Source: a virus. From it: a stretch of 31,200 nucleotides of DNA. Under the pieces are notes generated by a model. The model was not told the origin of the DNA, made no database searches, and saw nothing but the letters and a program-made list of their open reading frames with translations. Positions 1-31,200 of this stretch are shown here, piece by piece; the stretch's first letter is position 1, and every line of letters starts with the position of its first letter. The position numbers and the translations under genes were made by a program. The stretch is from IMG/VR virus record IMGVR_UViG_3300028384_000677, positions 1-31,200 of that record; one strand, given 5' to 3'.

Positions 1-1
1 T

Positions 2-760
2 CTTGAACAGAATGAAAAACGAAGATTAGATTTTAATGCTGATCTTAAGCAAATTAATTTTTTAGATCGAAGAGTTTATAAAAGATCGGAAGGAGTATAT
101 TATCCATCTGTAACTACCATACTCCAGTATATGCCCAAGAATAAGTTTTTTGAGTCTTGGCTTAAAGACGTTGGGCATAATGCCGATCTTATAATGAGAA
201 GAGCAGGTAAAGAAGGTACTCAAGTTCATGAAGCAGCTGAAGCCTTAGTAAAAGGAGAAGAGGTATCTTGGATGGACGATTACGGAAATGCAAGATACTC
301 CCAGATTGTATGGGAAATGATTCTTAAGTTTCATGAGTTCTGGATAACCTATAAACCGGAGCTTATCTCCACTGAAGAGTTTGTATGGTCAGATAAACAC
401 AAGTACGCAGGTACTGCCGACTTAGTTGTAAAAATGAATGATGAAGTTTGGTTGTTAGATATTAAAACTTCTAACTCTATTCACAAATCATACGATCTTC
501 AGTTAGCTTCTTATGCAAAAGCATTAGGCGAATCTAAAGGTATTAATATCGAAAGAACAGGAATTATTTGGTTGAAAGCTCAATCAAGAGGTCCTTCTAA
601 ACAAAAAAATGTTATTCAAGGTAAAGGTTGGAAACTGTTACAAATAGATGAGATAGATAAGAATTTTGAACTTTTCAAAATGATATACAAGCTCTACTCT
701 TTAGAGAACCCGGTGACGGAACCTATTTATAATAGTTACCCAACTACACTAAAAATATGA
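2..760 (+). CDS. RecB/PD-(D/E)XK-type nuclease, 5' partial
   Basis: The reading frame is open from base 2, so the true start lies upstream of the window. The ATG at 131 is internal, because the sequence YYPSVTTILQY, typical of the N-terminus of phage RecB-like nucleases, is encoded just before it. Numbering from M at 131, the visible core is STEEFVWS, then GTADLVV (metal-binding Asp), LLDIKTS (D-x-K catalytic pair) and DLQLASYAKAL (the QxxxY helix motif). These are the ordered motifs of the RecB/Cas4-like PD-(D/E)XK superfamily. Such phage proteins act as DNA exonucleases or endonucleases in recombination or DNA turnover; the exact substrate cannot be read from the sequence. The stop TGA overlaps the next ATG (ATGA), suggesting translational coupling. 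Confidence 0.8.
   Translation, partial: LEQNEKRRLDFNADLKQINFLDRRVYKRSEGVYYPSVTTILQYMPKNKFFESWLKDVGHNADLIMRRAGKEGTQVHEAAEALVKGEEVSWMDDYGNARYSQIVWEMILKFHEFWITYKPELISTEEFVWSDKHKYAGTADLVVKMNDEVWLLDIKTSNSIHKSYDLQLASYAKALGESKGINIERTGIIWLKAQSRGPSKQKNVIQGKGWKLLQIDEIDKNFELFKMIYKLYSLENPVTEPIYNSYPTTLKI
724..731 (+). promoter_or_regulatory. TATTTATA motif, candidate promoter for the lipoprotein gene
   Basis: CTATTTATAATA lies inside the 3' end of the nuclease gene, 25 bases before the ATG at 757. It matches the motif found in the intergenic gaps further along and has similar spacing to the next start, so it may let the lipoprotein be expressed separately. The match is seen directly; promoter function is inferred. 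Confidence 0.4.
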
Positions 761-1419
761 GATATATAATACTTATACTTTTTTGTTTACTTTTAACTAG
801 CTGTGGTGTTTACCAGGTAAGTACTACACCAAAAGTAAAAATTACTAAAATATTAACTTTAACTTCAACAGGAGATACTATAGCCGTTCCAATCAAAGAG
901 TTTCAAAAATATAACTATAATAACGTCTTTGATAATTATAGATACAACTTTAATTACGGTTTTGGATGGTATAATTACCACTATCCATTTAATTATAGAC
1001 CTAATAGCTGGTACTTTAGAGATTGGTATTATAACCCACCTATTTATAACTATAGTATAGAATTACCCCAGGCTAATAAACCTAGAGTTTACGTAAACGG
1101 AAGAAGAGGAAGTAATAATTCTGGAGGCAGTAGCAGAGGTAACCGTATTATATTAAAACCTAATTCGAATAATAATAGTAATGATCAAATTAGCAGATTT
1201 AATTTTAGAAGCATCAACCCGCCCGAAAGTAATAGTAATGGCAGGAGGAGCTGGAGCGGGGAAAACATACCTGTTAAACCAGTTAAACCTATCATCACTC
1301 CCCCAAGTCAACCCCGACAAATACGTAGAGGATCCACAGCACCCCGCATACAACAACCTATCACAAGGAGCTCGACTAGCGGACAAAGAAGCGGAAGAGT
1401 TATCAAACAGCAAGACTAG
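757..1419 (+). CDS. putative phage-encoded lipoprotein, Tyr/Asn-rich
   Basis: The 220-aa product starts MRYIILILFCLLLTSC: a short basic start, a hydrophobic stretch and a lipobox (LTSC, Cys16), so export and lipid anchoring are likely. The mature part is very rich in Tyr, Asn, Phe and Trp at about residues 48-105, followed by a Ser/Asn/Arg/Pro-rich low-complexity tail. Short lipoproteins of this composition are familiar in Flavobacteria; I know of no defined function. A role at the host surface, such as superinfection exclusion, is only a guess. The last 79 codons (from 1181) are read in a different frame from the kinase gene, so this part of the DNA is dual-coding. The start overlaps the upstream stop as ATGA. 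Confidence 0.65.
   Translation: MRYIILILFCLLLTSCGVYQVSTTPKVKITKILTLTSTGDTIAVPIKEFQKYNYNNVFDNYRYNFNYGFGWYNYHYPFNYRPNSWYFRDWYYNPPIYNYSIELPQANKPRVYVNGRRGSNNSGGSSRGNRIILKPNSNNNSNDQISRFNFRSINPPESNSNGRRSWSGENIPVKPVKPIITPPSQPRQIRRGSTAPRIQQPITRSSTSGQRSGRVIKQQD
1041..1048 (+). promoter_or_regulatory. second TATTTATA copy inside the lipoprotein gene
   Basis: An exact TATTTATA occurs in the lipoprotein coding sequence, 132 bases before the kinase start at 1181. The surrounding codons (Pro-Ile-Tyr-Asn-Tyr) readily produce such AT-rich DNA, so it may be chance. If active, it would drive the kinase cassette separately from the lipoprotein. Confidence 0.2.
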
Positions 1420-2098
1420 TTTTGTTTGGGATACAACAGCTTCTAATCCTAAGAAAGTTCAAGAACTAATCAATAAAGGGTACGATGTATTCATGGTAAT
1501 GGTATATACCCACCCTATGATTTCTTACATTTCTAACTTTAGTAGAGAAAGAAATATACCTGGAGCAGCAGTCTTTTCAACATGGAGAAATGTTTACCAA
1601 TTAATCGCAGATTATGATAAAATTACAAACGGTAACTTAGCTATATTTGTATCAGACAGAGGCGGTAAATTTAATAAAGAAATAGAGGCATTTAATACTG
1701 CTGCTAAGAATGGACCTTCTGGAATTAAAGATTACAACGAAGCAAATAACATTGGAGGTTCTACTTTTAGAAAACCTATTGAATTATCTGCTGAAGAAGA
1801 AGAAGAGTTTAAAAAGCATATTGGTAGCTTAGACTACGATAAAGAAGGATATGGAGAAGATAGAGCTTTAAAGAAAGCTTTTAAAGATGCATACGATAAA
1901 AATGGAGTAGGTCCCGGATTAGATAAGATGAAAGATGTCTTAAAAAAGTATAGAGACAGAAAAGCTAAACAAGATGAGAGAGAAACAGAAGTATTAGATA
2001 ATATAGCTGATATGTTATTTAATGAAAAGTTTCAAAAACTTTTACAGCATTCAACACCTAAAGAAATAGATTCAAAAGTACAAGCGTTTTTAGCATGA
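1181..2098 (+). CDS. P-loop kinase with capsid-targeting-like N-terminus
   Basis: This 305-aa protein has a clear Walker A motif, GGAGAGKT (residues 22-29), after a hydrophobic beta strand (KVIVMA). An FVWDTTASN segment follows, and DVFMVMVYTH looks like the next strand. The layout resembles polynucleotide-kinase, zeta-toxin and adenylylsulfate-kinase-like P-loop phosphotransferases; the acceptor is unknown. The C-terminal third is highly charged and helical with an acidic run at about residues 201-206. Residues 1-10, MIKLADLILE followed by Ala, resemble the cleaved capsid-targeting peptide of T4 internal proteins. The start has no Shine-Dalgarno and lies 239 bases inside the lipoprotein gene. 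The Walker A motif sits within the overlap, so the start cannot be much later. The stop overlaps the next ATG. Confidence 0.8.
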   Translation: MIKLADLILEASTRPKVIVMAGGAGAGKTYLLNQLNLSSLPQVNPDKYVEDPQHPAYNNLSQGARLADKEAEELSNSKTSFVWDTTASNPKKVQELINKGYDVFMVMVYTHPMISYISNFSRERNIPGAAVFSTWRNVYQLIADYDKITNGNLAIFVSDRGGKFNKEIEAFNTAAKNGPSGIKDYNEANNIGGSTFRKPIELSAEEEEEFKKHIGSLDYDKEGYGEDRALKKAFKDAYDKNGVGPGLDKMKDVLKKYRDRKAKQDERETEVLDNIADMLFNEKFQKLLQHSTPKEIDSKVQAFLA

Positions 2099-4155
2099 TA
2101 GCATTATACCCAGGAGCATTTAAACCACCTCATAGAGGACACTTTAACGTAGTAAAGTCTTTACTCGATGGGTCTTATAATGGTACAATCTACAATAAAG
2201 ACGATTATAAAGAAAAAGCTTCTAGTCTATTTCAAGGACAGTCTCCAAATAAACCTAAAATAGATAAGGTAATTATATTTGTAGGCGGAGGAGAAAGAAA
2301 TGGAATAGATAAACAAGAATCAGAAGCTATATGGAATATCTACAAGAAGTATTTAGGTAATGTTGAAATAGTAGATGGACAAAAAAATCCAATGTTTGCT
2401 GCTAAAGATTATGCAAGAGAATACCCATCAGATCAGTTTGTAGCAGTAACAGGGATAAGAGGTGAAGAAGACTTTGTAGATCTAAGGAGAGTTACAACAT
2501 TTAACAACGTAGATAACGTTCAAGGACTAGCTTTAGCTTCAGCACCAGGTTCAGGAGTAAGAGCCACAGATTTTAGAAACAATATACTATCTGGCAATTT
2601 AGACACGGTAGTAGATTTTTTCCCTAAAGAATTATCTAGAGAAGAAATATTAAATATTTTAAATGATTTGAAAGATAAAATAGTAGCAGAAATATTAGGA
2701 TCAAATATTGAAGGTTATATAGACGAGTATTTCGGTAAAGAAGAAATTATAGAAGAAATTGAACCTCAAAAACCTCAACTAAAGGACTATATTACTTCTC
2801 TTACAGAATATATGTTAGATATTGGTATGAATATTGTGCCTTTACCTGAAGTAAAATTAAGAAAAGATGAAGCTAATGCTGCTAACTTTTTTGGTAAAAC
2901 AGCGTACTATGATCCAAATGCTAAAGAAATAGTTTTATATACTTTAGGAAGACATGATAAAGATATTGTAAGATCATACTCACATGAGATGATCCACCAC
3001 ATGCAAAACCTACAAGGAACTCTACATAACATTCAGACTCAAAATACTAATGAAGATGATAAGCTTTTAGAATTAGAAAAAGAAGCTTACTTACTCGGTA
3101 ATATTACTTTCAGAAACTGGGAGGACAGTTTAAAGAATCCTGAAGGCAACCTAAATGAAGATATTTCTAAATCACAATTAGATGCTATCGAAGCATATGC
3201 TGATAAACTATTTGCTAAGTTAGGAATAGATATTGAATTTACAAAACACTTCTTAGATAGAGCAAATGATGAAAGAAACAAGAAACCAATAACAGTCCCA
3301 GAACTGATCGGTATGTTTAAACGTCTTTATAAGAAACACGGTAAACCTTTATCTAAAATTGATAATGATTTTGATGCAGTAGTAAAAGATTTTAATAATA
3401 ATATTAATATACCTTTTGCTATCGATGTAACTCAAGACGGTATTGATATGTACGCTAAAACAATAATGCGTAAAAAAGATTTTAAAACATCAACACCGGT
3501 ATATACTCTTCAAGAAGGACGTTACGATAGAATTGCAAATCAATTATCTCGAATAGCTTTTGAGTTTTTTAAAGATGTTCACGATAGAGGAGATAAAGAA
3601 GGAGAGTTTGAATTTAGAGTTGGTAATCCAGAATACGACGATGTAGATATTGAATCTACTCAATTTGAATTTGACTTTATGGGTATAGTAAAATACACAG
3701 ATGACACATATAAAGTTGATGGAGGTGCTAATGCAGGATTTGATGATGAAGGCGAAGAAATTCAACCTATGATTAATGTTAAGTTTACGATACCCCGTAA
3801 TCCTGATTGGCAAGAAGTATCAATGGATTTAAAAGATGTTGTAAGGCATGAATTAGAACATTTAACTCAAGATGGAGAGAACTTAAGACCCGGTAAATAC
3901 ATACCAGATGATCAAGCTTTAAGAATGTTTATAGATAAGGGGTTAATGGATAAAGATGCGTACTTTACTCTTCCGAAAGAAATAGATGCGATGATACAAG
4001 GTTTATACTTTAAGTCTAAAAAGATGAAAAAACCATTTTCTGACGTAGTAGACGACTACCTAAAAAAAGTAGTAGATAAGTTGGAAACCCGCAAAAAAAT
4101 TCGTATATTATGGAATAAAAGACTACCTGCATTAGGTATTAAACAAAGGTTATAG
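2095..4155 (+). CDS. fusion of HxGH nucleotidyltransferase and two zincin-like domains
   Basis: The 686-aa protein begins with a cytidylyltransferase/NMNAT-type domain: PGAFKPPHRGHF (His13 and His16 of the HxGH site) and SGVRATDFR (about 153-161), near the usual position of the second nucleotide-binding motif. A zinc-protease-like motif HEMIHH follows at 297-302, with the acidic helix ELEKEAYLLGN downstream. The segment at about 375-470 (FTKHFLDRANDERN to KTIMRKKDFKT) resembles a module I have seen in other marine phage proteins. A second zincin motif HELEH is at 585-589, with PKEIDAM as a possible third-ligand region. Several LxE sites (IVAE/I, LTE/Y, LNE/D, LQE/G) fall near domain borders, so processing by the prohead protease is possible. 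It overlaps the kinase stop by 4 bases. Enzyme substrates are unknown. Confidence 0.75.
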   Translation: MIALYPGAFKPPHRGHFNVVKSLLDGSYNGTIYNKDDYKEKASSLFQGQSPNKPKIDKVIIFVGGGERNGIDKQESEAIWNIYKKYLGNVEIVDGQKNPMFAAKDYAREYPSDQFVAVTGIRGEEDFVDLRRVTTFNNVDNVQGLALASAPGSGVRATDFRNNILSGNLDTVVDFFPKELSREEILNILNDLKDKIVAEILGSNIEGYIDEYFGKEEIIEEIEPQKPQLKDYITSLTEYMLDIGMNIVPLPEVKLRKDEANAANFFGKTAYYDPNAKEIVLYTLGRHDKDIVRSYSHEMIHHMQNLQGTLHNIQTQNTNEDDKLLELEKEAYLLGNITFRNWEDSLKNPEGNLNEDISKSQLDAIEAYADKLFAKLGIDIEFTKHFLDRANDERNKKPITVPELIGMFKRLYKKHGKPLSKIDNDFDAVVKDFNNNINIPFAIDVTQDGIDMYAKTIMRKKDFKTSTPVYTLQEGRYDRIANQLSRIAFEFFKDVHDRGDKEGEFEFRVGNPEYDDVDIESTQFEFDFMGIVKYTDDTYKVDGGANAGFDDEGEEIQPMINVKFTIPRNPDWQEVSMDLKDVVRHELEHLTQDGENLRPGKYIPDDQALRMFIDKGLMDKDAYFTLPKEIDAMIQGLYFKSKKMKKPFSDVVDDYLKKVVDKLETRKKIRILWNKRLPALGIKQRL

Positions 4156-4156
4156 T

Positions 4157-4747
4157 ATGAATACAAGTATTGTAGATTTATTAGAAGCATACCCGCTTCC
4201 TGAACAAAAAGAAAAACCTCCATATAAAATTTACTGCGATATGGACGGTGTGTTAACTGATTTCGAAAAGAGGTTTTACGATAAACTTAACGAAATAGGA
4301 CCAGACTACTATCCGTTAAAAGATATAAAAAAAGTAGTTAAACCTAAAGATTTTGAAAATATCTTCGGTATAGAAGAGTTTTGGAATTTTATTGACGGTA
4401 TAGTTGGTGTAGGTTTCTGGGCCGGTATGGATTGGATGCCGCAAGGTAGAGAGTTATGGGAGTTTATTAAACCGTATCAACCTTCTCTTCTTACTTCTCC
4501 TTCTAAAAATAATACTTCTAGATTAGGTAAAAACTTATGGGTAAAAAATCACCTTACCCCAAAACCTAAAACCATATTTGCTTACTCAGCTGACAAGCAA
4601 AGATATTCTAACGAGAATAGTATTCTTATAGACGATAAAAAATCAAATATTAAAGAGTGGATAGCAAAAGGCGGAATCGCTTTTAGAGTAAAAGGTGGTG
4701 ATATTGGCCCTGCTATTCAAGGATTAAAAGAGTTAGGTTATGAATGA
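4157..4747 (+). CDS. HAD-superfamily phosphatase/nucleotidase
   Basis: The 196-aa protein carries HAD motif I as YCDMDGVLTDF, with nucleophile Asp28 and acid/base Asp30. LLTSPS at about 111-116 is the likely motif II, GKNLWVKNH at about 124-132 supplies a Lys for motif III, and SILIDDKKSNIKEW (Asp159/Asp160) is motif IV. These are the four catalytic elements of a HAD phosphohydrolase such as a 5'-nucleotidase or polynucleotide 3'-phosphatase. The first ten residues, MNTSIVDLLE followed by Ala, look like a capsid-targeting peptide placed ahead of the enzyme core. The gene starts 1 base after the preceding stop and overlaps the next by 8 bases. Together with the upstream kinase it could form a split end-healing pair, but that is speculative. 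Confidence 0.8.
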   Translation: MNTSIVDLLEAYPLPEQKEKPPYKIYCDMDGVLTDFEKRFYDKLNEIGPDYYPLKDIKKVVKPKDFENIFGIEEFWNFIDGIVGVGFWAGMDWMPQGRELWEFIKPYQPSLLTSPSKNNTSRLGKNLWVKNHLTPKPKTIFAYSADKQRYSNENSILIDDKKSNIKEWIAKGGIAFRVKGGDIGPAIQGLKELGYE

Positions 4748-5315
4748 AAGCGCTCTTAAAAAAGAGTTTAAACAAGCCGACGTACAGAGAATAAGAAATT
4801 TAGTTAATAAAGATTATACTTCTAAAACTAAAGATCAATCTGGGTACCGCAAGTCTTCTAAACGATATAAAGAAGGAGATGTATGGGAAGAAAACGGTAA
4901 ACAGTGGACAATTAAAAACGGTTTAAAACAAAACATCACCAAATTAGACTCAGCTAAAAAAGCTGCTCAAGTACCACTCGCTTGTCCAAAGTGTAGTGGT
5001 TCTATGTCTTATCATTTGAGCAAAAAGATTTATAAAGTTCATAAAATGTGTTTTAACTGTTTTATAGATTATGAAGCAGAGTTAAAACGTAATGGGTTGT
5101 ATGAAGATTATTTAGTGCATGCACGTAAGGGTAATATTGAATTTTTCATAGCTCAATTAGAACAAGAGTTAGAAGATATGCTAAATCGAGAAGATTCTTT
5201 TGTTACAGAACAAGGAGATGTTGAAACTTGGAAGGTAAATAAAACTAAAACTAGAGAGATGTTTACTGAAAAATTTCAAGAATACATTACCTACTTACGA
5301 AGTAAGTTAACTTAG
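4740..5315 (+). CDS. zinc-ribbon protein of unknown function
   Basis: The 191-aa product has one CxxC-18-CxxC zinc ribbon (Cys82, Cys85, Cys104, Cys107), preceded by a basic N-terminal half containing GDVWEENGKQWTIKNG and followed by a charged helical C-terminus (EQELEDMLNRED). The ribbon suggests binding to nucleic acid or protein. I do not recognise the family by name, though the arrangement resembles conserved hypothetical proteins of T4-like phages from aquatic hosts. It overlaps the phosphatase gene by 8 bases and ends the operon that begins at 757; an intergenic gap with a candidate promoter follows. Confidence 0.65.
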   Translation: MNESALKKEFKQADVQRIRNLVNKDYTSKTKDQSGYRKSSKRYKEGDVWEENGKQWTIKNGLKQNITKLDSAKKAAQVPLACPKCSGSMSYHLSKKIYKVHKMCFNCFIDYEAELKRNGLYEDYLVHARKGNIEFFIAQLEQELEDMLNREDSFVTEQGDVETWKVNKTKTREMFTEKFQEYITYLRSKLT

Positions 5316-5319
5316 TATA

Positions 5320-5327
5320 TATTTATA
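5320..5327 (+). promoter_or_regulatory. TATTTATA motif, candidate late promoter
   Basis: The only gap in this stretch (5316-5357) holds TATATTTATATCTATATAC, with the core TATTTATA 30 bases before the ATG at 5358. It has the same orientation as the other intergenic copies. Confidence 0.5.
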
Positions 5328-5357
5328 TCTATATACATTACTATTTCTTATTAGAAA

Positions 5358-5717
5358 ATGACACAGAAGCAACTACTAGAGTCCGTATTATCAGAGCTCG
5401 TACATATTAAAAAGCATATGCCAAACGGCGAGCTAAAAGCAATGCTAGAGGACGTAAAAGATTTAAAAGAGGATATGTCCGACCTTAAGTTTACATTACT
5501 TAATCCTGAAAACGGAGTGATAGTAAAGACAAACCAGAACACTGAATTTAGAAAGGCCATGCAGGGGAACGAAAAAGAGTTCCAATCTAAAATGATAGAA
5601 TTAGAAGAATTTAAAAGATGGAAAGAAGGAGTAAATAAAGCTCTTTGGATCCTATTCACTGTTCTTGCCGGTGTTGTAATTAAACTTTTATCAGAAGTTA
5701 TTAAAGTAGGAGGATAA
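5358..5717 (+). CDS. coiled-coil protein with C-terminal membrane helix, XhlA-like
   Basis: The 119-aa protein has a charged, heptad-like N-terminal region (about 1-50 and 60-90), then FKRWKEG and one hydrophobic span, ALWILFTVLAGVVIKLL, at about 95-111 with a short basic tail. Coiled coil plus a single C-terminal membrane helix matches XhlA/haemolysin-like phage proteins associated with lysis cassettes, but no endolysin is adjacent. A virion-associated membrane protein is an alternative. The start MTQKQLLE followed by Ser also contains an LxE site. The stop TAA shares its last base with the next ATG. Confidence 0.6.
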   Translation: MTQKQLLESVLSELVHIKKHMPNGELKAMLEDVKDLKEDMSDLKFTLLNPENGVIVKTNQNTEFRKAMQGNEKEFQSKMIELEEFKRWKEGVNKALWILFTVLAGVVIKLLSEVIKVGG

Positions 5718-6196
5718 TGACCGATACTAATAAAAAGATACCTGCTGATGTTTATGCTTTTATGAGGGAACTCGTACAGGAATCTTTACGTGATTGGTTT
5801 AAAAAAGAAAAGTGGGTGAGAATATCATCCTCTGGTAATATAGCAGGACCTTGTGGTACTTCTAAAAATAAGAAGAATCCTGATAGATGTTTACCAAAAG
5901 CTAAAGCACAGAGTTTAACTAAAGGCCAAAGAGCCGCCACAGCTCAAAAGAAAAAGAAAGCCGGATCTAAAGGAAAACAAGTCGTGAAAAATACTAAGAA
6001 AGCAAAAGTAACAAGAGAAGATATTAGAAATCTAGTTGTAGGTTTATTACAAGAAAGAGAAGGTAACGAAGTCTTAATGGAAAAAGATGACAGATGTACT
6101 AGATTAGCTAAACAAAAATATGACACCTGGCCATCAGCATACGCCTCCGGGGCAGTTGTTCGTTGTAGAAGAGGCGAAATTTGGAAAAAGAAATAG
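5717..6196 (+). CDS. basic Cys-containing two-module phage protein
   Basis: The 159-aa protein looks like two small modules joined by a Lys-rich linker. Module one has WVRISSSGNIAGPCGTSK and CLPKAKAQSLTKGQRAATA (Cys46, Cys58). Module two has DDRCTRLAKQKYDTWPSAYA and VVRCRRGEIWKK (Cys127, Cys150). I recognise both as short modules that recur, alone or fused, in hypothetical proteins of marine phages; neither has an assigned function that I can name. Between them lies TREDIRNLVVGLLQE, an amphipathic helix ending in an LxE site, so the product could be cut by the prohead protease. The strong positive charge suggests DNA association. The GGAGG before the start is also codons of the upstream gene. 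Confidence 0.65.
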   Translation: MTDTNKKIPADVYAFMRELVQESLRDWFKKEKWVRISSSGNIAGPCGTSKNKKNPDRCLPKAKAQSLTKGQRAATAQKKKKAGSKGKQVVKNTKKAKVTREDIRNLVVGLLQEREGNEVLMEKDDRCTRLAKQKYDTWPSAYASGAVVRCRRGEIWKKK

Positions 6197-6198
6197 CA

Positions 6199-6396
6199 AT
6201 GCCTGTAAAAATCAAACCCAGTACTAAAAAATATTTAAGAGATAAAAACGGTAAACAAACCAACAACTGGGTTTGGGAGCACTATACAGTAACTAATACT
6301 TCCACAGAAGAATTAAAAAAATATTACGAAAACCCTTCTTATAAAAGAAAGAAAAACGTTATTAAAAGAGAACTAGAAAAAAGAAATGCAATTTAG
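6199..6396 (+). CDS. small basic conserved protein
   Basis: A 65-aa basic protein starting MPVKIKPSTKKYLRD. I chose the ATG at 6199, 2 bases after the preceding stop, over an in-frame TTG at 6181 because the protein reads naturally from MPVKI and every other gene here uses ATG. It contains NNWVWEHYTV and a Lys/Arg-rich C-terminal helix (YKRKKNVIKRELEKR). I recall close look-alikes in other aquatic myoviruses but no function. It overlaps the next gene by 11 bases, so it is probably co-translated with the other small basic proteins. Confidence 0.6.
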   Translation: MPVKIKPSTKKYLRDKNGKQTNNWVWEHYTVTNTSTEELKKYYENPSYKRKKNVIKRELEKRNAI

Positions 6397-6625
6397 TAAA
6401 AAACAAATAACGGAAATTGTAAGAGAAATTTTAGACGAAAACTTTAAAGACGGTAAAGTAAAAGGTAAGTCTAGACCGGGTAGAGTTAAAAAATCTGGAG
6501 CTAGTTGTAAAGGTTCTGTAACCAGCTTAAGAGCAAAAGCTAAAAAGTACGGCGGTGAGAAAGGTAAAATGTACCACTGGTGTGCAAATATGAAATCAGG
6601 TAAAAAGAATGAAAATAGCAGATAA
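6386..6625 (+). CDS. small basic protein with amphipathic N-terminal helix
   Basis: The 79-aa product starts MQFSKKQITEIVREILDE, an amphipathic helix ending in an LDE site. A strongly basic body follows, with RPGRVKKSGASCKGSVTSLR and GKMYHWCANMKSGKK (Cys41, His64, Cys66). The basic module occurs in other marine phage proteins in my experience, function unknown. The N-terminal helix resembles those of the proteins at 5717 (internal) and 18173, which suggests a shared targeting or processing signal. It overlaps the gene before by 11 bases and the gene after by 17. Confidence 0.6.
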   Translation: MQFSKKQITEIVREILDENFKDGKVKGKSRPGRVKKSGASCKGSVTSLRAKAKKYGGEKGKMYHWCANMKSGKKNENSR

Positions 6626-7238
6626 TAAATTACACAGAAACGCATATTTTTTAGACCCAACAGAAGACATAGAAACTCTAAAAGATGCTAACTGTGTAGA
6701 TTTATTTGATCAAAACGGTTATCATTTAACTAAAGCCGAACAGGCTTTTTTGCGTTATAACGGATATGAGCCCATAGCAAGAAGACATGAAGACTGTTTG
6801 AGGTATGACTGGATTACTTGGGATAAGAAAGAAGGTGCTCATATTAATCACTCAGATTTATTTGAAAGAAAAGGATTTTATTCTGTAGCATTAGAACAAT
6901 TAGAGTATATTGCTCAGGAGTATAACCCTATGTTATATAAGTTAGTTAAAATGAAACCTAAGTGGGGAATAGATATTTCAATAGATTATGTATCTAAAGA
7001 TGCAGTTTTTGAAGTATTTCACTACGAATGGGATTCTTTTAATTTCTGCCGAGTAATGGAAAAGAAGCAGGAAATTGAAGAATTTGTTGTTAAACAAGAT
7101 TGGGACGATATAGCTAAAAAGCTATGGAAAAAGAAAGACGAGTGGTATAATTTAGATTTCTTTGAGCAAACCCAATGGAGGACTGATTATTTTGGATTAT
7201 CCCCTGAAAAGTTTAAAAACGTTATTTGGGAAGATTAA
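6609..7238 (+). CDS. hypothetical protein, Trp/Tyr-rich acidic
   Basis: The 209-aa protein has no motif I can name. It is rich in aromatic residues (RYDWITWDKK, FHYEWDSFNF, TQWRTDYFG) and acidic overall, with no signal peptide, membrane segment or cysteine cluster. There is no LxE-type leader at its start (MKIADNKLHRN). The gene overlaps the small basic protein by 17 bases and is the last gene before an intergenic gap with a candidate promoter. I can only say that it is a probable accessory phage protein. Confidence 0.55.
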   Translation: MKIADNKLHRNAYFLDPTEDIETLKDANCVDLFDQNGYHLTKAEQAFLRYNGYEPIARRHEDCLRYDWITWDKKEGAHINHSDLFERKGFYSVALEQLEYIAQEYNPMLYKLVKMKPKWGIDISIDYVSKDAVFEVFHYEWDSFNFCRVMEKKQEIEEFVVKQDWDDIAKKLWKKKDEWYNLDFFEQTQWRTDYFGLSPEKFKNVIWED

Positions 7239-7244
7239 TCTATT

Positions 7245-7252
7245 TATTTATA
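7245..7252 (+). promoter_or_regulatory. TATTTATA motif, candidate late promoter
   Basis: The gap 7239-7278 carries CTATTTATTTATATAGC, where two overlapping cores (7241 and 7245) could serve, 26 bases before the ATG at 7279. Orientation matches the other copies. Confidence 0.5.
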
Positions 7253-7278
7253 TAGCTATATAATTAAAATACACTACG

Positions 7279-10200
7279 ATGACGTACGATGAAATCAAAA
7301 ATCGTCTAAATCAAGTTGAAACCGCTTTGCAAAGCATTCAATCATATGATTCAACTAAGTTAGACCCTTCTTATGCCTCAACTTCTGTTGAGCAACTTAC
7401 CACCATCAAAGAATCATTAAAACAACAATTAGCAGAAGCAGAAGAAACTATGTTTGTTTCTACCAAAGGCGGTGATACAAAAGCCGTAAAGATGGATAGA
7501 AAAACTGCTATGGACCTTAAAAAAGATCCTGCTATTACTGGAATCGATTCAGCAAAAGGTGCAAAAATTAAAGAACAAGAAGGCATCAGCTTTTCATTAG
7601 AAGAAACTAAAGCTATTGCTAAATCAGTCGGAAAAGGGCTACTAAAAGCACTTAAACAGGCTGGAGATGAAGTAGCTAGAATTAAGGCACATCGTATTGA
7701 AGAAAATAGTTTTGATATTCATGTAACCTATAAAGGAGAGTCTGGAGAAGATGAATTTTCTTTCTACATTGATGAAGATGCGTTGCACTTAGTAGATTTT
7801 TCTTTCGATAAAGAGTTAGTTAATGTAGGTGTTAAACCTTCAGGAGAAGCTATCGTTCACGTTGATCACCTAGCAAACGAGTTATTAAAGCACTTCAAAT
7901 CTTTAAATGAGCAAGTAAACGAAGTAAACTACGATTATTATACTACCCCAAAACATTTTGATATTTGTCCTGGAGCAGAAGCTTTAAGAGATGAAGTAAT
8001 TGAAGGAGGTAAATCACCAGAAGAATTAGGTGAGTGGACTTTCAAACACGACGAATTATTTAAGTTAGAAAAAGCAGTCTTAAAAGCTAAAAAAGCCGAT
8101 GAAAGACATGTTAAAGTAGCTAATAAGTTAAGAGATGAAATTATTCATTTATCTAGAGAGTTAGGTATAGAAGCCGGTAAAATAAATTACTTAAAAGGAC
8201 ACGTTAGGAAAATTGAAGATATCGCCGCAGGTAAAGAGGTAGATGAAAACTACGCAATCATGATGGCTGCTCAAAGAGCAATGGCTGCTAAAGCTAAAAA
8301 AGATAAAGAGAAAAAAGATAAAAACGAATACAACTCAGGTATATATTACGACGACGAAAAGACTAAACCAAGACCTAGAGTAAAAGTAAAGAAAGAAGGA
8401 GAAGGAGATGATCACCACTACTTAAAGGTATCTAGAAGAGATTATAAAAAGACAATGTCTATTCTAGATAATAATGTAGATCCAACTTACGTAAAAACAG
8501 AAGTAGTAGACGACGACGGAGCAGGAAATGTAATTATCTACTTTATATTTAGACATGAGTATGGATTCGATCCTATGTACGACGATCCAGAAGGATTAGA
8601 AAACCCAGAACTATATCAAGAACCAGATGAAGATCCACACGCATTTATGTATGATGTAGTAATGGATTTAAGAGCTCACGGTATAGATGTTCAAGATCAT
8701 AGCGCTGAATTAGATGAAGCTATGGACATTAATGACCCAGTCTTAATGAAAATGAGAGCTGCTAAAGCTTACAAACCAGGTCCAAAACCATCCCCTAAAC
8801 GTCATCCAAAACCTAAAAATGCTAGTGATTTACGTAAATTAGATGCTTTAGAGAAACGTAGAGCTCAAATTATGCGTGATATGGAGCAAGAAGCTGAACC
8901 AGAAGGAGGTCCAATCGCTGACAGATATGGTGACATGCTTAATAAAATTGATGCCGAAATTGCTAAATTAGAAGGTAGAAAAGAAATGGACTATGATACA
9001 GCAGTCGGTCTTAGAGAAAATCAACCAACAGTATTCGATGATGAGAGTTTTGATGCTTTACGTGATATCATTTTAAAATATGTTGAAGATCCAGACGATG
9101 CTGAAAAAGCAGTACAGCAGGTAGATGATCACGGATTAGATTCATTAGCTCCAGAGTTAATCGCTAACCTAGAAAGAGATCCAGAATTCGAAGCTTGGTA
9201 TCATAAACTTCACTACGGTTCTGATGCGGATACAGATTATATGCAGAGAAGAAGAGCTGAAAAAGACTACATGGAAGAAGATACTGATGTAGGACATCAA
9301 GATGATGAGCCTGGAATGTTAAAATCAACTTCTTACGAAATAGCAACTTATGCTGCTAAATTATATAAGAAACTAGCTAAGTATGACCAAGTAGACGGAG
9401 AAGTAGATTTTCCTAACTGGTGGCAATCAAAATTAATCTTAGCTAAAGATTATGTATCAAAAGCATATCATTATTTAGATTCAGAAGAAAAACAACCTAT
9501 CATTGATAAGTTAGCTTTAGAGCATGCAATAAATGAATCAACTGATTTGTTTAGAGACGATAAATTTGCTTTTACTAGATTCTCTATGGGTAAAGAAGGT
9601 CCTGGATTACAGATAACTGATCTTAAAAAGCTAGGCGAGTATATACACGTTTCAGGTAAAGATCTAGACCAGTTTGTTAAAGGACTTATGAAAGCTGTTA
9701 GGGTATTTGACGATATGAAAAGACAATTACCGGTAGATGAAAGTGCTGCTAAGATTCAAAAAGCACACGGTCAAGTTGTTGCTAAAATGAAAGAATTAGC
9801 TAAGCAATATAAAGCCGGTGATAAATCAGTAGTAGCTCAATTAAAAGATTTAACTGCGAAAAAGAAACAATTAGAAAAGCATTTAGATGCTGCAGTAGCC
9901 GGAATCGGTAAGAACCAAGGATTAACAGAACTATCAGGAGATCAAAGAAATGATTTAGTTGAACTTCAAAACATCTTAGACGATGTTGCCCAAAAAGGAG
10001 AGGAAGCTAGAGAAATTATTAGACAATCATTTCCAAGAATGTTATCTAAAGCAGATGCCTACGGAGCATTCGACTTTGGTTCTAGTGCTAATAGATACGA
10101 CACTACATTAGAATCTATCATCGAAGAGATCGAGGAATATTACGATGAAGAGGAGGATCTAGACGAAGGTAAAGAAAAAGAAGGTCAAATGGCTGCTTCT

Positions 10201-11010
10201 AAAGGAAAGAAGTATAGCGATAATCCTTATAAAAAAGGCACCAAAGATCATTTAGCATGGTCTAAAGGACATAACTCATCTAGAGCTAGAAAATTAAGCT
10301 TAAAAGAATGGGGATCCTCAGATCAACATGCAATGAATCAATCAATGCATAGAGATTTAGGAGAACCTAAAGAATTTCCAGGACTCTCTAAATTAATGGA
10401 TGCTGCTGAAGATGCGGTAGATTTCTACTGGGATGATTGGGAAGAATATAAGACTGATAGAGAGGGACTTGTAATGCATGCAGCTCAAATGTACGCTAGA
10501 AAGATGTTCCCTGACTTTATGAAAATGGCTGCCAGAATGGTAGAACCAGCTGATGAAGGAAAGTATAAATCTGACGCTCAAAGAAAAGCAATCTATGCTG
10601 CAAAAGCAGAAAAGAATGAATCTTTTAAAGTAGGAGATAAAGTAACATATCTAGGACACCCAGGCGAAATTACTAAAGTAAATAAGGAAATGACTGGTGC
10701 TATTACCTATAATGTAGCTTATAACAAAGGTAATGGTAGAACTAAAGTAACAAACATCTATAATAAAGGTGGAGAAATAAAAGCTGTAAAGGAAGCTGAA
10801 TTATCTAAAGGCGAAAAAAAGAAGTTAAAAGATATGAGCAAGTCTTTAAAGAAATCAACTAAAGGACATGCAGCTCAAGCTAAATACTTAGATAAGTTAG
10901 TAAAAGAACAAAAAGCAACATGCTGCGGAAGATGTGGTAGAGTTCATGTAAAAGGAACTAAATGTAAAAGTCCCTACTTAAAAGGAAAAGATCACTGTAG
11001 ATATAATTAA
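7279..11010 (+). CDS. 1243-aa mosaic protein of small phage modules, putative virion protein
   Basis: This is the longest gene in the window. It is highly charged and appears to be a string of modules. After a coiled-coil N-terminus there are long Lys/Glu helical regions. NPYKKGTKDHLAWSKGHNSS (from residue 982) resembles a ribosome-modulation-factor-like motif. KYKSDAQRKAIYAAKAEKN follows, then an SH3/KOW-like segment VGDKVTYLGHPGEITKV (about 1117-1133) and SKGEKKKLKDMSKSLKK. The end is a Cys-rich knuckle (Cys1215, Cys1216, Cys1219, Cys1229, Cys1240) that may bind zinc. Segments are separated by acidic stretches with candidate sites such as LDE/A, INE/S, LTE/L and LDE/G. Its place ahead of the head genes suggests an internal head protein or a polyprotein cut by the gp21-like protease; that is inference. 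Confidence 0.6.
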   Translation: MTYDEIKNRLNQVETALQSIQSYDSTKLDPSYASTSVEQLTTIKESLKQQLAEAEETMFVSTKGGDTKAVKMDRKTAMDLKKDPAITGIDSAKGAKIKEQEGISFSLEETKAIAKSVGKGLLKALKQAGDEVARIKAHRIEENSFDIHVTYKGESGEDEFSFYIDEDALHLVDFSFDKELVNVGVKPSGEAIVHVDHLANELLKHFKSLNEQVNEVNYDYYTTPKHFDICPGAEALRDEVIEGGKSPEELGEWTFKHDELFKLEKAVLKAKKADERHVKVANKLRDEIIHLSRELGIEAGKINYLKGHVRKIEDIAAGKEVDENYAIMMAAQRAMAAKAKKDKEKKDKNEYNSGIYYDDEKTKPRPRVKVKKEGEGDDHHYLKVSRRDYKKTMSILDNNVDPTYVKTEVVDDDGAGNVIIYFIFRHEYGFDPMYDDPEGLENPELYQEPDEDPHAFMYDVVMDLRAHGIDVQDHSAELDEAMDINDPVLMKMRAAKAYKPGPKPSPKRHPKPKNASDLRKLDALEKRRAQIMRDMEQEAEPEGGPIADRYGDMLNKIDAEIAKLEGRKEMDYDTAVGLRENQPTVFDDESFDALRDIILKYVEDPDDAEKAVQQVDDHGLDSLAPELIANLERDPEFEAWYHKLHYGSDADTDYMQRRRAEKDYMEEDTDVGHQDDEPGMLKSTSYEIATYAAKLYKKLAKYDQVDGEVDFPNWWQSKLILAKDYVSKAYHYLDSEEKQPIIDKLALEHAINESTDLFRDDKFAFTRFSMGKEGPGLQITDLKKLGEYIHVSGKDLDQFVKGLMKAVRVFDDMKRQLPVDESAAKIQKAHGQVVAKMKELAKQYKAGDKSVVAQLKDLTAKKKQLEKHLDAAVAGIGKNQGLTELSGDQRNDLVELQNILDDVAQKGEEAREIIRQSFPRMLSKADAYGAFDFGSSANRYDTTLESIIEEIEEYYDEEEDLDEGKEKEGQMAASKGKKYSDNPYKKGTKDHLAWSKGHNSSRARKLSLKEWGSSDQHAMNQSMHRDLGEPKEFPGLSKLMDAAEDAVDFYWDDWEEYKTDREGLVMHAAQMYARKMFPDFMKMAARMVEPADEGKYKSDAQRKAIYAAKAEKNESFKVGDKVTYLGHPGEITKVNKEMTGAITYNVAYNKGNGRTKVTNIYNKGGEIKAVKEAELSKGEKKKLKDMSKSLKKSTKGHAAQAKYLDKLVKEQKATCCGRCGRVHVKGTKCKSPYLKGKDHCRYN

Positions 11011-11013
11011 GAT

Positions 11014-12708
11014 ATGCATAAATTAGAAAAGCTCATATTAGAGTCCTACGCACAGCTACTAACTGAAATGGACGGTGGCCGATTATTTGATTACTTTAGA
11101 TCAAAAGGATACGATATAACAGAACGCAGACCAGATGGTTACCCACCCAAAGAGGGAGTAGAAGGATACATGGTGAGTAGAGGTTCAGGAAGAGCTCCTC
11201 AATCAGTAATATTTCAATATAATAAAGATACTGATGAATTTACAATCAGTAGAATGAGCGGCTATAGAATCGATCAAAAAGAAGCTATCAAAGCAGGAAT
11301 GAGACAAGCAGGCCGTTCAGGTGTAGCCGGTATTGATTCTTATATGACTGATGGAAATTACACACCAGTAGAAATCTCAGCAGAAGGTTTAAAAGACATA
11401 GTAGACCATGTAATGAGCGGTTTAGACCGAGAAAGCAAAGCTCAATCAGACTTTTACAAAGATAGAGGACATACATCAGGTACTATAGATGAAATGTCTA
11501 AATCTGATATGGAAAAGAAAGCCGGTAGCAATATTATCCGTTGGTCAGATTTAACTGATGCTCAAAGAGCAGGTCTTATAAAAAGATACGGTGAGCCTAA
11601 ATACGACGGTAAACATGATTTCTTTGATAGCGATATGGAAACATACTTTAGAGCTTACGATAAGAATACTGAAACGGGATCTGTCGGAAGTGAAGTAATT
11701 AAACTACCTTCCTTTGCAGCTGTTTACCATGGCTTTTCAAATATTATAAAAGATATTAAAAAGTTAATGGGATCTGACGATGTTAGAAAAGATGAAGCAG
11801 CTAGAGAATTATTTGAGTTAATTAAAACTAACTTTAGAAAACTTCAAAGATACCTTAGAACGGAAAGACCTGAGCAGTACAGAATGCTTAAGATGCAAAG
11901 AATGATGGAAGGTATTGAAAAATCTCTTTTAAAGTTAGAAGTAAAATACACAGGACCATTCGTATATAGTAATAGAATGTCTGATAAAGAGTTAAAAGAT
12001 ATGTATGATGCAGCTTTAGATGGATATGCAAATTATCAAAAAGGAATGCAACATTCTAAAGCAGATTATAAAAAAGCTTATCAAGATATAGAAGCTATTT
12101 TAAAATCAAGAGGAGTACTAAGCGAATCTTTATTAGATGAAGTAGAAGACGAACCGAAACCAGAACAAGAACCAGATACAAAAGCATCTAAAGAAACAGT
12201 ATTAGAGGATGCCACAGATCAAATCTTGGCTAAGTTTCCTACTCTAAAAGCAGCTATTATTAAATTACAAACAGAAGACTTCAAAGAATTTGTCGATAGT
12301 ATAGATTGGATTTCTCCAAGACCAACAGAGTTTAGAATCAATCTAAAAAACGGTCAAGATTATATCTTAAAATGGACCGGTACTGGATTTGAAGCTCAGA
12401 TAATGGGTAAAAGATTTTATATCGACAAAATAAACGATTATCAACAAGCGTTAGATAAATTAGCTATATTATATAAAGAAGGTCCAATGACCGGAGCCGG
12501 TGAAGGAGAACCTGCTGATGTAGATTCAGGAGGCTCTTCTGGAGGCGGAGGCGGTGATTTCCCTGGAACTGACGCTGCCGGAGGCGGTGGAGAAGATGAC
12601 CTAGGAGCTGACGACCTTGGAGGAGAAGAAGGCGGTGAAGAAGGCGGAGCCGACCTAACAGGAGAACCAGTTGATTTTGAAGAACCAGCAGAAGAACCAG
12701 AAGCATAA
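11014..12708 (+). CDS. putative internal head protein with Gly/Asp/Glu tail
   Basis: The 564-aa protein begins MHKLEKLILE followed by Ser, then AQLLTE followed by Met: two consecutive LxE sites like the leader of T4 internal proteins. The body is mainly helical and charged, with no catalytic motif I can identify. FRINLKNGQDYILKWTGTGF (about 440-460) looks like a small beta domain. From about residue 490 the sequence becomes almost entirely Gly, Asp, Glu, Ala and Pro, an acidic disordered tail. It follows the mosaic gene by 3 bases, and its stop TAA shares a base with the next ATG. I infer a packaged or core-associated structural protein. Confidence 0.55.
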   Translation: MHKLEKLILESYAQLLTEMDGGRLFDYFRSKGYDITERRPDGYPPKEGVEGYMVSRGSGRAPQSVIFQYNKDTDEFTISRMSGYRIDQKEAIKAGMRQAGRSGVAGIDSYMTDGNYTPVEISAEGLKDIVDHVMSGLDRESKAQSDFYKDRGHTSGTIDEMSKSDMEKKAGSNIIRWSDLTDAQRAGLIKRYGEPKYDGKHDFFDSDMETYFRAYDKNTETGSVGSEVIKLPSFAAVYHGFSNIIKDIKKLMGSDDVRKDEAARELFELIKTNFRKLQRYLRTERPEQYRMLKMQRMMEGIEKSLLKLEVKYTGPFVYSNRMSDKELKDMYDAALDGYANYQKGMQHSKADYKKAYQDIEAILKSRGVLSESLLDEVEDEPKPEQEPDTKASKETVLEDATDQILAKFPTLKAAIIKLQTEDFKEFVDSIDWISPRPTEFRINLKNGQDYILKWTGTGFEAQIMGKRFYIDKINDYQQALDKLAILYKEGPMTGAGEGEPADVDSGGSSGGGGGDFPGTDAAGGGGEDDLGADDLGGEEGGEEGGADLTGEPVDFEEPAEEPEA

Positions 12709-13784
12709 TGAACGTAGTAGATAAATTATACACAGAATGGGCTTGGAGATCTAAATCAGGTACTCCCTCAATGGATAATGCTGAAGATAAAGCTATACTA
12801 GATAACTTAATTGCTGAATTAACTAATGCAGACGGTCAAGTATCCAAAGCAGAAGTAATAGATGCTATACAAAAAGGAGATTTTTCTCCTGAGCAATTAC
12901 AGTCTATTTTAAATAGCGTATCAGGAGTTGCATTTAAAGAAGATGTACTGGAGTTTTTAAATAATAAAGGAAAATCAGTCTCTTCTATTTCTAAAACTAT
13001 TTACAATAGACTGGTTGAAAACGGAGATATACAGGCATATCACCAGTATATCAAAGGTAGCCCTGTAAGTTACGATGGGTTAGGTTCTACAGGTAACTTA
13101 AAAGCTAAATTTAGCAAATTATTTTCAGAAGCTACTATTAACTTTTTATTAGATATTAAACCTCAAGTAGGAAACGTAGCAACAGGTAAAGGAGAGGTTT
13201 TCCTATGTGCTATGACTTCAGATGTTAATGGAGATACATCTTCCGGTGATGTTGGGGTAGGTACTAAAGGAATTGAGGTTAAGAATAAATCTGCAATACC
13301 AATGGGACAAAAAGCTCAATTTGGTAAAAATACTGATAAAAAATTTATTGAAGATGCTATTGCCGCAGTAAATAACATACTAGAGGAACCCATACAGGTT
13401 AACACTAGAGGTAAAAGACCTTTACATAGACTAAATATTATTTTGGATGCAGTAGCAGAACAAGATAGGGATAAAATAGACGGAGCAATTGGTGCAATAG
13501 ATAATGCATTTAGAAGTAACTACCCAGGATTAGACTTTTCAGATTTTAGTTTGAAAAATTATAAAAAAGGGAATGGAATAGATGCAGACGCAGCAGAACA
13601 AATGTTCGGTAAAAAAGTAATTAAGTTGTATACAGATACAGAAGAATTTGAAGAAGTATTCTTCTTAGACGATTCATCTGGTAATTTTGCAAAAGTACCT
13701 TCTAATAAACTAGTAAATCTAGTAGGATCTAAAATTAAGATTTGGATGAAGGACGGACTACCTAGATGGACGTATAACTTCTAA
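12708..13784 (+). CDS. PD-(D/E)XK-like protein with capsid-targeting-like leader
   Basis: The 358-aa protein starts MNVVDKLYTE followed by WAWRSKSGTP. Residues 1-10 match the length and end of T4 internal-protein leaders, and WxWR...G(M/T)P resembles a segment I recall in T4-like marine phage proteins. The centre has GKGEVFL (Glu163), SSGDVGV (Asp181) and GIEVKNK (Glu190, Lys192). The order E...D...E-x-K is the PD-(D/E)XK nuclease active-site pattern. It lies directly before the terminase gene (4 bases between), so a role in DNA processing at packaging is also possible. Nuclease activity is inferred from one motif set, and other folds cannot be excluded. Confidence 0.6.
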   Translation: MNVVDKLYTEWAWRSKSGTPSMDNAEDKAILDNLIAELTNADGQVSKAEVIDAIQKGDFSPEQLQSILNSVSGVAFKEDVLEFLNNKGKSVSSISKTIYNRLVENGDIQAYHQYIKGSPVSYDGLGSTGNLKAKFSKLFSEATINFLLDIKPQVGNVATGKGEVFLCAMTSDVNGDTSSGDVGVGTKGIEVKNKSAIPMGQKAQFGKNTDKKFIEDAIAAVNNILEEPIQVNTRGKRPLHRLNIILDAVAEQDRDKIDGAIGAIDNAFRSNYPGLDFSDFSLKNYKKGNGIDADAAEQMFGKKVIKLYTDTEEFEEVFFLDDSSGNFAKVPSNKLVNLVGSKIKIWMKDGLPRWTYNF

Positions 13785-13788
13785 AGTT

Positions 13789-15360
13789 ATGAGTCAAGAC
13801 ATAAAAAAAATAATCGCACAAGAGTATATCAAGTGCGCCAAAGATCCGGCGTACTTTATGAAGAAATATTGTTATATTCAGCATCCTACTAGAGGTAGAA
13901 TATTATTTAATTTATATCCTTTTCAATCTAAAGTATTACACTTATTTAGAGACAATCAATATATTATTACATTAAAGTCAAGACAGTTAGGTATTTCAAC
14001 TTTATCTGCTGCTTATGCTTTATGGTTAATGTTATTTCATAAAGATAAAAACGTTCTTGCTTTAGCAACTACTCAAGCTACTGCTCGTAACTTAGTTTCT
14101 AAGACAATGTTTATGTATGATCAGTTACCTAAATGGTTACGTTTACCGGCATTAGAAAAGAACAAATTATCTTTAAGACTTAAAAATGGATCTAAAATTA
14201 CAGCGAAATCTTCTAATACTGATGCAGCAAGATCCGAGGCAGTATCATTACTACTTATCGATGAGGCAGCCTTTATTGATAACATTGAAGAAACGTTTAC
14301 AGCAGCTCAACAAACATTAGCAACCGGTGGTCAATGTATGGCTTTATCAACACCTAATGGTATTGGTAACTGGTTCCACCAAACTTGGGAAAAAGCTGAA
14401 AGCGGTGAGAATTCATTCTTACCTATAAAATTACCTTGGACGGTACATCCTGAAAGAAATCAAGAATGGAGAGATCAACAAGATTCTGATTTAGGACCTA
14501 GAATGGCTGGACAGGAATGTGATTGTGATTTCTTAGCTTCTGGGGATACAGTATTTGAACCAGATGATATGCTGTTCTTTGAGCAAACATATTTAAAAGA
14601 TCCTCTTGAAAAAAGAGGTGTAGACGGTAACTTATGGATATGGGAACCTGCTGATTATATGAAATCTTATATGGTTGTAGCTGACGTTGCAAGAGGTGAT
14701 TCTGCCGATTATTCTGCATTTCATATATTTGATATTGAAACATGTACTCAAGTTGGCGAATATAAAGGTAAATTATCCCCTAAAGATTTTGGTAACGTAT
14801 TAGTAGGAATAGCATCAGAATATAATCAAGCATTACTAGTAGTAGAAAACGCAAATATTGGATGGGCTACTATAGAGCAAATAATGGAACGTCAATATAG
14901 TAACTTATACTATAGTTCTACCTCTCAAATGGAAACTGTAGAATCTTATATGTCTAAATACGAAAGAGATAAATTAGTTCCTGGTTTTACTATGTCAGTT
15001 AGAACTAGACCTTTAGTAGTAGCTAAGATGATAGAGTATATAAGAGAAAGAGGAGTTACTATTCAATCTAAAAGGCTATTAGGTGAAATGAGAGTATTTG
15101 TATGGAAGAACGGTAAACCACAAGCTCAAACAAACTATAATGATGATTTACTAATGGCTTGTGCAACCGCATTATACGTTAGAGACACAGCGTTAAGATT
15201 GAGACAGCAGGGTATGGATTTAGCTAGAGCTCAATTATCTTCTTTCCAGAATTTAAATGCTAAAAATAAAGCTGTAATGAGAGGAGTTGGAAATCAGCAA
15301 AATAATCCTTATATTGTAGATAATGGCTATGGTCAAGAAGATATATCTTGGTTATTATAA
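13789..15360 (+). CDS. 17: terminase large subunit, gp17-like
   Basis: The 523-aa DNA-packaging motor has an N-terminal ATPase with the deviant Walker A SRQLGIST (residues 64-71) typical of T4-type terminases, and Walker B LLLIDEA (154-160, catalytic Glu159). ALSTPNGIGNWFHQTW at about 185-200 is the coupling motif region. The C-terminal RNase-H-fold nuclease shows VVADVARGD (Asp299), VVEN (Glu353) and YNDDLLMA (Asp452/453) as metal ligands. It cuts concatemeric DNA and pumps it through the portal into the prohead. It is shorter than T4 gp17 (610 aa). No small-terminase gene is visible beside it. The portal gene follows after a promoter-bearing gap. Confidence 0.95.
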   Translation: MSQDIKKIIAQEYIKCAKDPAYFMKKYCYIQHPTRGRILFNLYPFQSKVLHLFRDNQYIITLKSRQLGISTLSAAYALWLMLFHKDKNVLALATTQATARNLVSKTMFMYDQLPKWLRLPALEKNKLSLRLKNGSKITAKSSNTDAARSEAVSLLLIDEAAFIDNIEETFTAAQQTLATGGQCMALSTPNGIGNWFHQTWEKAESGENSFLPIKLPWTVHPERNQEWRDQQDSDLGPRMAGQECDCDFLASGDTVFEPDDMLFFEQTYLKDPLEKRGVDGNLWIWEPADYMKSYMVVADVARGDSADYSAFHIFDIETCTQVGEYKGKLSPKDFGNVLVGIASEYNQALLVVENANIGWATIEQIMERQYSNLYYSSTSQMETVESYMSKYERDKLVPGFTMSVRTRPLVVAKMIEYIRERGVTIQSKRLLGEMRVFVWKNGKPQAQTNYNDDLLMACATALYVRDTALRLRQQGMDLARAQLSSFQNLNAKNKAVMRGVGNQQNNPYIVDNGYGQEDISWLL

Positions 15361-15366
15361 CGTAGC

Positions 15367-15374
15367 TATTTATA
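15367..15374 (+). promoter_or_regulatory. TATTTATA motif, candidate late promoter of the portal gene
   Basis: The gap 15361-15402 contains GCTATTTATAATATATAC, ending 28 bases before the portal ATG. Same orientation as the other copies. Confidence 0.55.
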
Positions 15375-15402
15375 ATATATACTGAATCTAATTATTCATT
15401 GA

Positions 15403-17292
15403 ATGGCCGATAAATCACTATTTGGAAGACTACAGAGACTATTTTCTTCTGACGTAATTATAAGAAACGTTGGCGGTACTGAATTAAAGGTAGCAGATAT
15501 TAATCGTATACAAACTACTGGCAATTTTGAGACCAACGCACTTATTGATAGATTTACAAGATTACACGTTTACAATAAACAGAATATCTTCAATCCTAAC
15601 CTTAACTACCAAACGTTAAGAATACAATTATACTCAGACTATGAAGCAATGGATACAGATCCTATTATTGCTTCTGCCCTAGATATTTTAGCTGACGAAG
15701 CTACTTTAAAAAACGATATGGGCGAAGTACTGTCTGTAAAATCATCAGACGAAAATCTTCAAAGAGTACTTTACAATTTATTTTATGACGTATTAAACAT
15801 AGAATTTAACCTTTGGTCATGGGTTAGAGGTATGTTGAAATATGGAGATTATTTTTTAAAGCTGGAAATAGCAGAGAAGTTCGGTGTCTATAACGTTCTT
15901 CCATATACAGTATATAATATGAATAGACACGAAGGTTCAAACCCAGAAAAACCTTCTGAAGTTTTATTTAGTATTGATCCCGACGGTATTGCTTCTTCTC
16001 AAGATCCTAATTATATTCCTAAGAGAGATAGTAAAGTGATTACTTTAGACAATTATGAAGTAGCTCATTTTAGATTAATATCAGACCACGCTTACCTTCC
16101 TTACGGTAGATCATATATCGAACCAGCTAGAAAAATATTCAAACAATTAACGCTAATGGAAGATGCGATGTTAATTCATCGTATAATGAGAGCTCCTGAA
16201 AAGAGAACTTTCTTTGTTAACGTTGGTTCAATTCCTCCTGCAGAAGTTGATCAGTTTATGCAAAAAACTATCAACACTATGAAAAAGACTCCTTATGTTG
16301 ATCCAAAGACTGGTCAATATAACTTGAAGTTTAACATGCAGAATATGATGGAAGACTTCTACATCCCTGTAAGAGGTGGAGATGCTTCTACTAGAATCGA
16401 AACTACTAAAGGTTTAGATTACGACGGAACAAACGATATTCAATATTTACAAGCTAAGATGTTTGCTGCTCTTAAAATACCGAAAGCTTATTTTGGATAT
16501 GAAGGGGACTTACAAGGTAAAGCAACACTCGCAGCAGAAGATATTAGATTTGCTAGAACAGTAGAAAGAATACAAAAAATCTTAGAATCAGAGTTAACTA
16601 AAATTGCTCTGGTTCATTTATATACTCAAGGTTTCACCGGAGAAAGTTTAACTAACTTCGAATTAAAGTTAACCAATCCTTCTGTAATATACGAACAGGA
16701 AAAAGTAGCTTTATTAAAAGAGAAGATAGATTTAGCTAATCAAATGAAAGACTCTAAATTATTCTCATCAGATTACATCTATGAAAACATATTTGATATG
16801 TCTGAAGATCAGTATAATGAGATGAGAGACTTAGTTAGAGAAGACGGAAAGAGAGCATTTAGAATTGCTCAAATAGAAGCAGAAGGAAATGACCCAGCTA
16901 AATCAGGAAGATCATACGGTACTCCACATGACTTAGCCTCTATGTACGGTAGAAGAGCTACTTCAACTGAGAAAGGAGCTGGTTTTGGAGATGTACCAAG
17001 TGGCTACAATGAAGTAGGACCTGAAGGCGGTAGACCTAGAGAAAAAATGTCGGTGTACGGTACTAACGACGATCCTATGGGTGGGAGAGATAGATTAGGT
17101 GTTCATGGTATGCACGGCGGTTTCCCTTCTGACAATGAAAATATGTCGGAAACTAATACCACAAAAGCACAAACTATCTTTCATCAAATTAAAGATTCTT
17201 TTGAGGATAATAAAAAACTTATCTTTGAAGAAACTAAAGAAACTAAATCTAAACTATTAGATGAAACTCAATTACGAGATTTAGAGGACTAA
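15403..17292 (+). CDS. 20: portal vertex protein, gp20-like
   Basis: The 629-aa protein has the conserved T4-type portal core. RAPEKRTFFVNVGSIP starts at residue 263, followed by KTPYVDPKTGQYNLKF, MEDFYIPVRGGD and YLQAKMFAALKIPKAYFG, matching in order the well-known RAPERR...VDxxTG...LEDYxxPRR...ALxxP pattern of gp20. Twelve copies form the ring at the DNA entry vertex, dock the terminase and start prohead assembly. The C-terminal 120 residues are a Gly/Arg/Glu-rich extension, probably flexible and facing the head interior or the neck. It lies between terminase and protease, as expected for head morphogenesis genes, but no tail sheath or tube gene lies between gp17 and gp20 as in T4. Confidence 0.95.
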   Translation: MADKSLFGRLQRLFSSDVIIRNVGGTELKVADINRIQTTGNFETNALIDRFTRLHVYNKQNIFNPNLNYQTLRIQLYSDYEAMDTDPIIASALDILADEATLKNDMGEVLSVKSSDENLQRVLYNLFYDVLNIEFNLWSWVRGMLKYGDYFLKLEIAEKFGVYNVLPYTVYNMNRHEGSNPEKPSEVLFSIDPDGIASSQDPNYIPKRDSKVITLDNYEVAHFRLISDHAYLPYGRSYIEPARKIFKQLTLMEDAMLIHRIMRAPEKRTFFVNVGSIPPAEVDQFMQKTINTMKKTPYVDPKTGQYNLKFNMQNMMEDFYIPVRGGDASTRIETTKGLDYDGTNDIQYLQAKMFAALKIPKAYFGYEGDLQGKATLAAEDIRFARTVERIQKILESELTKIALVHLYTQGFTGESLTNFELKLTNPSVIYEQEKVALLKEKIDLANQMKDSKLFSSDYIYENIFDMSEDQYNEMRDLVREDGKRAFRIAQIEAEGNDPAKSGRSYGTPHDLASMYGRRATSTEKGAGFGDVPSGYNEVGPEGGRPREKMSVYGTNDDPMGGRDRLGVHGMHGGFPSDNENMSETNTTKAQTIFHQIKDSFEDNKKLIFEETKETKSKLLDETQLRDLED

Positions 17293-17296
17293 CCCA

Positions 17297-17304
17297 TATT
17301 TATA
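17297..17304 (+). promoter_or_regulatory. TATTTATA motif, candidate late promoter
   Basis: The 29-base gap after the portal gene reads CATATTTATATATAG, with the core ending 17 bases before the ATG at 17322. This is the shortest motif-to-start spacing among the intergenic copies. Confidence 0.5.
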
Positions 17305-17321
17305 TATAGTAACCGTATATT

Positions 17322-18176
17322 ATGAAGATAAAACATTCAAAGTTTAAGAATACCGGTTTAATTTTCGAACTGTTAGTTAAACAAATAGCTGCTGATACGC
17401 TTTCTAAGAATGAGTCGGCTGCTGTCGGTATATTAAAAAAGTACTTCGGCGGGAACACTGCATTAGCAAAAGAGCTAAAATTATATGATTATATTTTAAA
17501 GAATAATAATTTAAGTGAAGCGAAAGCTGAAACAGTTATCTCTACTATTACCGAAATTTCAAGAAAGCTTAATCAAAAGACTTTAAAAGAGTCTAAGTAT
17601 AAATTAATAGCTGAATTAAAAGAAAATTATAACATAGAAGAATTTTTTGCTATTCAGGTAAGAGACTACAAACCTCTTGCAGCTTTATATTGCTTGTTAG
17701 AAGCTCAAAATAACTCAACATTAGTAAACCCAGAGTTCTTAGTTAATAATAAATTAACTGTATTAGAGCATTTAACTTCTACAGAAATAGATAAAGAGGT
17801 AGTTAAAGATACATTAATTGAAGAGTATTCTAAGTACGATAAGGATTTACGTTTATTAACGTATAAAATTTTATTAGAGAAATTTAATTCTAACTATAAA
17901 TCTTTATTACCAGAACAGAAAAATATTTTAAAAGAATTCATTACTTCTGTCAACTCTACAACTAGATTAAGAAACTTAGTTAACGAAGAAGTAGAAAAGA
18001 TCAGAAAAGAAGTTGAAGAACTAGCAGGTAAGATCAAAGACGAAGTAGTGAAAATAAAATTACAGGAAGTACTTAAAGGTATTACACCATTAAAGAAAAC
18101 TGAAAAGATCACCGATAATCATTTAATTAATTTAATGCAGTACTACGACTTAGTTAACGAAATGCGTAAACTATGA
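17322..18176 (+). CDS. conserved helical protein downstream of portal
   Basis: The 284-aa all-helical, Lys/Glu/Leu-rich protein starts MKIKHSKFKNTGLIFELLVK. This beginning is familiar to me from proteins beside the portal gene in other T4-like marine phages, but I know no function. EEVEKIRKEVEELAGKIKDE near the C-terminus is a predicted coiled coil. No catalytic motif, signal or membrane segment is visible. The position between portal and protease is where T4 carries the small prohead core genes 67 and 68, so a head-assembly or core role is plausible. The stop overlaps the next start as ATGA. Confidence 0.6.
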   Translation: MKIKHSKFKNTGLIFELLVKQIAADTLSKNESAAVGILKKYFGGNTALAKELKLYDYILKNNNLSEAKAETVISTITEISRKLNQKTLKESKYKLIAELKENYNIEEFFAIQVRDYKPLAALYCLLEAQNNSTLVNPEFLVNNKLTVLEHLTSTEIDKEVVKDTLIEEYSKYDKDLRLLTYKILLEKFNSNYKSLLPEQKNILKEFITSVNSTTRLRNLVNEEVEKIRKEVEELAGKIKDEVVKIKLQEVLKGITPLKKTEKITDNHLINLMQYYDLVNEMRKL

Positions 18177-18394
18177 AACGAAGTAAGTTAGTTAAAGCGG
18201 TTAGAGAAGTATTAGAAGAACTGAGCACGACAGCAGGCGTTGCAGGCTATCAAACTCCATATGCTTTTTCAAAAGGCAATAAAAAAAATAGAGCAACAAA
18301 ACAAGCTGAAAAGCTAGGTTTCAAAACTGTAAAGCAAAAAAAAAGACCTTATAACACTAAAATGTTTGATTACTTAGATGAAAACGTTAACTGA
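18173..18394 (+). CDS. small basic protein with LEE-ending N-terminal helix
   Basis: The 73-aa protein starts MKRSKLVKAVREVLEE, an amphipathic helix ending in an LEE site. STTAGVAGYQTPYAFSKG follows, then a Lys/Arg-rich body. If the helix is removed by the prohead protease, a roughly 57-residue basic peptide remains, similar in style to T4 internal proteins and the gp67/gp68 core peptides. It overlaps the gene before by 4 bases and the gene after by 17. The function is inferred from position and composition only. Confidence 0.6.
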   Translation: MKRSKLVKAVREVLEELSTTAGVAGYQTPYAFSKGNKKNRATKQAEKLGFKTVKQKKRPYNTKMFDYLDENVN

Positions 18395-20315
18395 AAAATA
18401 TAGAGGAGTATTAAACGAATCATTTTCAAAAAAACAATTCGTTAGAGATGCTAGAATGGCATGGCCTCAACTTATCACTCAATTCTCAGGATTTGAAGAT
18501 ACTGTAACAATACTTAAACAAAAAGGTATGATATCTGAAGAAGATAAAATGCCAGAATACTCAGAGTTTGCTAACCTTTCTGACGATGCAATTAGAAGAG
18601 GTATCGATGCTGAATTAGAAGCAATGGGACTTATGTCTCATGATAAAGTATCTGAAGAAGATCAAGCTAAAGCAAAAGAAAAAGCTCTAAAAAATTTAAA
18701 GAAAGATCCACTTCATTACCTTAACCTAATGTCAGGCGAGTCTAGTAAGGTCGACAAGCATGATAAAATGGTTGAACCAAATGAAAAGAATAAGGTAGAC
18801 GTTTTTAACGGTATGAAAAAAGCTGAGCTCAAAGAAGAAGTAGCAGAAGCAGATGCTATTCCTACTGAACCAGGTGTACCAGGTGAAAGATCTTCCAATC
18901 ACGATAGAAAGATGGCTATGAGAAACATCATAGATTATCTTACTAAAGATGGTCACCCAGATTCAGGTCATAAAGTGTCTACTGATGATGCATTAAGCTT
19001 TATTAAGACTCATAAAGATGATATCTTTAACGGAGATATCGATGCAAATGATATTGCTGATGTTTGGCATAATTACGATGAATACGAAACTATCAATAGA
19101 GATATTCCTGAAGTAATGGGAGTTGATAGAAAAGGTAATCAAAAACCTGAAACTGAACCTTCTAGGTTTAAAGGTAGAGATAAAAGCGTAAGCAGAGCAA
19201 ATGCTTCAGAAGCTTTATCTGATGATGATATGAAAGCTATCGAAAAGTACGGACATCCAGATAAAACTGTAAAAACTTTCAAACCAGGTGATATGTTCTC
19301 TTCTGACTTTGATTACGAAGGTATGTTAGAATTTGGTATGAAAATTAGATTAAATACCAACTTACAAACTTTACAAGCACTTTATGATTCTTTTGAAGAC
19401 GTTAACTACCATTCAGAAAATAGACATTTAGGTTTTGCAATCGATGCTATTAAAGATGGAGATAAATCAGAAGCTTTAGACCATATTAGAAACTTTAAGA
19501 AAGAAATTAAGAGAACTCTAATCCAATTTAATGAAGGTGCTAATCCCAACAGAAGAGAGTTAGAAGAAGCTGATGCAGTAGTTACTGAAAGAGTTGGTGC
19601 ATTACAAGAATTTATCTCTTTAATTCAAGATAGAGCAGCAGAATCTGGTTTTAGTGAAGCTGAAGAAGCAGAAGAAGTAATCTATGCTTTAGGAGAACAT
19701 TATAATCTAGGTATAGATATTATGCATGCTCCAAATGAAGCTAAAGGTAAAGATCATGACGGAGACGGAGATGTAGACTCAGATGATTATTTAGCTGCTA
19801 AAGACAAAGCTATCAAAAAAGCAATGGGTAAAGATGAGATGGTAAAAGAAAATATCAAAGCTATCATTTCAAAAGTACTAGAAGAGCAAACTTTAAATGA
19901 GGCAGCTACTCAAGAACTTGCTAGATTTGCAGATGAGTATGGTGGGTTTGAAGGAATGAAAGCTGCAATTATTCAATTACAAAACGTTGTGACAGACATT
20001 GAAGCTTACTACGATAAGACTAGAGAGAAGATTCAAAAAGTATATAATACTTTAGGAGATATTAGAAACGAGGAAGGTTTAAAAGTTGGAGGATTTTTAG
20101 CTCCGTCTATCGAATCAGCATTTAATAAAGATTTAAGACCAGTTACTAAAAAAGGATTTACTAAAGGTTTAGATACACCTAAAGTTAGAGTAATCTCTCA
20201 AGCAGATATTGATGCTCATAACTCAGGTGAAAGACCATTAGCAGAAACAGAACCTGCTAAAGAGACAGTATATTCACCTCCGGTTAACGGAACCTTAAGA
20301 GAGACTAAAAAATAA
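18378..20315 (+). CDS. putative prohead core/internal protein with dockerin-like Ca loop
   Basis: The 645-aa acidic protein starts MKTLTEKYRGVLNE followed by Ser, a leader ending in an LNE site. AWPQLITQFSGFEDTVTILK at about 29-48 is a segment I recall from several marine phage proteins. KDHDGDGDVDSDDYL (Asp459-Asp470) fits a single dockerin/EF-hand-like calcium loop, with Asp at positions 1, 3, 5 and 12. Just after it, MVKENIKAIISKVLEEQTLNE repeats the amphipathic helix ending in LEE/LNE seen at the starts of neighbouring small proteins, so the chain may be a polyprotein cut inside the prohead. A helical coiled segment (about 520-565) follows. It sits immediately before the protease gene. 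Confidence 0.55.
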   Translation: MKTLTEKYRGVLNESFSKKQFVRDARMAWPQLITQFSGFEDTVTILKQKGMISEEDKMPEYSEFANLSDDAIRRGIDAELEAMGLMSHDKVSEEDQAKAKEKALKNLKKDPLHYLNLMSGESSKVDKHDKMVEPNEKNKVDVFNGMKKAELKEEVAEADAIPTEPGVPGERSSNHDRKMAMRNIIDYLTKDGHPDSGHKVSTDDALSFIKTHKDDIFNGDIDANDIADVWHNYDEYETINRDIPEVMGVDRKGNQKPETEPSRFKGRDKSVSRANASEALSDDDMKAIEKYGHPDKTVKTFKPGDMFSSDFDYEGMLEFGMKIRLNTNLQTLQALYDSFEDVNYHSENRHLGFAIDAIKDGDKSEALDHIRNFKKEIKRTLIQFNEGANPNRRELEEADAVVTERVGALQEFISLIQDRAAESGFSEAEEAEEVIYALGEHYNLGIDIMHAPNEAKGKDHDGDGDVDSDDYLAAKDKAIKKAMGKDEMVKENIKAIISKVLEEQTLNEAATQELARFADEYGGFEGMKAAIIQLQNVVTDIEAYYDKTREKIQKVYNTLGDIRNEEGLKVGGFLAPSIESAFNKDLRPVTKKGFTKGLDTPKVRVISQADIDAHNSGERPLAETEPAKETVYSPPVNGTLRETKK

Positions 20316-20318
20316 GAC

Positions 20319-20897
20319 ATGGCACAATTACTAGTAGAAGTATCAACATTTAGACCTATTATTACCGAATCAAAGACTAAGCCGGGAGTATTCGAGGTTG
20401 AAGGTGTTATGCAAAGAGCTTCAGCTAAGAATCAAAACGGTAGAGTTTATTCTAAAGCTATATTAGAAAGAGAGATGAAAAAATATATGCAAGAATTCGT
20501 TAAGAATGGTAATGCATATGGAGAATTAGATCATCCTGAATCTCCTGTTGTATCTTTGAAAAATGCTTCTCATATTGTAAAGGACCTATGGTGGAATGGA
20601 GATGACTTAATGGGTAAAGTTGAGTTACTAAACACACCAGCAGGTAATATTGTAAAAGAAATAATCAAAGCAGGACATACTATCGGTATTAGTTCTAGAG
20701 GTACCGGATCAGTTCAACAGACTAACGAAGGTAATTTAGAAGTACAACCAGACTTTGAATTAGTATGTTGGGACTTTGTATCTAATCCATCTACTCACGG
20801 TGCATTTATGAATCCTATATCGTTAAATGAAGGTAAAAAGAAAGTTTCTAAGTATATGAATTTAGATTCTATTATTAACGATATATTAAGAGCATAA
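20319..20897 (+). CDS. 21: prohead core protease, gp21-like
   Basis: The 192-aa serine protease of the T4 gp21 type has GELDHPE (catalytic His72), IVKDLWWNGDDLMGKVEL (about 87-104) and GISSRGTGS (catalytic Ser at 125/126). These align with GELNHP, the DMWW region and VSSRGLGS of T4 gp21 as I remember it. It matures the prohead by cutting scaffold, core proteins and the capsid N-terminus after (L/I)xE sites. Its own start, MAQLLVE followed by Val, carries such a site, like T4 gp21 (LLIE), consistent with self-processing. The gene starts 3 bases after the preceding gene and shares one base with the next. Confidence 0.93.
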   Translation: MAQLLVEVSTFRPIITESKTKPGVFEVEGVMQRASAKNQNGRVYSKAILEREMKKYMQEFVKNGNAYGELDHPESPVVSLKNASHIVKDLWWNGDDLMGKVELLNTPAGNIVKEIIKAGHTIGISSRGTGSVQQTNEGNLEVQPDFELVCWDFVSNPSTHGAFMNPISLNEGKKKVSKYMNLDSIINDILRA

Positions 20898-21427
20898 TGA
20901 AGTTAGCAGATATAATATTCGAAAGCGACGAACAACAGTTAGGAGCCGAATTAGCTAAAGCCTTTGAAAAAGAATTTGAAAAAGAAGGTCAAGTCAATGA
21001 AGCGTTAACAGTTGTCGGTATACTAGGTTGGGCACTTGCTTCAAACACAGTACTTGACGTATTAGGTAAATATGCTGCTAAAGGATTTAAAAAATTAGGA
21101 TTAGATAAAGCAGCTGATAAAGCAGACGCAGTTCATAAATGGGCTCACAATAATGAAGTTAATATAGTTAAAGCAATCTCAGGATTTATTAAACCCTTTG
21201 TAAGAGATCAAAAGAAAAGAGATTTAGTTGCAAAAGGATTATTTATTGCTATGTTAGCAGGTTTAGGAGTAAAGGCCGGAATCGGTGCATTAAATGCTCT
21301 GAGAGGCGGAGGTTTTGCCTCAGCTACTATATCTGCTGTTAAAGCTGCTCTAAAAGGAAGAGACATTGCAGTAGTAGGATCCGAAATCGCTGCCGCTGCA
21401 GGCGGGGTAGCTAAAGCTATATCTTAA
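20897..21427 (+). CDS. hydrophobic putative internal head protein
   Basis: The 176-aa protein starts MKLADIIFE followed by Ser, and a second site VNE/A lies at about 33-36. Both look like prohead-protease sites. Three hydrophobic stretches follow: about 37-56 (VVGILGWALA), 114-134 (GLFIAMLAGLGVKAGIGAL) and 156-174 (VVGSEIAAAAGGVA), separated by basic amphipathic segments. The composition, rich in Ala, Gly and Lys, resembles membrane-active proteins. Between the protease and scaffold genes T4 has no such protein, so this is an insertion into the conserved 21-22-23 order. I infer a packaged protein that could act on membranes during ejection. It is followed by the longest gap in the window. Confidence 0.6.
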   Translation: MKLADIIFESDEQQLGAELAKAFEKEFEKEGQVNEALTVVGILGWALASNTVLDVLGKYAAKGFKKLGLDKAADKADAVHKWAHNNEVNIVKAISGFIKPFVRDQKKRDLVAKGLFIAMLAGLGVKAGIGALNALRGGGFASATISAVKAALKGRDIAVVGSEIAAAAGGVAKAIS

Positions 21428-21428
21428 A

Positions 21429-21440
21429 AACTTTCCTATT
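21429..21440 (+). repeat. 12-base direct repeat, first copy
   Basis: AACTTTCCTATT recurs exactly at 21517-21528. The two copies bracket the candidate promoter and the first hairpin in the gap before the scaffold gene. The duplication is seen directly; its role is unknown. Confidence 0.6.
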
Positions 21441-21467
21441 TAATTAAGGTTTTCCGGAACTGGTATA

Positions 21468-21475
21468 TATTTATA
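21468..21475 (+). promoter_or_regulatory. TATTTATA motif, candidate late promoter of scaffold/capsid genes
   Basis: GTATATATTTATATAAAC lies 95 bases before the scaffold ATG, the longest motif-to-start distance here. It implies an untranslated leader that contains two hairpins. Confidence 0.5.
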
Positions 21476-21483
21476 TAAACAAT

Positions 21484-21502
21484 ATACAGTCCTATACTGT
21501 AT
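21484..21502 (+). promoter_or_regulatory. leader hairpin 1
   Basis: ATACAGT and ACTGTAT form a perfect 7-bp stem around a CCTAT loop, in the leader of the scaffold gene. No U-tract follows, so a terminator is unlikely. Confidence 0.45.
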
Positions 21503-21516
21503 CTTTATTTTTAAAG

Positions 21517-21528
21517 AACTTTCCTATT
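21517..21528 (+). repeat. 12-base direct repeat, second copy
   Basis: Exact copy of AACTTTCCTATT from 21429-21440, placed between leader hairpins 1 and 2. Confidence 0.6.
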
Positions 21529-21546
21529 ACGATTCCAATAATCGTA
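21528..21546 (+). promoter_or_regulatory. leader hairpin 2
   Basis: TACGATT and AATCGTA form a perfect 7-bp stem with loop CCAAT, ending 24 bases before the scaffold start. Stem length and loop size equal those of hairpin 1. It could affect mRNA stability or translation of the abundant scaffold and capsid proteins. Confidence 0.45.
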
Positions 21547-21570
21547 GAAATCAAACAAATTTAAATTAGA

Positions 21571-22587
21571 ATGGCAAACAAAGATTTATTCAAGCAAGCT
21601 ATTGCTGAAGCTAAATCTATTAGAGAAGCCGCTATTGCTAACGCTAAAGAAGCTTTAGAAGAGTCTTTAACTCCTCACTTAAAAGACATGTTAGCTGCTA
21701 AACTTCAAGAAATGGAAGATTCCAAAGTTGAAGAAGAAGTAGTAAACGAAGTAGAAGAAGAAGTAGAAGAGCAAATCGAAGAGACTACAGAAGAAGTAGC
21801 TGAAGAGTTAGATGTAGAGGAAGGATCTATGGAGGATGACGAAGCAATGGAAGAAGCCGAGGATGACTCAGAAGAATCTGAGGACGAAGCAGAAGGCGAC
21901 GAAGAAGCTGAAGCCGAAGAGGATGAGGAAGTTGAAGTTAAAGACATGGAAGTCGATGACTTGAAAGACCTTATTAGAGACATCATTGCTCAGGAAATGG
22001 GCGACGGTGGTGAAGAAGAGCTAGACGTAGATGACATGGATGCAGGAGCAGAAATGGAGCCAGCAATGGACGACATGGAAGCAGGTGCTGAAGATGACGA
22101 AATCGATCTAGACGAATTACTAGCCGAGTTAGAATCAGCTACTAACGAGGAAGTAGAAGAAGAAGTTACTGAAGAAGTAGAAGAAGAAGTAAACGAAGAA
22201 GTTGTAGAAGAAGAAGTTAAAGAAGACAACACTGAATTAACTGAAGCTTTATCAACTATCGAAACTTTACAGAATCAACTACAAGAGGTTAATCTTCTTA
22301 ATGCAAAATTAATGTATGTTAACAAAGTATTCAAAGCTAATAACCTTAGCGAGAGTCAAAAAGTTAATATCATCGCTGCTTTCGATAAAGCAGAAACTGT
22401 AAAAGAAGTAAAATTAGTATTTGAAACTGTTTCTGAAAACGTTGTTTCTAAAAAAGCAACTAAAGTTAACGAAAGTAAATTAGGTATGGCAAGCAAAGCT
22501 ACTGGTACTACTGCAAGTAAACCAGAAGTAATCACTGAAGTATCTGATGCGGTTAAAAGAATGCAAAAATTAGCTGGTATTATTTAA
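21571..22587 (+). CDS. 22: prohead scaffold protein, gp22-like
   Basis: The 338-aa protein is extremely acidic: residues 50-220 are almost all Glu, Asp, Val, Ala and Met, encoded by GAA/GAAGTA-type runs. It has a helical N-terminus (MANKDLFKQAIAEAKSIREA) and a coiled-coil C-terminal third (STIETLQNQLQEVNLLNAKL) ending in RMQKLAGII. This composition and the position directly before the capsid gene match the T4 gp22 scaffold, which forms the prohead core and is degraded by gp21. Many (L/I)xE sites are present. T4-like scaffolds vary greatly in sequence, so identification rests on composition, coiled coil and synteny. Confidence 0.85.
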   Translation: MANKDLFKQAIAEAKSIREAAIANAKEALEESLTPHLKDMLAAKLQEMEDSKVEEEVVNEVEEEVEEQIEETTEEVAEELDVEEGSMEDDEAMEEAEDDSEESEDEAEGDEEAEAEEDEEVEVKDMEVDDLKDLIRDIIAQEMGDGGEEELDVDDMDAGAEMEPAMDDMEAGAEDDEIDLDELLAELESATNEEVEEEVTEEVEEEVNEEVVEEEVKEDNTELTEALSTIETLQNQLQEVNLLNAKLMYVNKVFKANNLSESQKVNIIAAFDKAETVKEVKLVFETVSENVVSKKATKVNESKLGMASKATGTTASKPEVITEVSDAVKRMQKLAGII

Positions 22588-22623
22588 AATTATTAAAAAC
22601 AAAATTATTTAAACTTTTTTATC

Positions 22624-24195
22624 ATGGAATTAAACAACCTATTAGAAAGCGCAAACGGGTACAAAGCCCTACAAGAAGACGCTAAAAGGTTAGCTGATAA
22701 ATGGGGTGCTTCTGGATTGCTTGAAGGTCTTGGAGAAAAAGAGGCAAATAACATGTCTATCATGTTAGAAAATCAAGCAAAACAAATCGTAGCTGAGCAA
22801 TCATCTACTGGTACTTCTGCAATCGGTGCTGCAGGCGGTGGATCTGAGCAATGGGCAGGCGTTGCTTTACCTTTAGTAAGAAAGGTATTCGCACAAATCT
22901 CATCTAAAGATTTCGTCTCTGTACAACCTATGAACTTACCTTCTGGACTAGTATTTTACTTAGACTTTAAGTACGGTACTGCTGGACACGGTAAAACTAA
23001 CGACTCAAGCTTATACGGTAACGTATCAGTTGTTGACAAAATCGGAGTAGATGTAGATCCTTCTGGTGGTTTATACGGTGCTGGTGCATTCGGATATACT
23101 ATCGCTACTGGATCTGACGTTACTTTAACATCTCAAGCTACTGGATCTGCAGCTTCTGCATCAGTAAACTTTGATGACGATTTAGATCCTGCTGACTTCT
23201 TTACTGTAAGCGTAGCTGCTCCTTCTGGATACGACGTAGACGGTGTAAGAGCATTTAGATTAATCTCAGGTTCAACTGATATTACTTCTAACCCAGAGTT
23301 AACTTACGTAGACGGTTCAAACATCGTATTCGTAGTAGCTAACACTGAAATGACTGCTGGCTCTATTGCAAGTGGTGCAATGAAATGGCACGTAGCTCCA
23401 ACTGACAACTCAAGAGGAGACTTCGAAGACAATCCTGCTGGATCAATCAATATCCCAGAAATCAACGTAGAGTTAAAATCTGAAGCAGTTGTTGCTAAGA
23501 CTAGAAAGTTAAAAGCACAATGGACTCCAGAATTCGCTCAAGATCTTAACGCTTACCATAGCATCGACGCTGAGGCTGAGTTAACATCTTTATTGAGTGA
23601 GTATATCTCTATGGAGATTGATCTTGAGATCTTAGATATGTTGATTGGTGGTGCTAGAACTACTGAAAAGTGGTCTGCTGACAACAACAGAGTATGGAAC
23701 GGAACTGCTTGGGCTAACGCTAACAGCGGATTCTACAATACTCAAGGACAATGGTTCCAAACTTTAGGAACTAAAATCCAAAAAGTATCTAACAAAATTC
23801 ACCAAAAAACTCTTAGAGGTGGTGCTAACTTCCTAGTATGTTCTCCAGCAGTTGCAACTATCCTAGAATCAATTCCAGGATACGCTGCTCAAACTGACGG
23901 TGATCAAGCAGAGTTTGCAATGGGTGTTCAAAGAGTTGGACAACTTAACGGTAGATACAAAGTATACAAAAACCCTTACATGACTGAAAACACAATCCTA
24001 TTAGGATTTAGAGGTGGTCAGTTCCTAGAAAGCGGTGCTGTGTATGCTCCATATGTACCACTAATCATGACTCCATTAGTATACGATCCAAATACCTTCA
24101 CTCCAAGAAAAGGTATCATGACTAGATATGCTAAGAAAATGATTAGACCAGAATTCTACGGTAAGATCTACATCTCAGATATGACTGCAGTGTAA
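22624..24195 (+). CDS. 23: major capsid protein, gp23-like
   Basis: The 523-aa capsid subunit has T4 gp23 signatures: VQPMNLPSGLVFYLDFKYG (about 100-118), VAKTRKLKAQWTPEFAQDL (about 290-308), DAEAELTSLLSEYISMEID, GGANFLVCSPAVATILES, LNGRYKVYKNPYM and YAPYVPLIMTPLVYDP. The N-terminal 58 residues form a removable propeptide: IVAE58 followed by QSSTG is the likely protease site, matching cleavage after Glu65 in T4. The first residues MELNNLLE/S also look like a scaffold-binding leader. Residues about 120-270 hold a Ser/Thr/Ala/Asp-rich region unlike the conserved core, probably a surface insertion domain. A strong terminator follows. Confidence 0.96.
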   Translation: MELNNLLESANGYKALQEDAKRLADKWGASGLLEGLGEKEANNMSIMLENQAKQIVAEQSSTGTSAIGAAGGGSEQWAGVALPLVRKVFAQISSKDFVSVQPMNLPSGLVFYLDFKYGTAGHGKTNDSSLYGNVSVVDKIGVDVDPSGGLYGAGAFGYTIATGSDVTLTSQATGSAASASVNFDDDLDPADFFTVSVAAPSGYDVDGVRAFRLISGSTDITSNPELTYVDGSNIVFVVANTEMTAGSIASGAMKWHVAPTDNSRGDFEDNPAGSINIPEINVELKSEAVVAKTRKLKAQWTPEFAQDLNAYHSIDAEAELTSLLSEYISMEIDLEILDMLIGGARTTEKWSADNNRVWNGTAWANANSGFYNTQGQWFQTLGTKIQKVSNKIHQKTLRGGANFLVCSPAVATILESIPGYAAQTDGDQAEFAMGVQRVGQLNGRYKVYKNPYMTENTILLGFRGGQFLESGAVYAPYVPLIMTPLVYDPNTFTPRKGIMTRYAKKMIRPEFYGKIYISDMTAV

Positions 24196-24221
24196 TCTTA
24201 TTCTAGATAATGGATAGATTT

Positions 24222-24253
24222 GAGAGGGGCCTTTTTGGCCCCTTTCTTTTTTT
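24222..24253 (+). terminator. rho-independent terminator after the capsid gene
   Basis: GAGAGGGGCC, loop TTTTT, then GGCCCCTTTC gives a 10-bp stem (one G-U pair), followed by seven T residues. It ends the scaffold/capsid transcript and is the strongest terminator seen here. Confidence 0.92.
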
Positions 24254-24271
24254 AATTTACTAGCGAATAAC

Positions 24272-24279
24272 TATTTATT
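24272..24279 (+). promoter_or_regulatory. TATTTATT motif, candidate promoter of phoH
   Basis: CTATTTATTAATATAATAAA lies just after the terminator and 23 bases before the ATG at 24303. It is a one-base variant of the TATTTATA core in the same orientation. Confidence 0.45.
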
Positions 24280-24302
24280 AATATAATAAACGTTTTTTGC
24301 TT

Positions 24303-24989
24303 ATGTCATCAAACCACCATACAGACGAGGTCTTCGTCTCTAAAAGAAGGCCAAAAGGTCCAATAAAGTTCAATGTTACACTTAACGAAGAACAGAAAGA
24401 AGCCAAATCACTTATTCTTAATTCCCCAGTAACAGTACTTAAAGGTATGGCCGGTAGCGGTAAAACCTTAGTAGCTACTCAAGTGGGATTAGATCTACTT
24501 TTTAGAAAACAGGTAGAGAAGATTATCATTACACGTCCTACAGTATCAAAAGAATCAATAGGGTTTTTACCTGGAGATATTAGAGAAAAGATGGATCCAT
24601 GGTTAGCTCCTATCTATCATAACTTATATATGTTGTATAATAAAGATAAGATAGATAAGGAAATAGAAAAAGGGACTATAGAGATAGTACCATTTGCTTT
24701 TATGAGAGGAAGAACCTTCTTGAATTCATTCGTAATCGTTGATGAAGCACAGAATGTTACACATCCTCAAATGGAAACCGTAATCGGTCGATTAGGTAAA
24801 GGATCTAAAATGGTAATATGTGGAGATCTTGCTCAAATAGATTTGAAAGATAAAAGAGAAACAGGCTTTTCTTTCCTTGCAAGGATTGAAGAACAAGTAG
24901 AAGGCTTTGTCACTCATTCATTAGAACACAACCACAGGCATGATATTGTAGCTCCTATACTTAAAGTCTATAAAACGTTTAGAGATTAA
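24303..24989 (+). CDS. phoH: PhoH-like P-loop ATPase
   Basis: The 228-aa protein (ATG at 24303, preferred over an in-frame TTG at 24297) has Walker A GMAGSGKT (48-55), IIITRPTVSKESIGFLPGD (75-92) and Walker B VIVDEAQN (144-151). MVICGDLAQIDL and a C-terminal SLEHNHRHDIV arginine-containing region follow. These are the diagnostic motifs of the PhoH family of RNA-helicase-related ATPases, common in marine phages. The cellular role in phages is unsettled; RNA or phosphate metabolism has been proposed. Here it stands between capsid and neck genes with its own motif and an upstream terminator, so it is probably expressed as a separate late transcript or with the neck genes. Confidence 0.92.
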   Translation: MSSNHHTDEVFVSKRRPKGPIKFNVTLNEEQKEAKSLILNSPVTVLKGMAGSGKTLVATQVGLDLLFRKQVEKIIITRPTVSKESIGFLPGDIREKMDPWLAPIYHNLYMLYNKDKIDKEIEKGTIEIVPFAFMRGRTFLNSFVIVDEAQNVTHPQMETVIGRLGKGSKMVICGDLAQIDLKDKRETGFSFLARIEEQVEGFVTHSLEHNHRHDIVAPILKVYKTFRD

Positions 24990-25013
24990 AACTCTCTTAT
25001 TACAATACGTTAC

Positions 25014-25021
25014 TATTTATT
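25014..25021 (+). promoter_or_regulatory. TATTTATT motif, candidate late promoter of neck genes
   Basis: CTATTTATTATAAAAC in the gap 24990-25036 ends 15 bases before the ATG at 25037. Same orientation as the others. Confidence 0.45.
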
Positions 25022-25036
25022 ATAAAACTATACCCG

Positions 25037-26179
25037 ATGGCTAATATTAGTATATGGAACGGATCATCTACCTTCAGCACAGGCCAAACACCATTTGGTT
25101 TTTACGACAATGATACAGACTTTCAGTCTGATGCTGATAAAGTAGCTGCTTTTTGTGCAACACGATTAGGATATCCTTTGATGGATGTTGAACTTCAATC
25201 AGGATCATTTTATGCTTGTTTTGAAGAAGCTATAACTACATACGGTAATGAAATATTCCAATACAAAATTAGAGAAAACTACCTTAACTTAGAAGGAGCT
25301 TCAACAGGAAGTGCTGTTAATAACCAGTTGATAGAGTCAAATATAAATAGATTTGTTCAAATTGCTAAAAATTACGGCACAGAAGCAGGTGTAGGGGGTA
25401 ATGTAACTAAGTATTCCGGTTCATTAGAAGTAACAGCATCACAGCAGAGCTATGATTTAGATGCTTGGGCTACAGATAATAATATAGACGGAGGAATAGA
25501 GGTAAGAAAGATATTTTATGAAGCACCTCCTGCTATTCAACGTTATTTTGATCCATATGCAGGTACCGGTACAGGTATTCAATCTTTAATGGATGCTTTT
25601 GACTTTGGATCGTTTAGTCCTGGTGTAAATTTCCTACTAATGCCAGCTTCTTATGATATATTAAAGACTCAAGCTATTGAATTCAATGATCAAATTAGAA
25701 AGTCTACGTTTACTTTTGAATTAGTTAATAATCAATTAAAAATATTCCCTATACCTACTAATAGCGGTAAATTAATATTCGAATATTATAAATTAGATGA
25801 TAAATCAGCTATTAACTTCAATAATTCACCCGGTTTAATTACAAATGTAGCAGAAGTACCGTATAATAACCCTACTTACGAACACATTAATAGTGTAGGA
25901 CGTCAATGGATCTTTAGATATACATTAGCTTTAGCAAAAGAATTATTAGCTTATATTAGAGGTAAGTATCAAACAGTCCCAGTACCTGGTTCAGAAGCAA
26001 CTTTGAATCAAGGAGACTTATTAGCTGATGCAAGAACTGAAAAAGAGAACCTATTAACTAATTTAAGAGAAATGTTAAATGAAACTTCGAGAGGAGCACA
26101 AATGGAAGCACAATCACAAGAGGCTGACTTCTTAAGATCTACTTTATCTCAAGTTCCTTTAACAATACATGTAGGATAA
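25037..26179 (+). CDS. putative neck/head-completion protein, gp13-type
   Basis: The 380-aa protein has a mixed beta N-terminal part and a helical C-terminus. NSVGRQWIFRYTLALAKELLAYIRGKY is followed by VPVPGSEATLNQGDLLADA, then EKENLLTNLREMLNETSR and DFLRSTLSQVPLTIHVG. I recognise this C-terminal pattern from structural proteins in the neck-gene position of marine T4-like phages. T4 gp13 joins the filled head to the tail together with gp14. The gp13 assignment rests on position, followed by gp14- and gp15-like genes, and on the helix pattern, so it is probable rather than certain. The stop shares one base with the next start. Confidence 0.65.
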   Translation: MANISIWNGSSTFSTGQTPFGFYDNDTDFQSDADKVAAFCATRLGYPLMDVELQSGSFYACFEEAITTYGNEIFQYKIRENYLNLEGASTGSAVNNQLIESNINRFVQIAKNYGTEAGVGGNVTKYSGSLEVTASQQSYDLDAWATDNNIDGGIEVRKIFYEAPPAIQRYFDPYAGTGTGIQSLMDAFDFGSFSPGVNFLLMPASYDILKTQAIEFNDQIRKSTFTFELVNNQLKIFPIPTNSGKLIFEYYKLDDKSAINFNNSPGLITNVAEVPYNNPTYEHINSVGRQWIFRYTLALAKELLAYIRGKYQTVPVPGSEATLNQGDLLADARTEKENLLTNLREMLNETSRGAQMEAQSQEADFLRSTLSQVPLTIHVG

Positions 26180-26478
26180 TGAAGCTTTTAACCATTATAG
26201 AACAAATAATGTTTAATACCTATGAAGGTATGGTACGAGTTATGTATCAAGATGGAGAAAGCGAAAACTTAGCTGAGCTTTTACGTGCATTACCCGGTGT
26301 TACAACAGTAACAAACGCAGGATCATCCTCAGAAATGGGTGCAATGACATTTAAAGTTAAGTTAATCAGTCAAAAAGAAGGAAAAGAAGCATTTGATGCA
26401 TTTAAGAACAACGCTACCTCTAAGTATAGTAATATAATCAAAATAGAGATAGCAGAAGAAACAATAGAAGAAAAGTAA
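26179..26478 (+). CDS. small conserved protein between neck genes
   Basis: The 99-aa protein MKLLTIIEQIMFNTYEGMVR... has an alternating helix/strand pattern: LAELLRALPGVTTVTNAG, MTFKVKLISQKEGKEAFDAF, then SNIIKIEIAEETIEEK. This suggests a small ferredoxin-like alpha/beta fold. I know similar short proteins from other aquatic myoviruses but not their role. It shares one base with the genes on both sides (TAATG), so the three are surely co-translated; a structural or assembly role in the neck is inferred from this. Confidence 0.6.
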   Translation: MKLLTIIEQIMFNTYEGMVRVMYQDGESENLAELLRALPGVTTVTNAGSSSEMGAMTFKVKLISQKEGKEAFDAFKNNATSKYSNIIKIEIAEETIEEK

Positions 26479-26963
26479 TGCTATTCGGAAGTAACAGAGA
26501 TTTTGATTTACTAGTAAGTATCAACAGAGAATTACTAAAAGATATAGTTGAGCAAGAAATACTCATCTATAAATTAAGTATTGCCGAAACTTCCACTAAT
26601 TTATACGGAGAAGCATTAGAAAAAACCTACCTAGAACCAGTTAAGTTAAACTGTCTTATTACTAGAGGTGATCAAGTGATAGATATCAATGAATTTGGCC
26701 CTGATTTAGGTAGAAATGCTTCATTTGCTTTATTAAGAAGAGATTTAGAAGACATTCAGCTAGTTCCTGAGGTAGGAGATATAGTAATGTGGCATGAAGA
26801 CTACTATGAAGTGGATTTAGTTAAGGAAAACGAATTATTCTACGGTAGAAACAATAATTATAATATAGAACGTACCTCTGGATACGGAGAATCTATATCA
26901 TTAGTATTAGATTGTCACTTAACAAGAGCAGATAGAGTAGGAATCGCTAGACAAAGACTATAA
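26478..26963 (+). CDS. putative neck/connector protein, gp14-type
   Basis: The 161-aa protein contains YGEALEKTYLEPVKLNCLIT, INEFGPDLGRNASFALLRRD and LVPEVGDIVMWHEDYYEVD, then NELFYGRNNNYNI. A beta-rich protein with PEVGD followed by an aromatic strand is the pattern of T4 gp14-like and head-tail connector proteins. T4 gp14 itself is longer (256 aa). It sits between gp13- and gp15-like genes, which supports the call, but the sequence identity is not certain enough for a gene symbol. Confidence 0.55.
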   Translation: MLFGSNRDFDLLVSINRELLKDIVEQEILIYKLSIAETSTNLYGEALEKTYLEPVKLNCLITRGDQVIDINEFGPDLGRNASFALLRRDLEDIQLVPEVGDIVMWHEDYYEVDLVKENELFYGRNNNYNIERTSGYGESISLVLDCHLTRADRVGIARQRL

Positions 26964-26967
26964 TTAG

Positions 26968-28182
26968 ATGGCTAGAAGAAAAAAACCGGTACCTAAAAAA
27001 CAATCAGAACTATTGCAACAGCAAATAGATCCGATCCTACCTGTAAGTAAACCTCCTGTACCTAATTCTAAGAAAAGAGAAAATCAAAGAACAGTAAAAG
27101 GAGATAATGTTAAGAGATTTACTATAGGTTTAAGAGATATAGATGAAACTATAGTATACTACTTTAATAATATTATAAAGCCTAGTGTAATACAAAACGG
27201 CTCTAAGCTGAACGTACCAATTCTATATGGTTCTCCGGAAAGATGGAAAGCTGTGCAGAAAGACGGTTTTTACCGTGATAAAAACGGTAAGATACAGGCT
27301 CCTTTGATCATGTTTAAAAGAGATTCTGTAGAAAAAAATAGAACCTTAGGAAGTAAGGTAGATGCTATCAGTCCAATCAATGTCGGCATTTATAAAAAGC
27401 AGTTTTCTAAGAAAAATATATACGATAGATTTAGTTTGGTTACTAATAGAGAGCCAATAAATGAATACTACGGAATTATTGTACCAGAATACGTTACTTT
27501 AACCTATTCCTGTATGATATTTACCGATTATATAGAGCAAATGAACAAGATAGTAGAAGCCATTAATTATGCTTCTGATTCTTATTGGGGAGACCCTGAA
27601 AAATTTAGCTTTAGAGCAAGAATTGACTCATATACCACGACTACTGAACTGTCTCAAGGACAAGATCGTGCGGCTAAGACGAATTTTACATTAACTATGA
27701 ATGGACATATAGTACCTGATAGTATAAATGCACAGTTAGCCGGTATGAATAAGTATTATTCTAAATCTTCAGTAACTTTTGGTATGGAATTAGCAGGAGA
27801 TATTGAAGAATTAGCAGCAAGAGCAAGAACACCAGAATCAGAAGCAGACTACAGATTCTTCGATCAAGGTACTTTAGGAGTTCAGAGATTCGGTATGACA
27901 ACAGAACAGATAAACTATGTTGCTCTGCATAATACATTTATAGCAGACTTCGTATCTACTAACACTGCTTTATTTAATAATAAAACTATAGAAGAAACAC
28001 CGGCAGGATTTACATCTGGAGATGAAAGGTTTACTCTATACATTAATGGACAATTTATTCCTGCTAATTTCTATACTGTACAGCAGTTAGGTAATGATGT
28101 ATCTGCAGTTATACAAACAGGACAGACAGAATACTCTCTAGATGATGGAGATGAAGTAGTAATTAGTGGAAAAATAAGATAA
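26968..28182 (+). CDS. putative tail-completion protein, gp15-like
   Basis: The 404-aa protein has a basic, Pro/Lys-rich N-terminus (about 1-45). LNVPILYGSPERWKAV (about 81-96), APLIMFKRDSVEKNRTLG and NIYDRFSLVTNREPIN follow, then YVTLTYSCMIFTDYIEQMNK. The order (VPI-Y-xxxR, then P.I.F, then a strand-rich domain handling a multi-residue YxxEQ..K segment) resembles T4 gp15, which caps the tail sheath and tube and joins them to the neck. The C-terminal 100 residues (FTLYINGQFIPANFYTV) look like an added beta domain of the kind seen in structural proteins. The gp15 assignment is probable. Confidence 0.6.
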   Translation: MARRKKPVPKKQSELLQQQIDPILPVSKPPVPNSKKRENQRTVKGDNVKRFTIGLRDIDETIVYYFNNIIKPSVIQNGSKLNVPILYGSPERWKAVQKDGFYRDKNGKIQAPLIMFKRDSVEKNRTLGSKVDAISPINVGIYKKQFSKKNIYDRFSLVTNREPINEYYGIIVPEYVTLTYSCMIFTDYIEQMNKIVEAINYASDSYWGDPEKFSFRARIDSYTTTTELSQGQDRAAKTNFTLTMNGHIVPDSINAQLAGMNKYYSKSSVTFGMELAGDIEELAARARTPESEADYRFFDQGTLGVQRFGMTTEQINYVALHNTFIADFVSTNTALFNNKTIEETPAGFTSGDERFTLYINGQFIPANFYTVQQLGNDVSAVIQTGQTEYSLDDGDEVVISGKIR

Positions 28183-28183
28183 G

Positions 28184-28561
28184 ATGGCATTAATTCAATG
28201 GAAACAGATTGACTCTTATTTATCCGGTTCGAAAGCGTTAACCGGGAGTCTCGACATATCTGGTTCCCTTAATATTGACGGTCCTTTAACTGTAGATGGT
28301 GAAATATTTAACGCAGGTATTTTTACACAAACAGGTTCTTATTACTCAACAACAAATGACTTAAAAGTTACGGGTTCTTTTGACTTTTCTTTAGATGGTT
28401 CTAGTGATAAAATAACAGTATCATCTGGGGGAGATTTAAAATTTCAATTTAACGAACAAGGAACTGCGAAGTTTGAACCACAAGCTAATACCCCCACTGC
28501 AGTAAGCGGTGGAATGTTTTATAGTGGTTCGGATGAGTTCTTTCTTGGATTTAATAATTAG
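28184..28561 (+). CDS. short fibre-like structural protein
   Basis: The 125-aa protein starts MALIQWKQIDSYLSGSKALTG and continues with repeated beta turns: SLDISGSLNIDGPLTVDG, GSYYSTTNDLKVTGSFDFS, then SGSDEFFLGFNN. The SGSLNIDG and LKVTGS repeats are typical of trimeric tail-fibre or appendage shafts. It is too short to be a complete fibre and may be an adaptor or a truncated relative of the two larger proteins downstream. It starts 1 base after the tail-completion gene and ends just before a promoter-bearing gap. Confidence 0.6.
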   Translation: MALIQWKQIDSYLSGSKALTGSLDISGSLNIDGPLTVDGEIFNAGIFTQTGSYYSTTNDLKVTGSFDFSLDGSSDKITVSSGGDLKFQFNEQGTAKFEPQANTPTAVSGGMFYSGSDEFFLGFNN

Positions 28562-28565
28562 ACGA

Positions 28566-28573
28566 TATTTATA
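28566..28573 (+). promoter_or_regulatory. TATTTATA motif, candidate late promoter of fibre gene
   Basis: GATATTTATAATATATAAAA lies in the 35-base gap, ending 23 bases before the ATG at 28597. Same orientation as the others. Confidence 0.5.
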
Positions 28574-28596
28574 ATATATAAAACTCATCACATACC

Positions 28597-29586
28597 ATGG
28601 CAAACTGGAAAAAGATAATAGTTAGTGGATCTGACGCTCATTTAGCTTCGATTACTTCCTCTATACTTACAAACGACAACATTTTAGTAGCTGGCGCAGG
28701 TGGAGCTATCGAAAGCAGCGGGATTACCTACGATGGTTCTACTTTCGGCCTAGGCACCTCAGTAATAACTTCAACAGGAGCAACATCTATCCTTTCAGGT
28801 TCCTTTAGCGGTTCCTTCCAAGGAGATGGTTCAGGATTAACAGGGTTACCTACTAGTCTTAGTATTGTTGGCGATACAGGTACCGATACTGTTGACCTAC
28901 TTAACGATACGTTAACATTTGACGGAGGTACTAGCTTATCAACCACAGTAACTAATAACCAAGTATCTGTAGGTGTTGATGCAGGAGGAATTACAGAGAC
29001 TCAGTTAAATACTTCAGTTGCAGGTACCGGTTTATCAGGAGGTGGTGGTACTGCATTATCAGTTGATTACGGAACAACAGCAGGTACAGCAGCACAAGGT
29101 AATGTAGGATTAACATTTAGCGGTACAGCAAACGAAATTGAATTATCTACTAACACTGTTTCAACAGTCGGTGGCGGAGGTAGTGTTGTAATTGGCTTAC
29201 CAAATAACGTTGCAGTTTCTAATAACTTAACAGTCGGTGGTGATTTAACAGTAAGCGGTACAACAACAACTCTAAATACAGCTAACTTATTAGTAGAAGA
29301 TAGATTTATTCTTCTTAATTCTGGTTCAGCCAATCCAGATGAAGGTGGTATCGTAATTGATGAAGGAGCAGGATCTGGACATGCATTCATTTATGAAGCA
29401 GATGCAGGTGTAACTAGATGGGGTTTCAATGCATCTGTTGATAGTACAGCCACTACAGCTAATACAACAGCTTATGCTGCAGCAGTAGTAGATGAAACTA
29501 ACACAAACCACTCTGATTCAGCTGAATACCAAAAGAACGGAAATATTAAAATAGATTCTTCAGGAGAAATTTGGATTTATTCATAA
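28597..29586 (+). CDS. tail-fibre/appendage protein with WKKIIVSGSDA N-terminus
   Basis: The 329-aa protein is rich in Gly, Ser, Thr and Val, with shaft-like repeats (STGATSILSGSFSGSFQGDG, LTVGGDLTVSGTTTTLNTAN). A C-terminal domain contains LLVEDRFILLNSGSANPDEGG, IVIDEGAGSGHAFIYE and TRWGFN. The latter segment recurs in fibre-like proteins of marine phages. The first residues, MANWKKIIVSGSDAHLASI, are nearly repeated at the start of the gene at 29876, so this is probably a shared attachment module. I expect a structural protein of the tail tip or fibres; its receptor is unknown. Confidence 0.7.
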   Translation: MANWKKIIVSGSDAHLASITSSILTNDNILVAGAGGAIESSGITYDGSTFGLGTSVITSTGATSILSGSFSGSFQGDGSGLTGLPTSLSIVGDTGTDTVDLLNDTLTFDGGTSLSTTVTNNQVSVGVDAGGITETQLNTSVAGTGLSGGGGTALSVDYGTTAGTAAQGNVGLTFSGTANEIELSTNTVSTVGGGGSVVIGLPNNVAVSNNLTVGGDLTVSGTTTTLNTANLLVEDRFILLNSGSANPDEGGIVIDEGAGSGHAFIYEADAGVTRWGFNASVDSTATTANTTAYAAAVVDETNTNHSDSAEYQKNGNIKIDSSGEIWIYS

Positions 29587-29605
29587 AAGTTCTTAAATTA
29601 GTTAT

Positions 29606-29773
29606 ATGGGTATTGTAAGTAAGCAAAAGGATAAGGAAAACTTCCTTTCAGTAGAAGATATAGAGTTTATTTTGCATAAGCTTCGAGAAGCTCCTTATAC
29701 AGGACATGAATTTGAAAAGTTCTATGCCGTATGGGCCAAGCTTGCAACTAAGCATAAACAATTAAAAAAATAA
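29606..29773 (+). CDS. 55-aa conserved helical protein
   Basis: A short gene (MGIVSKQKDKENFLSVEDIE..., ending KHKQLKK and TAA) starts 19 bases after the fibre gene. FLSVEDIEFILHKLREAPYT and FEKFYAVWAKLATKH form two predicted helices. I recall similar 50-60-residue proteins with a (L/F)(T/S)VEELEFLL helix in cyanophage structural regions; the function is unknown. Codon use agrees with its neighbours, and a terminator follows immediately, which supports it being a real gene. Confidence 0.65.
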   Translation: MGIVSKQKDKENFLSVEDIEFILHKLREAPYTGHEFEKFYAVWAKLATKHKQLKK

Positions 29774-29774
29774 A

Positions 29775-29797
29775 GAAAGAGCCTTACGGGCTCTTTT
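29775..29797 (+). terminator. probable rho-independent terminator
   Basis: AAAGAGCC and GGCTCTTT form an 8-bp stem with loop TTACG directly after the stop of the 55-aa gene. The T-tract is short (TTTT, three of them in the stem), so termination may be partial. Confidence 0.7.
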
Positions 29798-29799
29798 GC

Positions 29800-29807
29800 T
29801 ATTTATA
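29800..29807 (+). promoter_or_regulatory. TATTTATA motif, candidate late promoter
   Basis: CTATTTATATTTAAAC follows the terminator and precedes the next fibre gene by 68 bases. Same orientation as the others. Confidence 0.5.
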
Positions 29808-29820
29808 TTTAAACCTATTA

Positions 29821-29852
29821 TTGGCCCCGAAAGGGGAAGTGGGCACTTAGTG
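29821..29852 (+). promoter_or_regulatory. structured leader with GNRA-type hairpin
   Basis: CCCC-GAAA-GGGG (29825-29836) forms a tetraloop hairpin. AAGTGGGCACTT (inverted repeat) and CAC-TTA-GTG (29844-29852) follow as competing short stems. This GC-rich patch is unusual in an AT-rich gap and lies in the presumed leader of the fibre gene. Function unknown. Confidence 0.4.
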
Positions 29853-29875
29853 TAACCAACCATAATTGAGAAGAT

Positions 29876-31200
29876 ATGCCAAACTGGAAAAAACTGATAG
29901 TTAGCGGGTCAGACGCTAACCTTAACTCTCTTGATGTAACCGCTAATATAGAAGTAGGCGGTATTCTTTCCCTTCCATACGGAAGTGCTTCTGCACCTTC
30001 CTTAACATTCACAGGAGATACAGATACTGGTCTATATAGATCAGCAGCTAACAACTTATCAATCACATCAGGTGGCACTCAAAGATTAGTAATAGGTAGT
30101 GACGTAAATATACAAAATGCCACAGATTTAAACATAACCGGTACTAGTAGACGTTTAAGTTTCACTTCCGGTACAGGTACAGTAAGGACAACATCACCTA
30201 ATAGTTTATTCTTTCAAACAAACAATACTACTGCTTTAACTATAAATTCTGCTCAAAGTATACAGTTTGATTCGTATGGTTCAGGTAATAAAACAGGAAC
30301 ATTAGCATATACCTTAGGTGTTGATTCTTCTGGTAATATTATAGAATTTACAGGAGGTACTGGAGGAGGAACAGTATCATCCATCACAGATGGAGCAGAT
30401 ACTAGAGTAGCTTACTTCAACGGAACAGATTCATTAGAAGGTTCAGCAAATTTCACTTGGGATGATTCTCAGCTTACCGTTGTAGGGGATGTAGAAGCAG
30501 ATGAGCTTATAGGTGATTTAAGAGGAGCTGTTCTATTTAAAGCACAAGCAGGAGAAGCTTTATCAAAAGGAGATGTAGTCTATATTTCTGGCATATCAGG
30601 GACTACAACAGTCGTATCAAAAGCAGATGCAGACGATGCAAATAAAATGCCTGCGTTCGGTGTAGCAGCAACAGCTGCTTCTTTAAATAATCCTGTCGAT
30701 ATTTACACATTTGGTACCTTACAAGGTATAGATACTTCTACACCAGGTTGGTCTTTAGGAGATGAATTATACGTTGATACAACAGCAGGAGGATTAACTA
30801 ATTCTGCTCCAACAGGAGAAAGTGCTCTTCTTCAAAAAATAGGTAAAGTTACAAGAGTGCATGCTTCAGCAGGTTCCATTAAAATTATGGGTGCCGGTAG
30901 AACAAATGCAGTACCTAACCTAAATGAAGGTAGGTTATTTGTTGGTAATTCTTCTAATCAAGCAGTAGCAGATGGTACTGTTCATGTTGATATAGCAAAT
31001 AGTAGAGTAGGTATTGGTACGTCAACACCAGGACAAAAACTACATGTAGACGGTAATATCAGAGTTGGAGATTCAGCAGATGCTGTATATTCTAATAGAT
31101 TTTTTGGGCTATCAAACGCTTCTGTTTATTTACAATCTAATAGTGGCTACCCAATAATCTTTAACGCCGGTGCATCTGAAAAAATGCGTATTACTAATGC
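29876..31200 (+). CDS. large tail-fibre-like protein, 3' partial
   Basis: The frame is open from ATG 29876 to the window end (441 complete codons), so the gene continues beyond. The start MPNWKKLIVSGSDANLNSL repeats the N-terminus of the gene at 28597. Next come LTFTGDTDTGLYRSAANNLS and ITSGGTQRLVIGSD, beta-rich segments common in fibre proteins. A globular part (AQAGEALSKGDVVYISGISG, AFGVAATAASLNNPVDIYTFG, about 220-300) and VGIGTSTPGQKLHVDGNIRV (about 380-399) follow; the latter is a well-known repeat of phage fibres and adhesins. It probably forms a receptor-binding fibre or its shaft. The GC-structured leader and a candidate promoter lie upstream. Confidence 0.75.
   Translation, partial: MPNWKKLIVSGSDANLNSLDVTANIEVGGILSLPYGSASAPSLTFTGDTDTGLYRSAANNLSITSGGTQRLVIGSDVNIQNATDLNITGTSRRLSFTSGTGTVRTTSPNSLFFQTNNTTALTINSAQSIQFDSYGSGNKTGTLAYTLGVDSSGNIIEFTGGTGGGTVSSITDGADTRVAYFNGTDSLEGSANFTWDDSQLTVVGDVEADELIGDLRGAVLFKAQAGEALSKGDVVYISGISGTTTVVSKADADDANKMPAFGVAATAASLNNPVDIYTFGTLQGIDTSTPGWSLGDELYVDTTAGGLTNSAPTGESALLQKIGKVTRVHASAGSIKIMGAGRTNAVPNLNEGRLFVGNSSNQAVADGTVHVDIANSRVGIGTSTPGQKLHVDGNIRVGDSADAVYSNRFFGLSNASVYLQSNSGYPIIFNAGASEKMRITN

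Follow-up and report, generated by a model that had tools for sequence, protein, structure and literature searches.

Based on our analysis of a phage DNA stretch of 31,200 nucleotides (hereafter, the window), we propose that 239 of its nucleotides encode parts of two proteins at once, the C-terminal tail of a predicted lipoprotein and the beginning of a P-loop kinase. From comparison with related loci, we put the probability that this is a conserved, selected dual-coding overlap at about 0.92. The features concerned are as follows.

2-760, plus strand: PD-(D/E)XK exonuclease gene, the left neighbour (phrog_298, E = 8.1e-41); the same neighbour is seen among the relatives listed.
757-1419, plus strand: lipoprotein gene, 220 amino acids, with a signal peptide with lipobox (LTSC), a Tyr/Trp/Asn-rich middle and a Ser/Arg/Gln/Pro-rich tail, from the ORF and its homologs.
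757-804, plus strand: signal peptide through lipobox Cys16, predicted from pattern and conservation; Cys16 is invariant in alignment A2.
1181-2098, plus strand: Zeta-toxin-family P-loop kinase gene, 305 amino acids (Pfam PF06414, E = 3.5e-13; PezT profile, E = 8.6e-4).
1181-1419, plus strand: the dual-coding overlap, 239 nucleotides, comprising kinase codons 1-79 and the lipoprotein C-terminus.
1181-1210, plus strand: kinase leader MIKLADLILE, which resembles the T4 capsid-targeting sequence MKTYQEFIAE (PMC9026906).
1186-1188, plus strand: lipoprotein Gln codon CAA; at this site, six relatives with a short lipoprotein carry a TAA stop through a kinase-silent ATT/ATC difference in codon 2.
1244-1267, plus strand: kinase Walker A motif GGAGAGKT, within the overlap, read from the sequence.
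1417-1419, plus strand: lipoprotein stop TAG, just 5' of the kinase strand FVWDTTA.
2095-4155, plus strand: right-neighbour gene with a nucleotidyltransferase-like N-terminus (weak phrog_395 cytidyltransferase match).

The two genes lie on the same strand, with the kinase frame +1 relative to the lipoprotein frame, and the lipoprotein runs 77 codons (about 77 amino acids) beyond the kinase start. Each lipoprotein codon consists of the third base of one kinase codon and the first two bases of the next; a kinase NNT codon before AA, AG or GA would therefore make a lipoprotein stop, which explains the C-ending kinase codons within the overlap. Kinase GC3 is 0.43 in codons 1-79 and 0.195 downstream of the overlap, and G+C is 0.483 at 1201-1380 versus 30% (18/60, counted) at 1441-1500. 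These values reproduce what an earlier note on this DNA had reported, a fall from about 48% to about 30% G+C and kinase codons that are often C-ending in the overlap, unlike later in the gene; the coordinates and length that it gave for the overlap were exact, and the Ser/Pro/Arg-rich tail that it saw continuing into the overlap is found in the tails as a Ser/Arg/Gln/Pro-rich composition. It had also placed a leader and a Walker A motif in the kinase frame. Since relatives share the M(I)KLxxLILE leader and the Walker A motif whether or not they have the overlap, the kinase start at 1181 is correct. No other same-strand overlap between likely genes of the window exceeds about 20 nt, which makes 1181-1419 the sole long one. 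In large dsDNA phages, unrelated genes seldom overlap over a long stretch, and such cases are usually seen in one genome each. The earlier note's remark that the overlap is unusually long agrees with published surveys: viral +1 overlaps have a median of 14 nt and an interquartile range of 8-26 (PMC8903798), compared with 239 nt here, and an earlier survey at 95% nucleotide similarity found shared overlaps of up to 112 nt across genera within a phage family and of up to 185 nt between families (PMC7017920).

Viral contigs were scanned with the kinase, with kinase alignment A1 and with three distant relatives, which gave 159 usable loci, or 88 distinct loci at <97% nucleotide identity; three classifications were corrected by hand. 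The lipoprotein frame is open to kinase +212 to +251 in 72 of the 88 distinct loci (at +212, slightly earlier than elsewhere, in five), with kinase identities down to about 50%, and nearly all of these 72 loci carry lipobox lipoprotein homologs. The lipoprotein ends at or before the kinase start in seven loci (L019-L022, L090, L154 and L155), and no intact lipoprotein is present in nine, which include the outgroup L023 and L082, where the lipoprotein is frameshifted. In the three lipoprotein-less loci read for this (L014, L017 and L018), the exonuclease lies directly 5' of the kinase. In a maximum-likelihood tree built from the non-overlapping part of the kinase, with L023 as root, the loci with a short lipoprotein form a single clade (support 99), sister to all others, and about five losses of the lipoprotein are scattered within the overlap clade (L014, L017, L041, L082 and the L018 clade). 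No relatives of the lipoprotein or the kinase were found in bacterial and archaeal genome contigs, nor any kinase relatives among 50,697 phage records.

For the expectation under chance, the kinase protein was held fixed and codons were drawn from the remaining part of the same gene. About 10 tail-frame stops are expected in this window, and 0 of 20,000 resamplings stayed open, so the open frame is not due to chance. Across eight loci tested, 6.2-11.6 tail stops were expected; for seven of these loci, none of the 20,000 draws left the frame open, and the open fraction was 0.00035 for the shortest of the eight tails. At NNY sites where T would make a stop, the 72 tails have 718 C and 0 T, versus 457 C and 2535 T downstream in the same genes, a zero that follows in part from how the overlap group was defined; neither the cysteine result nor the decay of the frame depends on that definition. 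Where the lipoprotein is lost or broken (L014, L017, L018/L145/L148/L149, L041 and L082), the tail frame carries 4-11 stops in all eight loci, with a recognisable tail relic in L017. Although an average of 18 out of 164 kinase-silent single-base changes would truncate the tail, no locus in the overlap clade retains the lipoprotein with the tail lost. As a side observation, L082, with its frameshifted lipoprotein upstream of the kinase and five tail-frame stops, is possibly a recent loss.

In exported proteins, a free cysteine is unwelcome. We scored T or C at the third base of kinase codons by the lipoprotein residue gained, and where T gives Cys and C gives Arg, the overlap has a T:C count of 0:163, compared with 733:139 downstream and 57:25 at the corresponding place in homologs that lack the overlap; among 19 representatives with <75% kinase identity the counts were 0:43 in the overlap versus 184:36 (p = 8e-28). 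Elsewhere in the overlap, T:C was 456:520 for Ser or Pro, 41:1 for Tyr or His and 48:12 for Trp or Arg, and because T is common for Ser, Tyr and Trp, T itself must be accessible there. Beyond the lipobox, none of 71 lipoproteins has a Cys. Our reading is that this avoidance of cysteine is the best evidence of a real exported tail protein, suggesting that the tail is translated and exported. Measured against a stop-free null with an unchanged kinase protein, the tail has fewer Cys, Phe, Lys, Trp and Tyr residues and more Pro, Gln, Gly, Val and Asn, and tail identity among distant representatives, 0.425, is only slightly higher than the 0.387 of the null (sd 0.008, maximum of 200 = 0.407). The comparison of synonymous change that the earlier note had recommended gave no slowdown (Synplot-type check, 35 independent pairs; ratio 1.02, CI 0.88-1.16, with the GC3 difference confounding the rate), and the ratio outside stop contexts was 0.95; an apparent reduction in a small set was gone with the 35 independent pairs. 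Tail sites evolve fast. As far as the sequences indicate, the constraint is on chemistry, that is, on a tail that is open, Cys-free, low in Phe and Lys and rich in Pro/Gln/Gly/Ser/Arg, and not on single synonymous sites. The lipoprotein stop lies 10-34 nt 5' of the WDTTA tryptophan codon in the 72 loci, and the residues beyond it, if read on, would be 60% hydrophobic or Cys versus 13% in the tail; the tail thus seems to end where the kinase permits no further hydrophilic reading.

If the upstream stop codon had simply been lost at the kinase start, ribosomes would read meaninglessly through to the first chance stop and the tail would be functionless. The fast evolution of tail sites would agree with this, as would the six relatives with TAA at the window's CAA, one kinase-silent change away. 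Such chance tails, however, would hit a stop early, 6-12 being expected in the tails tested, and the frame is instead open in 72 distinct loci, excludes Cys and decays only once the lipoprotein is lost, which leaves this explanation very little room. Relatives whose lipoprotein ends before the kinase start, which the earlier note had named as speaking against dual coding, were found (one clade, seven loci), and as a counterpoint this short clade manages without the overlapping tail; the other part of that objection, a transient stop loss, is not supported, as the overlap has been maintained. We regard as equally improbable an effect on the kinase gene or the DNA (local codon bias, RNA structure or a GC-rich patch prone to recombination) that shifts composition and leaves the open frame as a by-product. 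GC3 is indeed up across the whole overlap, and third-base C is enriched even at sites where a T would change neither protein (T:C 9:16 versus 426:151), but the bias depends on the lipoprotein residue, with T never used for a stop or Cys, and lipoprotein-less kinase relatives are mostly without the GC3 shift. A residue-blind bias, with equal C:T in Cys, Ser and Trp contexts, was tested for and is absent, so a DNA effect fails as a full account. That the C/T bias follows the lipoprotein residue encoded bears out the earlier attribution of the shift to two-frame constraint, and the view that both frames are real gains support from the retention of the overlap (72 of 88 distinct loci), from the decay of the frame once the lipoprotein is lost and from the exclusion of Cys.

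Two further alternatives concern what the overlap is and when it arose. The best-known lipoprotein overlap is lambda Rz/Rz1, whose partners are functionally linked (PMC6139136), and the pair described here would be a variant of it if the lipoprotein were an outer-membrane spanin subunit. In both cases, a phage outer-membrane lipoprotein uses an alternative frame of another gene in an overlapping pair, and single weak PHROG matches to Rz-like spanins were obtained (best 8.6e-4, 1 of 31 members). Rz1, however, is embedded in its functional partner, whereas here only a C-terminal tail overlaps, and the partner is an unrelated P-loop kinase, not a membrane-anchored i-spanin; moreover, the neighbours are the exonuclease and the nucleotidyltransferase-like gene, and low-complexity tails make weak matches likely. 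We consider the spanin explanation unlikely. As to history, six short-clade kinases start ATG ATT AAA, which gives the lipoprotein stop TAA, and the overlap loci never do so, their codon 2 being mostly ATC, ATA or no Ile; judging from these codons, the overlap extension can arise or vanish by a single stop-codon change. Since the overlap and short clades are sisters, parsimony cannot choose between one gain of the overlap and its loss in the short clade. We lean to a gain because the kinase frame is older and because L021, L090 and the kinase-free L171 carry their own, chemically similar tails without an overlap. The opposite history, in which the common ancestor of the family already had the overlap and the short clade lost it through a single silent C to T in kinase codon 2, has a substantial though smaller chance of being right: one mutation would be enough and the clades are sisters, but the non-overlapping tails of L021, L090 and L171 fit an older, upstream-encoded tail, and the short clade holds no open-frame relic. 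Of the kinase-free loci, L171 (3001-3507; also L170) has a lipoprotein homolog beside a convergent ribonucleotide-reductase-like gene, and the non-overlapping tail of the L171 lipoprotein is Ser/Asn/Arg/Pro-rich.

We suggest the following scheme for the conserved, selected overlap. The ancestral frame of the shared DNA is that of the kinase, with its leader and P-loop; the upstream lipoprotein gene reads past the kinase start codon for 77 codons and ends just before FVWDTTA. The full-length lipoprotein would be translated, secreted, lipidated and held in the envelope, with its disordered basic tail in the periplasm, and ribosomes would start the kinase independently at ATG 1181. With less confidence, we suggest that the lipoprotein may alter the host envelope during infection. 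An origin by loss or replacement of the upstream stop would fit a published model in which long overlaps arise by 3' extension of the upstream gene (PMC3887535), and, as in other phage +1 3'-extension overlaps, the frames are on the same strand at +1. Unlike those overlaps, this one is 239 nt long, is kept across a deeply diverged clade and has a tail filtered for chemistry and not for sequence. L001 and L016 share about 97% identity upstream, stay similar through about the first 30 kinase codons and then drop to about 60%; identity between L061 and L083 falls at a similar place (kinase +60 to +90). From these alignments, kinase lineages appear to exchange the lipoprotein body together with the first part of the tail by recombination, the join lying near the P-loop and both frames staying open.

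The lipoprotein itself is assigned from pattern and conservation, namely a signal peptide with lipobox and an invariant Cys. Searches with 31 lipoproteins gave no Pfam match, weak and scattered PHROG matches and no significant match to the Cor-type superinfection exclusion family (best E 0.01, 2 of 31 members). The AlphaFold2 model has a mean pLDDT of 53, which is consistent with disorder, and offers no fold worth searching; the tail is probably disordered. Our best guess for the role of the lipoprotein is envelope modification. Within that range, superinfection exclusion would be a tentative first guess, and a lysis-related role is distinctly less probable.

The kinase scores 49.9 bits against Pfam Zeta_toxin (PF06414; gathering score 22.3), and its match to the PezT profile is weak. 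It shares the P-loop kinase core with Zeta toxin and PezT but differs in its T4-like leader and its setting in a phage exonuclease/nucleotidyltransferase/nucleotidase cluster; no epsilon/PezA-type antitoxin was seen next to it, the neighbours being the exonuclease, the lipoprotein and the nucleotidyltransferase-like ORF. The leader motif, in a search pattern that requires Glu, occurs in 84 of 88 kinases, and Glu10 is invariant in alignment A1. MIKLADLILE/A matches the T4 IPII/IPIII leader MKTYQEFIAE/A (slash, cut) at positions 4, 7, 8 and 10; positions 4 and 7 of the T4 leader are reported to govern targeting, and 8 and 10 processing (PMC9026906). The 10-residue length, the hydrophobic 4, 7 and 8, the Glu 10 before the cut and a head maturation protease in the window are all as in T4, although the cargo here would be a kinase. 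This likeness suggests that the kinase may be packaged in the head. It is therefore conceivable, though as a whole rather doubtful, that a disordered, Cys-free periplasmic tail arose by overprinting on the leader and P-loop of a kinase that is packaged in the head and injected, and that selection on chemistry alone has long kept it; one piece of DNA would then specify a part of a lipoprotein that modifies the envelope and also the beginning of a protein carried into the next host. Similar leaders, resembling the T4 capsid-targeting sequence and head-protease site, are shared in the window at 1181-1210, 11014, 20897 and 22624 (e.g., MIKLADLILEA, MHKLEKLILES, MKLADIIFES and MELNNLLES), in genes that include the kinase, the major head protein and the ORF that immediately follows the head protease.

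The window belongs to a T4-like myovirus, with terminase, portal, head maturation protease (gene at 20319) and major head protein. Among isolates, Immutovirus immuto of Flavobacterium sp. LMO8 is the closest (terminase 77% and exonuclease 71% identical), from which the host is probably a flavobacterium, and the overlap belongs to a widespread group of uncultured T4-like phages that probably infect flavobacteria. Immutovirus immuto has the same gene order around the slot, and its gene in the right-neighbour position is annotated as an NMN adenylyltransferase; in contrast to the window, the slot holds neither lipoprotein nor kinase. Between its exonuclease and NMN adenylyltransferase lies a 302-aa protein (L163:7196-8104, gp089), which we compared with the lipoprotein and kinase as a candidate relative and found to be unrelated. 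The exonuclease-nucleotidyltransferase slot may be a variable cargo slot.

Overlapping genes are already known as a kind, and this pair is a new and unusually well-documented case. Its dozens of lineages form a natural experiment, in which the overlap is kept, is missing or is followed by frame decay after loss of the lipoprotein. Cysteine avoidance provides a simple sequence-only test for a translated, exported overlapping frame, which works where the synonymous-rate test is blind and could be tried on further candidate overlaps. Where a gene caller does not allow long overlaps, such lipoproteins will be shortened or the kinase start misplaced.

Two other regions of the window are of minor note. 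The neighbouring genes at 28597-29586 and 29876-31198 share the start MxNWKK(I/L)IVSGSDA and are probably paralogous structural proteins. At 7279-11010, a 1243-aa ORF with no strong Pfam match ends in a Cys-rich segment.

Follow-up and report, generated by a model that had tools for sequence, protein, structure and literature searches.

The locus upstream of the terminase gene

The window studied here is a 31.2-kb virus record that carries a T4-type head module. Directly 5' of its gene for the terminase large subunit (TerL) lies an open reading frame for a protein of 358 residues, which the original prediction had described as a PD-(D/E)XK-like protein next to the terminase. The position given for it is right: the ORF runs from ATG to stop, its start shares 1 nt with the stop of an upstream 564-aa ORF, and 4 nt separate its end from the TerL gene. 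The features discussed below are the following, in coordinates of the window.

11014..12708, + strand: upstream 564-aa ORF, with the leader MHKLEKLILE, a conserved domain and an acidic, Gly-rich tail
12708..13784, + strand: nuclease gene, 358 aa, N-terminal module plus PD-(D/E)XK-type nuclease as predicted from the ORF, its homologues, the predicted structure and purifying selection
12708..12821, + strand: N-terminal module, codons 1-38, a candidate targeting or docking segment delimited by the drop in conservation after residue 38
12708..12737, + strand: MNVVDKLYTE, possible T4-type capsid-targeting leader (phi-phi-x-E pattern, invariant Glu10)
12807..12818, + strand: LIAE, residues 34-37, a second phi-phi-x-E at the edge of the module and candidate protease site
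12822..13784, + strand: exchangeable cassette that runs from codon 39 through the stop and comprises a helical part, the nuclease core and C-terminal strands, delimited by comparing identity in the flanks and in the cassette among relatives
13194..13196, + strand: Glu163 codon, at the start of helix 163-169
13248..13250, + strand: Asp181 codon (PD motif)
13275..13283, + strand: Glu190-Val-Lys192 codons, E-x-K motif on strand 187-192
13789..15360, + strand: TerL (gp17-like), the 3' limit of the slot, with its nuclease residues kept
15403-17292: portal
20319-20897: prohead protease
22624-24195: major capsid protein

The 564-aa ORF is probably a cargo-cluster neighbour of the nuclease gene; its long acidic, Gly-rich tail follows the conserved domain, and its relatives differ widely in length (564, 707 and 251 aa). 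Further upstream (7279-11010) is a fast-changing, Lys- and acid-rich ORF of 1243 aa (885 aa in the close relative L003) that has no family match. At the other end of the window, the neighbouring ORFs at 28597-29586 and 29876-end have similar starts (MANWKKIIVSGSDAHL / MPNWKKLIVSGSDANL) and are probable tail or fibre paralogues.

Scans of IMG/VR returned full-length relatives at 49-90% identity and many more at 20-30%, along with further relatives that have only residues 1-50 in common with the 358-aa protein. The homologue in a cultured phage is QQO91872 (immuto26A_193) of Flavobacterium phage immuto 2-6A, annotated as a hypothetical protein. In nearly all loci long enough to judge, the nuclease gene precedes TerL and is read in the same direction. 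The gap between the two is 3-10 nt in most of the window's clade, the exceptions being L001, with an apparent 564 extra nt, and L064, with a broken ORF; members of the immuto clade have 0.9-2.3 kb with other genes between the two. The apparent extra 564 nt of L001 (3221-3785, from the nuclease gene to the mapped TerL start) may represent an insertion into the beginning of TerL. Among the bacterial genomes searched, a single relative was found, on a MAG contig: this B-type relative (L130, 2535-3548) lies on a contig binned as Maricaulis and is most likely phage DNA in the bin. No B-type relatives were found in plasmids.

Profile searches of the 358-aa protein against Pfam, PHROGs, NCBIfam and PADLOC gave no match of weight, and searching PDB sequences revealed neither a usable family nor a significant match to any solved enzyme. 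Scattered weak matches to profiles and PDB sequences agree on nothing, and we rejected them as a family assignment. The PD-(D/E)XK superfamily is known for such divergence, and a missing profile match does not decide against membership.

A predicted nuclease of restriction-enzyme type

The original prediction had read an active site, Glu163, Asp181, Glu190 and Lys192, in the segments GKGE, SSGDVG and IEVKNK, and had proposed conservation among homologues and structure prediction as checks. The numbering is correct, and both checks came out in its favour. All four residues are invariant (47/47) among aligned sequences that share 17-90% identity with the target, and outside the N-terminus the only invariant columns are G160, E163, G180, D181, E190 and K192, which excludes a chance origin of the motif. 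A looser E...D...(E/S)xK pattern is present in all 76 classified homologue proteins, across 12 C-terminal clusters, and in 21 further proteins that were found by the module alone, all of them next to TerL; since the pattern is permissive, we take it as supporting evidence only.

The AlphaFold2 model built from the 47-sequence alignment (mean pLDDT 91.4, pTM 0.79) shows the expected PD-(D/E)XK core, in the order helix 163-169, strands 182-184 and 187-192, helix 293-312, and strands 316-320 and 326-331; D181 falls just before strand 182-184, while E190 and K192 lie on strand 187-192. Searching the PDB with this model by Foldseek gave nothing better than E 2.1. When the Foldseek candidates were aligned with VIA, the restriction enzyme HinP1I came first (Z 5.9, 104 residues, 3.1 A), followed by HhaI (Z 5.1), and the next rows include HinP1I again (4.9) and the D212 virus nuclease (4.0). 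These Z-scores are modest, all below 8, and only VIA, not Foldseek, put restriction enzymes first; the nuclease call thus rests on motif, topology and ranking together. In BFVD, Foldseek found three predicted structures from uncultured Caudovirales at E 3e-10 to 3e-7 (A0A6J5L5I7, A0A6J7WGY6 and A0A6J5TDS8), which resemble the target's at 11-17% identity and have no known function.

A second line of evidence comes from C-type relatives (L104 and kin), which carry the motif ISEVLL...[AT]D[IL]...SLK and a C-terminus without detectable similarity to that of the target. A separate model, built from 6 sequences (pLDDT 72), best matches ThaI (Z 8.4; entry 3ndh, titled only "restriction endonuclease"), followed by SfiI (7.6), BglI (7.0), NaeI (6.4) and EcoRV (6.2), and also PvuII and HincII. 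Almost every top match is a type II restriction enzyme, with the resolvase Hjc among the lower rows. Two C-termini with no detectable mutual sequence similarity thus both resemble restriction enzymes.

The claim that the protein is a nuclease is well supported by the conserved residues, the predicted core and the type II restriction enzymes at the top of the structural matches, and we regard the 358-aa protein as a predicted PD-(D/E)XK nuclease of restriction-enzyme type. We infer that its substrate is DNA and that it cuts sequence-specifically. The gene is under purifying selection, with dN/dS of 0.12-0.26 over residues 121-358 compared to 0.06-0.10 in TerL; within a type the selection is relaxed 1.4 to 3 times relative to TerL; strong positive selection was not seen, dN/dS being below 0.3.

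A constant module in front of exchanged nuclease domains

Residues 1-38, for which two helices are predicted (residues 3-14 and 25-42), are strongly conserved among 76 distinct N-termini, with M1, E10, W11, A12, R14, G18, P20, D27 and L31 invariant, and the information content drops past residue 38. Between phages that carry different nucleases, 26-57% of the module codons that specify the same residue differ. We thus rejected recent recombination as the mere cause of the constant N-terminus; with so many synonymous sites changed, its constancy reflects selection on the protein. In every case a nuclease-type domain follows the module, and no other kind of protein was found to carry it. Each of five large genomes has the module once, on which ground we also rejected it as a general leader carried by many proteins. 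Being longer and more conserved than a capsid-targeting sequence (CTS), single-copy and confined to the nuclease, the module may dock on a specific partner; it may be either a docking domain or a longer propeptide (residues 1-37).

The sequences behind the module fall into 12 clusters at E < 1e-20 and into 4 at 1e-4, which we count as at least 12 nuclease clusters in 4 superclusters. When the clusters are placed on a TerL phylogeny of 72 phages, no fewer than 37 changes are required, where the minimum possible is 11 and the mean after shuffling is 42.1; nuclease type is thus almost uncoupled from descent. The exchange can be seen directly in four pairs of near relatives (L022/L057, L069/L055, L043/L070 and L037/L074). 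Their upstream and downstream flanks are 92-98% identical and codons 1-38 are 83-88% identical, while the stretch from codon 39 to the stop is 48-52% identical, no more than unrelated DNA shows when aligned. Identity is lost at about codon 38 and recovers at the start of TerL, with different nucleases in between; the locus is thus a slot in which cassettes for restriction-enzyme-like nucleases are exchanged. The interval from nuclease gene to TerL is likewise variable in the immuto clade. By sequence comparison and modelled folds, at least 12 clusters of the predicted nuclease domain are exchanged behind a constant module in otherwise near-identical phages.

Such swapping, as read from the sequences, favours a function in conflict. 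It also bears on the idea that the protein is a DNA-repair or recombination nuclease, standing in for a Holliday-junction resolvase or endonuclease VII and clearing branches before packaging. PD-(D/E)XK resolvases do have the same fold, and Hjc appears among the C-type matches; however, housekeeping resolvases are not expected as swapped cassettes between near-identical phages, and immuto encodes another endonuclease, whose annotation relates it to the archaeal resolvase. We consider this role highly improbable.

The main rival to delivery in the phage head is a packaging nuclease docked on the terminase. The module would then dock on TerL or the portal, the exchangeable domain would cut the phage's own packaging-start site, and the nuclease would occupy the slot of the T4 small terminase gp16; if the packaging-start site lies inside the gene itself, enzyme and site would be exchanged together. 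Such a self-consistent exchange needs no immunity gene, and it would suit a single-copy module found only on the nuclease protein as well as the close spacing to TerL in the window's clade, although the immuto clade has its intervening genes at this point. A search for the T4-type small terminase family PF11053 found no match in the target protein and none in the five large relatives, but this empty result is also compatible with a divergent small terminase. Small terminases are not known to be nucleases. When aligned to T4 gp17 structures, TerL keeps D, E and D at the nuclease positions (the gp17 triad is named in PMC3012670), and headful packaging of the T4 kind needs no second nuclease. We regard packaging specificity as a possible but rather unlikely function; were it the true one, the protein would represent a new kind of terminase specificity factor.

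Possible head delivery and comparison with known systems

In T4, CTSs are 10-19 residues long, and in that of IPIII residues 4 and 7 serve targeting while residues 8 and 10 serve processing; the prohead protease gp21 cleaves after L/I-x-E (PMC9026906). MNVVDKLYTE is equal in length to the IPIII CTS, has hydrophobic residues at 3/4, 7 and 8, and places Glu10, which is found in 76/76 distinct N-termini, at the position of the cleaved Glu. On this sequence pattern a packaging leader is plausible. Residue 8, however, is Tyr in 58 of the 76 N-termini (Val in 16, Leu in 2), among them most sequences of the window's clade, at odds with L/I-x-E. Conservation also continues past Glu10 to residue 37-38, and a leader that is cut off would not need residues 11-38 to be so conserved. 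The second phi-phi-x-E, LIAE, where cleavage might also take place, has E37 in 70/76 and L or I at residue 34 in 76/76.

In immuto, a phi-phi-x-E start is present in 13/24 ORFs at 102-124.7 kb, before and around TerL, compared to 21/189 elsewhere, with an internal background of 8.5% (Fisher P 3.6e-6, which is optimistic because the region was chosen after a first scan). In the window, leaders ending exactly at Glu10 are found on three ORFs (starting at 1181, 11014 and 12708). Leader-like starts are seen at 1181-2098 (MIKLADLILE), 4157-4747 (MNTSIVDLLE), 11014-12708 (MHKLEKLILE) and 20897-21427 (MKLADIIFE). The leader-bearing ORFs, which include a P-loop ATPase-like protein and a 5'-nucleotidase-like enzyme, are possibly further head cargo enzymes. 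The ORF at 20897-21427 (176 aa) has a hydrophobic C-terminal part, and a search covering part of the close relative G001 turned up no counterpart. A second candidate targeting leader, nearer to the classical shared CTS, is the immuto start MENxFDLKKFLVENKLTxNS, which occurs with small variations on four otherwise different ORFs (L113 1803-2318; L115 5806-6354, 19631-20632 and 20632-20931).

The step from leader to head entry, as originally proposed, was thus borne out in part: the T4-like length, Glu10 and the leader-enriched segment speak for it, while Tyr8, the single copy and the conservation of residues 11-38 do not fit. In T4, leader fusions can bring EcoRI and staphylococcal nuclease into heads (PMC9026906). 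We found no published natural head-packaged nuclease among open-licence papers, and no virion proteomics on any member phage in the open-licence literature.

Taking these observations together, we suggest, at a probability of roughly one half, that the protein is a nuclease delivered from the head and encoded at an exchangeable cargo locus, with delivery like that of the T4 internal proteins and action like that of a restriction enzyme. In these T4-like phages of Bacteroidota, the nuclease has a fixed place, immediately upstream of the terminase gene, whose occupants are swapped. The module would bring it into the prohead as the T4 capsid-targeting sequence brings internal proteins, and the prohead protease might trim the module at Glu10 or Glu37. 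Ejected together with the genome, the nuclease would cut DNA that lacks the phage's own base modification, such as the host chromosome, plasmids, prophages or rival phages. The frequent exchange might be driven by pressure to acquire new sequence specificities for use on hosts or rivals, and the phage genome itself would be protected by 7-deazaguanine modification and not by a cognate methylase. Packaging, delivery, substrate, specificity and target are all steps that we infer.

With respect to self-protection, no immunity gene or methyltransferase was found beside the nuclease gene in the window's clade, nor any methyltransferase among the window ORFs searched. A homologue of the immuto DpdA, a protein of 7-deazaguanine DNA modification, is found in all five relatives of at least 150 kb, at 77-100% identity in three and at 29%, a weak match, in two; this evidence comes from the large relatives, the window being a fragment without that region. 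Immuto also encodes QueC, QueD, QueE, FolE and QueF, and 7-deazaguanine bases are known to shield phage DNA from restriction (PMC6884629). The case that such modification explains a restriction-type nuclease without a methylase is circumstantial. Looking for avoided palindromes in the whole window and in L135-L137 yielded no decisive result: the window's clade has few CGCG sites (0 against 5.8 expected in the window, 2 against 12.0 in a relative), for which other explanations exist. In immuto, CGCG is much less depleted (9 against 11.7 expected).

In another reading, the nuclease would not be packaged and would act late in the producing cell, degrading host or co-infecting DNA, with the module as a folding or oligomerisation element. 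The invariant active site and predicted core, the probable modification of the phage DNA and the position among late genes all agree with such a role, but it leaves the constant module with its exchanged remainder unexplained, as well as the leader-rich neighbourhood, and we think it unlikely. Returning to head delivery, we put forward, as somewhat less likely than not, a phage "polymorphic restriction-enzyme" weapon: a head-delivered, sequence-specific nuclease with cassette-swapped specificity, a constant targeting module, and a modified genome in place of a methylase or immunity gene.

The homologue from a cultured phage, QQO91872 of immuto, is like the target in its module, its active site and its place upstream of TerL (30% identity over residues 1-198), and differs in lying ~1.4 kb from TerL with two leader-bearing ORFs between. 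For exchangeable proteins delivered from the head, the T4 internal proteins are the reference case; the ones with known function inhibit or modify. Like the nuclease locus, T4 IP1, IP2, IP3 and Alt combine a constant short N-terminus and an invariant Glu10 with diverse bodies at a fixed locus, and T4 and the phages with the nuclease slot have the T4-type head genes in common, including the gp21 protease. A constant leader with unrelated bodies at a hotspot is described for the T4 proteins (PMC12373910; PMC3012670), and the nuclease locus presents the same arrangement. In the five large genomes a leader shared with other head proteins is not seen, the other proteins bearing different phi-phi-x-E leaders. 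The present system also differs in that the body is a predicted nuclease rather than a restriction-enzyme inhibitor or an ADP-ribosyltransferase, that the constant segment is 38 residues long and sits on one protein only, and that its virion location is putative.

If the slot does hold only restriction-type nucleases, phages would be using restriction enzymes offensively, and the slot would be a rich source of such enzymes, in at least 12 clusters, that fall outside the known families. The type II restriction endonucleases HinP1I and HhaI have in common with the target the PD-(D/E)XK site, the predicted core and a strong sequence divergence; for the C type, the corresponding enzymes are ThaI, SfiI, BglI and EcoRV. 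What sets the target apart from type II restriction-modification systems is a nuclease gene without an adjacent methyltransferase, an N-terminal module in front of the enzyme, and a place among the late genes of a phage.
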